Shown here one piece after another: positions 1-64,000 of a DNA stretch of 64,000 bases. Every line of letters starts with the position of its first letter. The stretch's first letter is position 1. A model generated the notes under the pieces. It had not been told where the DNA came from and did no database searches. It saw only the letters and a list, made by a program, of their open reading frames with translations. Made by a program: the position numbers and the translations under genes. Source of the stretch: Sycon ciliatum (lineage: Eukaryota > Porifera > Calcarea > Leucosolenida > Sycettidae); contig NC_088645.1 in the NCBI RefSeq assembly GCF_964019385.1, positions 37,676,632 to 37,740,631 on the forward strand. Direction: 5' to 3'.

Positions 1-456
1 GGACTATTAAGTCTTCTCCCCCCTCCCCCCGCCTATCTTTGCTCGCGCTATTTCAATATCACTTATGCTGTGTGTACAGGCAAACTGGAGAATCATGCGG
101 CGTGGGCTTTGCGGAAACTTCGCCATCGAACTTCGAAGTAGAAAGAAATGAAACTGTTTTTGTCGCTTTCGTTGTTGACTTATTTCAGAGCTCGACAGCC
201 GCGGTGGGAGTGTAGTGTTTTTCATGGATATTGACGCATTCCATGTCACATGTACTGTCTGAAGATCGAGTAATCTGTGTATTGAGCACTTTTTGCAAGA
301 CTTTACTCTTTTGCAACAACGCCTGCGTACAGTAGTCAGTAAGAACTGTACATTTTATGTGCCCTTTCCTATATTGCAACATACATGTACATGTACATTG
401 TACATGTATGACCTCAGATGCAGAGCCAATGAAATAAATTGTAATATGGAAATTTG
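1..456. other. No gene recognised
   Basis: I see no supported gene here. The only structure is a short (ACATGT)n run at about 385-405. Confidence 0.5.
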
Positions 457-735
457 GGGCACAAGTTATGCGAGTACTAGTAGTGAGACATTCCCGGCAT
501 GAAAGTCAGCTTGAGCACTGCTCCATAGCGCTAACCAACGGCCTTCCAACTTGGAAGGTGCATGGATATTAGGGCTAGTTCCGAAGAGGGGAAGGCGAGC
601 GCCATCGAGCCGCGCTCAAGCTGACTTTCATGCCGTGGAATGTCTCAGTACTCCTTGTCAGTTTTGTGCTAGATTGTGCACGTCCGACTGGTCAAAATCT
701 GGTTTAGTTGGTGGACTCGATCGCATAACTTGTCT
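457..735. repeat. Foldback repeat, family R1 copy A
   Basis: Two inverted arms are visible. Left 457-516 runs from the CACAAGTTATGCGAGT block through GAGACATTCC and CATGAAAGTCAGCTTGAGC. Right 613-735 carries the same blocks in reverse complement. The left arm lacks about 65 bases present in the right arm. A shorter TTCCAACTTGGAA palindrome sits in the loop. A second copy lies at 5525-5750 and partial copies at about 17105, 21650 and 22020. No coding capacity is seen; a non-autonomous foldback element is the simplest reading. Confidence 0.65.
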
Positions 736-1408
736 ACAACATGTACATGTACATGTACGTGTAGGAAATTTATACTCTTGAGTGCTTCAGCATTCTCCTC
801 TCACGTGCATGAGCACATGAGCGTCAGTTTTCGAGATTTTGAGCTGTTCTCTTGTACGCATTGGAATGCATGGCCATGAAGCCGTCATATTATCATGGGG
901 ACGTCGTGCCGTGCTGGCCCATGCAGAATAGCGCAGACATGCACTGATGTTGTTCATTGACAGGATGACAGGAAGACACCATTGTGCCCGACCACATGCA
1001 TGTACATGTAGACCACGGAACAAACATCTAATGGTTTTGGATCTGGTGAGGTGGATGAATGAAAAACAAAACTCGACTAGTTATACAGCACGAAGTCGTT
1101 GAATACAATCTACATGTAGGCGTCAATTGGTTGACTAAAGCTTTCTCATTTATATACCCAATGCGTAGGTGACTAGGTTGATGTAGATCATGACAAGAAC
1201 CAATCTTTGTTTAGACCCTGGGGATGCGTCTTGCTACACCTGAAGTCCTGAGCGAGAACCGTTTTCCATTGTGCCTTGTTACTGCTTGCCCTTCAGAATG
1301 GCATGCACACGTTAGTACCTGTTCTAGTGAAGAAAACCAACAGAGAAGGGAACATGGAATAAAATACATCCAGCTACGGTATCAAGTCATTCACCGCAAC
1401 CATGTTTG
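736..1408. other. No gene recognised
   Basis: Only a short (ACATGT)n run near 738-757 stands out. Confidence 0.5.
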
Positions 1409-1585
1409 ATGTACATGTACATGTACATGTACGTGCAAGACAACGTTCCCGTCTTGCATGTACATGTACATGTACATGCAAGACAACGTTCCCGTCTTGC
1501 ATGTACATGTACATGTACGTGCAAGACAACGTTCCCGTCTTGCATGTACATGTACATGTACATGCAAGACAACGTTCCCGCTCTC
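1409..1585. repeat. Tandem array of hairpin plus palindromic hexamer
   Basis: Four units of about 46 bp. Each combines a run of the self-complementary hexamer TACATG with a stem-loop whose arms are GCAAGAC and GTCTTGC around AACGTTCCC. Both parts are near-palindromic, so the array reads almost the same on both strands. This explains the long overlapping open frames on both strands here, which are not genes. Confidence 0.85.
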
Positions 1586-2790
1586 CATGTGCAGGTGTTA
1601 CAGTTAGCACTGAGAGGCTGTACGGCCTCAAAGCGACTTAGAAAATGATCGAATAGAACGTGATAGAATTGAAATTCAATGTACTAGTGAAGGGAAGCTT
1701 GGTGTGGATCGCCACACACTCTCAAATCTGCCCCGGTCGAGCCATTGACTTGTTTTAGCAAGCTGAATGCATGGCAGATACGCGAATTAGAACTCGCTTC
1801 ATCATACAAGTATTACCATTTGAATGATCTAAATCAACGCTGATGTTCACGTTCCTATTAGAGCAGGACTGTTGGAAGCAGTTTCAATTGGTTAAGTTGT
1901 ACCATCGTCTTTCCTACTTTGTGTTTGATATGGAGGGAAATAGTCCCTCCAGAACCGTAATCATGCGTTGGTGGCCACAAAATTGGTCCGGTGATAACGT
2001 AAATGTATGTCGTGGCACAATTTCAATGTATTGGTTTGCCTATCGCCATGTCACTGACAGTACGCCGGTGGGAATTGGAAACAAAACGCAGGGCAAGTTA
2101 CGAGACAAGCAAGTCAGTTGCCAATACTATTAACAGTAACCGATGCCTGCAGATGGACTGTCTCGGGAATTGGCATGACAGCACCCAAAGCATGACGCTC
2201 TATCACTGTATTAGCCCGTGAAGTGACATACAGGGTAAGAACGTGCGTCTTTCGTGTATATGTACTCCACAACAACGTCCTAGGGTTTGTAAGCTGCGAT
2301 GACCTGTTGACGAGTGCGTCTACTTCACACATTCGCGGCTGAGGGAAGGGAAGGCCAATACGAACATTTACGACGCCACATCCTTGAACCCGACAGCTCT
2401 ACTGCAAAACCAACTTCATGATTTGCAACATTTACCGCCTGAAGCTGGTTGAACTAAGAAGGACGTCGCAAGTGCGCACTTCATTAGTATTTACGAAGGT
2501 CACGACATGTATGTGAGTGCCAATAGCTATCGGAGACTGTGAGCTCGTTCGCCGCTTTGCTAGAATTTGAACTGCTGAAGTGTGCATGATAACTTTGATC
2601 CAATGTTTCCCACAACAATGGATAACAACTGGCGTAGAAACGCCAATCATTTGTTTTGCGCACTGGCTTTAGACCAGTCGGCGCGTGACGATACAAGTGT
2701 TGAAGTAAGATGTACATGTATATGTATCTCTTGCGGAGTCCTCTGGGACTGCAGCACAGGTGTCCTTTGACGTTTCGCGGCTCCAGCCGA
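1586..2790. other. No gene recognised
   Basis: Open frames are short with no recognisable domain. Presumably intergenic. Confidence 0.45.
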
Positions 2791-2797
2791 TATAACC
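2791..2797 (+). promoter_or_regulatory. TATA-like box
   Basis: GATATAACC lies about 30 bp upstream of a plausible start near 2822 and 90 bp before the ATG at 2881. Confidence 0.4.
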
Positions 2798-2880
2798 CCC
2801 CTGCAAGAATCGCAAATCTCCATAACCCACCTTCAAGCCTATTCTACTATTGATCTGAGAATTTTCTCATCTGTTAGAAA

Positions 2881-3159
2881 ATGGATCCCTCTAATACTAC
2901 GCCGGAAATGCTTGTTGAGCGTGATATGTTCTCCCGCACGTCCAGCACATCATCCGTGTCAAGTGTCGATAAGGTTCAACCAGCTCGCCAGTCGCGCCAA
3001 GAGACTGGATGTGAATCCGGCAGCAAGACGAAGGCTTCCAATGCATCTCAAGATATCGCCGGAGACGGCGCTGGTCAGACTTATCAAATCGTGACGATCA
3101 CGAGGAGGGTAGGGCTGAGACGCAAGAAGGAGAGGTACGTTGTTGTTCAACTCCAGTAA
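2881..3159 (+). CDS. Small polar protein, unknown function
   Basis: An ATG-initiated 92-residue ORF. The N-terminal part is Ser/Thr-rich (Ser/Thr cluster at residues 18-28) and looks disordered. A strongly basic patch (RRVGLRRKKER) lies at residues 75-85, followed by a short hydrophobic end. It has a TATA-like box upstream and an AATAAA at 3414, so it fits a compact intronless unit. An alternative is a first exon, because a strong donor (AG|GTACGT) lies at 3135 with an acceptor-like CTGTAG at 3476, though the latter is beyond the poly(A) signal. No family is recognised. The layout (polar, basic C-terminus, TATA promoter) resembles the other small genes in the window, but no sequence motif is shared. 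Confidence 0.45.
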   Translation: MDPSNTTPEMLVERDMFSRTSSTSSVSSVDKVQPARQSRQETGCESGSKTKASNASQDIAGDGAGQTYQIVTITRRVGLRRKKERYVVVQLQ

Positions 3160-3413
3160 CGCCGAACGCCTCCAAACTGTCAACGTCCTACCAGGAAAAA
3201 TGTGATATCCTGACAGTGTGCTGCCTCAATGATCTCCGCTTGCTGTGCCATGAATCCGAAGACATCGGGCACATCTCGAGTCATATAGAATAACCGGTAC
3301 TGGCCCCGTCGATACGATCCCACCATCAACCCTCTTGCTACACCAATGTCACCAAAAGCCTACGTTAGTATGGACTAACTGACGTGTATCCACCCTATTT
3401 GTGTTCAGCTTAT

Positions 3414-3419
3414 AATAAA
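3414..3419 (+). terminator. Poly(A) signal AATAAA
   Basis: AATAAA followed about 20 bases later by a GT-rich stretch, 255 bases after the stop of the small ORF ending at 3159. Confidence 0.45.
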
Positions 3420-4221
3420 TGTCGTTTGTTGTTCCACTGTGTCCACGCCCGGACTCATCCTTTCTCGTCTCTGTAGGTCAACTTCGTTAAATTTTGTTTT
3501 ATATTTGTGAACATGATGATATGATCACACTATCCCACTCTGAAGAGGGGTTAATATGCACCCAAGATATCACTTTAATCTACCAAGAAATCTATCGGTC
3601 CATGAGAGAGAATTCAATATACCTGGCTCTACTGCTAAACCTTGTGGAGTATGTGAATATTCTAAATGTTGATATACCATTACATCGTTTGACAGTGAAT
3701 GCAAACTCACGTTAAACCGATTTTCTCAGTTACCATTTCAAAAGGCTTTCGTGAAGTATCGTGCCATCTCATCCCTATCTCGCTTACAATTAGTCTAACC
3801 AGTGCGCTTGTCGACTAGTACTAGTAGAGACACCAAGTCTAAAGTATTTTTGACTTTGTTTAAGCGTTGCTTCCACAGTCTTCCACTTGGACGTTTGGTA
3901 ATGAAACACCGAAACGCGTGCTATGTTTCCAACGCTTCTAGGGCCACATTGTTGGTCATTGCCAACAGAAACCATTGTATATCTTTTAAAATTTGGGATT
4001 CAAAACATGCGCCTGTGGATGCGATGCAAGTCCTTCAGCGTACTGCCCGTACAATGGCAGTGCAGACGAGGGGCATTTTGTGACATGTGCACGTAAGAGC
4101 ACTGTGACTTACGTCTTTGATAGCGGTTTCAAAGTGCTTTGTTGTTCATGTGCCTTCATCGCGGTCGGTTCAGCCAGTACCTGTGACCTTCGTTGAGGAG
4201 GCCTAGCAAGGTCGAAACAGC
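3420..4221. other. No gene recognised
   Basis: A 93-codon open frame at 3802-4083 has no recognisable motif and no promoter signal, so I do not call it. Confidence 0.4.
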
Positions 4222-4223
4222 TA

Positions 4224-4434
4224 CAGTCAACTTCGCTTATAACGACACTCGGCGGGGCATCAAAAAGATGTTCTTATTCGCGAAGTGTCGTTATACCCGA
4301 AGTCTTAATGACTCTTATTATATTATGTATTACAGTTGGATGGGACTTTGCTCTGGGCATGAAAATCCTGTCGTTATTCGCGAATTGTCGTTATATCCGC
4401 AGCCGTTATTAGCGAAGTTGACTGTACATGTAGC
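4224..4434. mobile_element. pogo/Tigger-like MITE
   Basis: Terminal inverted repeats CAGTCAACTTCGCT... and ...AGCGAAGTTGACTG, flanked on both sides by TA (4222-4223 and 4435-4436), as expected for Tc1/mariner-pogo insertion. The terminal motif ending in TTATAACGACA recurs internally near 4271 and 4373. It has no coding capacity. Confidence 0.8.
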
Positions 4435-4436
4435 TG

Positions 4437-4547
4437 TCTGGAGATTGAGTACTACATTAGTAGTCTGGCCGGTGTCTTGTACATGTACATGTACACTGTA
4501 CATGTACATGTACGTACACAGTACAATACTCAATCTGCGAACAGAAC
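4437..4547. repeat. Inverted repeat around (ACATGT)n
   Basis: GATTGAGTA near 4445-4453 and its complement TACTCAATC at 4527-4535 flank a run of ACATGT hexamers. The right arm extends to 4547 and matches, in reverse and with one mismatch, part of a 38 bp block also found at 16109 and 23117. Confidence 0.6.
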
Positions 4548-5524
4548 CTTTGCATGCTTGATAGACTCGGCAGGGAAGAAAACATACATGGAAAAGGAGA
4601 GTCAATGAAATCTAGGTTTTCCCAAGCCTGATCGCAGGCAGACCCGAACGTACATATACCTGTACAAGTACATTGTACCTAGCCAGAGTGTTGTATGTTA
4701 AATATACAACACTCTGGGTACAATCATAAAATTTCTATGATTATGCACATTCCTGGAAACGCACTTGAGTGTTTCAGCTTCCTCTTCCCAAGTGCTGTAT
4801 TTCCTCTTGTCACCGAACCTGAGAAGTCATTGGCATTGCTGTGTAGCATACACGTGAGACGCAAGGGCCTCCTTCAAGAGAATAATGTTTTGCAATGGTC
4901 AGGCGCCAACGTGAGTAAAGCCTTTATGGCCTAATATGACATCGACCTCATAATCAGCCAGCCGAAACTCACTTTGCCTTATGACGTCTACTACAGGAAT
5001 GTTGCACGATTCAGCGCTAAACGGTGACACACTGAATTGTCTTTTGGCCGAGACACGGATGTTCTTGATTAGAATAATGCAACATACATGTACATGTAAC
5101 TCAGTGTTGATGGTATCACTACAAGGCGATGTCGAGTGTTTATTTTTGTTTCTCAGGAATGCATAATTTCTTATGGGTGTTTTGACGTGGCACTTCAGTA
5201 GATTGAGTTCCCTTCGGGAACGGACACGATAATTTACTTTTTTACTTTACTTCAGTAGATTCCGGTTGACTCTGTCGATGCAAAGGCCGAACAGATCTTA
5301 TGAATAATAGTGACAAGGCCTCTTTCACGGGTAAACAAAACACAATTTGCCCAGGTGCAGGAATAGAACGCAATTCAAATACTGAAAACAATTCCATGAA
5401 AGGAAGAATGTAATTGATAATCCTACCCTACCCAAATACAACAGAATTCGAAGCAGTGAGTACTGACATAGAATGAGAATACCATACACTCTCACCAGAA
5501 GCAAACGTATTATGACTTATAACT
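4548..5524. other. No gene recognised
   Basis: AT-rich stretches and one short (ACATGT)n at 5085. I see no supported feature. Confidence 0.45.
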
Positions 5525-5750
5525 ATATGCGATCGAGTCCACCAGCTAAACCAGATTTTGAACAGTCAGACGTGCACACTCTAGCACAAAACCGACAAGG
5601 AGTACTGAGACATTCCACGGCATGAAAGTCAGCTTGAGCACTGCTCGATAGCGCCAACTTGCCCTCTCCGCTTTGGAATTACCACTCATGTCCATGAGCC
5701 TTCCAAGTTCCAAGTTGGAAGGCCGTTCGTAGGCGCTATCGAGCAGTGGA
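5525..5750. repeat. Foldback repeat, family R1 copy B
   Basis: A reverse-orientation copy of the 457-735 repeat, carrying the GAGTCCACC, AGTACTGAGACATTCC and CATGAAAGTCAGCTTGAGC blocks in the same order. It also has its own arms CACTGCTCGATAGCGCC and GGCGCTATCGAGCAGTG, and the TTCCAAGTTGGAA palindrome. Confidence 0.65.
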
Positions 5751-5944
5751 TATTTTATGACTTGAGGCAATCGGCTGGGATGACAGCTACACCATGCATG
5801 TACATGTAGCTCTGTGGCTAGAGCATCGCTGGTCTCAAACAAAGGTCCCTGGTTCGAGTCCTGGTGGTGACAGTCAATTATTTGTTCTTTAGACTTTTCC
5901 CGTTTGCGTCTTTCCAAACCAGTGAATATTTTATGACTTGAGGC
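5750..5944 (+). mobile_element. tRNA-derived SINE with 19 bp target duplication
   Basis: A tRNA-like head at about 5811-5876 has an A-box-like TGGCTAGAGCATC and a B-box GGTTCGAGTCC. It is followed by a body ending AAACCAGTGA. The whole is bracketed by the 19 bp direct repeat ATATTTTATGACTTGAGGC at 5750-5768 and 5926-5944. The body segment (AGACTTTTCCCGTTTG...) is repeated at about 6045-6085. The same head appears on the minus strand near 56234-56280. Confidence 0.65.
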
Positions 5945-6225
5945 TCCTCGCGTGCTAGATGGTACGTGAAGTGTGTGGGTTACAGCGAGGGATCCGTCCC
6001 AACTGCCTGTGTGGATTCACAGGAAAACACAGTCAATGTTTTCTTCAGACTTTTCCCGTTTGTGTCTTTCCCTCAAACCAGTGAATATGATATCGTATCT
6101 TCTCTTACACATTGTTTATCTTATATCTTATCATAACTTAGTATCTTATGATGATTATTGTTTTTGACACTTTACACGAGGGTTCACAAATCTGAAAATC
6201 TAGCCTAGATCCATAAACGACGCGG

Positions 6226-6423
6226 AGCAAACGATCTTAAAAATTAAAAAAATCACGGTTCGGGTGAGACTCGGCCGAAGGCCGAGGTTTCCGCATCCGT
6301 AGGAACACCACCACCCTCTTGCATCAAGGCGCAGATGCAGCTCCTAAGCGGTGGGACGTGAGGAGATCAGACCCACCACAAAGTGGTCAATGACCGAAAA
6401 TCCCATTCACTGCCTTCATGAAT
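6226..6423 (-). mobile_element. SINE body fragment, family S2
   Basis: In reverse complement this matches the body of the fuller SINE at 29636-29962: CAGTGAATGGGATTTTCGGT, then AGGAGCTGCATCTGCGCC, then GTTCCTACGGATGCGG and a T-rich end. The tRNA-like head is missing, so the copy is truncated at its 5' side. Confidence 0.7.
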
Positions 6424-6457
6424 GACCATCTAATAGCAATAAATCCGATATATTCTA

Positions 6458-7906
6458 CCGTCAGCAGGGTCCAGCGGATAATGCCGGTATTATATACGGA
6501 ATTAGGAGACTATCCGAGCATCAGAGCATTATGGAGCATTAGAAAGGAACAAGACGAGCATTATGTGAGGTTTGAGCGACATGTTAAAGAGATTCATTGT
6601 CAATAATGTCGGGAAATCTCAGGTTTTGGCAACAATCGGCTATAGCCACGAGGTGCTACGCCATATTGCACCGGCACATGACTTTGTGATTGTGTACACA
6701 CGTAACACCTTTAGCACTAGTAATGCTACATTTACCTGAATACATAATGCCATTGCTACATAAAGTCTTTATGTAGCAATATAATCAGGTAAATGTACAG
6801 GTGATGTAGCATGCCCAACGTTGCAACTGAGGCTGTTAAACAAAATCTGTAACGATGATTTAAGAGGAGTTTTTTTTAGAAATCATGGAGAGCCATGGAG
6901 GAGACTTGACGTAGATCTACGCGAAGTGAATGTCAAACAGACGAACAGTAGTTTTCCTGTTACCAGTATGCCATCGGCTTTGGCCATAGCATCTCTAGCG
7001 ATTCTGAACACTGATCCATTGATAAATTTGCACCTGGATGATGGAGCGGCTATAATCAGAAAGAGCTTGTTCCAAATAACTGCCTTTGCCGAGTCCAGCT
7101 CAGCAGGCTGGAAAAGAACTACTTGTAGAATTTCTCATGGACGCAGTACCAAGTCGATTTGAGTGCTCAGCAGCGCGTGTCTTACTTTCCTGGTGAAGCA
7201 CGTACAGTTTGTCGTAGACGGTTGCAATGCAAGGCCTACAGTCAAATGCTATCAGAAAGAAGAGCGCTGTGGCCAACCATTTGTCTCCGCGCAACCTCAG
7301 GAGAAGAAGACAGCGCAGGCAGAGGATCTAGAGCGGAAAAATAACATCTGACCACATGTTTTCTGGATTTCCGCAAAAAGGGAGGAATCAAGATCTGAGA
7401 TCGTCTCTCAGGAACTGACCTCAAGTGAGCTGTTTCAGACGAAGACAATATTCACAGAGTGGAAGTAGTGACAGCTTGTCTGCAGGCAGGAATACTATTT
7501 GCTGATAAGCTTCATCTCAGGGATCACCTGTAATAATGGTTTCACCTCTCACTACATGGATATGTAAGGGAAAGGATTTGATACGCCCGCTATTCAGCAC
7601 CAGCCCCGTATCAAAGTTCCAATGGAGAGCAGCCAATGGAGACGCGATCATGTCTTATAGTGCTAAGAAGTGATGGGGCTCGTGAGAGATTTTGCAGCAG
7701 CGTCAGAGGCAGATCGACTACATGTATGCATCCTTTCCTGGAAGTATGACAATGCGCAGCATTTCTTCCATTTTTGTTCCAAACCAAGGGCATTATAGCC
7801 CTTGCTGAAGCATTATAATCAGCATTATAGGGTAGTTTTTGGAGCATTATGATTAGCATTATACGAACATTTTCGGAGCATTATTCGCTGGACCCTAGCC
7901 GTCAGC
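6458..7906. mobile_element. hAT-like non-autonomous transposon
   Basis: The ends AGGGTCCAGCGGATAATGC at 6466 and GCATTATTCGCTGGACCCTAG ending at 7898 form inverted repeats. They are flanked by a perfect 8 bp duplication CCGTCAGC (6458-6465 and 7899-7906). Eight-base duplications and AGGG-type ends are hallmarks of hAT elements. Repeated GCATTA motifs lie just inside both ends, as transposase-binding sites often do. Internal open frames (for example 6821-7162) show no transposase motif, so the element needs transposase from elsewhere. Confidence 0.75.
6727..6797. repeat. Near-perfect hairpin inside the hAT-like element
   Basis: Outer arms TACATTTACCTGA and TCAGGTAAATGTA, and inner arms ATTGCTACATAAAG and CTTTATGTAGCAAT, separated by a single T. 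Probably a miniature foldback insertion. Confidence 0.75.
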
Positions 7907-8038
7907 ACCACATCTCAACGGTGCGATGAAGGTTTTCCAACATCTCAATGACGTCGTTGATGTGTGGAAGGCGGTGGAATGTATTCTATTTCTTGCTATT
8001 CTAGTGTGGTTTGGTCAATGTGTACTTCCCAGTCTAAA

Positions 8039-8246
8039 GGCATAATTATGCGGATAATGCCGGTACAAAAATTGGCAGAATTCGGTACTTTTTCTGGTAA
8101 GTTTCATGCATGTTTGGTATGTGGATAAAGAAACGGAGCAGAATTCGAGGAATTGCCCGCCATAAGGTTTGTATGGTTCTGCCAATTTCACTGCTTTTCG
8201 AGCAGATTCTGCCACCTTTTCGAGCATTATCTGCATATGCCTACCG
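8039..8246. mobile_element. Short inverted-repeat element, GATAATGC family
   Basis: GCATAATTATGCGGATAATGC on the left is mirrored by GCATTATCTGCATATGC on the right. The interior is shared with a diverged copy at about 19139-19345 (ATTGGCAGA, GGTACTTTT, CATGTTTGGT and TTTCACTGCTTTTC blocks in the same order). The ends resemble the hAT-like element at 6466. Confidence 0.55.
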
Positions 8247-8314
8247 GTAGTTGCCATCCTTGCCAAGACTTCGAGACGGCAACTACATTAAAATACATGT
8301 ATGTATAATTACTG

Positions 8315-8397
8315 TACATTGCTGGCAACTGAAATCCAACCCCCTTGCCGGCGCGCCGCGCCGGCAAGGGAGTCGGATTTCAGTTTCCAGCAATGTA
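8315..8397. repeat. Hairpin MITE, CTGGCAACTGAAATCC ends
   Basis: An 83 bp near-perfect palindrome with outer TACATTGCTGG and CCAGCAATGTA, and a G+C-rich centre CCTTGCCGGCGCGCCGCG. The CTGGCAACTGAAATCC ends recur at 25937-26066. Confidence 0.8.
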
Positions 8398-8424
8398 GGA
8401 CTGAAGGGAGGAAAAGGTTTAGTA

Positions 8425-8621
8425 CAGTCAGACCTCGTTTTTCCGGTCCTCTTTTATCCGGATCCCTCGCCATGCTGAAGAAATCTCTGGGTACCGATTT
8501 ACCGCATGTGTCATGCGTACATACTTGTACATGTACAGTATGTGTGTTCGCTTATCCGGTACCTCGCCTATCCGGATATTTTGTGGAAAACGGATGTGTG
8601 TGGATAAGCGAGGTCTATCAG
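8425..8621. mobile_element. pogo-like MITE
   Basis: The left end CAGTCAGACCTCG and right end CGAGGTCTATCAG are inverted, with TA on both flanks (8423-8424 and 8622-8623). Internal TATCCGG motifs are repeated near both ends. Confidence 0.6.
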
Positions 8622-8925
8622 TAACTGATCTGAATGCGAGTGCTTGTTTTGATTTACATGTATGCACTTTTTAGTCACTGACTGCCCCAGCACCAGGCAG
8701 AAGCGTCATTGATCAGCTGACATAAAAAAAGATTGTGCTCATCATGGCATCACTTACAAACAGTTCGGAATACTGCACATTGTGGCTTCAAAGATTGATT
8801 CTACGGTTAGTACTGCACACGTCCTATTCCCGAAGCCGGATGAATCTCCCAGGCCATGGCTCTTAGCGTCAAAGTCTCGAAAGTGGATCAGAACTTGGCT
8901 TACACCTGCGAGTGATTTGGCAGTA
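8622..8925. other. No gene recognised
   Basis: Nothing supported is seen here. Confidence 0.45.
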
Positions 8926-9102
8926 CACTAAAACCTTGCGTGAGCGACCTCTGGGTTTAGCGACCACCTGCTCTTAACGACCGTTCTTCCATGCACCGAC
9001 AGTTCTACAGAGACACTGTCGGACCTGGTTCTAAAGACCACCTGGCTTTAACGACCGCTTTTGTTTGCACCGTGGAGTGGTCGCTTAAAACAGGTTTTAC
9101 TG
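8926..9102. mobile_element. pogo-like MITE
   Basis: The left end CACTAAAACCTTGCG and right end CAGGTTTTACTG are inverted, with TA on both flanks. GCGACC and TAACGACCG motifs repeat through the interior. Confidence 0.65.
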
Positions 9103-9104
9103 TA

Positions 9105-10085
9105 CTCTGAGGGACGCACGGATGATGGTATCATGTGTCTTCCTATACACAACAGCCACATTGTGCAAGCCGACGGGTTAGTGACGGTGGTGTTCAGAGT
9201 AGCTTGCTAGTAAGTACATGTACATGAACATGTTCCTATCCTCTTTTCGTGTAGGGGCGAACCAGCCAGAGCGATGTATTGTACCTTTTAAGTTTTAATC
9301 CTCAAGATTAACTGCATTCCCTCAAACCGTATCGCCTTTTTGCCTTTCTTTTTAAATATCATTTTCCTCCCTTAGTCATCTTTTCTCTCATTTTCCTGCT
9401 CCCGTGGTGCGCACATGCAGCATTGATGTCGAGACCGTTATGGCCTGTGGAGCTTGGTATGTCACACTCACTCCACCATCTCACTTCGGGTTGGAAGCTT
9501 TCTGGCTACATTGTACTGTTAAGGCAACAAACAAAAATAAATCAAAAACAACAACAAAAATGGTTGCTGCTTGATGTGACTCTGCTGAAAGTCCATCATT
9601 GGTCTCTTCAGTGTTCTTTGCATGGCGTGAATTTCGTAGAAAGAAAGTAAAACGAAGTGTACGGTTCGGCATGGCACAGCTCAATAATAAACATGGCAAA
9701 GAAGAAGAATAAAGGGAAGGACAAAATATCCTACGAGTTACGACTACATGTTTACGATGGCTCAACATACGATAGGACAAGGCGTTGAAAATGCTGCAGG
9801 TTGCTCACCATGCACATGCACATGCACATGCACATGTATACAGCAGGTACCTGTACATAACAATTGAAATAATCATCAAATTTTGTGTGTGGAACTCGAA
9901 TGTCAGTTGCTTTAGGAGAGTAGGAGAATAATCATTTGTGTCTGGAACTCGAATTTCAGTTGTCTTAGGAGCCAGGAAAGCTAAACATTCCCAGGTACCG
10001 TACAAATAACTGGCATGCAAGAAGATTGCCAATCATGAAATGGAGTAATAATGATAATACAAATACAAGATATCTGTTCGGTGGA
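9105..10085. other. No gene recognised; local repeats
   Basis: A CACATG run at about 9810-9835, and two diverged units of about 60 bp near 9890-9980 sharing TGTCTGGAACTCGAAT-type text. No supported gene. Confidence 0.45.
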
Positions 10086-10089
10086 CACT

Positions 10090-10452
10090 TCACTTGAGTT
10101 GTCTCACGAGTTGTCGACGAGGTGGCTTGGATTCCTCTCCTTTAGAGTCGGTCAAAGATTGATATGTTGGCAATCCCTTGCGCGGATCGCTCTTCTCGCT
10201 GTCTTTCACACATGTACACTGTCCTACTGACCAGCTTGGTTTGGCGTATCCGCAGTCAGGCGGTGTCATTGCCTCCCTAGATGGCGTTCCTGTTCGATCT
10301 GCACGAACCACGACAGTGCACAGTGCCTCTCGGTGAAAGCCTCGTCGTCCAGACTTGCTGCCTCTTGTGGACTTTTGGCCGGGTGCACAACCACTTTTAG
10401 TCGCTGTGCTACGAGCACCTTCGTCCGTAGTCGAGGGTTTGTGTCCTTCCAT
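10090..10452 (-). CDS. Small basic polar protein, unknown function
   Basis: The ORF on the minus strand starts at the ATG at 10452 and gives 120 residues. An open extension upstream lacks a better start. The product is rich in Ser, Thr, Lys, Arg and Gly, with basic clusters at residues 26-41 and a basic C-terminus (PPRRQLVRQLK). Cys residues at 22, 45, 67, 79 and 81 form no known finger spacing. A TATAAAA box lies at 10476-10483, close to the ATG, which would leave almost no leader. A second TATAATAA at about 10500-10509 gives a more normal leader. No recognisable domain. An overlapping plus-strand frame (10333-10551) is the alternative. Confidence 0.35.
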   Translation of the reverse strand: MEGHKPSTTDEGARSTATKSGCAPGQKSTRGSKSGRRGFHREALCTVVVRADRTGTPSREAMTPPDCGYAKPSWSVGQCTCVKDSEKSDPRKGLPTYQSLTDSKGEESKPPRRQLVRQLK

Positions 10453-10475
10453 TCTTCGGCTTGTTTTGACTCCGA

Positions 10476-10483
10476 GTTTTATA
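10476..10483 (-). promoter_or_regulatory. TATA box (minus strand)
   Basis: CTATAAAACTC on the minus strand, 24-31 bases upstream of the ATG at 10452. Its closeness to the ATG makes it uncertain as the working promoter. Confidence 0.3.
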
Positions 10484-10746
10484 GACAAAGATCACACCAA
10501 TTATTATATTTGAACCAGCCACATCAATACACTCAAATCTCTGTATATTAGAACAGCTCCAGCCGGACTTGGAAATCAAGGAAGCTCCAGATAAATGTAA
10601 CTAAAAGATTGAATCTTCTCTTCAAAATGATTCCCTGTTGGCTTTTTGATTCTCGTTTTTATACATGTGCGTTTGGTTCTACTATAAGTATCGAACACGG
10701 GTTATACATGGCGTGGCCATAATGTACAATGTACATTGTGCATGAC

Positions 10747-11012
10747 ATTCTACAGGTGCACAGGCCGCTACGCCATGGCTCTGTGCCAATCGTTCGCAAC
10801 ACTCCGCAAAAGGTCGCCTCTGGTAGCATGGATCCTTGCCGTGAACGTTTACTCTGGTGCAATCGCAGGTTCTACCCGCATTCTACAGGTGCACAGGCCG
10901 CTACGCCATGGCTCGGTGCCAATCGTTCGCAGCACTCCGCAAAAGGTCGCCTCTGGTAGCATTGATCCTTGCCCTAAACGTTTGCTCTGGTGCAATCGCA
11001 GGTACTAGCCGC
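10747..11012 (+). repeat. 133 bp tandem duplication of a signal-peptide exon
   Basis: Two copies about 133 bp long, starting near 10747 and 10880, share long identical blocks such as TACAGGTGCACAGGCCGCTA and differ at scattered bases. Each contains a Kozak-like CGCCATGG (10775 and 10908) opening the same signal-peptide-like sequence. Because 133 is not a multiple of three, the copies are in different frames and cannot form one protein by read-through. Confidence 0.85.
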
Positions 11013-11036
11013 GTTAGTGTGTTTTCTCGAACAGAG
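10908..11036 (+). CDS. First exon of a secreted or membrane protein (partial)
   Basis: Starting at CGCCATGG, the frame encodes 43 residues. A short N-terminal part with basic residues RKR at 11-13 is followed by a hydrophobic core at about 14-31 (SPLVALILALNVCSGAIA) with small residues suited to signal-peptidase cleavage near residues 31-32. The exon can end at GAG|GTAAGC (11037), a good donor. The upstream duplicate at 10775 encodes the same peptide with a few substitutions. No downstream exon can be assigned within the window. The leader could instead belong to a type II membrane protein. Confidence 0.45.
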
Positions 11037-12118
11037 GTAAGCTTCACCCTCCATACAAGGTGTGCTTTGACACGTCATATCAGAAAGCAGGAAACACATT
11101 ACCTCTGTGTTGCCATCTTCTCCTCTCCTCTAATAGGTCCGTCATAGCAGAAACACACATTGCACATGTACAATGTACACGTACACGTATAATGCATGCA
11201 CCAGCTCTCCCTGTCCCTGACCCTGACCCTGCTCTGCGCATTCATGTTGCGTGTTCGTGCATTGTGCCAAGCAGTGCACCTGCTCTCTGTGACGCACATA
11301 TGTGTACATGTACATGTACGAAGAGCTGATCTGTTGGCTTGCCCCCATCGCGCGCCCTACAACAGTACCAGGATTGTCACTCAATTATTTTCAAATTTGA
11401 TTGATCTTCTCAGTAAAGTGGCAGCGTGTGAGCACCTTACCATAATTATGAGCGTTTGGCCTTCCCTTCCCTCAACTGTATGAGTAACTATAAAAAAAGG
11501 CCAGTGAACCTGGTCAGGTTGGGTCGGACATGGCGGATGAAACACGCGAGTCATAAAGATGGGCCGGCAGTCAAATAGTTAATTGGGGCATTGTGCCAGA
11601 GCTCTGTAATTGCCCAATCGGTATTTTTAAGGAAAGCTGCGGAAGTCGATATCTACAACTCCCTCGTTTCGGACGAATATGGCGATGAGTACAGGGTGCA
11701 ATGTTTCAACGCCGTCAAGATTCCTTCAACTCATAGAGAATGAAAATTCATTATTGCATAATGGATTTCCTGGGTATTGTTTTCTACTTATGTATAGTGG
11801 CAATCAGAACAGGCAAATTGCCTAATGACAATTGCAAGGCTAGAGAACAGCGAATAGTAGTAGTAGTAGTCGTAGTTATTATTTAACATCGAACAACTCA
11901 ACAGTGTTGACACACAAATTCAAAGAGCGCCGATGAGGCAAAAAGTTAAAAGTAAAAAGATGAGGCTATAGACAATGAAGAGGAGATGAAAAAATGGAGT
12001 ACAAGAGATTAAGGAGGAACTGCAAAAGACTGGCATGGCGGACGGAAATCGCCAAGTAATAGCGTCTGTAATAGTTCAGGCGTGTGTTGTCAGGATGTTA
12101 TGCTACCAGGACTAGGCT
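11037..12118. other. No gene recognised
   Basis: Could hold an intron of the exon ending at 11036. Short (ACATGT)n near 11304 and an AGT/TAG run at about 11857-11876. No supported exon. Confidence 0.4.
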
Positions 12119-12512
12119 CTCTCCAAATCGGCTGGGCGAAAAATTCGCCGAAAACGAGACTTATCGAAAAATCGCTAAGCCTTTCGCCGACTTTGGAGGG
12201 ATCCCTTGAGAATCGCCTAAAATCTACCATTATGTTCTTGCAAAGCGCGTTTACGAACGAATGATGTTGCTGCATGCATGGCCGCTCCATTTCTCTACTT
12301 CAGTACTTGTAGTACAAGTACATGTACTAGTGCGTTGAGGTCGTGTGATTCGTGTCCTTTGACCTCCTCTCAAGCAAACATTAGCCATTAGGAAGAGCGT
12401 TACTAGTCCCCAAATCGGCCGGCCGAAACACTCACCGAAAAGGAGACTATCCCTAAGCTCTTCGCCGATTTTGGAGGGTTTTCTTTGAGAATCGCCGAAA
12501 GCTACGAAATCT
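12119..12512. repeat. Pair of diverged inverted-repeat elements
   Basis: Two direct copies (about 12119-12235 and 12408-12512), each beginning CCAAATCGGC and containing GCCGA(C/T)TTTGGAGGG, so that each can fold on itself. They are separated by about 170 bp. Confidence 0.6.
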
Positions 12513-13410
12513 TCCAATATCTCACCAATTTTGAAGGCAAAGTGCCAACAATAGACCTTTTGCACAATAACGGTCATATGATCCGAGACGGGGTATCCTC
12601 TTCGATTTTTGTGCAGAGTATCAGTTGTTGAGCATGGAGAAACCGAGTTTTTTCCATTTTGAAGATGGAGGAAAGAGTGTTGAGGGTTTGCCATCGAAGG
12701 CCTAGGATCCCGTGGGCGAACTGTCAAATGAAGAGCGGTCTGTGAAGCAACTGAACAGTTTTCTGCTGAATGAGGGTTGGTATCTGTCTGGATAAAGAAG
12801 GAGTGGTTGGAGCGGTACGTTTTCCGCGCTCAGTGAATATTTCGGATTACTGTAGTTTGAAATTTATTTTTATTTTCTCTACCTCTCCTCTGTCGATGTA
12901 GAGAACACTTCTCTATGCAGAACCCGGATGCTCCTAGAACTAAGAAGGGCACCATTTTCTCGAGTGTACAGTCATCATGCCTAACATTTCATGCGTCTGA
13001 GTGCATGAGTGATGAACCTCCGTTTCCCAGAGTGAGTGCTACACTACTCGGTTTTCCCCTTCATTATAACTCAAGCGCAGTTTAGCGTGTATTGGCTTGT
13101 GATTTCCTTTCTTCTGTTTGCTTGGCATTTATCGCTCCACAGGTACCCTCGGTCTCAGGTGCTCTCACATTTGTGCAATTGTTGATTTTGCTCCTGAATT
13201 GTCCTCCCTGTTGCTTTGCTACCGTCCTCCTCCTTCTTCCACCTGTTTTTCATAATTGGCCTCATTATGGCACTCGCTTCCATGTAATTGGGCTCGTAGC
13301 CCGTGTGCACTTGCGAATTCAAATAAAACATACATACATCCATACTATGCTTGCTCATCTGCAACGCAGGGGTGAGTCGCCGACGACAGTTAAGAGGGAG
13401 CTGATGGATT
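12513..13410. other. Possible LINE 3' end; no intact gene
   Basis: The stretch near 13280-13345 (CTCGTAGCCCGTGTGCAC, then GAATTCAAATAAAACATACA and an ACAT-rich tail) looks like a non-LTR 3' end with microsatellite tail. Upstream I see nothing supported. Confidence 0.4.
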
Positions 13411-13417
13411 AGTACTA

Positions 13418-14070
13418 CTGTAAAAGCCATATACATGTATATAACGAAGTGCATCACGCTACCGGTCCTGCTGAATCAAGACGCGGAGCGAGTCGGCTGC
13501 CGTCTGAGGACTCCAAGGGACTTGCAGCTGATGGCTCAGCGAGCACTGGATCGCCGTGAATGGACATATCTGTGCAACGCAGTTACAGATGCGTACAAGG
13601 CAGAGTACTGGTGAAGGAAGTTGGCACTGCAATGGTTTGAGCTGCATTCTTTGTTGTTGGTACTCTGATTATCCGTATTATCCGTATTCACATGGCCTTT
13701 GCCATTCATTCTGTATATTAATGTCATCAATAATGATATTCTTGTTTGTATTAGTTTATGTGACACCATTTTCTATTTTTCTTTGCCTGCCTGCCTGCTG
13801 GCGGCCTTTTTTCGCATGGTTCGGTGCAAGCGAATTTGGGCGAGCCCATTGACGCGGGAGCACAAATAATAATAATAATAATAACTCTAACGATTTAACG
13901 AGGAGAAATCTGTCGTTAAAATAGAAATCGTTATACATAAATCGACACATTATACTCTCCTATTGAGCGTTGAGAATGAGTGAGAATCGTTACCTTTGGT
14001 ACACGTAAACTAGTCAATTTTGGGAAATCGTTATAACATATGCGCCTCGTTAGAATAATGGCTTTTACAG
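13418..14070. mobile_element. TIR MITE split by a LINE insertion
   Basis: The ends CTGTAAAAGCCAT and ATGGCTTTTACAG are inverted and flanked by TA (13416-13417 and 14071-14072), as in Tc1/mariner-pogo. Subterminal TAACGA motifs occur on both sides. The interior from about 13459 to 13886 is foreign, being a LINE 3' end. Confidence 0.7.
13459..13886 (+). pseudogene. 5'-truncated LINE, ORF2 C-terminus
   Basis: In-frame translation from 13459 gives about 51 residues ending at a TGA after ...YKAEYW. It includes RDLQLMAQRALDRREWTYL, typical of the last residues of non-LTR reverse transcriptases. It is followed by a 3' UTR with GGGCGAGCCC and an (AAT)n tail. It lies inside the MITE at 13418-14070, so it inserted later. 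Confidence 0.65.
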
Positions 14071-14197
14071 TAGTCAAGAAGCCCGTGGATAGTGTTCATG
14101 AGTTTTACTGTGGTGGCTATGTGCATAATGTGAAAGTCTGTCATATCGTGCACACCGCCACAGCTCGAACTCAGATGATTTTATCCGCACACCTGAG

Positions 14198-14491
14198 CTA
14201 TGAGGCTGCGTCTCTCTCCACTTCAACATCCGCAGCTCGAGCAGCGCCAGCAAGCATTCGATCTTCCTTGAATAGCGGAGACAGGGATGCGTCATGCCTT
14301 TTTCTCAAGCCACAGAGTCTCTTGACACGGCGTTCCATGTCTTCGAAAAAGCAAGGCTGAGAGTCATCGACAAAGTGTCCCGAGCACAACACTGTGAACG
14401 ATGTCGCAGCACTGCGGCCATCTTCTCGCCAGATAGCCAGGATTCCAGAGTGTGGAATGCCTGCATCACCAGGGAACGCATGGAAAGACAA
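14198..14491 (-). pseudogene. THAP-domain remnant or exon
   Basis: Minus-strand translation contains LSFHAFPGD near its start, then IW and VLCSGHFVDDS. This matches the second half of a THAP zinc finger (SFH-F-P, W, then C-x2-H-F). The first Cys pair expected upstream is absent, and a stop codon lies a few codons before the conserved part. It is therefore either exon 2 of a spliced gene or a decayed copy. A polar Arg-rich tail follows. THAP domains bind DNA and occur in transposases and host regulators. Confidence 0.55.
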
Positions 14492-14509
14492 GTGGGTTCC
14501 TTAGACTAG

Positions 14510-15006
14510 GGATGACGGTTGCTGCAAACAAGAACCCAAAAGTGGTCCTTGGAAAGCATTTCGGAACTTCTTCCTTCAGAACGAAATAAAATTCAAACGA
14601 AAAAGGCTGGAAAGTACATACATGTACAAACATGTACACGAACATCGCGTCTGGACCGTGAAAACACAGCCTGTCACAGGAAACCTGATCACGTCCTGCA
14701 GTAAACCATGAATGCTGGTTGCAACTTGGCCTAAACTTGGCTAAGGGTCTCTATAATAGTATTAAATACAGACACCTGTTAGTCAATGACATATTAGGAC
14801 AGTCCCCTGGTCGTGGGGACTCACACAAGCCATTCGCCAAGCGAAGGACAACTTTTGAAGAAGAGCTACATGTGCATGTACATTGTATTTGAGTAGGCCT
14901 TTCGGAAATCCGCAATCCTCCTTTAGTTTTTTACTTATGAAATTACATGTACATGTACATTACTATTATTATTTTTTTTACAAGAGGTCGGAGGCGGATA
15001 ATACAT
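14510..15006. other. No gene recognised
   Basis: Short (ACATGT)n runs near 14626, 14870 and 14945. Nothing else supported. Confidence 0.45.
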
Positions 15007-15151
15007 TAATCACGAAGGTACGCGTTGGATCGTAAGTATCCACGCAAACACACATCCAGTCAAAGTAAGGCACTTGTCAAAGTATCCGAACGTTTTCGGT
15101 CCCTTTTCATCAAGGATTATACAGGGAATGGCTCAAGTTGGAAAGACTAGA

Positions 15152-15902
15152 ACTTATGTAGTATCCCTGCCCGACCAATACGGAAGCAGTACGGAACTAA
15201 TACGGAGCTTGCCTGATGTATATTATTTTAGTGTATCTCCGTATGTAAGCGTACGTCGTCTGCTGCATAAAAGCGGCTGCGCATTTCTGTTTTGATGAAG
15301 AGAAGATTAGATTAGATTGGATAGCAATGAAAGCTAACTCGAAGAATAAGGATTCAGCCTCTAGGTGAGCACCGGAGAGAAAGTTATTTATTTTGCCGCT
15401 TCTTCTTTCACTAACGATTATATCTCAGGTGTGTACCTGAAAGTAGAATAAAAGTAATTGTTGTTGATTTCACCGCGCCTACCACTCGGCTACCTGGATT
15501 GAGGCTCCAGTCTCTCCGGAGGCGTGGGTTCGAATCCCACCGCTGCCACCAATGTAATGGGTAGCCGAGTGGTAGGCGCGGTGAAATCAACAACAATTAC
15601 TTTTATTCTACTTTCAGGTACACACCTGAGATATAATCGTTAGTGAAAGAAGAAGCGGCAAAATAAATAACTTTCTCTCCGGTGCTCACCTAGAGGCTGA
15701 ATCCTTATTCTTCGAGTTAGCTTTCATTGCTATCCAATCTAATCTAATCTTCTCTTCATCAAAACAGAAATGCGCAGCCGCTTTTATGCAGCAGACGACG
15801 TACGCTTACATACGGAGATACACTAAAATAATATACATCAGGCAAGCTCCGTATTAGTTCCGTACTGCTTCCGTATTGGTCGGGCAGGGATACTACACTT
15901 AT
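15152..15902. mobile_element. Palindromic element with tRNA-Leu-like core
   Basis: Arms of about 340 bp (15158-15497 and 15556-15896) are nearly perfect inverted repeats starting GTAGTATCCCTGCCCGACC. The insertion is bracketed by a 6 bp duplication ACTTAT (15152-15157 and 15897-15902), and the uninterrupted site survives in the related copy near 16474. The unique centre (about 15498-15551) reads as the 3' part of a class II tRNA: an anticodon stem CTGGA/TCCAG, a long variable arm, a perfect T arm GTGGGTTCGAATCCCAC, and an acceptor end CGCTGCCACC. The 5' tRNA half (GGTAGCCGAGTGGTAGGCGC) occurs in the right arm and inverted in the left arm. Confidence 0.8.
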
Positions 15903-16106
15903 ATAGCGTAAAGATATGAGATAACAACACTCGTGACACGGTGGAAACTATCAAGTTCAGCACGACACAAAACTCGAAGGAAATAATAATGGTGACAACA
16001 ACATAGTGAACAAATTAAGTTACATTGTTAACACCTCGACGAGGAGTAACACCAAACAACTTGATAGTTTTCCACCTTGTCACGAGTGTTGTTATCTCAT
16101 ATCTTT

Positions 16107-16145
16107 CCCCACAAAGGACGAAACAGTTCTGTCCGCAGATTGAGT
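16107..16145. mobile_element. 39 bp insertion with 6-7 bp target duplication
   Basis: Comparison with the opposite arm of the host transposon shows that these bases interrupt ATCTTT, which is duplicated at 16101-16106 and 16146-16151. Thirty-eight bases, from CCACAAAGG to GATTGAGTA, recur exactly at 23117-23154, and part recurs inverted at 4527-4547. Confidence 0.75.
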
Positions 16146-16327
16146 ATCTTTACGCTATATAAGTTTTAGTCTTTCCAACTTGAGCCATTACCTTTAAAAT
16201 CCTTGATGAGAAGGGACCGAAAACGTTTGGATACTTTGACAAGTGCCTTATTTTGACTGGTTGTGTGTTTGCGTGGATACTTACGACCCAACGCGTACCT
16301 TCGTGATTATTATTATTATTATTATTT

Positions 16328-16643
16328 TAATAACGAAGGTACGTGTTGAATCGTAAGTATCCACGCAAACACACATCCAGGCAAAATATGGTACTTGTCA
16401 AAGTATCCGAACGTTTTCGGTCCCTTCTCATCAAGTATTATACAGGGAATGGCTCAAGTTGGAAACACTAAAACTTATATAGCGTAAATATATGAGATAA
16501 AAAAACACTCGTGACGAGGTAGAAACTATCAAGTTCAGCACGACACAAAACTCGAAGGAAATAATAATGGTGACAACAACATAGTGAGCAAATTAAGTTA
16601 CATTGTTAACACCTCGACGAGGAGTAACACCAAACAACTTGAT
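16328..16643. mobile_element. Truncated second copy of the 15007-16309 transposon
   Basis: Starts TAACGAAGGTACGTGTTG, continues through the left arm with the uninterrupted AACTTATATAGCG site and the central GTTCAGCACGACACAAAACT, and ends abruptly at CAACTTGATA. It shows the target site before the palindromic element inserted in the other copy. Confidence 0.75.
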
Positions 16644-17338
16644 ATATAGTATCCAGTTACAGTGATGGAGAGTTACTCTTAACTCGTATCCATATGTCCT
16701 TTTCCTTTCCATATTTATTTATGGCTCAACATCCGAGTTTCAAATTGCACACCTGATGAGCCGTCACGAACCATACGGCGAAACGTACGTCGTGTGAAAC
16801 AACTTGTTTTGTAGTCAACTTGTCCATCACAATGTCATGCATGAGGAGTACTGTAGGAGTTTGGCTTTCGGCTTGTACAATTCGTTTTCGCAAAGCTTCC
16901 CCTTTCTTTACTTATCTTTGATATTTACGACCCACCCAAGTTGGGTGGTGTGCTGCTTTGCTGCTTCGAATTGTAGTTAGACCGCTTGTCAAATATCGTA
17001 CTTGTCTCGTCATCGTCCAGTAACAATCGACATTCTTTGTTTCGTTGGGACTGTAGCTTTTACTCGTTTTCGTTGAGCTTGCCTTCCCCTCTTTGGTATT
17101 TCCATAACCTTGAACCTTCCAAGTTGGAAGGCTGTCGGTTAGCGCTACGGAGATGTGCTGAAGCTAGGTGTCAGGACGTCGAATGTCTCAGTACTCTTGT
17201 CAGTTTTGTGCCTAGTTATTGCACTTTCTGACTGTATATAGTATCCAGTTACAGTGATGGAGAGCTACTCTTAACTCGTAACCATATATCCTTTTCCTTT
17301 CCACATTTATTTATGGCTCAACATCCGAGTTTCAAATA
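16643..17338. repeat. Direct repeat of about 100 bp flanking an R1 fragment
   Basis: TATAGTATCCAGTTACAGTG through TATTTATGGCTCAACATCCG occurs at about 16645-16742 and 17237-17334 with a few differences. Between them is a partial R1 repeat (17105-17235) with TTCCAAGTTGGAAGG and AATGTCTCAGTACT. The arrangement resembles two ends of one repeat, but I cannot classify it. Confidence 0.6.
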
Positions 17339-17761
17339 AAAAGATTAATGTGAAGAGGTTAATTTAGAAGTCTGAGTTGAAGCAAGTGAAAAGGGTACTG
17401 GTAAAGAAGGGGGTAATCAGGAAGTGAGAAAACCTCGAGGGTGGAATCTATACCTATGGAGATGGGACTTAACGTGCCGGCTAAATACACCACGGGTTTC
17501 AGATGTACATGTACATATAGTTATCATAGTATTCACCAAACATGCAGTGACAAAAAAATGACATTCTAATTTTTGACTTGCTTGAACTATTTTAGAATGG
17601 AGCTGGCGGTCAGGTCGTTGAATGTCAGTACAACAGGAGTCATTACTGTTTTTTTTGTTCTTTTTGGAGTCATTATTGTGCTAACTGTTGTACGCCAGCA
17701 GTAACGTAGCAAGCTACTTTTTATCGACATGGTATTGGACAAACCTTGTTTGTTCAAACAG
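17339..17761. other. No gene recognised
   Basis: R1-like text near 17600-17700 (GGTCGTTGAATGTCA, TTGTGCTAA). No gene. Confidence 0.4.
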
Positions 17762-18095
17762 GTTGTTGGTTGACAGTATGACAAGGCTGTTTCCGAGCAC
17801 TGTGTCGTCCACCTTGTTACATGCTGTCAACCAACAACACCATTGTATGACCATGTACATGTACATGGTCATACAATGTATAACTACAATGTACATGTAC
17901 GTGTATGTAGACAGTGGTCCTCAGGCTGCATGTACATGTAAATGTAAATGTACATGTAAATGTACATGTACATGTAAATGTACATGTACATGTAAATGTA
18001 CATGTACATGTAAATGTACGTGTACATGTATACATATGCGCAGCGTGCTCGTATAATGCTCTACATGATGTCCATGTACATGTACATTTACATGT
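17762..18095. repeat. Nested palindromes and (ACATGTAAATGT)n array
   Basis: GTTGTTGGTTGACAG and CTGTCAACCAACAAC form one inverted pair (17762-17837). CATTGTATGACCATGTACAT and its complement form a near-perfect palindrome at 17843-17880. From about 17928 to 18030 a 12-18 bp array of ACATGTAAATGT type follows. Overlapping open frames in both directions here are by-products of the repeat. Confidence 0.8.
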
Positions 18096-19138
18096 ATGTA
18101 CAGAGTCAGTGATATTATTCACAAACAGTAATAACGCATCCTTTCTTTGCCGGTACTTGGAGTTTCGTGTCGGAAAACACGCTTGTCGTATACTGGTCCG
18201 CTGCCGGGAATGTGCTCTAGGGTGATAATTATTATGTAGGTCCGACACAGCTTTCCACAGAGTCGAGAGAGGAAAAGAGAGGAGGAAGTCTCAACTCTAC
18301 TTTCTGAGCACGCTGTCCACCAAGCCCCACACTCAATAGAGTAGTATGGACGTGAATCAGTCCACCCAGCATTTGTATAATTATATCACCATGCTCACGA
18401 TGTCAATGCTTCACATAACACGCCCTGTTTGCATCAACTGTGCCTTTACCTCCCACGGCGTGGCCCACCGATCCACCTGCTCTCTGTCCCAGTTCCGATG
18501 TACACTGTAAATATGGGGCTGCAGAAACACATGGCATGCCCAGAAACCTGCATGTACTTGTGATTATCTCGAAATCCTGAAGTGCAACTACTTACAGGTG
18601 TTGATTGGCCAGTGCGTGGGGAGGGGAGTAGGGGAATCCTGTCAAGGGGAAACAGCAAAGTATACTCTGGTTTCCATGGTGTACACAACCTCTTTGCCAG
18701 CGGCCGTATCTCACAGTCAGTGGATGCTCGTCCACTAATTCCAGAGATACTGCAATTTCACAAATGGTCGGTGCACCTTTATTTTCTGTAATTTCCGTGG
18801 ATCTTTTCGGTATCGAAATTTTCAGCTAAATTTCAATAGCCGCACGAACACAAACACACATCATCCGCAACGGAACTGCTCCTCTGCACCCAAATGACAG
18901 TGTATAATGTCTGTTCGCCTAACCTTGTATTTTCCTCTTGTACATGTACATGTACCTACAATTTCTGAAATTCGAGTTTTCATTGGGTACCCTGTAAGAA
19001 GGCCTTAGGCATGTGGGGATTTCCCTATAAAAAAATCTGATAATAGTAATATGATTGCAAGCAGATTGCGTACATGTGCTACTAAAATCTAAAACTCTTC
19101 TCCGACTCCCCTTCCCTCCCCTCTGCATGGTTAGCCCT
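18096..19138. other. No gene recognised
   Basis: Nothing supported beyond short hexamer runs near 18940. Confidence 0.45.
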
Positions 19139-19345
19139 GGGCAAAATAACGCCGGCAGAAACATTGGCAGACCTTGGTACTTTTCTAGTATGTACATGTA
19201 CATGTACATGCATGTTTAACGCATGTTTGGTGTTCAAATGAAGGAAATACATGTACCTGCTGAGGCTGCCATACAGTTTTTTACGGCTCTCCCCATTTCA
19301 CTGCTTTTCCAGCAGCATCTGCCAAATGTTCGAGTACTATCCGTT
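19139..19345. mobile_element. Diverged copy of the 8039-8246 element
   Basis: Shares ordered blocks with 8039-8246: CATTGGCAGA, GGTACTTTTCTAGTA, CATGTTTGGT and CCATTTCACTGCTTTTC. An (ACATGT)n run is present only in this copy. Confidence 0.5.
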
Positions 19346-20141
19346 CTGTCAAAGGCTATTCCCTCATTCCTCAATACTATCTTTCCATAATACTACGTTG
19401 TGTTTGGTGAAGTGTGGAAACTATAGCTACGTCATAGCGGTCTTGTAGGACTATCATGGTGACCTACCTGATGAACCGTGCCAGCTGCAATCAGTACAGT
19501 TGATATCAGCGCACATTCCCGCAATATGCATTGGGATGTACATGTAGATCAGACTAGAGTGGCCACTACTTCATGCATCAAGTGTGAGGGTTAAACCTCT
19601 AATGATAATGAGGCTTGGATACTACACGATACTGGTAAGTTTGTTATAATGTATTGATGTCCGTGCGTTCAAAGTAGTGGGTGAGAGCATACTAACTATT
19701 TATCGGTTTTATAACATTACTGTTATGCTGTGAGGCATTGTGTGGAAGCTGTGATTTTCTTCCCCTACATCCCTACCATACGCGGTAGCATCAATGGAAT
19801 CGCACCACACACACACACACCCGCCCAAGCATGTTATGTTGAAGAGCCTCTCAGAACTAACCGACTGCTTAGTGCAAGTAGAACTGACTTCTGCCACTGT
19901 TGAATTGATACTTGTTCAATGACTACTTGTGCCCACCTGCGAAATCCTAGGCTGACTCATTAGTACGGGGATATGGTGGGAACATCAGGAAAAACATCAG
20001 CATCATCACTACTTGGGTACTTGGTCGGTTTGTGACATGATTGTACAGTGCTATGCAGTCATCAGACAACATAACGTCATAAGGGTGCAACATACGGATC
20101 TCCCGTTGTGCATATATACAGGTACTGGAAGTCGGTAGCGA
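19346..20141. other. No gene recognised
   Basis: Contains an (AC)n run at 19805-19820. Otherwise nothing supported until the promoter of the next gene. Confidence 0.45.
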
Positions 20142-20149
20142 CATAAAAG
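20142..20149 (+). promoter_or_regulatory. TATA box CATAAAAG
   Basis: Lies about 30 bp before TTCAACT, an initiator-like start near 20174, and about 90 bp before the first ATG of the small gene. Confidence 0.5.
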
Positions 20150-20233
20150 AGCAGACTTCGACACTTGTGTTTCAACTGCAATCTCGACCGGCTCGCAGAA
20201 CAACCTGTGGACGCAAGTTAACTTTCAGTCTGC

Positions 20234-20614
20234 ATGAAATCTTGTTCGGAAACGATGGAGGCTAAAAGCGTTAGTTTCTCATCCCACCTCACCGTGTTCT
20301 TCTATGATGAACCAATGTGTGATATCGAGACACCATGTATTGAGAGTACTGACTCTCTGCAGGACCCACTTCCGTCCATTGGTGACTTAGATTTAGACGA
20401 TTACTCGGAATACTTCGTTGTAGACGACCCGAATGGCAACGGAAAGTATGAAATTCTAGATACAGCACGATCCAATTCGTCCATTGGTCTAGTGAGGAAT
20501 GACACCGCTGCAAGGGATCCAGAGGACTCTTCGCCTTGCCTCAAGACGGAATTCCAGACGAGCGGAAAGCCCTTACATCGTTGCAATGCGAAGAAGTGGA
20601 AAACGCCAAGCTGA
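20234..20614 (+). CDS. RCNAKKWK-tail family protein 1
   Basis: 126 residues from the first ATG. A second in-frame ATG at 20255 (MEAK...) gives 118 residues and aligns better with the short MEA/MEM/MDT starts of the paralogues. The middle is acidic (DLDLDDYSEY at 51-60) and probably disordered. Near the C-terminus E106-F107 is followed ten positions later by R116-C-N-A-K-K-W-K and then TPS, stop. The motif spacing is exactly conserved with the genes at 23437, 26981 and 31657. I know no described family with this signature and no catalytic residues are evident. A short regulator or adaptor whose basic tail makes a contact is an inference. No intron is needed. Confidence 0.7.
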   Translation: MKSCSETMEAKSVSFSSHLTVFFYDEPMCDIETPCIESTDSLQDPLPSIGDLDLDDYSEYFVVDDPNGNGKYEILDTARSNSSIGLVRNDTAARDPEDSSPCLKTEFQTSGKPLHRCNAKKWKTPS

Positions 20615-20699
20615 TTTGACTACACTCAAGCGCTCCCTTATCGATGACTGGGGAAACTGGACTATGAGGAATGCTATTTATTTTCACCAGACTTGAAGT

Positions 20700-22333
20700 T
20701 CCACTAGAACCAGAATAGACAATGGCAAGATGAACATATCAATATTTAGATTTCCCCCAGATACTGTACTAGAATTTGAGACTAATTATTGGTCGGTTTC
20801 CGCTGGCTAGACGTCTTCTAGAAATGAGATTTTATCACTTTTCACCACTTATTGACAGCGATTTAACTGCTTGAGCTTGAGGCCTTTTGAGGAGCAACTC
20901 CTGTATTTACATGCATTTCCATTTTGCAGATTTCAAATATTCGTTTCTATCTTGATTATTATATCCTGATGGTGTGACAAGCTCATTTAGTTTGGCCAAT
21001 ACAATCCGTTTGTTATAAAGTAGATGGCAACGACAATGTTCATGTATACTTAGCCTTAGCCAATAGTGTGTGCGGTCAAAGCTCAACTCGCTTTACTTGC
21101 TGATGTCATATCGTTAGCATCTCCTGGAAACCTTTCAATCTTCATTTTTCACATCCGTTTTAGTCACAACCATTGCCATCAAACCGCTTTGGACTACACA
21201 CTACACTGCAAAAAAGCAGAGAAATAAATTCGAGAAGGAACATTGAGTCCTAGCACACTAAACGTAATAATATTCACTGATGTGGCAACACATCTGGCGC
21301 ACATGGCGCACATGCGGATTCTGTCACGCCTAGATCCTGAGATAGGGACATTTCCCATGACCCAAAAAGAATGGCAGTTTGAGATGTAAAGATCGGGGCT
21401 GTTTGCATGTGCGATGCACTTAGAGTGAATAACTCTGTAGTATAGCTCAAGGACTGTCAGAAAGACGGCAGATACCCTACTAGGCTCCACTCGCCATTGC
21501 ATCATCGTTTCGTCAAGTCCTGTGCCCATGTCAAATACCGGGGATCCTACTTGTGAGATCATCCTATTACGGTAAGTTGAATGAACATGTACATAATCTT
21601 GGAGAGCCGGGGATTAAAGGGGACCACAAGCTTACAAGTTTTCCGATCCAGCTAAGCATCAGGTCGTTGAATGTCATGATCTCAGCAATCAGTTTTGTGC
21701 TAATTGTTGCACATTTTTGACTCAACAGTATTCTGCTTATAACCGTTAGTGTTAGACAAAACGGATAACTTGTAAATTTTTGGTACATCATCTCCCTGCC
21801 ATTTTTCCTACATGTACAGCCATACATGACTTTGTACATGTATAGCTGGACCCAAAGAGGTTTATTTTTCACGGGGAGGGCGGACTACTCTAACGTGCCA
21901 GTTTTCAAAGAATTGTTTTGAGTTTGTCCGTACCAGAGTCGGTTCCATTATCACGTCAAAACAAATTTCTGTCCCGATCCTCAGTGGAACTCAGCCTGAG
22001 ACGGTGGTGGTTGAGCAAAAGGCATCCAGCGCCGCACACTTAGTTTTGTGCCCTGTTATCGTACTTTCTGACTGCTTACATCGTGTTACCTTGTTACAGT
22101 GAAAAAAAGTTACAGTAGTGGATAGTTGCTGTTGTTGTTTGGCTTTATTTAGAGTGGAGTTCCAAAACAGGCGTAAATTTCATGACAATGGTCCCACTGA
22201 TAATAAGAGAAAAGAAAAATAATATATAAAAATCAGCGGACAAACAGAACAAAGAAGAAGATAAGTTAGATAAGTAATATGAGCACGGCAGCAGGGGAAA
22301 AAATGTCACAAGCACGGCAACCGGGAAGAAAGG

Positions 22334-22340
<7 letters not shown>
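20700..22340. other. No gene recognised
   Basis: R1-like fragments near 21650-21725 and 22015-22080. A possible AATAAA at 21222. The 122-codon minus frame at 21194-21562 has no recognised motif and is not called. Confidence 0.45.
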
Positions 22341-22345
<5 letters not shown>

Positions 22346-22402
<57 letters not shown>

Positions 22403-22505
22403 AAGAGACAGAGAGAGACAGAGATAGAGACAGAGAGAGACAGAGACAGAGAGAGACAGAGACAGAGAGACAGAGTGCGAGTGAGAGAGAGACAGAGAGA
22501 GAGAG
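22346..22505. repeat. (GA)n microsatellite
   Basis: About 160 bp of GA/GACA repeats, preceded by ATAG tetramers. Confidence 0.95.
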
Positions 22506-23357
22506 TTACTGAAGCAGATGAGTTCTTCCTAGTTGAGGGTACTGCCTAACTAGTTCCTTCATAGCTCGTTCCACTCGTGTTTTCTTCTATTTTATATTCC
22601 TGTATTATACAAATAATCTCCGACGAACTCAGATGTTGAGCCAAGGAAAAATTTGTAACATGGAAACTGTTGTTGTTGAATTGTTGAAATTGGTTTAGTT
22701 GGTGGACTCGATCACAAAAGTTGTGCCCAGAATTTCCATGTTAAAATATGCGAGGAGTCCAGAGACAACAATTTCATTGAAGTTATCAAGAGCGTTCCTG
22801 TATTAGCTATAACAAGCTGTTAGCTATTTACAAACTACCCGGGATAATACATGAGTACAGTGTGTTTGAGTGAATGCATTACAACCCATACTATTCAAAA
22901 TTAATAGTACTCTACCTGTCCATTTACAAGTATAATATTATGTAATTCATTACGCGAATGTCGTTTTGGACTCATTTCAATTGTGTCATTTACAAAATTT
23001 GGTTTCGTGTACGTCTTACATGTACATGTACAGTTATGTTCATGTATGTGGCGACTACTAATGCTCAACATACATACACTGTACCTGCACATTTCCTCTG
23101 TGCTGCGCTGACGAGTCCACAAAGGACGAAACAGTTCTGTCCGCAGATTGAGTACATGTACATGTACATGTACATGTACATCATACATGTACATGTACAT
23201 GTATTACGTCACACGCAGATTTAGCTTAGATTTCTACAGGTGTTGAATGGCAGCACGGTGTACGGTGTCATGTTCTTGTGTGTGAGGAGAATATGGCTGG
23301 ACAGCTCCCGCCAATGGAAACTTGTGTTTGCAATAATTTTTTCCCGTCCCTTAATAT
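22506..23357. other. Repeat fragments, no gene
   Basis: R1-like text at 22620-22735 (GGTTTAGTTGGTGGACTCGA). The 38 bp block at 23117-23154 runs straight into (ACATGT)n at 23153-23205. Confidence 0.5.
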
Positions 23358-23365
23358 TATAAAAG
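23358..23365 (+). promoter_or_regulatory. TATA box TATAAAAG
   Basis: A consensus TATAAAAG 27 bp before a TTCAGTC initiator-like site (about 23385). It lies inside the upstream open extension, so it decides the start: translation should begin at the next ATG, 23437. Confidence 0.65.
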
Positions 23366-23436
23366 CTGATACCTTCCCTCTATTCAGTCCAAAGAGATTA
23401 TCAGGAGTACTTCACGTTGAAGAACGTAAGCTGAAA

Positions 23437-23859
23437 ATGGAAGCCAGTTATTCCTGGGAGTTCCAGATGGAGTTTGATGATTGTGAAAAGTTGCTTGGTG
23501 CACTCGACAGCAGCTCAAAGAATGCAACGGCCCCTGGTGATTGTGAGCTAGGGCACTCACCCTCGGACAAGGTCCACCCTCATGGAGATGGCACCAGTAG
23601 TGCACTATCAATCCAACAGGTCGCCGCGCATGATGCCTGCAGTCAGCCGCAAGCAGCTGCAACCAGTCCACGCCACCAAGAATGCCCTGTGGTCTATGTG
23701 AAGCGAGAGTTTGAGGCAAGAGGAGTGACTTTAACACGCTGTAACGCAATGAGAATGAAAACACGGCAAGTGTCGAAGAAACATCAGCAACCGCGCTGGG
23801 CAAGAGTTGTCTCTGAACGGGACCATGAAATACTGTCGAAACATGTACGCACAGTATAA
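23437..23859 (+). CDS. RCNAKKWK-tail family protein 2
   Basis: The ATG at 23437 follows the TATA box by 79 bp and gives 140 residues starting MEASYSWEF. The upstream in-frame extension to 23278 lies mostly before the predicted start of transcription and is rejected. The middle is Ser/Ala/Gln-rich. E91-F92 is followed at the conserved spacing by L99-x-R101-C-N-A-M-R-M-K, so the last four motif positions are substituted relative to the paralogues. A longer basic tail of about 32 residues follows. This is the most divergent member. Function unknown. Confidence 0.65.
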   Translation: MEASYSWEFQMEFDDCEKLLGALDSSSKNATAPGDCELGHSPSDKVHPHGDGTSSALSIQQVAAHDACSQPQAAATSPRHQECPVVYVKREFEARGVTLTRCNAMRMKTRQVSKKHQQPRWARVVSERDHEILSKHVRTV

Positions 23860-23869
23860 GAATAATGAT

Positions 23870-24370
23870 GTGTTCCCATTTACTTCCTCTGACCAGACGC
23901 TGGGCTTCATATTTTTAATTTAAGGAAGGAATGTTATGGAGGCTTGGTATCATTATATCCAATTTCCAATCAATATACTTGTATGATTATTAATTAGATT
24001 CTTTTTCTGAAATGCCAAAACTTGATTCGGTTGTGCTCCTCTGGCAACATATCTGGGGTGATTATGAAAATAATAGTTTATTTGCGCGTTGTAATCAGCA
24101 GACTTTCACGACTTAAAGCAGCAGGATACCACGTAAGAGTTAACTACTACACTAGAAAATTTAAAAGGTTTTCCACTATAGATGTGTGACCGTGGATTTG
24201 GTGAATTTCACACCGTTTACATCCTTTCCTTCTACCTGTCTTGGCACATATTTATTCCTTAAAGAGCGTCTCCCAGTGCCCGATTACTAAGTGGCTGTAC
24301 GGGTGCCATTGCTGTAGAAAATAGATTCACTATAAGAATGTTCAGGACCAGATCAAGGCATACATATATA
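23870..24370. other. 3' flank, no gene recognised
   Basis: AT-rich, with no clear poly(A) signal. No other feature supported. Confidence 0.4.
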
Positions 24371-24450
24371 CACTAAACCTGTGACTAACGACCACCCCTT
24401 GGGGCCAGAGAAACAGGTCTTTAGTTGCAGGTGGTCCTTAGTTAGAGGTT
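24371..24450. mobile_element. Short pogo-like MITE remnant
   Basis: CTAAACCTGTGACTAACGAC on the left is mirrored by GTCCTTAGTTAGAGGTTTA on the right, an inverted repeat of the same style as 8926-9102. Confidence 0.5.
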
Positions 24451-24452
24451 TA

Positions 24453-25936
24453 CGCCACATGCACAACCATAGGTGAATGCGAGACCGTCCGTGCCTGGCG
24501 AAGTGGTCGGCAGTACCAGGCTGGTGGCTAGTCAACTTGAGGTGGTTTTTGTTGTGTTAGCCTGAAGCCACGCAGGAGTCCATTGTGGGACAAGACAAAG
24601 ACTGATTAATTTACAACGAGCATGCATAATTATAGATCAGAGAGAGACAATACGGAGAGGGACAATACGGCGAAAAACACTATAGACAACAGTTTTTAGT
24701 TGCAGGTTTTTACTATACATGTACATGTTTCGGTGTTAGAACAGTAGTGGAATTCCGTTGGAGATATATAGCGTCAATTCGTACTGCGTTTTCTTTAGAA
24801 GATTTTATATCTGTGGCACACATTTCATCATTTTCTTATCCTAGTTCTGAACACTCACATGTACATACAGGTAAATGTATTTTCCAGCGCAGAGCACTGC
24901 TCTGGACTACTTCTACATGTATATCCCTTTCTTTGCTCAGCTGTAGCTCATCACTTCTTATACAGCTTTGGTATTACGGAAAGTTTGGAAGCCCCCTCGG
25001 TAGGCGATAGCCTTTTGGCAATCAATGGAAAGTGAAAAAAGTACAAAACGTAAATTATTATATCAAACTAATTCTTAGAACCGAGCTGGGAAACAGGAAT
25101 ATCGTTACACTGATGCTGTGTGAGAAACTATGCCTTGATACGTGCAAGGACAGCGTGAGCAAAGTATACCAACATCATCATCCTTATCCTAGTCACTGCT
25201 TGTTGTATTTCACCAAGACACCCACGAGATTTCCATTCCCATTCATCTCTTCATGAACTCCTTGCCTGCATACCCTGGGCACCGGATAATAAGACATTGG
25301 GGTCAGACTGGAATGCCCAAGTCCAAAAACAACAATACGATTGAATACAGTACATTACATTACGGGACTGAACCTCACCAAGGCCAAAAGATGCAAACGC
25401 AATCCAGTGGTACAAAAAAGGCCCAGCACTCAAGGTTCGTAAGATCAAAACATGCTGAGGATTGACGAAAAATAGACCTAGAACTGTTGCGAATTGATAG
25501 AAATGGAAATGCATGGTGCTGGAGTCTTCACCGCAGCATTCATACGCCAGACCTGCCAGCAAATGTTGACGTTAACATGCTGCAAATTTCTCGTCACTAA
25601 CGAACTCCATGTAGCACTGCATGCGAGCAAACAACAACAACACTGCTTGACGCTGACTGCAAGTGTTCACGGGCTACGTCATTGTGATGATGTTTACTGA
25701 CCCCTATGAAATGTTGGCTCTTCTCGCCAAATCTGCACTCCACTGCATTGCAGGCCCTTGGAATGGTTTGTTTCCCTGATCGTCATAATCGCTATGACCA
25801 ATAGCTTGACTTCATAATCAGCTTAGACAGTTCTGATCTATTCACCTCTCGACGCTTTAGGAGCTTGATCTGCGCCTTGATCCTTGAGCGCAGTCGCGTT
25901 CCTTTTGATACGAGGAACTACATACTAACTACAGTA
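24453..25936. other. No gene; S2 SINE fragment near the end
   Basis: 25826-25925 carries an S2 SINE body fragment (AGGAGCTTGATCTGCGCCTT and GATCCTTGAGCG). The rest is unassigned. Confidence 0.45.
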
Positions 25937-26066
25937 CTAGCAACTGAAATCCGGCACCTTAGCGATGTGCTCACATTCTGGGGGTATCAATTTCGTAGTT
26001 TTACGATCCCGTGTTGGGCCTTTGCGATGTGAGCACACCGCTCAGGGGTCGGATTTCAGTTGCCAG
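25937..26066. mobile_element. Inverted-repeat MITE, CTGGCAACTGAAATCC family
   Basis: The ends CTAGCAACTGAAATCCGGC and GGATTTCAGTTGCCAG match the ends of the hairpin at 8315-8397. Inner arms GCGATGTGCTCAC and GCGATGTGAGCAC are also nearly palindromic. Confidence 0.7.
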
Positions 26067-26872
26067 CACTGCAGCTCTAACAGACTCTCTACGCGAACTT
26101 TTCGTGTCCCCCGGACCGTGATTTCAGGAAGAGGACAGGCACAGGCCATCCACGGAGACAGGACCGAAGGTACCGCAGATTGGGCCTTTGCCCGTAGGTA
26201 CATATACATGTACAACCAATAGTGCAATACCACAATTGCAAGGTTGTCACCCTGCTTCACACTGTATGGGGCCAGACACGTACATGATCGTGTTTGTACA
26301 TGTTAATGATACAGTATGTTGTGCCTTTAATCTTCATTTGCGTCACTAAGAACCGCTTGGCTGGTACCGGAAGGACTATTGATTGAATGGGAGATTGCCC
26401 TGCATCGTCACACTTATGCCAGGAATATGCCTATATTGTAGAAGTACGTCGAAGTGTACAGCCTACGGCTATCGGGGTTGGCTGCATTGTCTGGATGCTC
26501 TATCGACGGTGAGTATGCAGTCATCTAGTACAGTGTATCTACTTTTTTTGTGCAAACTTAAGACAATACTTAGTACATGACTGTATGTTATGTACGTACA
26601 AAGTATTGTATCGTGCTGAAGAGCCTCTTGCAATCACTATGTCTTGGGCGGCTGGCCACGCAGTGCACACATCAAGCGTCGCCCACGCGCAATGCTTGCG
26701 CTTTTGTGCATGGCTCCCGCGGAAAAGCCACTACTCATAAAGGAGGACATGCTTGACATCGGGTATAGTACTTGGGGCATTTGAAGTGTTGTGCCTGTTT
26801 GGGCCGCATCCTGATGTAAATAGCAAAGTACATGGGCATAGGTTCGCGTTCGCAATCATCATGCTCCGAGCC
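26067..26872. other. No gene recognised
   Basis: Nothing supported before the promoter at 26873. Confidence 0.45.
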
Positions 26873-26880
26873 TATTTAAA
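26873..26880 (+). promoter_or_regulatory. TATA box TATTTAAA
   Basis: TATTTAAA is 26 bp before a TCAGCTC initiator-like site (about 26899). The leader to the ATG at 26981 would be about 82 bases. Confidence 0.6.
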
Positions 26881-26980
26881 TCCGAGCAGGCAGTCCTCAG
26901 CTCATACATACCTATCGTCTATCTCAAGTTCTTTCTTCGCCGAATAAACTCACATCAGAGGAACTCGGCTCCAGTACGAA

Positions 26981-27319
26981 ATGGAAATGGCCACAAAGGA
27001 TGCGCAGTCAGGTCACAATGCAACGGACTGCAGGCAGTACGACGGGAAGACGCTGCATTATGACGGTGCACCGTTGCCATCAGCACAAGGAGTCGTGAGC
27101 CGCAGCAGGAACGGGGACGAAGCCAAGGTGGATGCAACAGGATTTTCAACTGCATCCCCAAAGTCCGCTGAAAGCGGAAGCCTTGTGTCCTCTCTGTCTT
27201 CGTCAGGCAGCTCGTATGGATCGGCCAGCCTGTCCGCATGCTTTATGACTCCGGAATTCCAACAACGGAGAAGTCCTCTTCCGCGTCGTAATGCGAAGAA
27301 ATGGAAGCCAGGAAGCTAA
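26981..27319 (+). CDS. RCNAKKWK-tail family protein 3
   Basis: 112 residues beginning MEMATKD. A Ser/Gly-rich low-complexity stretch runs from about 59 to 86. E92-F93 is followed at the conserved spacing by L100-P-R102-R-N-A-K-K-W-K, then PGS and the stop, so the motif is almost at the very end as in protein 1. The Cys of the motif is Arg here. It is intronless, with its own TATA box. Role unknown; apart from the motif and the M-E start I see no alignable sequence with the paralogues. Confidence 0.7.
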   Translation: MEMATKDAQSGHNATDCRQYDGKTLHYDGAPLPSAQGVVSRSRNGDEAKVDATGFSTASPKSAESGSLVSSLSSSGSSYGSASLSACFMTPEFQQRRSPLPRRNAKKWKPGS

Positions 27320-28959
27320 TCCACAGACCAAACATTTGTACGTGAATTTCGAAGTATTTGCTTTAGGTGAACCACTAATATCCCTTGCATTTACACCTAG
27401 ATTTTCCTCACCTCTTTGAACCGACATGTACTGTGAAGTTGATGTGTTGAGGATATTTGCATTGATCTTAAATTCTTGAGAGCCATAATTATGTTGATGC
27501 TTGGAGAGCGATGAAGTCTGAAACAGACTTTCTTTAAAAATCCATAATCCTTGCGATTGTTAGGTCAGTATCGCCGTGCGTTGCTCTTGCTCCCAGCAAG
27601 CAATACCTTCTTCTAGTGCAGTATATCTCAGTTTCTACGTCAAACTTGATAGTAATCCTTCACGTTCATTCTCCCTATGGTGTCTTCAGTATTGCACATC
27701 CTTTGCTTGCCGTTTGCGGACTTCTTGAAAGAGACTTTGCGAGCATAACATTAACTTTCTATGGAAACAATACATCAGTATAACTATATGAAGTAGATGC
27801 CTTTTGCCAGGGACTAAAGTACATAGTTAGGAGGTGGCGATCACGTTTATCCAATATCACTGCTGTTACTTACACAGGAGAGTGCTAGCGACAAGTTCTT
27901 GTCGTTAAGTGTTCATGAATTCGTCAATGATGAGACCTCTATGACTAAAATGGAGTTTTTGTGTTGGCTAATTACAATCTCTACAGGACCTTGGAGTCGC
28001 AATGACGGGGCGGTGAGAGGGGGCCTTTGATGGCGGTTTGCATGTGGAGGGGTGTTTTGACTAATTTTTCTAGAGTTGATGGATAATAAAAGCAGACATT
28101 TCGTACGGGTGAGCACCATCAAAACTGGTTGTAATAACTTAATAAGGGTGTTGATAGAGCGACAGGAGTAATCGAGCACCCTTGATTACGGCTAATATAC
28201 AGGACTTGAGGGCTTAGTCTGAAGTGGAATTCTGACGAAATTATGAACAGCATCTCTGCATAAAAAGATTATGCTTGACTGGCCAAGGACGAGTGTCATT
28301 TGCAACAGTTTCATCCTGTGCTTATCACATAATCAGGCAACACATGAAGAACATAAGCTCTGTAGTTTCTACAACGCTTTCGTTCCATTACTTTTCATGT
28401 CGAATCCAGTGGTATGTCAAGCAGCTGCAAGGACGTCCTTGTAACCGGCACTTTGACGGTCAGAGCAGTGACAGGATTAGCATCTGAGAAAGCGATAGTG
28501 GCGCCAACTACACAGGGACACAGTCACTAAAGAGCATAACAATTATCATCAAACGGCCGTGGAGACTACGATACTCCGTGCCACTCAACAGGACTAACCA
28601 CCCAGCATGGGGGTGGTACCAAAAACAAGCGAAACAAAAATGTACAAAGCAAATGTCCACCGTAAATTGTATTCTGTTTGCCCGTCAAAGAGGCTTGAGT
28701 TCTTGTCAAAAAAACATTAACGCGAGAAACAATAAATAAACGCACAGAAGGGAAGCTCTACCGTGCTACACTTTCAAGACAGTCACATCTTTCGCACATA
28801 CATGGACTTTTTCTGCGCACACAATTCAGGACCACACAGCACCAATCAAGAATGCAGACAGTCACTATCAATCATGTCCTACACATTTCGCTTCCTGAAC
28901 TCTCTAACCACACCATCATTGGCACACCACTTGTTCCAACCTGGGGATTTTCAAAACAA
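27320..28959. other. No gene recognised
   Basis: No supported ORF, promoter or repeat apart from short AT-rich runs. Confidence 0.45.
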
Positions 28960-29145
28960 CAGTGAAACCTCGTTAGGAAGAACACTGATAAGACAAATGT
29001 TTGCTTACAAAGAACTAGTATTCGTAACTCCATTGGATAAATCACTGTGTATTCACTGGGTATAACATACGGATAAGAAGAACTCCCGTTATTGCGAACA
29101 AATGTCATCGGTCCCTTGGTGTTCGTTCTAAAGGGGCTTTGACTG
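28960..29145. mobile_element. pogo-like MITE
   Basis: The left end CAGTGAAACCTCGTTAGGA and right end TAAAGGGGCTTTGACTG form imperfect inverted repeats of the pogo/Tigger type. TA follows the right end only. Confidence 0.5.
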
Positions 29146-29524
29146 TATTATTCTAAAACCATTAGCGCTTGTCTCGATTATTGCATGTCACGTGAGGGTT
29201 GCCTGTACTACAGCCAATGAGTGCTCTTGCTCAGCGCCGTTTGTCAAGACTAGCTTGCTTATAAACATTGTTTATGCTTGAATACTACGTCAATTGGTCA
29301 CATCCGCGGCAGTTTGGGCGCAATCATTATTTGATCCAGATCTTTTCAAATGTAACTCCATCAAACGTATCGCAAAAGACTACGTAAACATTTCGACTAC
29401 GTTAACTTTGCTCGTTCGACGCCCTCGAACTCGGAGAGTTTCGAAACGCTAACAAGATACTTTCTGGCGTACGTGGGAACTCTGTTATGATTCTAGTGAA
29501 AGGATAGATTGCTATGGAAATACC
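29146..29524. other. No gene recognised
   Basis: Nothing supported. Confidence 0.45.
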
Positions 29525-30503
29525 ATACACAAGAGAGATTGGAAGTTTTGCCACAACTCTGATTTTCAAGTCTTACTACGATCATCAGGCAACTGATGGC
29601 TCCAAAACGAGCAGCCTGAATTTAAGGGGGAGCAATAGGCAGGCATAGTGGGATGGTCTAAGACCATGATTGAGAAACAGAGGGTACCAGGTTCAAGTCC
29701 TGCTTGGAAGCGGAAGGATTTTTTCCAGCCGTGCTGCGACCCACAGTTAATTGGGAACTCGTGGCCTGGCACGAGGAAAACATGGATGCAGTGAATGGGA
29801 TTTTCGGTCTTTGACCACTTGCTGGTGAGCTAATCTACTCACCTCCCACCGCTTTAGGAGCTGCATCTGCGCCTTGATCCTTGAAGGGTGGTGGCGTTCC
29901 TACGGATGCGGAAAACCCGGCTTCCAGCCGAGTCTCACGCGAACCGTGAATTTTTTTTAAAATGTGGGGAATCATAGCACAAAAGTCAGGTGCAGGCGTG
30001 AAGTTGCCAAGTTTTCAGACTTGGGGCTAGGCAGCAGCAGTTCCGGCATGAATGATATAGAATAGACCTGTTATTGCACTTGGTCTTGGTTTAGTGTTTG
30101 GCCTTTTTCGTGCTTTGGAGTTATTTGCTGTTTTTGGACTGATAAGGTTGATTTACACTGTTCAGTGCACATTGTTAAAAAATTGAGCTGGGGACATAAA
30201 TGCCAAATCCACACATGAGAGAGAGTGTGGGTGTATGTGTGTGTGTGTGTAATGGTGTGGGCATGTGTGGATTTGGCATTTAAGTCCCCAGCTCTATTCT
30301 ATATCATTCACGCCGGCTGCTGCATAGCCCCAAGTCTGAAGACTTGGCAACTCCACGCCTGCACCTGACTTTTGCGCTATGATTTCCCACCTTGCTCCCC
30401 CTTATGTTCTGGCTGCCCGTTTTGGAGCCATCAGTTGCCCGATGATCGTAGTAATACGTGAAACTCAGAGTTGTGACAAAGCTTCCAATCTCTCATGTGT
30501 ACA
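29525..30503. mobile_element. Foldback element with a SINE in its left arm
   Basis: The left arm (29525-29635 plus 29963-30070) pairs with the right arm (30290-30503). Matching blocks include GAGAGATTGGAAG, ATGGCTCCAAAACG, GACTTGGGGCTA and GAATGATATAGAATAGA. The left arm is split by 327 bp of S2 SINE. The loop has its own inverted pair GAGCTGGGGACATAAATGCC and its complement, around a GT run. Confidence 0.75.
29636..29962 (+). mobile_element. tRNA-derived SINE, family S2, near full length
   Basis: The head has a B-box-like GGTTCAAGTCC. Then come CGTGGCCTGGCACGAGG, CAGTGAATGGGATTTTCGG, AGGAGCTGCATCTGCGCC and a T-rich end. Insertion between AGCAA and TGTGGGG is shown by the intact opposite arm of the foldback. 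Other copies lie at 6226-6423, 25826-25925 and 34345-34895. Confidence 0.7.
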
Positions 30504-30804
30504 AGGCTCTGCCCTGCATGGGTATTGAGCACCCGCCGGACAGCGCAGCACATCACGTGACTTGATTACATAACGCAATACCATACAGACCGGTATTTGA
30601 GAATTTAGCATTCGTCCACGGGCGAACTACAGCAGTAGTCATTAGTGGAAAGCTCTAAAACTGGCTCCTCGATCACTTTTCAAAATGATATGAAGACCGG
30701 ATCAAATAGGCCCTGCGCGTTTCAAGTGCAAATACTGAACCAAAGAGATCACTTCGCCAACGTTCCAAATCAGGCTCGAGTTTGGGGGTCCAGAGATGAG
30801 CTCT

Positions 30805-31014
30805 GTGGTCTGTGTGTTGCACTCACTCAGCTGTGATCTGTGTGTTGCACTCACTCAGCTGTGATCTGTGTGTTGCACTCACTCCGCTGTGATCTGTTTA
30901 TGGCACTCACTCAGCTGTGATCTGTGTGTTGCACACACTTAGCTGTGATCTGTGTGTTGCACTCACTCAGCTGTGATCAGTGTGTTGCACTCACTCAGCT
31001 GTGATCTGAGTAAG
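30805..31014. repeat. 28 bp tandem repeat, seven and a half units
   Basis: The unit GTGATCTGTGTGTTGCACTC plus ACTCAGCT is repeated seven times with minor variants, ending with a partial unit at 31001. It produces a short open frame that is not a gene. Confidence 0.9.
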
Positions 31015-31543
31015 TCAAACATAAGGGTACAATCGTCATGTACATGTAGACTGGTCGCCGTCATACCGTTTATTATCATTCCCCTGTGCTTCTTCCCCTG
31101 GTGACGCAAGATACAATGTATCAACGTAAATGCTTATGGTAAGAAAAAGGCTCAATTATGCGTCACTCTGGTATGTTTGGTCTCTCCTGCAGTCGGAACA
31201 CGATATGAGATTTGCAAGTAGTCTAGATTTCCACCGTAGCTGAGCTCCAAAAGGAAATGTTTGCATTGCTGATGACGGGCTTATCATGGTCTATCGTCGA
31301 CTCGTTACACTCGTTGTATCATGCATTCCTCACTACAGTATCTGTCGAGTAGTTTATGTACGTGTATCAACGCAGCGTGCGTCCATAATTAATGGTCATA
31401 TTGTCGGATTGTGCTTCCTTGTGTGCTTCCAAGGGCAAGGTCACCTCGCATTTGAGGATCTAAGTTAGCTATTTTGCCCAAAGGCTTTTGTGCAACCTGA
31501 GGACATTTAACATCAAACAGCACCCAAACAGATATTAGCAAGG
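31015..31543. other. No gene recognised
   Basis: Nothing supported before the promoter at 31544. Confidence 0.45.
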
Positions 31544-31552
31544 TTTAAAAAG
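31544..31552 (+). promoter_or_regulatory. TATA-like box TTTAAAAAG
   Basis: Lies about 113 bp upstream of the ATG at 31657. Weaker than the boxes of the paralogues, and the start site is not obvious. Confidence 0.35.
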
Positions 31553-31656
31553 AACACCCCAGAGCATTAATTTGGCGACTTCCACATTATCCAGGAGCTG
31601 TAATTTGTAGATTTTGTTATGCTTGTCCCTGCCTTCCGGCTCTTACTGCAGTGACA

Positions 31657-31944
31657 ATGGATACCAGTTGCGAGGCAATACCGACTCAAAGTCAAGTGGA
31701 GGTAGAACAGTGTGCCTTGTTGCAATTTGGCTACCAGGATGCGGCCGAGTACCAATCGGAACAGTCTCAGTTGAAACCTGCGTGGCGGAAGAAAGAAGAA
31801 TTTGTCGCAAGAGAAGGAGCATTGCGCCGATGCAACGCCAAAAAGTGGAAATGCTGCCCAAATACAGGCTCTAATTCTTCCACCACTGACCCCATCAAGG
31901 CTCTAACACTTTGTTTGGGTTCCCAATCCGTTGTGAAAATCTAA
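31657..31944 (+). CDS. RCNAKKWK-tail family protein 4
   Basis: The ATG at 31657 gives 95 residues starting MDTSCEA; the open frame before it has no better start. Gln/Glu-rich N-terminal third. E48-F49 is followed at the conserved spacing by L56-R-R58-C-N-A-K-K-W-K, then about 30 further residues including CC and a short hydrophobic stretch, so the motif is internal here as in protein 2. A pyrimidine-rich TCTTACTGCAG just before the ATG could be a splice acceptor, so an upstream non-coding exon is possible. Function unknown. Confidence 0.65.
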   Translation: MDTSCEAIPTQSQVEVEQCALLQFGYQDAAEYQSEQSQLKPAWRKKEEFVAREGALRRCNAKKWKCCPNTGSNSSTTDPIKALTLCLGSQSVVKI

Positions 31945-32310
31945 AAGGCCTCAATTGTTAAAGTCATCGCCAGTTGCAGGAAGAGGCTTTCCATACAAGG
32001 TTCTTTTGTACTCATAAGCAATGATTCTGTCCTGTCGGAATCTCGTCTTCGGCTCTCGTGTTGTTCTCACTGTGTTGACATCTTCATTTTATTTTACTTT
32101 GATAAAGATGTTGAAAACCAACTGTAGGATTATTCGCTGTGATACTGGCTTTCAAGAGTCTTATGTAGCGACTGGACACTTGCAATCAGCTTCATGAAAA
32201 TGTATTTAATATTCAATTATTCATGCCTTCGTCACGGAATATGGATCTTTTATGCATACCGGTATTCCCGCTCGGAGAAACCCGGACCCTGGCTCAGTCT
32301 TGATCAATCC
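31945..32310. other. 3' flank, no gene recognised
   Basis: AT-rich. Nothing supported. Confidence 0.4.
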
Positions 32311-32590
32311 TTCATAAAGCCCAGTGGCGCAGATGACACACAGCCTGAGGTGTTCTGCCATGCTGACAAACTTGCTGTCACACCTTCGGCTAAGTATCTC
32401 GGGGTATTACTCGATGAGGAGCTGTCCTGGAAGCCCCAAATTGCACACTTGAGCCGCAAGACTGCTAGGACCATTGGCCAGCTCTGGAGGTATGGTCAAG
32501 GACTCAGTTTACGTGCAAGACGCACTTGGTTCTTTAGCATGTTCCTCTCTCAGCTATGCTATGGTTTCGGTATTTTCGTACTTATTATTA
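32311..32590 (+). pseudogene. LINE reverse transcriptase fragment (thumb region)
   Basis: The frame contains KYLGVLLDEELSWKPQI followed by RKTARTIGQLWRYG. The K-Y-L-G-V-x-L-D...L-S-W pattern is diagnostic of the region after the reverse transcriptase core in non-LTR elements. It ends at an ATT microsatellite near 32585. Truncated on both sides. Confidence 0.75.
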
Positions 32591-32756
32591 TTATTATGTG
32601 CTTGTTCGCGTAGACATCAGCATGGCCTGCAGCTGCATTCATGGGCATGCAAATCAGGCAAACCAGCCAAAAATGTTCGCATAAGCCACTTGGAATAGAT
32701 ACAAAAGACCACAACAGTTTCAGAAAAAGAAGAAATATGCGAAAAGAAGACAAAAA

Positions 32757-33044
32757 CTAGGGTGCCGACACCACTCAAAACAGATGCCCACCCAACCGCT
32801 TCGGTCAGCAGCATTTTCGTACTGCGTAATGAAATCACCACGTACATGTACATACATGTACATACATGTACATGTACATGTACATGTACATGTACATGTA
32901 CATGTACATGTACATGTACATGTACATGTATGTACATCTCCATGTACATCTAGTACTCCTGTCGCACAAATACATGTGCATGTGTACACGTCTGCGCAGG
33001 GATGGCGGCAGGAGTTTTTGTTTGGTCGGCACACACCCTAGCCT
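32757..33044. repeat. Inverted-ended repeat around a long (ACATGT)n
   Basis: CTAGGGTGCCGACAC on the left and GTCGGCACACACCCTAG on the right surround an uninterrupted (ACATGT)n of about 90 bp (32842-32935), the longest in the window. No convincing target duplication, so the mobile status is open. Confidence 0.5.
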
Positions 33045-33715
<671 letters not shown>

Positions 33716-34344
33716 CCCACCCACTCTTGGTGCGTCTAGGTGGCTATGAAGTCGAGACCCTAGGTCGGCGGAGCTCCCAAAACCTCACTACCACTGCCAC
33801 GATTCAGGTTGTGCGTGCTTCCCCTAGATGCATCTCATGTTTGGCATTTAAGGTTAAGTGGTCATTGTAAAAATAAAAAAATAACAAATTAGGCATTACA
33901 TGTACTCGTACAGTGCAAGCATGATTCTGTTGGCATAGCGATTGGGTTTGCACATACACATGTACATGTACACTGGTCATATCCGACACAACGGTTACAG
34001 TACTGCTCCCCGCATGCCTAACTTTTTTTGGCCAAACAGCTTGAGCTGCCAAAATAACACATTTGAGAAGCATCAACACAATTACATAAAAAGACTGATA
34101 ATTGTGCATGTACAGTAGTAATGTTATACAGACTCAGTAGGATCACTGCAGGTTGACTGGTTGCGTGCCTCGGCCACCACTTGCACTGCAGGGGACTCAG
34201 GCACGGCAGGAGCAAACCTGCTCCTGGACCCATGCATGCCTACAAATGAATCACACCGCCTGGTCGGCCAATAGTATGCGATGCATAACAGCAAAGCGAA
34301 CAGTAAGGAAACGTAAGTACTCCCGAAGTAAGTAAATTATTATC
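33716..34344. other. No gene recognised
   Basis: Short (ACATGT)n near 33961. Nothing else supported. Confidence 0.45.
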
Positions 34345-34895
34345 ATGTTCGTTCCCGAAGGGAGCTCACGACAGCCGATACCACCCTGTAAACCGTAGCG
34401 GGAGATGCAGCGTCTAACGGTGAGGATAAGTGGATAAGTCTCACAACCAGTGGCACAAGTGCCGAGAAACCCCGTTAGCTGCAACTACAATCAGGTACAT
34501 GTATGTGTATCCATTGTGCCTGGCCACAAGTTTTTTTGTTTTTTGTTTGTTTTTAGCAATGCAACACAATATTGTGGAAAGTTCACAACAATTATAGACA
34601 AGATCAAAAGGAAAGCTTTACAATCGGAACTTCCCAAGTTGTACAATGTACTGTTGAGATACCGAATTCAAATAAATCAATACCATACCATACCATACCA
34701 ATAAAAATAATAATAAAACGCAGCCTGTAAAATGTATGTGCCTGGCCACAAGTGCCCAGTTGACTGTTGGCAACAGCGCAGCGTGAAAACACCGCTCCCA
34801 GGCAGGACTTGAAGCAGGTGTACATGCACATGTACTGCTCGTATCTCAATCATGGTCCTTGACCAACCCACTGTGCCTGCCTGGTGCGAACAGTT
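34345..34895 (-). mobile_element. S2 SINE (minus), split by a LINE tail
   Basis: In reverse complement the head (34754-34895; ACCATGATTGAGA, TTCAAGTCCTGCC) and body (34345-34531; GAGCTCCCTTCGGGAACG end) follow the order of the SINE at 29636. They are separated by 205 bp of unrelated sequence bracketed by a 17 bp duplication. Confidence 0.65.
34515..34753 (+). mobile_element. 5'-truncated LINE tail with 17 bp target duplication
   Basis: TGTGCCTGGCCACAAGT occurs at 34515-34531 and 34737-34753. The 205 bp between end in GAATTCAAATAAATCAATAC, an ATACC microsatellite and A-rich sequence, typical of a LINE 3' end. The duplicated bases belong to the SINE, proving insertion into it. Confidence 0.75.
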
Positions 34896-35760
34896 GCTGT
34901 TAAGGAAAGCCTGATAATCAGTGTCACGTGACCGCATGGCCACAAACCTCATATAACTTCCGGCAACTGCATTGATAAAAGTCAGAAGAAATGAAGAAAA
35001 TGTCCGGATCTGGACGTGCCTTTTCAAAAGAACACAAAGTCCAGGTAAAGCACCGTTCACTAGGAACACAACGTGTAAGTAGAGCGAAGATCACCTGCAG
35101 TTCAAGTACTGGCCAAGTAAAAAGCTTGTAGTATCGGTACATGTACAGATTATTATTATTAATTATTTGTGCATCACCTTCTGCACAAGAATTGCACTCT
35201 CCGGCAGGCCTCACGCATGCTCCTAGAGTAAACCATCAGCAAAGCGTCACTTCAGTTGACACTCAGCTCAGTTGAGAGCTGGTCCGAACAGCGAAACCTC
35301 CTCAATGAAGGTTGACATTGTTGATTAGCCAATACAGTATACGTGTAGATATTGATTGAACCACACCCTTTTCTAGGTAAAGGAGAGCGTGCCTGCAAGC
35401 TACAGGCGCAATGTTCAGAGCGAAGCAAAATGATGAAGTGCAAAACAAACCGTGATATACCCAACTGCGGAAGTGCCCTGGATATCAGAAATAGTTGATT
35501 GTACTGATGTCCTCTGTCGTGTTTAGATGCCTGCCGTTGGTCTTCCCTACGTCTGTGGGAATCCAGAAATCCTTACTTTCCTTCCTTGATGTCGTAATGG
35601 CTGTGCTGGCGGTAGCAAACCATGGTCACGTCGTGTTCACACGGTCCCATGTGGAGCGTATCTCCTTGCTCTCTTCCCATGAGTCGTTCTTCCTCCATGT
35701 TGTCTCGTATACTTGTAGAAACAGGTAGCAGTGACCGAAAATATTTTTCAAAGTGTGTCC
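34896..35760. other. No gene recognised
   Basis: Nothing supported. Confidence 0.4.
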
Positions 35761-35764
35761 TTTC

Positions 35765-36007
35765 TCAGGTCTTATTACGCAGTGGCGCGTACTTGGTTCG
35801 AAGAATCTTTGCTTTGTGGCTCCAGTGACTGCGTGATTTATCTCTCTTCTCGTGCACAGACGTCTGGCCGTCAGGAACAGCGACTGGCTTCTCCCACAAA
35901 ACTCTTGACGTCTTACGGGCTCCGATCATCTTTGCTGGGATGCTTGAACTGGATTCACTACTCTCCAAACTTCGCTCATCCGTTAGGGTTCCCAAGACCT
36001 TTGCCAT
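35765..36007 (-). CDS. RVLWE-motif family protein 1
   Basis: The ATG at 36007 (context CAAAATGGC) gives exactly 80 residues; an open extension upstream has no ATG I can favour. A Ser-rich stretch at 13-22 precedes R35-V-L-W-E-K-P41, then a charged linker, then S63-H-K-A-K-I-L-R-T-K-Y73 and a basic end. The 81-residue protein at 39142 (plus strand) shares R-V-L-W-E-[KR]-P and the S-H-x2-K-x5-K-Y tail at similar positions. A TATA box sits 175 bp upstream with no upstream ATG that I could find between. No known family recognised. Intronless as read. Confidence 0.6.
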   Translation of the reverse strand: MAKVLGTLTDERSLESSESSSSIPAKMIGARKTSRVLWEKPVAVPDGQTSVHEKRDKSRSHWSHKAKILRTKYAPLRNKT

Positions 36008-36181
36008 TTTGATTTGTCTTCTACACACAATTTCGCTCCCCAGGGACACCAACTTTGATGTGATCCGTCTAAATTGACGCTATGTGAACAAGGTGGAAAT
36101 AGTTTAGAAAGAGAGCAGCCAATTGTTTTTTCTAGTAATACTCTGGAAGAGCTGAATAGTCCGGATTCGCCTTGAAGAGCA

Positions 36182-36189
36182 CCTTTATA
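36182..36189 (-). promoter_or_regulatory. TATA box (minus strand)
   Basis: CTATAAAGG on the minus strand, giving a start near 36155-36160 and a leader of about 150 bases to the ATG at 36007. Confidence 0.55.
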
Positions 36190-36194
36190 GCGGG

Positions 36195-37400
36195 CTGGTG
36201 GTAATCTACACATCACGAGCTCGCCTTGGACCTTACTCTTGCCGTCTCGGTGGATCTGGTTTGTATCTGAACTGAGTCATCAGAACGCGCTCTTATTGAA
36301 CTAAGAAATAAGTATCAGCGTGACGAGGACTCACTGCAGCGTCATACATTGTACATGTACATGTACATGCACATCCAGTTCACCTTGAAGGTTGCACAAA
36401 GTGATGCTGTTTAGTGCCAGATCAACGGCTGGCATCAGCACTGGCCCTGCATTTTGGTGACTCATCAATCCCTTGCTCTGAACTGGTAGCCATTGTAGTG
36501 TAGTGATGTTGCCATAGAGTCGAGTAGGTGCCGGACAGTGCTAGGCACGAGTGCTGTCGCTACAACAAGGCACGCTGTGCCGTCTGTACGCCTAGTTGGA
36601 ATAGGCACGGCTGTGCTGGCCAACGTCGTCAGCATCAACAAATCAGCGAGATCACTTACCTGTACATGTACTTGTATGTCAACGTTATGACGTCTTTGGA
36701 AGTACAGTCATGTAGATGATGCCCAGTTCGGTTCAGCCAGCACTGCACTGCACTGGACAGGACATGCAGAGCACCAACCATGGTTCCGGTGCTAACACTT
36801 GATCCAGAAAACCGGAGAACGAACCATCCTGGTTATTCATTATTTTTATTATCCTCCTTGGCTCACCATCTGAGTACAGCATTATCCCATAGTATTTTGT
36901 TGGGTTGACGACAAATTCATTGGCTTGGCTGACTAATCCGAGATGCCTCGTTAAATGGAGTTCTTTTTCATGTGGCTCCTGGCTGAACTGGAGACCCTCT
37001 TCACATCGAAGTACATGTACATGTACATGTACATGTAGTACTAGTTGTGTAGAATCGATCTACCTTCGATGACGTCATAAGTAATCTTGCTCATGTTGGA
37101 GGATGACGTCGATGTTGTAGCTGATGATAAAAATGAAAATGGCAAACACACATGTCAACATACATGTACATGTACATGTATATGTTTGGCAAGGCCGCCG
37201 CGTTCAGCAAGAGACAGATACATGTATTGCAGTGGCATCTTGGCTCAAGGTGAACTACAGTGTACAAAGGATGACGTTGCAGTGGGCCCTTGTGACACTG
37301 ATGATTATTTCTTAGTTTAATAGAGTACATTCCGATGAGTCAGTCATAATCCATGGTCAATATACAGTGTAGCGGTAAATTTCACCCCGCTGATGCGTTT
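36195..37400. other. No gene recognised
   Basis: (ACATGT)n runs near 36350, 36661, 37013 and 37160. No supported gene. Confidence 0.45.
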
Positions 37401-38159
37401 TTTTTTTTCGATTACTACATGTATGTTCTTTCCTTTTTTTCTTCTTTTTTTCTCCTTCTCTTGCCACGGCTGGCTAACGCCCCTCCTCTTCATTGGCTTC
37501 TGCCATTGGACGGTGAAAAGGATTAAATTTAAAAATCACCGAAAGCAAGTTCCAAGACGACCTTGTGTTGTGTGGATTACATCCGGTTCGCGATAAACGT
37601 GTTCTTACAAGGCGAGTCCGCACTGCATGTATTCAGCTCTGTCAGAGAAATTGAAGAAGGTTAATTTTTCTTCTATTTTTAAGTAAATGCGTATACTCCT
37701 CTGTAGCCATCCATAATAGCAAGAGTATTATTGTTGTTCGGCGGTCATCGCGGGCCAAGAAGTACAGCTTGGCCTGTTGCTCCAACGTGAAGAAAGATAT
37801 CTGCGTCCGAACTAAAAAATGAGGCCCACCATTATCACTCTTGTCAGCACGGTTGTGGCCTGACGCGGTTTCGGAAGCAAATGTCGTGTCCAAGTTTTTC
37901 CGCCTTATATGCATTGTGTTTCTGCTCCTATCGCTGTCACGTGTTTGCATGGCGTCGGTGCGTCTCGCCAATGAATAGCTTTGTTAAGCAAAAACCCACA
38001 CTATCAATTTTTTTAGTTTCAAAACCCACACTATCGCGGGGCGTGGACCTACCTCAGCGGCCGTATCCTGGAGAGATATGTTGCTGCTCACAGATGAACC
38101 CTGATAATGATCAGCAAGTTCAAATTCAACTCGGTTGAGCTGCTCGTTTGCTTGTTTTA
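37401..38159. other. No gene recognised
   Basis: T-rich tract near 37400-37455. A minus-strand frame of 109 codons (37642-37971) has no recognised motif. Confidence 0.4.
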
Positions 38160-38331
38160 ATTGTATTCTATTTTCGTCACGCGTTTTATATCGCATATGT
38201 TTTATATCGCCATCAATATCCTGTTTGGCTGTTGTCGCTTCGGCTTATGCGAAAGCTATACATGCTGTGTATATCTACATTGCATTGATGCCAACGCGGA
38301 GAAGCTTCTAATAAATAATAATAATAATAAC
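38160..38331 (+). mobile_element. LINE 3' tail with (AAT)n
   Basis: TCGCTTCGGCTTATGCGAAAG forms a hairpin-like 3' UTR block. It is followed by GCTTCTAATAAATAATAATA, the microsatellite end expected of a non-LTR element. Confidence 0.5.
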
Positions 38332-38589
38332 ACTATCCATTTTTTTAGTTTTTTTTATATACAAAAATATAGTGCCATAGATGCTCCATAGACGCTCCGA
38401 CTTTTTCTTGTTTATCAACGAGCAAACAACATTGCAATACAAAGCAGATTCACTGCTGCTGCTCCGAAAAACTTCAAAAAAAGGAGAAACAAAAAACCGT
38501 GAGACTATCAGCAATCGAACAAGATTCAACTACATGTACACGTATAATCCTATTGTTCAGTCAGCCACAATGGATCTAAGATGCCTAGC

Positions 38590-38629
38590 TCCGCAGCGAC
38601 TTGGGGGCTAGCCCCCAAGTCGCTGCGGA
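38590..38629. repeat. Perfect 40 bp palindrome
   Basis: TCCGCAGCGACTTGGGGGCT followed directly by its exact reverse complement, with no loop. Confidence 0.95.
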
Positions 38630-39141
38630 TCTGGCTGCAGACGACGCGTCATGGACAGGACACTGTGACCAGTGCGCTTTGCAGGCTGCGTGCAGCGAAT
38701 CCTTAGACCTTAGTGTAGGAGTTCAAAAGGTCGTGTGCGCACAGCATGAGACTGGTGGACAGCATTGAAACAACTCTACCTTTTACAGTACGGTCGCTAA
38801 TGCCTCGTCTCACGTCTGTACGGTCATGTCTGTGCATCGTTCCTGCATGCTCGCAGAACGGAATCACTGAGCTGCAATGAGAATACAATACATAGGTCGT
38901 AACGAGAATGACATCTTCCAACCCAGAAACTCAACCACACAGTTGTTTGTGAAGCGACATCGACTGCTTTTCCGTGCTGCAAACCATTCCGAACTATCGT
39001 CATAATTATACAATGTCAGGTACATGTACGTTCATTAACCTATTCAACTACATTAACTCGGTCGGCAAAGAACTTCTATTAACGTTGGAGTGAGAAAACT
39101 GCTTTAGACAGTCAGGATAGTCCCAAACAATAATCTCAATA
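38630..39141. other. No gene recognised
   Basis: 5' flank of the next small gene. No clear TATA box seen. Confidence 0.4.
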
Positions 39142-39387
39142 ATGTCGAAGACCTCGGAATCTTCTCAAGCTCAGCTGAAAGTGGAGGGTGCCCACGCTCC
39201 CAGGTCAGAATCTGCAGCGCCCAGGTCCAACTCAACTACAAAGGCAAGGGTTCTTTGGGAAAGGCCAGAGCCACTCTCGAAGGGACATCCAAGACTAAGT
39301 CACAATACAAGCCAGCGCACGGCACCACAGGACACGGGTCCTCGTTTCAGTCACAGCCTGAAGAGATTCAGCAGCAAGTATCAATGA
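39142..39387 (+). CDS. RVLWE-motif family protein 2
   Basis: ATG-initiated, 81 residues (MSKTSESSQ...). A polar Ser/Ala-rich N-terminus leads to R36-V-L-W-E-R-P42, then a Ser/Thr/Gln-rich linker, then S70-H-S-L-K-R-F-S-S-K-Y80 and a final Q. The length, the central motif and the Lys-rich tail match the minus-strand protein at 35765-36007. The two ORFs are about 3 kb apart, divergently oriented, with their 5' ends facing. No TATA box is apparent. A distant AATAAA is not obvious. Function unknown. Confidence 0.6.
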   Translation: MSKTSESSQAQLKVEGAHAPRSESAAPRSNSTTKARVLWERPEPLSKGHPRLSHNTSQRTAPQDTGPRFSHSLKRFSSKYQ

Positions 39388-40085
39388 GTGTGATGGGACT
39401 CCCTGCAAGCGCTACCGTTGATGTTCCGGGCACATGCAAAGGAATGCTTGACATCTAAATCGTCCAGCAGTGGCAGGTGAGCTGGAAGGCCTTCCTACTG
39501 TACATTTTGTTGTGAGCAGCCTTGATTGTCCTTGTTGTTCGGTTCTGAGCAGTCATAATTATAAAAACTTAGAAGTTGCGACTTCAGCGGTAGTGGTGAT
39601 GATCAAGACATGATTATATCATTGGTACAAGTACATGTATTTCCCTAACGTAGCCTAGTACGTCCAGCCACCTTTTATTGGCATTGTATGGGAGATGTCT
39701 CACCATTAGATTCCCACCCACTCTTTGCGCTAATTTCTTAGTATCTTATGATCATGCGGTCGCTGTCCCACTGTCGGTTCGCACAATGTATAGTGCATAG
39801 CGGCAAGAAAGAGAAGCAAGCCTTTACTCTGTGTGAAATATATTTGGATGTTATCTGTATATCATTACTCACTGGTTTTCGCAGAATGCTCACTTTTGGA
39901 GCCAAAAGTGGAGTGACTAGAGTTTACAATTACATGTATACACGTTTAAAATAACACACTCATCAACTATGATAATACCCATTTCATACCCCCCCCCCCT
40001 TCATAAAATTAATACCTACTGTTTTCTTTCCTTTCATTTCATCTTCTTTTCCGTTCCTTTCTTCTTCATACACATTTTAAACATT
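39388..40085. other. No gene recognised
   Basis: Contains a C homopolymer near 39989-39998. Otherwise nothing supported. Confidence 0.4.
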
Positions 40086-40089
40086 TTCA

Positions 40090-40192
40090 TCATATTGTGA
40101 GAGCCGTGGGCCAACAGCCCCGGTGAGAAGGCAGTCTTGCCTGTTCATATGGTGAAGTAAAATAAAGAAACAACAACAACAACAACAACACT
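40090..40192 (+). mobile_element. LINE 3' tail with (ACA)n
   Basis: GAGAAGGCAGTCTTGCCTGT, then GTAAAATAAAG, then a CAA/ACA microsatellite. The short GGCAG...CTGCC-like hairpin before GTAAAATAAA is shared with 47882-47975 (inverted) and about 51200. Confidence 0.65.
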
Positions 40193-41810
40193 CACTCACA
40201 CCTTCAGGCCATGCGCACGCCAATCAAGCTTGAGTGGGAACTTTGTTCTTTGTCCAGAGAATGGGCTCCGCAGGAGGTGTCCTTTGAAGTGTTACAACGT
40301 GACAGGACTCTAATCCGCGTGCACATACCGTGTACCAGCATGGCCTTATGGCCTTCCGTCCGCGGAGCATTCATTGTTGCTGAAATTACACTGGTTCGCA
40401 TGATCATTGAGATTTCGCCTCTAACATCTAGCCAGCTCTCCACTTGCACTTTGGACAAAGAACACCGGGCAGAGACCAGTTGTTGCACCAAATTGGCCCT
40501 GGAGGCGTTACAACTGGGCTTTCCGTGCATCGCCCCATAAGATTGTACAGTATAGCGTGATCAGAACTGGTGTGATGCGAAGTGGTTCCTACTCGACAAT
40601 CACTGGGACTTTGCCACGGAATAACTCGCCAGCAACTCAAAAACTTTCGCTTAGCGGCTTTCGGCATTCGAAGATGTTTACCCTCAAATGGACTTACACA
40701 TGGCACTCTGTCGCTGTAGGCACGACACAATAGACGAATATATTGCTGCTTTTGTTACTTGTCCCAACCACAAACTCACAACACCATTGTTTGCCTTTCT
40801 TGCGTGTACGCGACCGCGTGAACCACCTTATCATGCAAAAATAATAATCAAATCAATGAGCGTTGACAAGCAAACAGATTTTACTTGCACAGATGATCGA
40901 ATGAAGGCCTCTCGCCGAACTGTTGGCGTGGCAGGGCATGCCCAGTGCTTGGTGGATAAGAGGGTCCCCTGTTTTCACGGCAAGGGTTAGGCACATCCAC
41001 ACGGCATGCTGGCTGCGCATACTGCACAGCGCACACACAGTTTGTATTTTACTTGATACCATAATTATTAGCCTGAACAGAGCGGGTGCCAGTCGATAAA
41101 TTAATCCCCTTTCTTTCATATCAGCCATGTTTAACGAATCATAGCCAAACTAGTGCCACCTGTGTAGAAATAGGCGGACTTGGGAGCTACAAAGAGAAGG
41201 CCCTCTTTTACGGGCGATCCAGAGAGAACCTGAAAAGTGGATATCCATCAATGTCCACTAGAAGGCAGTGGCGCGAAGGGCGCGCGTGCTACGAAGTGCC
41301 ATAAGCGGTCGCAAGACGCATACATGTATGGTAGCGACGTTCTAAAAGATGGTTCCTACTGCATGGCATGCATGGAAAACACATCGGCTCTCGAAAAGTA
41401 CTCGAGCTCAACTGGCTTGCCCCATCTCACGACCCCCGCGCGCTAAATTTCCAACTTCGGGTACTTCAAAGGAGGCAATGTGCCATAAATTGTAGGGGAC
41501 CGGTCGCGGGCAAATGCGCAAGTGCATCATCACTTTGCACAGGTATGGTCTACGCCTACATGTACATTTATCCCCGGTTATGTCCAATATGGGTGAGACG
41601 GAGAGATCATGGCAAGCTACAATCATTAATCATTTCGCGTCCTCGTACACGTGTAGCACTGCCCCTCGTGGCAGAGTATACCTGAGCATGAGCTGCACCT
41701 GTTTGTCCTGGTCAGTTATCAGTGTCGGCATGATCAGAGGCAGTGCAAAGCGTGTCGAGAACGGGAAATTATCAAATGGGGCAGGCATCGCAACAGCAAT
41801 AACGTCATGT
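40193..41810. other. No gene assigned
   Basis: An open frame at 40211-40540 (109 codons) and others up to 105 codons overlap shadows on the opposite strand. None has a recognisable motif or splice/promoter context. Confidence 0.35.
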
Positions 41811-41814
41811 GTTG

Positions 41815-41930
41815 TTATTGTTGTGTGAATTCTTTATTGTCACGACGGCACCATCGCCAATAAGATAATGTTGTTGTTGCTTCAAGTCTTTATTCTCACG
41901 ATAGACAGTGGCCAATAAGAGACAGTAGTG
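41815..41930 (-). mobile_element. LINE-like 3' tails (minus)
   Basis: Two similar units, TTCTTTATTGTCACGACGGC and GTCTTTATTCTCACGATAGA, are each preceded by a GTT-type microsatellite. In reverse complement they read as hairpin, AATAAAGA and a CAA tail. Confidence 0.45.
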
Positions 41931-42237
41931 TGACAGAGGAATACGGGAAGGGGTGGTCGCTACACGAGCATACAGAGTTTTGGAACAGCAGGGATATCAG
42001 GGTTTTGAAGAGAGTGCGAGAAGGGATTTCGCGAAGCTGGGTGGACAAGCAATTAAAGTAATGAAGGGCCCTTGCACAGGGTAGAATGGAGGCAGCGATC
42101 AATTCTCGGAGTTGGCAAGTGCCAAGTACGAGAGCGACGTATATTGTACGAGGGTTGCACACTAGTGCACTGCGAGCAGTATGCAGCGAGAGTATACGTG
42201 GTTGGGCATACATGTAATTGTGGTGCAGAGAATGTGC

Positions 42238-42239
42238 GT

Positions 42240-42270
<31 letters not shown>

Positions 42271-42292
42271 TTTGTTGTTGTTGTTGTTGTAC
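42238..42292. repeat. (GTT/GCT)n microsatellite
   Basis: About 55 bp of GTT repeats with GCT interruptions. Confidence 0.9.
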
Positions 42293-42299
42293 TTTCTTT

Positions 42300-45040
42300 A
42301 ACTTAAAATCGCATTAAAAACAGGCAAGTATGCCTTCTTACGTGTGTGCGCCTAGATGTGCGGCATCCCTACATGTATGTTAGAAGTCAGTCTTTTCTTT
42401 CACATCTAACTGAAGAGCAAAACCCACATCTTCCGTCACCGCTATTGCTAGCGTGGCTAGTTACCTGAATACAGTGCACGTTGTACATGTTCAATATGTT
42501 CCTGTACCTTCATATTATTACATTCCTGTACCTGAAAATTTTCGAACAATGTAGCCACTCTTTCCCGTGGCTTGATGTGCAGGTACCCGAGAGAGGGATG
42601 GGCGGATGGGGGGGGGGAGGAATGTTTTCAAACTTCCCTCAGGCCACTATATATGGAAACGTTAAATACCCGGAAAATGAATTGTCTTCAAATCGACACT
42701 CTTCATTTTGACACGCTCTTTTCTTCTATCACTTCAACAAAGAACCTGCACCCGACGCTATCTGAGAACACTGTTTGGTTGGTTGGTTTAGTTAAATTTG
42801 CACAATAAGCGGGAGCTAGGCCCAATGAAATGAACAGGAATAGACAAGTCGCATTTAGAAAAGAATGGAGAGCAATTCGAAAAGTACGAAAGAAACAGTA
42901 TCTGACAGGGTGGTCAAGCGAGTATCAGGGGTGACAGTGGCCAAGGAGAGCTAGGGGGTGGGCTAGTCTGAGCAACATTATGGTAAGCCCCTTATGCTGA
43001 ACCTTTTCTGTCTTGCTATGGTCCGAACATCATGCCACAGCAGGTTCCAGAGCGCAAATCCTGCGACGAACTGCCTCAGTAGGGAATAATTGCTCTGGAG
43101 GAAGCTATGAGCACCACAGATGACGCAGTAAAGATGTGCGTGGTTTGACCTTACAAGTGAGAATCTACCTTTCATGTCCTTCCCTTTCACACCCACTGAG
43201 TTTCAATTGAAACTCTCGCTGGATGTTTGGCTACTTGCTTGGAACTGAGTAATTCCAAAACTCACTTTTTCGTGTGGCCAACTGGCCATCAGAGAAACAG
43301 TGCAAACGCTCGAGAATTTAACCCCATTGTACACTGTAGATTAGACGCCGAGTGGAGTAAACATTGTACATGTACATCTTTGCTATGTTCATGTACATCT
43401 TTGCTATGTTCATGTAGATCTTCATGTATTGCCGACTATATCCTGTAGTGAGCGTGTTTGCCACTCGCGCGTTCGTTGCGGACCATCCAGAAGAGTGTAC
43501 CGTGAATCTTCCATTCTTTACGTGTGTGTGTGTGTGTGCGTGCGATATCATGTAGATTAATGTGTATTTTGTGCGGCAACAATCAAGTTAGAGAAAAACT
43601 AGGATTGGAAAACCCATACACAAGTTTCGTAGCCGTACATCTACATGTATCATTGATCCTTGGTCCCTTGGTCTAATCATCTTCACCTGTGTACAATTAC
43701 ATGATGGAGCGGGGCGGAAGAGATCATGATGCACTCCAAACGTATGCAATGACCAACATGCCAAAACGGGAAAGGACCCTCACCCCGGTGTGGAAAGTTG
43801 CCAAACGAAACGGTATCCTTCAATCAACCAACTTACATGTGCACATGTGTGAAAGAGCATAAGAAGAGCTCAGCAATGCATGTGGGATGTAGATAGTGCG
43901 TAGAAACATGCATGCAAGACGCGACCTGCAGTGATTTAGCCCAGCTGTAGTGGGTGTGGTGGTGTCAGCCAACCCCGCAGCTACTCATGCATATTAACAA
44001 GAGCAGTAACACAGCTCTTGAGCTTGGCAACACAGGCAACCGTTCCGCTTCTAACTTAATCTAAGCTTTATCAGCTCCGCTCCACGTGATGCCAATAAAT
44101 CAAGCAAGTGGGCTAATTTATTACAGTACCATGCAGCGCGGTTGGTATAGCACAAAATCCAACTGCCCTTCTGGACGGTTTTCTAGAAAGTCGGAAATGT
44201 CCACTAGCTTTCCTGTTCATTGTCGAGTCATTGTCGTCTATTATCCGCGGACAGTCCTGCTCATCTGGAAACTTTATTGCCCCGTGCCTTGCAGAGAGCA
44301 AGAGGAGAGACACTGCGGGGCTGGAGAGTTTCCTTGTACTGAGTACCTGTTTTGATGAATGGCTACAAGTAGCTTTGCATGCTCGCAAGCAGCGTTGTCT
44401 TTCCTTCCTGCCGGTCCTTGACCAGGTGCCATGGACTCGTGATGGATAGAATCTGGAGTCTGGCAGGTTGGACTGGTTCCATGTACTTGATGCAGCTCAT
44501 TTTGGCCACATGCACACTGCGAGCTGAATGCTATTGTAATGAAGAAATCCATCTGAACACAACACCAACACGCGATCTTTGCATACTTAAAGATTTTTGT
44601 TTGCATTTGTTTGGATTGAATCTCCACAGGCTTTGGCGTAGATTGAGTAAATCCACTCTATCACATTACTAATGCTATGTACAGCATGCATCAGAATATT
44701 CTCATTATAAGAGCACCAAGACGTCTAGGCGAGAAAATATTAATATGTTGGTAATAGCATCTGCTTGATGGACAGTGAGCCCAAATAAATACTGGAAGAC
44801 GATTATGTAGACGTGTGTTTGACGTCGGAGGGGATTGAGAAAATGCCTCACAGGGGAATCAAACGAACATTGCCTGTACAGTGACCATTAGACCACATTA
44901 GTCTAATAGAGATCAGATGTGACAATATCTAGCTGAGCCTAGTTGGTTCTACCCATAGTCAAGAACAAATGTCAATAATTATAGAATGTTCAATGTTTCT
45001 TGCCGTGATCTGTTCCAGTTTCCGATATCAAACGCCAGAC
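42300..45040. other. No gene assigned
   Basis: Several open frames below 120 codons (for example 44274-44627 minus) lack recognisable motifs. Tandem CATGTACATCTTTGCTATGT units at about 43365-43415 and a GT run at 43523-43540. Nothing else supported. Confidence 0.35.
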
Positions 45041-45050
45041 CTGTAATTAT

Positions 45051-45335
45051 TTACTGGCAGAAAACGCCATCCATTTTATTGGTATTGTTCGAGCGGGGAC
45101 CAGGCACAGGCCGTTGGGTGGTCGTGAAGGCAAACGCCAGGTTGTTGCTGCTGGTTGAAGAGGTTGTGGACTTCAGAGAGAGGTTCGACTCTTGCGCCTT
45201 CAGCGAGCTCGCTTCGGTGGCGTTGGGCGTCTTCGGACGAACACTCACGGAGCTGAGCGCTTCTCTTTTGTGGGCTTGGGTGCGGCGTCGCTCATTCTGA
45301 CTCAATGCCGCGTATTGTGACTGCTCCGAACCCAT
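45051..45335 (-). CDS. Small Ser/Thr-rich protein, possible N-myristoylation
   Basis: Starting at the ATG at 45335 (MGSEQSQ...), 94 residues. The open frame continues upstream to 45374 but that start has poorer context. Gly at position 2 followed by Ser/Gln fits an N-myristoylation signal. Basic residues at 15-24 (ERRRTQAHKR) could aid membrane or nucleic-acid contact. A Ser/Thr-rich stretch occupies 51-64. A TATATAA box lies 169-176 bp upstream. No match to the two other small-gene families. Function unknown. Confidence 0.45.
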   Translation of the reverse strand: MGSEQSQYAALSQNERRRTQAHKREALSSVSVRPKTPNATEASSLKAQESNLSLKSTTSSTSSNNLAFAFTTTQRPVPGPRSNNTNKMDGVFCQ

Positions 45336-45503
45336 GATGAAAATAGGGAATTTAGCTTTGTTCCACTGAAACACAGGGCTGGAAACTAGGTTCTTTCCAA
45401 AAACTCTCAGGAGGTAGTTTGATCTTCAAACTCTGTGCCTTCTCCCTTCACAGCTGGCAAGAAGTAAAAAGCAATCTGGGGTTTCCAACTTCTTTCGCTT
45501 ACC

Positions 45504-45511
45504 TTATATAA
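45504..45511 (-). promoter_or_regulatory. TATA box (minus strand)
   Basis: TTATATAA on the minus strand, predicting a start near 45480 and a leader of about 145 bases to the ATG at 45335. Confidence 0.55.
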
Positions 45512-47880
45512 TCCCGTTCCCCTCTGTTGGGCGCACTCTACGAGTGCCGCGAAGAGCGCACTTCAAAGTACTTGTGCACATGGCCTTGACGAACTTGCCT
45601 GTATAGTTCACAACACCTTTCACAGGCGGTATTGTATGGTTCAGCGAAGTGAGCAATTGAGGCAACACAACAACTAAAGAGCTGTTGAAGACCTTTTACT
45701 AGTACATGGTTGTTCCATAGTCCAGCATGTTATGCGTTTCGACCCCGAGTTCGGTCTACCGAAGAAGCCCTTCATAATATGAATGACTGCCCATTAGTAC
45801 AGCAGAACAATTGTTCAGGCGTAGATCCTTGAAGTCGTCCACTTTCTGAGATCGTATGGTGTCCGATCCGCCCTTTTCTTCATGCAGTCACGCTCTTCGT
45901 TTTAGTCCAGCCTCTTCCACTTGTTGCTTCCGACCATTGTATTGTGTCGTGTTGCGACCCAGGCCGTGTTGCCAGGAACGCTTTCCGAACTGCTGGGCAT
46001 GACGCACGCACCACCATCGTCCCGGGTGATCCCGAGCCTTTTTGCACTTACAGTACGCTCACTACCAACGCCTACATGTATGGTATCCGTGGTCTCCTAC
46101 CGGAGTCTCGCATTCGTGATCGCCATCTCTTTCCATTGGCCAGAGCTATCCCTGGTGCGGAGCAAGCGATTTGCGTGCCTGGCCCCTTCAACTGCTGGAT
46201 AACGCCTTAGCACGTACACCGAAATGACCAATGTCACGACACTCAACAAAGGCTGGGACGAGCCAGTAACGACACTTAAAACTAACTGTCTTGCTTAGTT
46301 CACGATTCATGGTGGAGACCAGCGAGTGTATTAATGTGACCTGAGACTGTGAGTCGCTGAGACGATTGAACCAGTGACCCTCTCAAGTATCCGAGTGAAG
46401 TCATAACATGTGCAGTGTATGCCTTGTAAACACATAATCAGATATCTCGCCAAAGCTACCAGCGCTTTGCATGTTGTGATGTGCAGTTGCCTAGAAAGCG
46501 AATTAAATCCAAATTAACTAGTAGTGGTGAAACCCCAATAGGTGCTTATCCATCACCCAAGGCGTGTTGTCATCGTATCAGAAACAACGGGCCACTGATG
46601 CCTGCCTGAACGCCAGGGTCAAGTGCTCCGTGGTTTAGAGGAGTGCGCGCGTGAAGTGTTTCTTGTACTGCAGCGGGGTGGCAGCGTTGCCAGTAGCGAC
46701 TACCTCTGCTCGCGATCGCTGTTCACGTTCGCGTCCTCGCTAATACTATAGATGGTAATGGCGTTCAGCTGCCTTTATCCTCGAGGATGTGTACATGCGC
46801 ACCTGTAGCTGTGCTACCAGCATATCCACTTTGTGTTAGGACGAGCTAGTTGGTCCCTTGAACCTGCAAGATCATTTCGAATTAGCTGCCTTGGTAGATC
46901 GAATTGTATTCTTATAATGATATGAAGTCGTCGGGATTAAGCCGCAAACCATTGTGTTGTTCGTAAAGTCATGCTGCTCTGAAAACAATCAGAACTGGCG
47001 GAAGAATATTACTTTAGAGCGTTTCACGTTCAGTATTTAGTAGCTCTACCTAGTGCAAAACAATACATTCCGTCATGCAACTACACACGCATACGCACAC
47101 ACACACACACGCATCCACACACTCACATACAGACACTCTGACAGCCAAGGAGCCTTTCTGTCCATGTGTTTGACTTTTCCACGCTCGGTCTCCACGACAT
47201 TGTGAGCACGCTCTGCACACTAGGTATATCCCACACCAGGCACATCTCTTGTGCGTATGTAACGTATTGTAGCATTTGCGATCGCTGGCGAAAGATTGGA
47301 AACTTGGGGAAGGACATACGTGTAAGAACTTCCCTCAGTATGTCGAACGCCTGAAATAACTGAGCTCTAAGTAATACTTAGATACCTCTTAGGCCACGGT
47401 CAGAAATTAATTTTGATTTGATTCTAGCACTACCGGTTCCTTGCACCTACGGTCCATTCATTGGAAACTGGCACCCTGGCTTTTTGGTGACTCTCTCACA
47501 TACATGTAGTTGTAGATATCGCGAAAACAACAGTACATCCTGCATTGTGTGACCCGTGCAATTTCTCCTTGCCACACTTGAGGCCAGAAAAGTCCAAGAA
47601 CAGGAAAATAGAAATTCAGCCAGGTTTTACAAATTTAGGACAGGTATGCCTTGGCAAAATGTATGGAGAAGCAGATCCACAACCCAGATTTTTGAGATTT
47701 ATAGTGGGTTTTTGATCCTCAATTCGGCCCAAATCCGACTTTCAAAAGCCAGCGGGCCAGTTTCCGACGAATGGACTGTACATGTATCTGGTCCTTACAC
47801 CGTGATGCTCTGTCCATGTACATGTAATAGTACTCCTTTTTGCAGCGCTTACATTTATCGGAGTGCATGATTAGGTTGGT
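45512..47880. other. No gene assigned
   Basis: Overlapping frames at 45921-46210 have no recognised motif. (AC)n at 47095-47120. Nothing else supported. Confidence 0.4.
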
Positions 47881-47881
47881 T

Positions 47882-47975
47882 GGTTGGCATATTTTATTTT
47901 ACTTTGCCAGAATGAACAGGCATTGCTGCCTTCTCGCCCTGGACAGGTGGATTGCCCAAGCTCTCACAAGAAGAT
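47882..47975 (-). mobile_element. LINE 3' tail (minus)
   Basis: In reverse complement: GCGAGAAGGCAGCAATGCCT, GTTCATTC, GTAAAATAAAAT. This is the same 3' end as 40090-40192. Confidence 0.6.
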
Positions 47976-48067
47976 GAGGAAGGAAAGAAATATTACATGA
48001 GAGTGTGAAGCATGCAATTTTATAACAGGAATATTTCATGAGAGCGGGACGCATGCATGATGAGAAA

Positions 48068-48068
48068 T

Positions 48069-48137
<69 letters not shown>

Positions 48138-48146
48138 GAGAGAGAT
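48068..48146. repeat. (GA)n microsatellite
   Basis: About 75 bp of nearly uninterrupted GA repeats. Confidence 0.97.
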
Positions 48147-48890
48147 TTCCGTCACCATGCATTGATTTTCCCGTCACGGGACCTTTTGGGACGGTGATTA
48201 CTAAGTGTCCGCCTAGTAGAAGCTGTGTCAGCAGATTTGGTGTGCTTATAGGGCAGAGTCCATACCAGTTTCAAATGTATAGGTGCCACCGCGTTTGTGC
48301 TCTGGCTCTGCGCCGCAGTGTTCCCCATAATGCAACCATGTAAAGGGATTGAGCAATGCCAACAGACAGTCAGTTACAACCGGGTCCCGCACTCTACCGG
48401 GCAGATCTCGTCTACACTAGTCTCAAACGCATGTATGGGTCTCTGCCTTCAAACAGTAACTTGGACCTGCTGATCACCCGGTGGCTTGAATACGTCCACA
48501 TTGCTCTAATTGAGCCAACCTCGCCTGATTGTCCTTTGTAACAACCCGCCATTGATTCAGAAAAAGACTGATAGCAACCCTCATTTCCCCATACCTGATG
48601 ATGATCTGCAGCCTGCATTTTACTACCTGGAATCAGATGCGGTACACAACGAATAACTCCTTCTACATGTAAGTATTCACATTCACAAATATTTGATGGG
48701 AAAGGATGAGTGTGTCGATTTCCTCAGTTTCGTTCAGCTTTCAAACGATTCAAACGAACGCTTTAAATATGGACAATAATTCGCAAAACCACTTCTTATA
48801 CTGCATCCTGGAACAATTATTATAAACGTGAGTGAGCAAGTCTCTCTTTCACAAGTGCAGGTACATGTACATGTACATGTACATGTAGAT
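48147..48890. other. No gene assigned
   Basis: A 61-codon frame at 48356-48541 has no recognised motif. (ACATGT)n at 48861-48886. Confidence 0.4.
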
Positions 48891-49023
48891 TGTCACGCGC
48901 GACAGGAAAACCCGTTCGACGCCAGCTTTTTCGTACCCTGTGTTGCCGGACGAAAAGAGGGTTTGTCAACTGTGAACCGCTCTATTCAGTAACAGTTACT
49001 ATTCGCAATACGCGCATGCGCTG

Positions 49024-49575
49024 GTGGAGGTGGATGTGGCTTTGGCGACGCCACGTGTGTTGCATGCAGACACGTTTGCATCAGCATCGTTTGCTGCATC
49101 ACCGGCAGAGACGACAACAATACCTACCTCAATATCAACGAGACCCAGAAGAACAACTGCTAATTACACCATGACCTATTTCAGTACGGAAGTACCGAGC
49201 CAACGGAATACACAACAGGAACGTGAGACGAGGGATGGGAGGAGACGGGACCTGATTGCCCCGAGGCAGGAAGTCGTTGAGGAGGATTCGGCCAGTGAGT
49301 CCAGTGATTCCGGTGAGTGTGAGAGCGAGAATGATCGTGTGAGTAAGAGTGGGTGCGAGCGTGTGTTTTCTAGTAGGAAGTCATCAGTGTATAAGCATCT
49401 TGCATCTCGTCCTGATTGCTGTAAGGTTTATTCTGATTCTTCTTTTTCTGTTTTGTGCCGTGCTCGTCATGGTTATAAGTTGCAGTTGAGTGTGTTAGAA
49501 GCCGTTTGTCAACGTATTCATAAGCCTAATCTGTGTGTCCAGAAGGACAGCATTATTCGTTTGAAATTGTTTTAG
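49024..49575 (+). pseudogene. Penelope-like element 3' end (GIY-YIG C-terminus)
   Basis: Residues 120-183 of this frame (SSVYKHLAS... to ...IIRLKLF, stop) resemble the last part of the GIY-YIG endonuclease domain that ends Penelope-like retroelements: K-H at the start of the block, a hydrophobic F-S-V-L strand, an L-x-E-A helix and a K-P-x-L end. Upstream residues are low-complexity and Ser/Glu-rich, and the reverse transcriptase is absent, so the copy is 5'-truncated. The downstream tail has TCCTGAGGAGTGTTGTGCGA and ends in (AAT)n near 49990. Confidence 0.55.
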
Positions 49576-50603
49576 TAGCAACTTGTTCTCACTGTTTGGT
49601 TCTGGTCGGCCATGGTGTCATATCTTGTGTCACAGTATACTAGTAGTCCTTACAAGTTCGTTAAGTGCTTTCGCAGTTTTTCCTGTTATTACCTTAGTGC
49701 TAGGATTATCATTTTCATAGGTGTTGTTTCTTCTCACTCCATTTCTCTTTATTAGTATCTTTCTGGATTGTTTTTCATTAGTACAACGTAGCTTCCTGAG
49801 GAGTGTTGTGCGAAAACTAGTTCGAAGTACAATTTTTTGTTCATCATTTCTTCCATATCACATTTTTTCTTTCTTCCATGTTCTTCACTGCCTTCGTATC
49901 CACTCGTTTTTTGAATACAATAAAGCCTTTGTGAAAATGTCGGTTCAGCTCGTTCTGTTGATCGCAATTCTAATAATAATAATAATAATTTTAATATAGC
50001 TATGAATAGGATGAAGGCCGCAGACATCACGCAACTACTTTACTTGTTCGACATGTATTTACTGTGCATTTTATAACAAAAATATTATTGAAAACCCATA
50101 ATCAATTTTCTTGTTCCTATCATCAGTGGGAAAAATACGGAACTAAGGATACAACCAAAGAAACTGAATTTAAGTACTGTAAATAGAAATGTTATAACCG
50201 CAATCAATAAAACTAGCTGAACCGACATTTGTGTACTTTATTCATGCAATGCAAAAAACGGTGGAGACGATGTGCAATAAAACGATGAAAATATGAAGAA
50301 ATGGTGTAGGGAAAAAATATGGATTCAAACAAGTTTTCGTACAACACTCATCAGGAATCGTCGTTGTACTAAAGGACACTGAAACAAAAGTTGAACTATT
50401 ATAGAAAATCTAAGTTAGAGAAATAACACTAAGAGCAACAACAGTGAAATTTACAAGTGTGAATTTTAACAATCAAAGCGAGAACTGAACAAAGGAGAAA
50501 GGAAGGAACGACAACGTGATAACACATAACAGCAGTACATTACACCCAGAACATTAACGGCCAAGCTTTAGTAGTAGTAGTAGTAGTAGATTTTATTATT
50601 TTA

Positions 50604-50900
50604 CTAGGGGAGTCCCAACAGGCGTTGCCTTTTTACTGGGAACCCTAGGTGAATTTTTACCATGTTTACATACAGAGTAAGAGACGGGGCCTGACGGCAG
50701 TCAGTGGGAAGAGCATTCCATCTGTCTGCCGCCAGGAAAGAAATAGAACGCATGCCATATTGCGTAGAAACAGGCGGAAGAACTAATGCGCGCTGTGCCT
50801 GGCCGCGCGTGCGAGCCTGGTGTCTAGGCACAGCAGCCCTAAGCTGGAACAAGGTTTGGAGAAGGGGACTAGCAAGATGTGGGGTCAAGCAGCGGTACAC
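50604..50900 (-). pseudogene. LINE ORF2 C-terminal fragment (minus)
   Basis: The minus frame includes RSISFLAADRWNALPTDCR and the end LGFPVKRQRLLGLP before the stop. The S-x(3)-A-x-x-W-N-x-L-P motif marks the end of many non-LTR reverse transcriptase ORFs. A (TAC)n tail follows on the minus strand near 50565-50590. Confidence 0.75.
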
Positions 50901-51149
50901 GAAAACATAGAGTTTAAGATTTGTGCGCTGTTCAAAAGAATAGAGATGATATTTGCAGCTTTACATTGCATGAGTAAAGTACACAAATGTCGGTTCAGCT
51001 AGTTTTATTGATTGCGGTTATAAAATTGTTGTCTCCTCGCCGTGTGTTTAAATAGAAATGTGTTAGAAATAACAACAAAATACAAGTGCAATAAAACCAC
51101 AAAAGAAACGCAAAAAGGTAACAAGATTACGTAACCAAAGGCGAGAAGG

Positions 51150-51255
51150 CTTCATTTCTGACTCTTCTTACTGGTTGTCATCGCTTCCATAATATTGGGC
51201 AGAACTGCCCGTTTGCCATGCGATGTAAAATAAATAAACAACAAACAAACAAGGC
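51150..51255 (+). mobile_element. LINE 3' tail with (CAAA)n
   Basis: GGGCAGAACTGCCCGTTTGC hairpin, ATGTAAAATAAATAAAC and a CAAA-type microsatellite, as in the other tails of this style. Confidence 0.55.
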
Positions 51256-51565
51256 GCTAAATGAAGTGTCAACCTACGAATACAACTTCAGTGCAACAAC
51301 GTGCTCCTTCTGCTTACACAAAACAGGCTTATGAATACGTATACAGACTGCCTCAAGGACTTTCAACTGTTGGACATAACGCGCACGACACAGTACAGAA
51401 AAATGAGAGTCATCATACACACTAAGACAGTCAGTAAATACATGTCGAACAAGTAACGTAGTTGCGTGATGTCTGCGGCCTTCATCCTATTCATAGCTAT
51501 ATTAAAATTATTATCTCCACGTAGGATAATAATAATAATAACAACATAAGAATAATAATAAGAAA

Positions 51566-51826
51566 ATGGCTGAAAAGCGCTCGAAATATTATGATTTGAA
51601 GCGGGAGATTTCCAGGATTTGGTCCCTCGCCCAGGTTGACGTGGTCCCTGTGGTTGTCGGTGCCCTGGGAGGCTTGGTAGGGGAGACTCCTCAATGCCTT
51701 CGGAATGTGCAGGGAGGAGACCTGGCTATTGTGCAACAGGAGGCTATCCAAGGTTCGATTAAAATACTAAGAACTATCCTTAACCATGATGTAGATGCAC
51801 CTCTGCTGCGTTTGCATGTTCAATAG
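51566..51826 (+). pseudogene. LINE ORF2 C-terminal fragment (VVGALG type)
   Basis: The frame encodes ISRIWSLAQVDVVPVVVGAL followed by G and, later, a QQEAIQGSIKILRTIL helix. The W...V-x-V-V-P-V-V-V-G-A-L-G block and the following I-Q-x-x-A...R-x-L helix are a frequent C-terminal signature of animal non-LTR elements. It stops at 51826. Upstream domains are missing. Confidence 0.7.
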
Positions 51827-51829
51827 GTA

Positions 51830-52150
51830 AGAGACTTGAATAACGACTGATAAATACTGATATTTCCTTTGTAACTCCCTTCATTGGTTGATGCACTTTG
51901 CCTGTCGCTGCAAATTCTTTATTATTGTTTTGATGTTGGAGTTCGGATTGAGTTTCTTTCCTTTCTTCCTCTTCCTTCCCCTATTTCTTGTCCCTTTGGT
52001 TTTTAGCTTTTTATATTTTTTCACTTTCTTTTTGCTGTCCCACCCATGGAAATATTTCCCGGTGGGTCTGGCGTATCGCCTTCGAAAGAAGTGAACGAGA
52101 GAGCTTGGAAGCTCAGGGCCCTACGCTATGCTTTTTTGCCTTGATGACCT
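51830..52150. other. LINE 3' flank, no gene
   Basis: T-rich sequence. Nothing further supported. Confidence 0.4.
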
Positions 52151-52513
52151 AGACAAAAAAAAGCATAGGGATGTTATAAATTCTTTAAAAAAATCCTTTT
52201 TTTAAGACATAACCTGGGATTCGAACCCGCACTATCGCGCGCCCTGCATGCATCCCCCGATACACTTCGCATACATACTAATTCTTCCAAGTTGTTTCAC
52301 ATTGTGATCTTGCATTTGAAAGCCCTATTTGAATATGCATTGTGGCCAGCCGTCTTTGATGGCACGGTACGGTAGGGGATAGGTACGGGACAGGTACGAT
52401 CGAGGGTAATACGACACCGTCTCCCGTACCGTACCATCAAACACAGCTGGCCACATACAGCTGGCCGCACTATTCAAATAGGGCTTTCAAACCCAAGATA
52501 ATAACGTGAAGCA

Positions 52514-53513
52514 GGTTGCCAAAGTCGCCTCCGGAGATCCGTACCCGAGATGGCCCTGGAGACCACGGAGCTCGGAATCGATTTTTCGGGGCAAAGAGAC
52601 ACATGGATTGATGTGTTTGTGTGTTTTGTTTTGCTTGTGCCATGACTTGCGTTTCGTTCCTTTTAGTGTATTGGTAGTTGTTTGTTGCTGCCGACTTCTA
52701 GTAGTAGTGTAGGAATAGAGCAGGACTTGTAGTAGTAGCAACGATAGTGTGGATAGTCGCATGGATCTGCCGTTTGACTCTCTGAAACCTTTCAAAGGTT
52801 TGACGATTGGAACTAAAAAGAGAATTTTTGGTAGTGGTAGAACGTTCAAGAGAGGGCAGAAGTTTGCAAAGGAGGGTTTTGTTCATGCTGTGACAATATC
52901 ATTGTCTGAAGCGGATGATGATGATGATGCTGTAGTCAGTGCATTTTGTTGGGCAAGCCAGACGAAGGATAAAAAAACACAAGGTGTTCCTGGCCATCAA
53001 CTGCACTAACTTCGACCTGCTGCTTGGTTTCTTGGCATTGGCATTGGCTTTTTTGGGCTTAGACTTCGGACATTTTCTCAACGGTCTCTTTTCTGGAGCT
53101 TTCCTACACAAAGGATACGACTTGTGAGAGAAATATACCGGATATGGCTGGTCCTTGGATTTCTCCCCGTTGTGGAAATGCTTGTAGCACAAGCAAGTGT
53201 CCTTGGATGGCACCAGATCTTTTCTATTGATTCTTGTGAGCCAAATGGCTCGCACTGTCGGCTTACGAGGGAGAAAATGAAATTTGATCTTCTTTCCTTT
53301 CACTCTCCTTGTCGAGCAACCCACAGCACAACAGTGATCATTCTGACCCATCCCCGGTTGCTACAAATAAATAACTGTACCAAAGGGAAGGAAACACACG
53401 TCTAAGGTAAAAAGGAGAAACAACCTGTCACTCTGCCCCGAAAAATCGATTCAAACATCCGTGTTCTCCAGAGCCACCTCGGGAACGGATCCCCGGAGGC
53501 GACTTTGGCAACC
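52514..53513. mobile_element. 1000 bp TIR element encoding a THAP protein
   Basis: GGTTGCCAAAGTCGCCTCCG at 52514 is mirrored by CGGAGGCGACTTTGGCAACC ending at 53513, with arms of about 88 bp including CGATTTTTCGGGGC. The interior carries one THAP ORF on the minus strand and no DDE transposase that I can see. THAP domains occur in P-element and some Harbinger-type transposases, so this may be a derivative. The superfamily is unproven and no target duplication is evident. Confidence 0.65.
52899..53351 (-). CDS. THAP zinc-finger protein of a transposable element
   Basis: ATG-initiated, 150 residues. Residues 7-60 show a THAP C2CH finger: C8-A-V-G-C12 (with C7 adjacent), then F-H-F-L-P, W, and C-Y-K-H-F, with the expected spacing, followed by NGEKS and P-x-P-V-Y-F. 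A Lys-rich stretch with Ala/Pro (residues about 90-110) follows. The normal end is unclear because the frame runs into a (GAT)n/(ATC)n tract near 52915, which adds Ile residues. THAP fingers bind DNA, commonly transposon ends. It sits between 88 bp TIRs with no other ORF of note. Lack of a catalytic domain makes it an accessory or truncated transposase N-terminus. Confidence 0.7.
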   Translation of the reverse strand: MGQNDHCCAVGCSTRRVKGKKIKFHFLPRKPTVRAIWLTRINRKDLVPSKDTCLCYKHFHNGEKSKDQPYPVYFSHKSYPLCRKAPEKRPLRKCPKSKPKKANANAKKPSSRSKLVQLMARNTLCFFILRLACPTKCTDYSIIIIIRFRQ

Positions 53514-53626
53514 CGTCTATGCAGCTGCCCGCAATATTCAAATAGGGCTTTCAAACGCAAGATAATAACGTGAAGCAACTTGGAAGAATGGGTATGAATG
53601 CGAAGTGTATGGGGGAATGCATGTAG

Positions 53627-54123
53627 GGCGATAGTAGGCCTTGACAGATTATGCTAATATTTTCGTGAAATTATGCTTTTCGCATTGCTGACAAAATTGC
53701 AGAATTATGCTATTTTTATGCTAAAAGTTATCATATTGTGCCGCATTATGCTCACATATGCTGCTAATGTATAATGGTTCTGTGCAAAATAACAGGGGAA
53801 TTTTTGTAGAGGGCGTTGTACTGTAGTAGCAAAAGTTCAACGGGCTCAACGCACCGTCCGACCTAGTATAGCTACGACCGTCGCGTCACTGATTGTAGTG
53901 GACTGGACATGTTATCAAGGGAGTCGTAAACCTACAACTTTCTGGTGCATCTACTTATACTTATAGAACATGTACAACTGTATGGAATTTGATGCGAACA
54001 GGCGGATTATTCCAATTTTATGCGATTCGTATGCAATTTGCCTCGAATTATGCGATTATTCGATTTTGGTAGGAATTATGCGAAAATTTATGCTAGCATA
54101 ATCTGTCAAGGCCTAGGCGATAG
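53627..54123. mobile_element. hAT-like MITE with 8 bp duplication
   Basis: TAGGCCTTGACAGATTATGC at 53635 and GCATAATCTGTCAAGGCCTA ending at 54115 are perfect inverted repeats. GGCGATAG is duplicated at 53627-53634 and 54116-54123. The 481 bp interior has many ATTATGC motifs and no coding capacity. The insertion splits the right arm of the foldback, whose left arm shows the empty site. A related TTATGC-rich fragment lies at about 56400-56515. Confidence 0.9.
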
Positions 54124-54293
54124 TGCGGGTTCGAATACCAGGATATGCCTGAAAAAATAGGAGAATTGAAAAATTTATAACATCCTATGCTTTTTTTGCC
54201 GCCAGAATAATAATGGGAAATTAGAGGCCACATGCCACGTACTGCTCTTTTCTCTCCGAAACTCAACACTTGCAAGCCAGATATGAAAGAAAG

Positions 54294-54676
54294 TGTTGTG
54301 AACCCTCTGGTTCTCTGAAGTATCAGGAACGAACGACCCCACACGGCACGAGGACAACTATTATTCTCAGTATATTTCACTTCCATCGACTAACAACAAT
54401 GAAATGAATGGACAACTGAATGAACTGAACTAACTGAATAACTAACACTAAAACCACCAGGTAGTTATAGCGTGAAAATGACAGCGTATATGAGAAAAGC
54501 ATACACATACAACATACAACTACAGCGCACTCAGCAAACCGCACATAGCGCATGTAGCGTATACTACGTCGTAAACATCAACGGTACGGCGGAGTCGGAA
54601 TACAACTGCATTGGAACGAACACAATGTCACAAGCGAGAAGGCCTTTCACTCTCGAGAACTTGTGGTTTCACAACA
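54294..54676 (-). repeat. 3' LTR (minus-strand element)
   Basis: 383 bp, TG...CA ends, nearly identical to 55846-56228. Bordered inside by the polypurine tract. Confidence 0.93.
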
Positions 54677-54758
54677 TTCTCCCCACCAAAGGGCTTCTCA
54701 CCGCCGTACAACAACTCACAAGTCAAACGATTTGGAGCTTACAACGCGTCATCTTCTG

Positions 54759-55814
54759 CTACGGTGGTGGCCATGGTAGAATATCACTAATGCCCACCAA
54801 TTCAGAAAACTCGACATCGCGAAGCTTGCCGCTGTGGACTGTCGCACACGACACTGTCACCGATCCACTTCGACATGGGGTAGACGCTGGACCAGACAAC
54901 ACACCACCGATAATGTCATAAAGCTCGACGATGTGGGCTGTCACACACGACATGGTCACCGGTACACTGCTTCGACCCGGGGCGGGCGCGGAATCCGAGG
55001 ACACACATCGGATCTCTGTGTTCCACACAGTCTCGCCGCTTACTTCTTCCGTGCTAACCAGTAGTATCGCCCTTCTTATTTTCTCGGCTTCTACGCCTTG
55101 CGTTTCTAAGTCTTGCGCCTCCAACTCTTGCGCCTCCAACTCTTGCGCCTCCAACTCTTGCGCCTCCAACTCTTGCGCCTCCAACTCTTGCGCCTCCAAC
55201 TCTTGCGCCTCCAACTCTTGCGCCTCCAACTCTTGCGCCTCCAACTCTTGCGCCTCCAACTCTTGCGCCTCCAACTCTTGCGCCTCCAACTCTTGCGCCT
55301 CCAACTCTTGCGCCTCCAACTCTTGCGCCTCCAACTCTTGCGCCTCCAACTCTTGCGCCTCCAACTCTTGCGCCTCCAACTCTTGCGCCTCCAACTCGTT
55401 CGGCCGAGACTCCAGCTGCTTCTGAGCGTCTCCGACCGATGTCGCCATGCACTGTACCGACCCAGTGGGCCTCGGATCTGATCCTCCCACTGGCTTCGAA
55501 TACTCTTCTGACCGCTGCTTGTCTGTAAGCAAAGTCTTACACGCCTTGTCCGGCGTCCTTCTGGGCGAGGCAAGCAAATCTCGCTTTGCTTCGTCATAAT
55601 ATGTACTGACGGCGATGCGCTCGTCCATCTTCTTGAGCTTTTCGTTAAACTCTGTGCGGAGCGCACCCTCTTGCCGTCTAGCACTGTGCTCTTCAAACTC
55701 CTCGCGCTGTCGGAGCCTCTTCTCCACGTATTCTCTCAACCTATCGCCTTCAAATCCATACCGAATTCCGTTGGCGATAAAGCTGGCTTCAATGATCCAT
55801 AGTTCCTGTGCCAT
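54759..55814 (-). CDS. Gag-like protein with 15 bp repeat domain
   Basis: From the first ATG (55814) 351 residues; the frame stays open ten codons further, into the primer-binding site, but without an ATG. Residues about 1-70 (ELWIIEASFIANGIRYGFEG then DRLREYVEKRLRQREEFEEH) resemble the coiled, charged N-terminus of Ty3/gypsy-type gag proteins in animals. The centre is 19 copies of the pentapeptide ELEAQ from a perfect 15 bp repeat, predicted to be a long acidic helix. The C-terminal part is Ser/Val/Thr-rich. No CCHC zinc knuckle is visible. It is the only protein of the element, so mobility would depend on a helper. Confidence 0.75.
   Translation of the reverse strand: MAQELWIIEASFIANGIRYGFEGDRLREYVEKRLRQREEFEEHSARRQEGALRTEFNEKLKKMDERIAVSTYYDEAKRDLLASPRRTPDKACKTLLTDKQRSEEYSKPVGGSDPRPTGSVQCMATSVGDAQKQLESRPNELEAQELEAQELEAQELEAQELEAQELEAQELEAQELEAQELEAQELEAQELEAQELEAQELEAQELEAQELEAQELEAQELEAQELEAQELEAQDLETQGVEAEKIRRAILLVSTEEVSGETVWNTEIRCVSSDSAPAPGRSSVPVTMSCVTAHIVELYDIIGGVLSGPASTPCRSGSVTVSCATVHSGKLRDVEFSELVGISDILPWPPP
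55111..55395. repeat. 19 perfect copies of a 15 bp minisatellite
   Basis: TCTTGCGCCTCCAAC is repeated 19 times without a change, with diverged units at the edges. Since 15 is a multiple of three and the unit lacks stops in all six frames, every frame is open here. Only the minus gag frame is likely real. Confidence 0.97.
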
Positions 55815-55845
55815 GCTCGCTTCGTATCCTGGCGTGGTCGCCAAA

Positions 55846-56228
55846 TGTTGTGAACCCTCTGGTTCTCTAAAGTATCAGGAACGAACGACCCCACACGGCA
55901 CGAGGACAACTATTATTCTCAGTATATTTCACTTCCATCGACTAACAACAATGAAATGAATGGACAACTGAATGAACTGAACTAACTGAATAACTAACAC
56001 TAAAACCACCAGGTAGTTATAGCGTGAAAATGACAGCGTATATGAGAAAAGCATACACATACAACATACAACTACAGCGCACTCAGCAAACCGCACATAG
56101 CGCATGTAGCGTATACTACGTCGTAAACATCAACGGTACGGCGGAGTCGGAATACAACTGCATTGGAACGAACACAATGTCACAAGCGAGAAGGCCTTTC
56201 ACTCTCGAGAACTTGTGGTTTCACAACA
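55846..56228 (-). repeat. 5' LTR (minus-strand element)
   Basis: 383 bp, partner of 54294-54676. Promoter-bearing in the direction of the gag ORF. Confidence 0.93.
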
Positions 56229-56233
56229 GAAAG

Positions 56234-56285
56234 AAAAAATCATCAGTCACACCACCGGGACTCGAACCCAGTACCTGATGTGATA
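56234..56285 (-). mobile_element. tRNA-derived SINE head (minus)
   Basis: In reverse complement GGGTTCGAGTCCCGGTGGTG with flanking ACTGATGATTTTTTC. This matches the B-box part of the SINE at 5811-5880 (GGTTCGAGTCCTGGTGGTGA). The LTR element is inserted at its edge. Confidence 0.55.
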
Positions 56286-56589
56286 TGATGCTCATGTCTT
56301 ATCACGTGACTATTACGTCATATATTTTGCCTGTGTATTACGTCACAACCAGCATGCGCCATCTTGGACTAGTCGCCTGAAGTGCATGCTTGGCTTGACC
56401 TGGTTCAGTAGACGTCGGCGGATAATGCTCGAAAATCCCACGGATTATGCTTTTCAGTATGCTGGCAATATGCTCTGCAAATCACTAAATTATGCTCAAA
56501 TTATGCTTCTTGACACTGTGCTCTTTCATGTTTATAATGCCATTAAAATGTATAGAATGTGTACTCGGGATCAAGTGTGGACTTCCTGA

Positions 56590-57115
56590 GAAAACTGCAT
56601 GGAAGATCTTGTCTCAGCTATGGATAAGGAACCAGGATACAGCTACTTCTATATACAGGTTTTTTCCAACCCGCCCTGGAACACGCCACCTCGGCCTGGT
56701 CCTATGCCATCACCAAAGCTGAGCTGGAGCGTTTAAATATTTTACAAGCCAGAGTAGCTAGGAAGTATTTGCTACGTAAAAAAGTCAATGTAAATAGATG
56801 CGAAACGAAATCCCAGTTAAACGCCCTTTGTGACTTAGAGTCCTTGCACTTTCGCAGACAATTATCAGCTCTTGTTACTCTATTTAAACTTATACATATA
56901 TCTCCAGAACACCTCCACCATTTTCACCTTTCATTGTCTTCAAGTCCAAGAAGACCAAACGAACTTAACATCAATTATCAGTTTATCACGGTAGGCGTTT
57001 TTTCTTCCCTCTTTCCCAACAAAGCTGCAATGCTATGGAATTGCCTACCGCCTTCTCTTACCTCTATAACCAGCCTCCCATGATTCAAGCATTCTCTCTA
57101 TCAGCATTTTCGCCG
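56590..57115 (+). pseudogene. LINE ORF2 C-terminal region
   Basis: One frame gives QPALEHATSAWSYAI followed by ERLNILQARVARKYL, then DLESLHFRRQL...LFKLIH and finally LWNCLPPSL. These are, in order, the conserved blocks after the reverse transcriptase core in Jockey/CR1/L2-like elements. A premature stop before FKHSLYQHF and loss of the 5' part make it a pseudogene. Confidence 0.8.
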
Positions 57116-57978
57116 ATATATTCATTACACTGACGGTATCCCAACTCAGTCCTTAATCACCCGATTTTGTATGCTTCGATCTATTGCCTTAGCCTATCCT
57201 CGATTAACTGCTCCCTCTACATAACGTTGTCATTTCATTCTTCTTGCAGGAGATCCCCTCGACAGGCCCAAAGCCTTTGGGAAATCCTTAAAGTTAAATA
57301 TAGAAAAAAACAAATACATGTAGGCACTGCAACATCAATACAAGCATAATTATGTACAACTCTGGACGGTGAACTTTTTGACCTTTGACGCCCTAAACAT
57401 TAGACATCTGTTACATTAATTTTACAGTGTAGATCAGGCCCTTTCACCGAGCCGTGCCAGATATATACCGTGGTATGGTACGACTCCCTGCCGAGTCCCG
57501 GGTGTAGATTGGAAAGGCTTTCTGTCCAAAGCCTTTCCGTACTGGTGCTCGATGTTTTCAGTTTGGGAACACCAAGTGTACCGCTAAAGACACGTGGTCG
57601 ACACGTTGTTGGCAAGTTGTTGACACTTTGTTGACACGTGACCCAATTACCGGCCTACCAAGTGCCTTTGGCGACCGCTAACAGCAACTGTGGAACAGTG
57701 CAGTGCCCTTTTTTGGAGCAACGTACGAGTAGTGCCCGTGGATTATGACCCCGCGACCCCAATCTACGTGGCGGTCCGCAATTCGCTACTTCATACTGAC
57801 TGGCGTCCGGCATCGTCCCGAATTTGGCCGCAATCTGCTCTCGGGACCCCTATAGGGCTCCCTGACCTGCTCCATCTCCGCCATGCATCGTCAATGTACT
57901 GCGCATCCACCCAGGCCAGGACTGCACTTACTTACGGGAAGGAGTATTAGTCCAGCGGCCCAAACTTCAAAAAGAATT
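57116..57978. other. No gene assigned
   Basis: An 86-codon frame at 57690-57950 is unassigned. A segment near 57905 (GGACTGCACTTACTTACGGG) resembles 61465. No other feature. Confidence 0.4.
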
Positions 57979-58316
57979 TCCGTTTCAGTCTCAAGCAGAC
58001 AACCTGGGTTCTTCACTACGGCCTAAAGAATGTATACCTGACCTGGATTCCGCTTGTTGTCATCTTCAGAGTTAGGGCAGAAGCTCAGGAGAAGCCAATT
58101 TATCCGCTCTCGTCGGCGATACTGCGCACCATCTGGGGGTGCACACTTCACGGAAAGGAGCGCCTTTTTCAAATTTTTGAAGATGACGACGACACCGACA
58201 AGATACTCTTTGAAATGTAGAATTGCATTTTCGTTTGGTAGTTGCATAGTAGTTGCGTTTCGCGCTGTTTGAGTGCCTCCTGCCCACCGCTCGCAGCATG
58301 GTAGACACCTTTTGAC

Positions 58317-59092
58317 ATGATGGAGGAAGAGGCCGTGGAGCTTCTTAGGCCTCGTCCTGGGAATGGCGTTGTATCGCGGGAATTTTGCTTGTGCCATTGC
58401 GTTCAATGCATCGCAGGAAAAGCAAACCCGATTTACTTTGCAGAGTTGGGAAACTTTGTTTGAAGCTGCTAAATGCAGGCAGGACGAGCTATACCTTCTT
58501 GTGCGAGAGCGTCCGCGGATGGTACCACCGCAAGTGCTACAGTACATACACTAACAAAACGTTGCTGGGTCGGCTGCCACTTGGACGTGGCCATGACTTT
58601 TCAAGCCATTCTGAATTGGAGGAGATACATGTATGTGATGATGGGACACCATGTACCAGCAAAGCGTAGAACAAGGAGAGATGTACAATGATTGAATCCA
58701 CATCTGCAGACTTGTGCCTCATGACATGTGCATCTAGCAGAGTTGGAGAACAACGCAAGAATTTTGGCTTTCGCTCCAGAATGGCCCAGATTGCGTTGCA
58801 GCGGAAATCCACTATCAACGTCGGAGCATGCTACAGTGCCTTCACCCACCTGGCCACTATGCACCGGCAACGAAGTGGCAAAGGGAGTGACCAGCCGTCG
58901 GCCTACGAAACATTTGACAGCCTGGTGCTGTATATACTGTCCGAGTTGAAGTCTGCAAGGGCCTTGCCCATGAAGCTTCTCACGGATAAGTACAATAACT
59001 GCAAACGGCACCAGCTTGGCCGACCATCACACTCCGCCTTAGTATCCAACTTTCATGCTGAAAAAGAAGATAATGAGCTACTTGGGGACCAG
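58317..59092 (+). pseudogene. Exon 1 of transposon gene, frameshifted
   Basis: Starts at the double ATG (MMEEEAVELL...). Continuous similarity to a repeated invertebrate protein type is spread over three frames: CLCHCVQC in the first, SWETLFEAAKCRQDELY in the second (58442-58505) and GWYHRKCYSTYTNKTLL in the third (58516-58566). An in-frame TAG follows at 58667, after which 58688-59092 stays open to a perfect donor CAG|GTGAGT. The Cys/His arrangement (C...HRKCY...YT) suggests a zinc-binding or transposon-associated domain of unknown role. At least two frameshifts and one stop mark it as broken. Confidence 0.5.
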
Positions 59093-59781
59093 GTGAGTTC
59101 TTGGCATTGTTGAATGTGTAGAAATAATTTGATTATGTTTTGTTGTTTGGTCATGACCAAGGAAATCCAAATAACACATACGCTCAACTACAAGATCACA
59201 TGATTGCATGTACACACCAGATCATGAGTTCAGACTCAACTCATGCACAGCAACTAAAAGCCGCTAAGTTCATTTCACACGCGCGCTCGGGAAACGGCAC
59301 ATGCTGCATGCATAACATAACACGATGCGCTTCTATCATGAATGTCTGGGTGGCCAAGGAATGCCACAATGTGTATGTAGACGTGAACACTACAGTGCCT
59401 GACATCTACAACATAGGAATGTATTATATGGAATGCAAGTGTTCATGCTCATGTAATGTGGTAGTCTTCTTTGGTTGAATTACGTTCGTGGCTGTTACAC
59501 GTATTATTACGACCAGCTTGGCTCTCGCGCTACTTCACACGGTACACATGTAGGTCAGAATAAATCAGGGCTTGTGGTCCGAGTCAGAGTAATGTCCAAA
59601 GCTGACGTCAGTATTCTAGGCTGACTTTATGCAAGAAGAGACAGAATTATAAACTGGTTGTTTTCTAAACACAATTGTATAGCCCGTGATAACGCGGACA
59701 TGCGAACTTGACTTGTTTAAGGATCGAATTTCATTGGCGTGTTTCATTTGCGTTTGTGTTTGAACTGTGTGTTTCCTTCAG
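59093..59781 (+). other. Predicted intron
   Basis: Donor CAG|GTGAGT and acceptor TTTCCTTCAG|CAA, both strong and both in phase 0, joining the open frames on either side. Confidence 0.6.
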
Positions 59782-60351
59782 CAATTGACATGTATGGTAA
59801 GTGGCATGGGTATACAGGCGCACTCTTCACGGAGCAACCACTTGTCTGTGTCGTCTGCAAACGGTCCGATGGCCGGTAATACCCAGTCATTGCCGAACAG
59901 TCATACTAGTAACGCACCTGGCCCGGCTCCAACCATCCCAGTCCAGCCGGTCGCCGCAGATTTCCTGCCCGCATTCACGTCCACTGCGCACCCCAGTGTC
60001 CGGCAAGAGAACGGGCCCAATGCCAGGAGTTACGACGGGCCCACTGCCAGGAATTACGATAGGCTCACTGCCAGGAGTTACGATAGGCCCGCTGCGATAT
60101 CCACTGGGCTTGTCCCCGCCAATGTCGTGTTGCCCACTCATTTCGGCTTCAAAGGATCCGCTACTCCGCCGCGTCAGGTGAACACCAGTGGATCCGTTTC
60201 ATCTCTGGGTACTACATTAGCCTCCAGTACAGATGTGTTGGCTAGTACGGCTTTGACTATAACCTCGGGTGCGAGGCAACCAGTGGCGGCTGCGGTGTCT
60301 TCTACAGCACCATCTCAACCACGGTCGCAGCAGGTTCTTGCTGATCTCTAG
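59782..60351 (+). CDS. Exon 2: Ser/Thr/Pro-rich low-complexity tail
   Basis: 189 residues from the acceptor at 59781, in phase with the preceding exon. Rich in Ser, Thr, Pro, Ala and Asn. Three imperfect repeats of 10 residues (GPNARSYD, GPTARNYD, RLTARSYD, RPAA) lie near residues 80-110. No domain. The stop is at 60349-60351, just before a GT/CA microsatellite. The poly(A) signal follows at 60839. It could alternatively be read alone with an upstream start at 59767, but that lies in the acceptor tract. Confidence 0.45.
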   Translation, partial: QLTCMVSGMGIQAHSSRSNHLSVSSANGPMAGNTQSLPNSHTSNAPGPAPTIPVQPVAADFLPAFTSTAHPSVRQENGPNARSYDGPTARNYDRLTARSYDRPAAISTGLVPANVVLPTHFGFKGSATPPRQVNTSGSVSSLGTTLASSTDVLASTALTITSGARQPVAAAVSSTAPSQPRSQQVLADL

Positions 60352-60545
60352 CGTGCTATGTGATGTGTGAGTGTGTGAGCGCGCGGACGCGCACACACAA
60401 TGCCATGTGTTGTGCGGTGTGTGTGTGTGTGCGTGCGTGTGTGGTTTGTGTATGTGTGTGTGCGAGCGCGCGCGCGCACAATGTCATGTGTTGTGCGGTG
60501 TGTGTACGTGTGTGTGCGCGCACGCGCGCATACACACAATGCCAT
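60352..60545. repeat. GT/GC-rich microsatellite
   Basis: Two related blocks of (GT)n, GCGCGC and ACAATG(C/T)CATGTGTTGTGCG text. Alternating purine-pyrimidine sequence able to adopt Z-form. Confidence 0.9.
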
Positions 60546-60838
60546 GATGAGGGTGAAGGCAGTTTCGATAGTGGATTGGACTGTGAATCGGACAGTGAGT
60601 CTGAAAGCTAAGGCTAGTGGACCGCACTATTGACGTTTTTGAATTGATTTGAATTTGAATTGTACTTTTCAACTCTGCAGCAAATGACAAATACACTACT
60701 GCGCTATTATTTACAACATCTTCCCTATCGCTCGTTTGCTAAGATCAGCTTATGATCGCTATCACTCTGCCGTTTTCCGGTGTCCTTTGCTTCGCTCGTG
60801 CTAGCTCTCTTCCGCTGGTGTTGTCGAGATCGTGTCCC

Positions 60839-60844
60839 AATAAA
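60839..60844 (+). terminator. Poly(A) signal AATAAA
   Basis: CAATAAATC about 490 bp after the stop at 60351, inside the transposon's right half. Confidence 0.4.
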
Positions 60845-61259
60845 TCATGTGAAATCCTCTCATACGAAAGATCCATGTTTGGGGGTGATTTTGGTCGAAT
60901 TTTACAACAAATCAATCTGTGCCATCTCTAATCACCATCAATAGGAAATGAACGCTCGGCAAAGGGCAACCATGATCTACGAATCATCGAAATACAAGAA
61001 CAAATTCACATCGACTGCACTAATTTTCAATAAAATATCGTATCGCATGCTGCCAATTTCAATCAAGGAGTCGTAAAATAACGTAAAATAACGACTTCCG
61101 TAACGAAACCTAAAATTGGTTCTCCCCAGCTTATGCCCTAGTTCTGGACATGACAACAAGCCGTTTCGACATCCCTAGGACATGGTCTTTCCACCCATGC
61201 AAAGCTCAGGTTGTCTGCTTGAGACTGAAACGGGACTTGCAAAACAACGTCTTTTAGAT

Positions 61260-61690
61260 TTGGGCCGCAGGACTATATTTGCAAGATGGAACCTGGGAAC
61301 TGGAAGACGACGAAGAAGAAGCGTGGGAATCCGGCGGCAATGGCTGGGATGTAAGTCCAACATTGCTGGTGCTAGAGTTGCCACTGCTTGCTTTAATATA
61401 AGGGAATCATGTGTGTTGCCTTTTGCCTTTTCCGACGTCCTCCTCCGACTGTACTCCTGATCCCAGGACTGAACTTACGGGAAGGAGTGCTTCCAAGATG
61501 GAAGACCAAGAAGAAGAAGCCGCTGAATCCGGCGGCAATGGCTGGGGTGTAAGTCCAACAATTCTGGTGCTAGAGTTTCCACTGCTTGTTTATAAGGGAT
61601 TCATGTGTGTTGCCCTTTTTTGCCTTCTCCCATGTTCTCCTCCGACTGTACTGGTGAACGCTGTGACATATGTTGCCCTTTCCAGGCAGT
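61260..61690. repeat. Tandem duplication of about 210 bp
   Basis: Two diverged copies share AATCCGGCGGCAATGGCTGG, GTAAGTCCAACA, CTGGTGCTAGAGTT, TCATGTGTGTTGCC and CTCCTCCGACTGTACT. Each includes a donor site GTAAGT. Confidence 0.8.
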
Positions 61691-63425
61691 AGAAGGGAGG
61701 GGCGGGGGGGGGGGGGGGCAGTACATCCTGGCATCCAGGAATGCTAGGTGGAACTAGGCAATCTGACCTTTCCTTTTACTCCAATAATGGTATGGATGGG
61801 GGGTTCTTGAACATCCTCAGTCTTGTTAGAGTGAACTGTGCAACTCGGCAATCGGTGATAGCAGAGGACCAATGCCGATGGCGATGCTCCTTCCTTTTTC
61901 TCTGTCACAGGCTGCGGTCTCGAGAAGAAGCGTTATTTCTGCATTCCAAGAAGGACGGCACAATGGTGAGTGGAACTTCGTGGGTATGCAGCCTTGCTAG
62001 TTGAATTGTAAATCAACCATTCTTCCTGTCTCTGACTTCTTCAATGTCTTCCTCAGTGTCGGACTGTCCGCGTCGCATTGAACTGGTCCGATGAGGCTGC
62101 TATTGCACACACAGTGAGGGAACTCCCATACGGGAACTCGGAAGTACTGCTACAGTACAGGTAAGGTGGTCATTGCTTATGTGGGTGCGCCGTTGTTGTC
62201 AACTTTTAAGCCAGATGTACTCCGACCTACATGGAGTCTGAAAGTAGTCAGCTGGCGAACTACAATTGAAGTTTAGACGTTATATGCCGCGGCTTGGTCA
62301 GCTTTTTCAGTTTCACAATGCATTGCACTCAGCACCGCTTCTCGGAATATCTTGTCAGGATAGCTGTGGAACGCATCCTCCCCAGTGGCGGAACGGCAAA
62401 TGTGCTGTTCATTTTTAGGCTTGCTTTTGTGGTACGTGCAAATCCCCATTGAAAAGACATAGTGGAGACCAGAAACTGCAAATAGATGTTGGGAACCGCG
62501 AAGACCACCCTTCCTCGTCAAGTTCCCTGAGGGTGTGGAGGGGGGGGGGGGGAGCGGAGGAGGGACATTCCTGCACTGCTTAAAGTAGGATTCACAGGAG
62601 CATTTTCAGAAATTGTTTGTACATTTGTACCAGTTGTAACCGACAAACGCATTCTCATTGAGCTTTGACTTGAGGCACGTCAGCAAGGCACTGTTGCATC
62701 GCTGACGTCTTGTCGTGATTCTGTGAATGGTATTTTGTGCGAGTTTGCATCGCACGCAGAATCGCAGGTCGTGTCGCATTGCGCAGCACACTGCCAAATT
62801 GCTTCTGTGAATCCCACGTGAATGTGAATTCCAATGGGAATGTAATCCATTGCCAACAGGTGTATTCCCGAGCTGTGCATCATACTGCAAAATTGCTCCT
62901 GTGCATGCGAGTTTGCATCGCACGCAGAATCGCAGGTCGTGTTGCATTGCGCAGCACACTGTCAAATCGCTTCTGTGAATCCCACGTGAATGGGAATTCC
63001 AATGGGAATGTAATCCATTGCCAACAGGTGTATTCCCGAGCTGCGCATCGTACTGCAAAATTGCTCCTGTGCATGCGAGTTTGCATCGCACGCAGAATCG
63101 CAGGTCGTGTCGCATTGCGCAGCACACTGCCAAATTGCTTCTGTGAATCCCACGTGAATGGGAATTCCAATGGGAATGTAATCCATTGCCAACAGGTGTA
63201 TTCCCGAGCTGCGCATCATACTGCAAATTGCTCCTGTGCATGCAAATGGATTTCATTGCTCTTCTGTAGTTTGGGAAATTCTCGATTATGATAATTGTGC
63301 GTGTGTGTGTACACCAGCCCTGAACATACATGTAGGTGACCCATTTGTGGTGTCTCATAGCCTACCTCACGACCTTATGCTTTCTTTCTGTATCACTTGT
63401 ATCTTGCAGGTATATCACCCCGTGA
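61286..63425 (+). CDS. Possible four-exon small gene, 79 residues
   Basis: Exons 61286-61350, 61911-61965, 62057-62160 and 63410-63425 have good splice sites (GAT|GTAAGT, CACAG|G, ATG|GTGAGT, CTCAG|T, ACAG|GTAAGG, TTGCAG|G). They keep one frame through phases 2, 0 and 2 to a stop. The product begins MEPGNWKTTKKKRG, continues LRSREEALFLHSKKDGTM and CRTVRVALNWSDEAAI, and ends LLQYRYITP. No family is recognised. Exon 1 with its donor is duplicated downstream (61498-61548), where the frame is shifted, so alternative first exons are possible. The last intron holds the 168 bp repeats. Confidence 0.35.
61691..61910. other. Intron sequence with G-run
   Basis: A G homopolymer-rich tract at 61700-61718. 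Otherwise nothing supported. Confidence 0.4.
62739..63242. repeat. 168 bp tandem repeat, three units
   Basis: Units starting at GAGTTTGCATCGCACGCAGA (62741, 62909 and 63077) are almost identical over 168 bp. As 168 is divisible by three, long frames open on both strands (62737-63291 plus, 62606-63358 minus). These are better explained as repeat artefacts than genes. Lies in the predicted last intron. Confidence 0.9.
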
Positions 63426-63459
63426 CGACCACATCGAAGTCTGAAATTGAAGTGTGAAG

Positions 63460-63967
63460 ATGCTTCAGCAACCCCTTCATATTTTTCCATTGCTTTTATT
63501 GTGCTTCTACTGTGCATGTGATGGCAATGTATGCCGGTGACACGGTCAGATTTTGTCCATGCGTGTAACGTACACCTGCATGCTATCGTTGAAAAGGATC
63601 TGCCACTTACGATCTTCGGACGAGTATCAGGTCAGCTTGGTTTTGTGTGGGCTGTACCAGATGCTGTTCACTTCTCTATCTGTTGGATATGTGACTTTCT
63701 GCAAGTTTCTGGTGTATGGTGGCCACTTCTTTGCTTGTCTTTGTATGACATTACAATAATTCTGTATTCACAGCTTCCATGGTGTGGTCTGCAAACTGCA
63801 ATCCTTAGGCAAATATTATCATCACGCTGCAATGTTGTGCTTTGGCCGCCAGCTTACCTACACATTGTAGTTGAATTATTTTTGTTTCACAACTGACTTC
63901 CTGAAGTATGGTGGCTACTGCTTTGCATGGCATTATACAATGTTCATCAAGAATTTCCTGTTTGGGT

Positions 63968-63970
<3 letters not shown>
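63460..63970. other. No gene assigned
   Basis: A 121-codon frame (63531-63896) is rich in hydrophobic residues but has no recognised motif. Two similar blocks (GTATGGTGGCCACTTCTTTG near 63714 and GTATGGTGGCTACTGCTTTG near 63906) hint at a local duplication. Confidence 0.35.

Positions 63971-64000
<30 letters not shown>
63971..64000. repeat. (GT)n microsatellite at window edge
   Basis: At least 14 GT units, running off the window. Confidence 0.9.

Follow-up and report, generated by a model that had tools for sequence, protein, structure and literature searches.

A locally confined, apparently undescribed family of small predicted genes with a common 18-residue motif in Sycon ciliatum

A 64,000-nucleotide stretch of the genome of the calcareous sponge Sycon ciliatum (contig NC_088645.1; referred to as the window) contains four short open reading frames (ORFs) whose predicted products have one short basic peptide in common. 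This raises the question whether these ORFs are related genes and, if so, why the peptide was retained.

Four open reading frames and their common motif

Re-derivation of all ATG-to-stop ORFs confirmed an earlier note on this DNA in that four small plus-strand ORFs of 95–140 residues lie at a spacing of 3–5 kb. They start at window positions 20234 (A), 23437 (B), 26981 (C) and 31657 (D), with 3.2, 3.5 and 4.7 kb between successive starts:

20234..20614, plus strand: ORF A, 126 aa; acidic region, then the motif; stop 3 residues past the motif
23437..23859, plus strand: ORF B, 140 aa (MEASY...); the motif, then 32 further residues
26981..27319, plus strand: ORF C, 112 aa (MEMAT...); the motif preceded by a serine-rich region; stop 3 residues past the motif
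31657..31944, plus strand: ORF D, 95 aa (MDTSC...); the motif, then 30 further residues

An upstream ATG at 23293 extends the open frame of ORF B to 188 aa.

The motif common to A–D reads E-F-x6-L-x-R-[CR]-N-A-x-x-x-K and extends over 18 residues without a gap in all four proteins. Counted from E, the Leu lies at +8, the Arg at +10, C/R at +11, N-A at +12/+13 and the final Lys at +17. The arrangement given earlier, with E-F ten positions ahead of R-[CR]-N-A, Leu at R minus 2, and an end that reads K-K-W-K in three proteins (A, C and D) and M-R-M-K in one (B), was recovered position by position. Its description as a protein tail applies to A and C, in which three residues follow, but not to B and D. 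Each copy was located by ORF reading, by motif profile and by pattern scan:

20549..20602, plus strand: motif of A, EFQTSGKPLHRCNAKKWK
23707..23760, plus strand: motif of B, EFEARGVTLTRCNAMRMK
27254..27307, plus strand: motif of C, EFQQRRSPLPRRNAKKWK
31798..31851, plus strand: motif of D, EFVAREGALRRCNAKKWK

A six-frame scan of the window found the pattern EFx6LxRxNA four times, as compared to no occurrence in 100 first-order Markov windows. When the window was searched with a profile built from the four motifs, only A–D passed the inclusion threshold (E 3.1e-15 to 2.5e-13), and the next-best match (E 0.36) lay on the minus strand across D. Within the motif, none of 500 shuffles reached the observed alignment score in any of the six pairs, whereas ahead of the motif no similarity beyond that of shuffles was found (217 to 479 of 500 shuffles reached the observed score across the six pairs). 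These tests support the claim that one short motif was kept amid otherwise unalignable sequence.

The part preceding the motif has an acidic excess in all four proteins (K+R versus D+E: 7/22 in A, 6/13 in B, 7/9 in C and 4/8 in D), while the motif itself is basic in all four (5/1, 4/2, 7/1 and 6/2, respectively). Disorder-promoting residues make up a fraction of 0.68–0.77 of the pre-motif part. AlphaFold2 models yielded a mean pLDDT of 55.3 for A and 53.3 for D; as they were built from four-sequence alignments, such values do not prove disorder. In the model of A, a strand pair at residues 10–24 and the latter half of the motif reached about 65–74 pLDDT, and D nowhere reached 70. Of the suggestion that a conserved motif is embedded in disordered sequence, retention of the motif and mostly low-confidence models were thus found, while disorder itself is probable: judging from these models, the proteins are probably small and largely disordered.

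Confinement to one locus and age of the duplications

A search of the 538-Mb assembly with the motif consensus returned four places, which were the four ORFs themselves (E 1.1e-4, 0.013, 0.015 and 0.54); in this search only the best candidates were scored, here all four, and more divergent members could escape it. All members found therefore sit in one 11-kb cluster, in line with the local expansion that had been proposed. When the genome was searched with the complete A or D or with the last 59 residues of B, each query matched itself and nothing else better than E 1. Because these searches missed the known sister genes, little weight can be put on their failure to reveal further members. The number of four is a lower bound, since strongly diverged members or members without the Trp could be missed.

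Whether the motif resides in a dispersed, frame-broken repeat, which would speak against the reading of the earlier note, was tested as well. The assembly was scanned with a DNA pattern for LxRxNAxxWK, which gave 21 places, and four when read backwards. The 21 places comprised A, C and D, ten copies of a repeat on contig C8, two copies of another element (contigs C7 and C11) and six single places. E-F at the right distance was present in none of the 15 places that were read among the 18 outside the cluster; the three unread ones (L016–L018) have the same 30 letters as L015. Neither the consensus scan nor the LxRxNAxxWK scan of the assembly thus revealed such a repeat, and a dispersed repeat or transposon passenger was dismissed, the motif consensus being without places outside the cluster.

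The ten near-identical repeat matches on C8 (L014–L023) lie at 15.8–29.7 Mb, nine of them within 24.9–29.7 Mb, and this element is possibly chromosome-specific. COX1 was not found in the assembly, perhaps simply because this contains no mitochondrial contigs.

The motif is conserved as protein. In each of its seven invariant columns the four genes use two or more different codons, and Nei-Gojobori counting over the 18 motif codons gave pS values of 0.84–1.25, in which values above 1 are small-number noise and synonymous sites are saturated, next to pN values of 0.22–0.34 in all six pairs. Blastn among the four segments, in which stretches common to segments through the chosen segment limits were excluded, recovered the motif DNA for the pairs A/C and A/D; the other matches were simple repeats, a 72-bp piece described below and short stretches of low score. 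Because synonymous sites are saturated, the pre-motif parts cannot be aligned and blastn similarity is scant, the duplications look old, with one peptide kept. From sequence comparison, then, the four genes look like very old duplicates with a single 18-residue basic peptide left in common and, as this peptide is their sole common remnant, it is probably the part that binds something.

A 72-bp direct repeat with 83% identity (25833–25903 versus 29830–29901) is shared by the segments of C and D; neither copy lies in an ORF.

Gene structure and expression signals

The region ahead of each start was inspected for promoter-like elements, which are given with their agreement to TATAAAAG and with the share of sampled windows that contain an equally good one:

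20142..20149, plus strand: TATA-like box of gene A, CATAAAAG; differs from TATAAAAG at 1 position; 113 nt upstream of the ATG at 20255; share 2.5%
23358..23365, plus strand: TATA box of gene B, TATAAAAG; 0 mismatches; 79 nt upstream of the ATG at 23437; share 0.1%
26873..26880, plus strand: TATA-like sequence of gene C, TATTTAAA; differs from TATAAAAG at 3 positions; 108 nt upstream of the start codon; share 79%
31544..31551, plus strand: TATA-like sequence of gene D, TTTAAAAA; differs from TATAAAAG at 2 positions; 113 nt upstream of the start codon; share 24%

As candidate boxes, those of A and B appear good and those of C and D weak. The set of TATA hexamers was drawn up after the DNA had been seen, and 904 of 9058 random 70-bp windows contain one. 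An initiator-like TCAGTC follows the TATA box of gene B (by eye), and TCAGCTC follows the TATA-like sequence of gene C. In gene A, the second ATG (20255, MEAKS...) stands in a better context than the first (A at –3, G at +4) and is the likelier start. With this choice, –3 is a purine and +4 a G at all four starts, and each protein begins with Met-Glu or Met-Asp. Because the TATA box of gene B lies inside the frame open from 23293, the start at 23437 is favoured. Since a TATA-like box precedes a Met-Glu/Asp start in each ORF, we read the four as putative single-exon tandem duplicates.

Alternatively, the motif segments might belong to one or several spliced genes as exons, for instance as alternative last exons, with the rest of each ORF being a chance open frame. 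Frames of at least 90 aa are indeed common in this DNA (132 control ORFs), and donor-like sites occur within each of the four ORFs. Moreover, a splice-acceptor-like site is located at 23374, 63 nt before the start of B, where the initiator-like stretch fits the acceptor consensus as well. However, a crude consensus scan found no acceptor-like site from start to motif in any of the four ORFs, each has its TATA-like box and its Met-Glu/Asp start in fair context, and A and C stop equally far past the motif. We consider spliced exons rather unlikely.

Codon usage gave no clear support for coding and is of no help against spliced exons. With a model trained on 965 Wnt codons, 25, 12, 6 and 8 of the 132 control ORFs scored as high as A, B, C and D, respectively, and by synonymous choice alone 34, 33, 8 and 50 did so. 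When frames were compared, both other plus frames outscored the coding frame of B, and one outscored that of C. In the genome, the wnt domain (PF00110) was found at 55 places, counted as at least 21 distinct C-terminal exons; about twenty Wnt genes are also present in other animals, vertebrates for instance. A count of this size thus points to an animal and is no more than suggestive of a calcareous sponge. PMC5797367 gives 21 Wnt genes for Sycon ciliatum, more than 20 for calcareous sponges, 3 to 10 for the other sponges it names and 13 for a Sycon coactum transcriptome.

The flanks of the four genes have little in common: no 7-mer was common to all four in the upstream 300 nt or the downstream 500 nt, and three and five 7-mers, respectively, were common to three of them. 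AATAAA or ATTAAA was absent within 1.2 kb downstream of B and D. The ATTTA pentamer, chosen for testing after the DNA had been looked at, was counted over 600 nt downstream of each gene. A has 5, B 4, C 1 and D 1; the total of 11 compares with an average of 5.45 in shuffled sequence and was attained by 24 of 1000 shuffles. For single genes, the count was attained by 31 of 1000 shuffles for A and by 131 of 1000 for B. The pentamers after A (20615–21214) and B (23860–24459) lie on the plus strand, with none on the opposite strand. The enrichment downstream of A is suggestive at most; as a sequence signal the pentamers after A and B are weak, and would suit short-lived mRNAs.

Taken together, we think it likely that A–D are four genuine, old, paralogous protein genes.

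Pfam searches of 100 of the 182 high-complexity window frames of at least 80 aa yielded THAP (two frames), a decapeptide repeat and one Tpt1/KptA match (E 0.0009). The ORF at 52902–53360 (minus strand) has a THAP domain (Pfam E 1.8e-10) and is perhaps domesticated or transposon-borne. A 371-aa open frame at 54762–55874 (minus strand) contains a long (ELEAQ)n five-residue tandem repeat, with overlapping frames open on both strands. Two plus-strand frames (32143–32610 and 56628–57080) resemble reverse-transcriptase fragments by eye and had no Pfam match at E 0.1.

Possible function and relation to known systems

The explanation that we tentatively prefer, with slightly less than even confidence, is that of old, single-exon, TATA-type tandem genes encoding small disordered adaptor proteins with an 18-residue docking peptide for a shared partner. 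Each of the four old duplicates would be a separate single-exon gene under its own TATA-type promoter, and the products would be small, largely disordered proteins of cytoplasm or nucleus with a freely drifting N-terminal part. Function would reside in the basic motif, a linear peptide by which all four proteins would dock on the same partner, with E-F and L as putative contact residues and R-x-N-A and K-K-W-K as the basic part. The K-K-W-K of A, C and D fits a classical nuclear-import signal and may add nuclear import. Genes that are short, intronless and TATA-driven would be appropriate for regulators with rapid induction, which might compete for the partner or form a bridge to it; docking together with such induced regulation we put forward with some reserve, as an idea that may well not hold.

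The motif might instead serve nuclear import alone, in small proteins that have no other relationship to one another. It is basic, and K[KR]x[KR], the monopartite nuclear localisation signal, is present in A, C and D. Import would not, however, need a fixed spacing of E-F, L, N and A to be kept over synonymous saturation, and B lacks K[KR]x[KR] yet retains E-F, L, N and A. Import as the sole role of the motif seems improbable.

Searches of Pfam, the PDB and the literature did not turn up a described family for the motif, in agreement with the earlier note. The PDB gave no match for whole A or the motif profile, NAKKWK was not found in the literature, and queries with the R[CR]NA... peptide led to none of 48 pattern stretches being confirmed in viral contigs (IMG/VR) and none of 42 in prokaryote contigs. 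In Pfam, the 188-aa frame of B weakly matched DUF6767 (E 0.052; 13.8 versus 27 bits). Regular expressions for PIP box, PAM2, D-box, KEN, eIF4E-binding, SIAH, CtBP, 14-3-3, LxCxE and others revealed none common to all four proteins. Likenesses to homeodomain helix 3, WH2, IQ, the TTP CNOT1-binding segment and the SOCS/BC-box were also considered but not retained.

Pfam PF15721 matches D (E 0.0096 for the whole protein, 0.0028 for a fragment), which would make the four proteins divergent relatives of ANXA2R/RESIST. According to PMC12310523, RESIST, formerly ANXA2R, binds and inhibits the CCR4-NOT deadenylase and requires its C-terminal region for function. As a small protein of this kind it bears a likeness to the present family. 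The two scores of D (16.8 and 18.6 bits) nevertheless fall short of the curated cut-off of 27 bits, and no match was reported for A, B or C. Moreover, upon truncation of D at the last residue of the motif the match disappeared, and it returned with the next three residues, which occur in D alone. This relationship, which depends on residues outside the motif, was set aside as very improbable.

PPP1R15 (GADD34/CReP)-like phosphatase adaptors were tested because A carries an RVxF-like stretch (KSVSF), at which a strand pair is modelled (pLDDT about 65–73). PPP1R15 (PF10488) likewise has its docking segment at the C-terminus, after a low-complexity region, and we take the motif to resemble its substrate segment loosely. 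Against this, B, C and D lack RVxF, and hmmscan reported a PP1c_bdg (PF10488) match for none of the four proteins. The sole PF10488 match in the genome at E ≤ 10, a single 446-aa frame on contig C2 (L036; match at 9217182–9217304, minus strand; 23.2 bits versus a cut-off of 26.1), looks by sequence like this genome's PPP1R15; it has RVxF and a different C-terminal segment. As RVxF was limited to A and the candidate of this genome differs in this way, kinship to PPP1R15 was likewise set aside as having hardly any probability. The L036 frame also carries long poly-Asp stretches.

In gene architecture, the cluster may be compared with the insect E(spl)/Brd complexes, which according to PMC1310631 contain Bearded-family genes and, in Drosophilids, intronless bHLH neighbours. 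The likeness, an analogy of architecture only, lies in a few short proteins with short common motifs encoded in a compact gene cluster. By eye, no Bearded motif was seen in A–D. The Brd box (AGCTTTA) and the GY box (GTCTTCC) occurred after none of the four stops within 600 nt.

Orphan families built round a short linear motif are taken to be common in animal genomes. The present one appears to be a genuine, locally confined and apparently undescribed small gene family. A further-reaching reading, which we regard as doubtful, is that of a gene cluster restricted to this lineage, perhaps to sponges, whose quickly induced adaptors are built on a docking peptide not described before. It would be a counterpart to the Bearded cluster of insects that arose independently, with a conserved signalling or mRNA-control protein as partner. 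Because 18 residues alone survive, gene finders and homology searches easily miss such families. If the partner of the peptide is a conserved protein, the motif would be a new docking motif that could be tested at once, and the family would provide a case of disordered regulators that duplicated and drifted round one contact site in an animal lineage.
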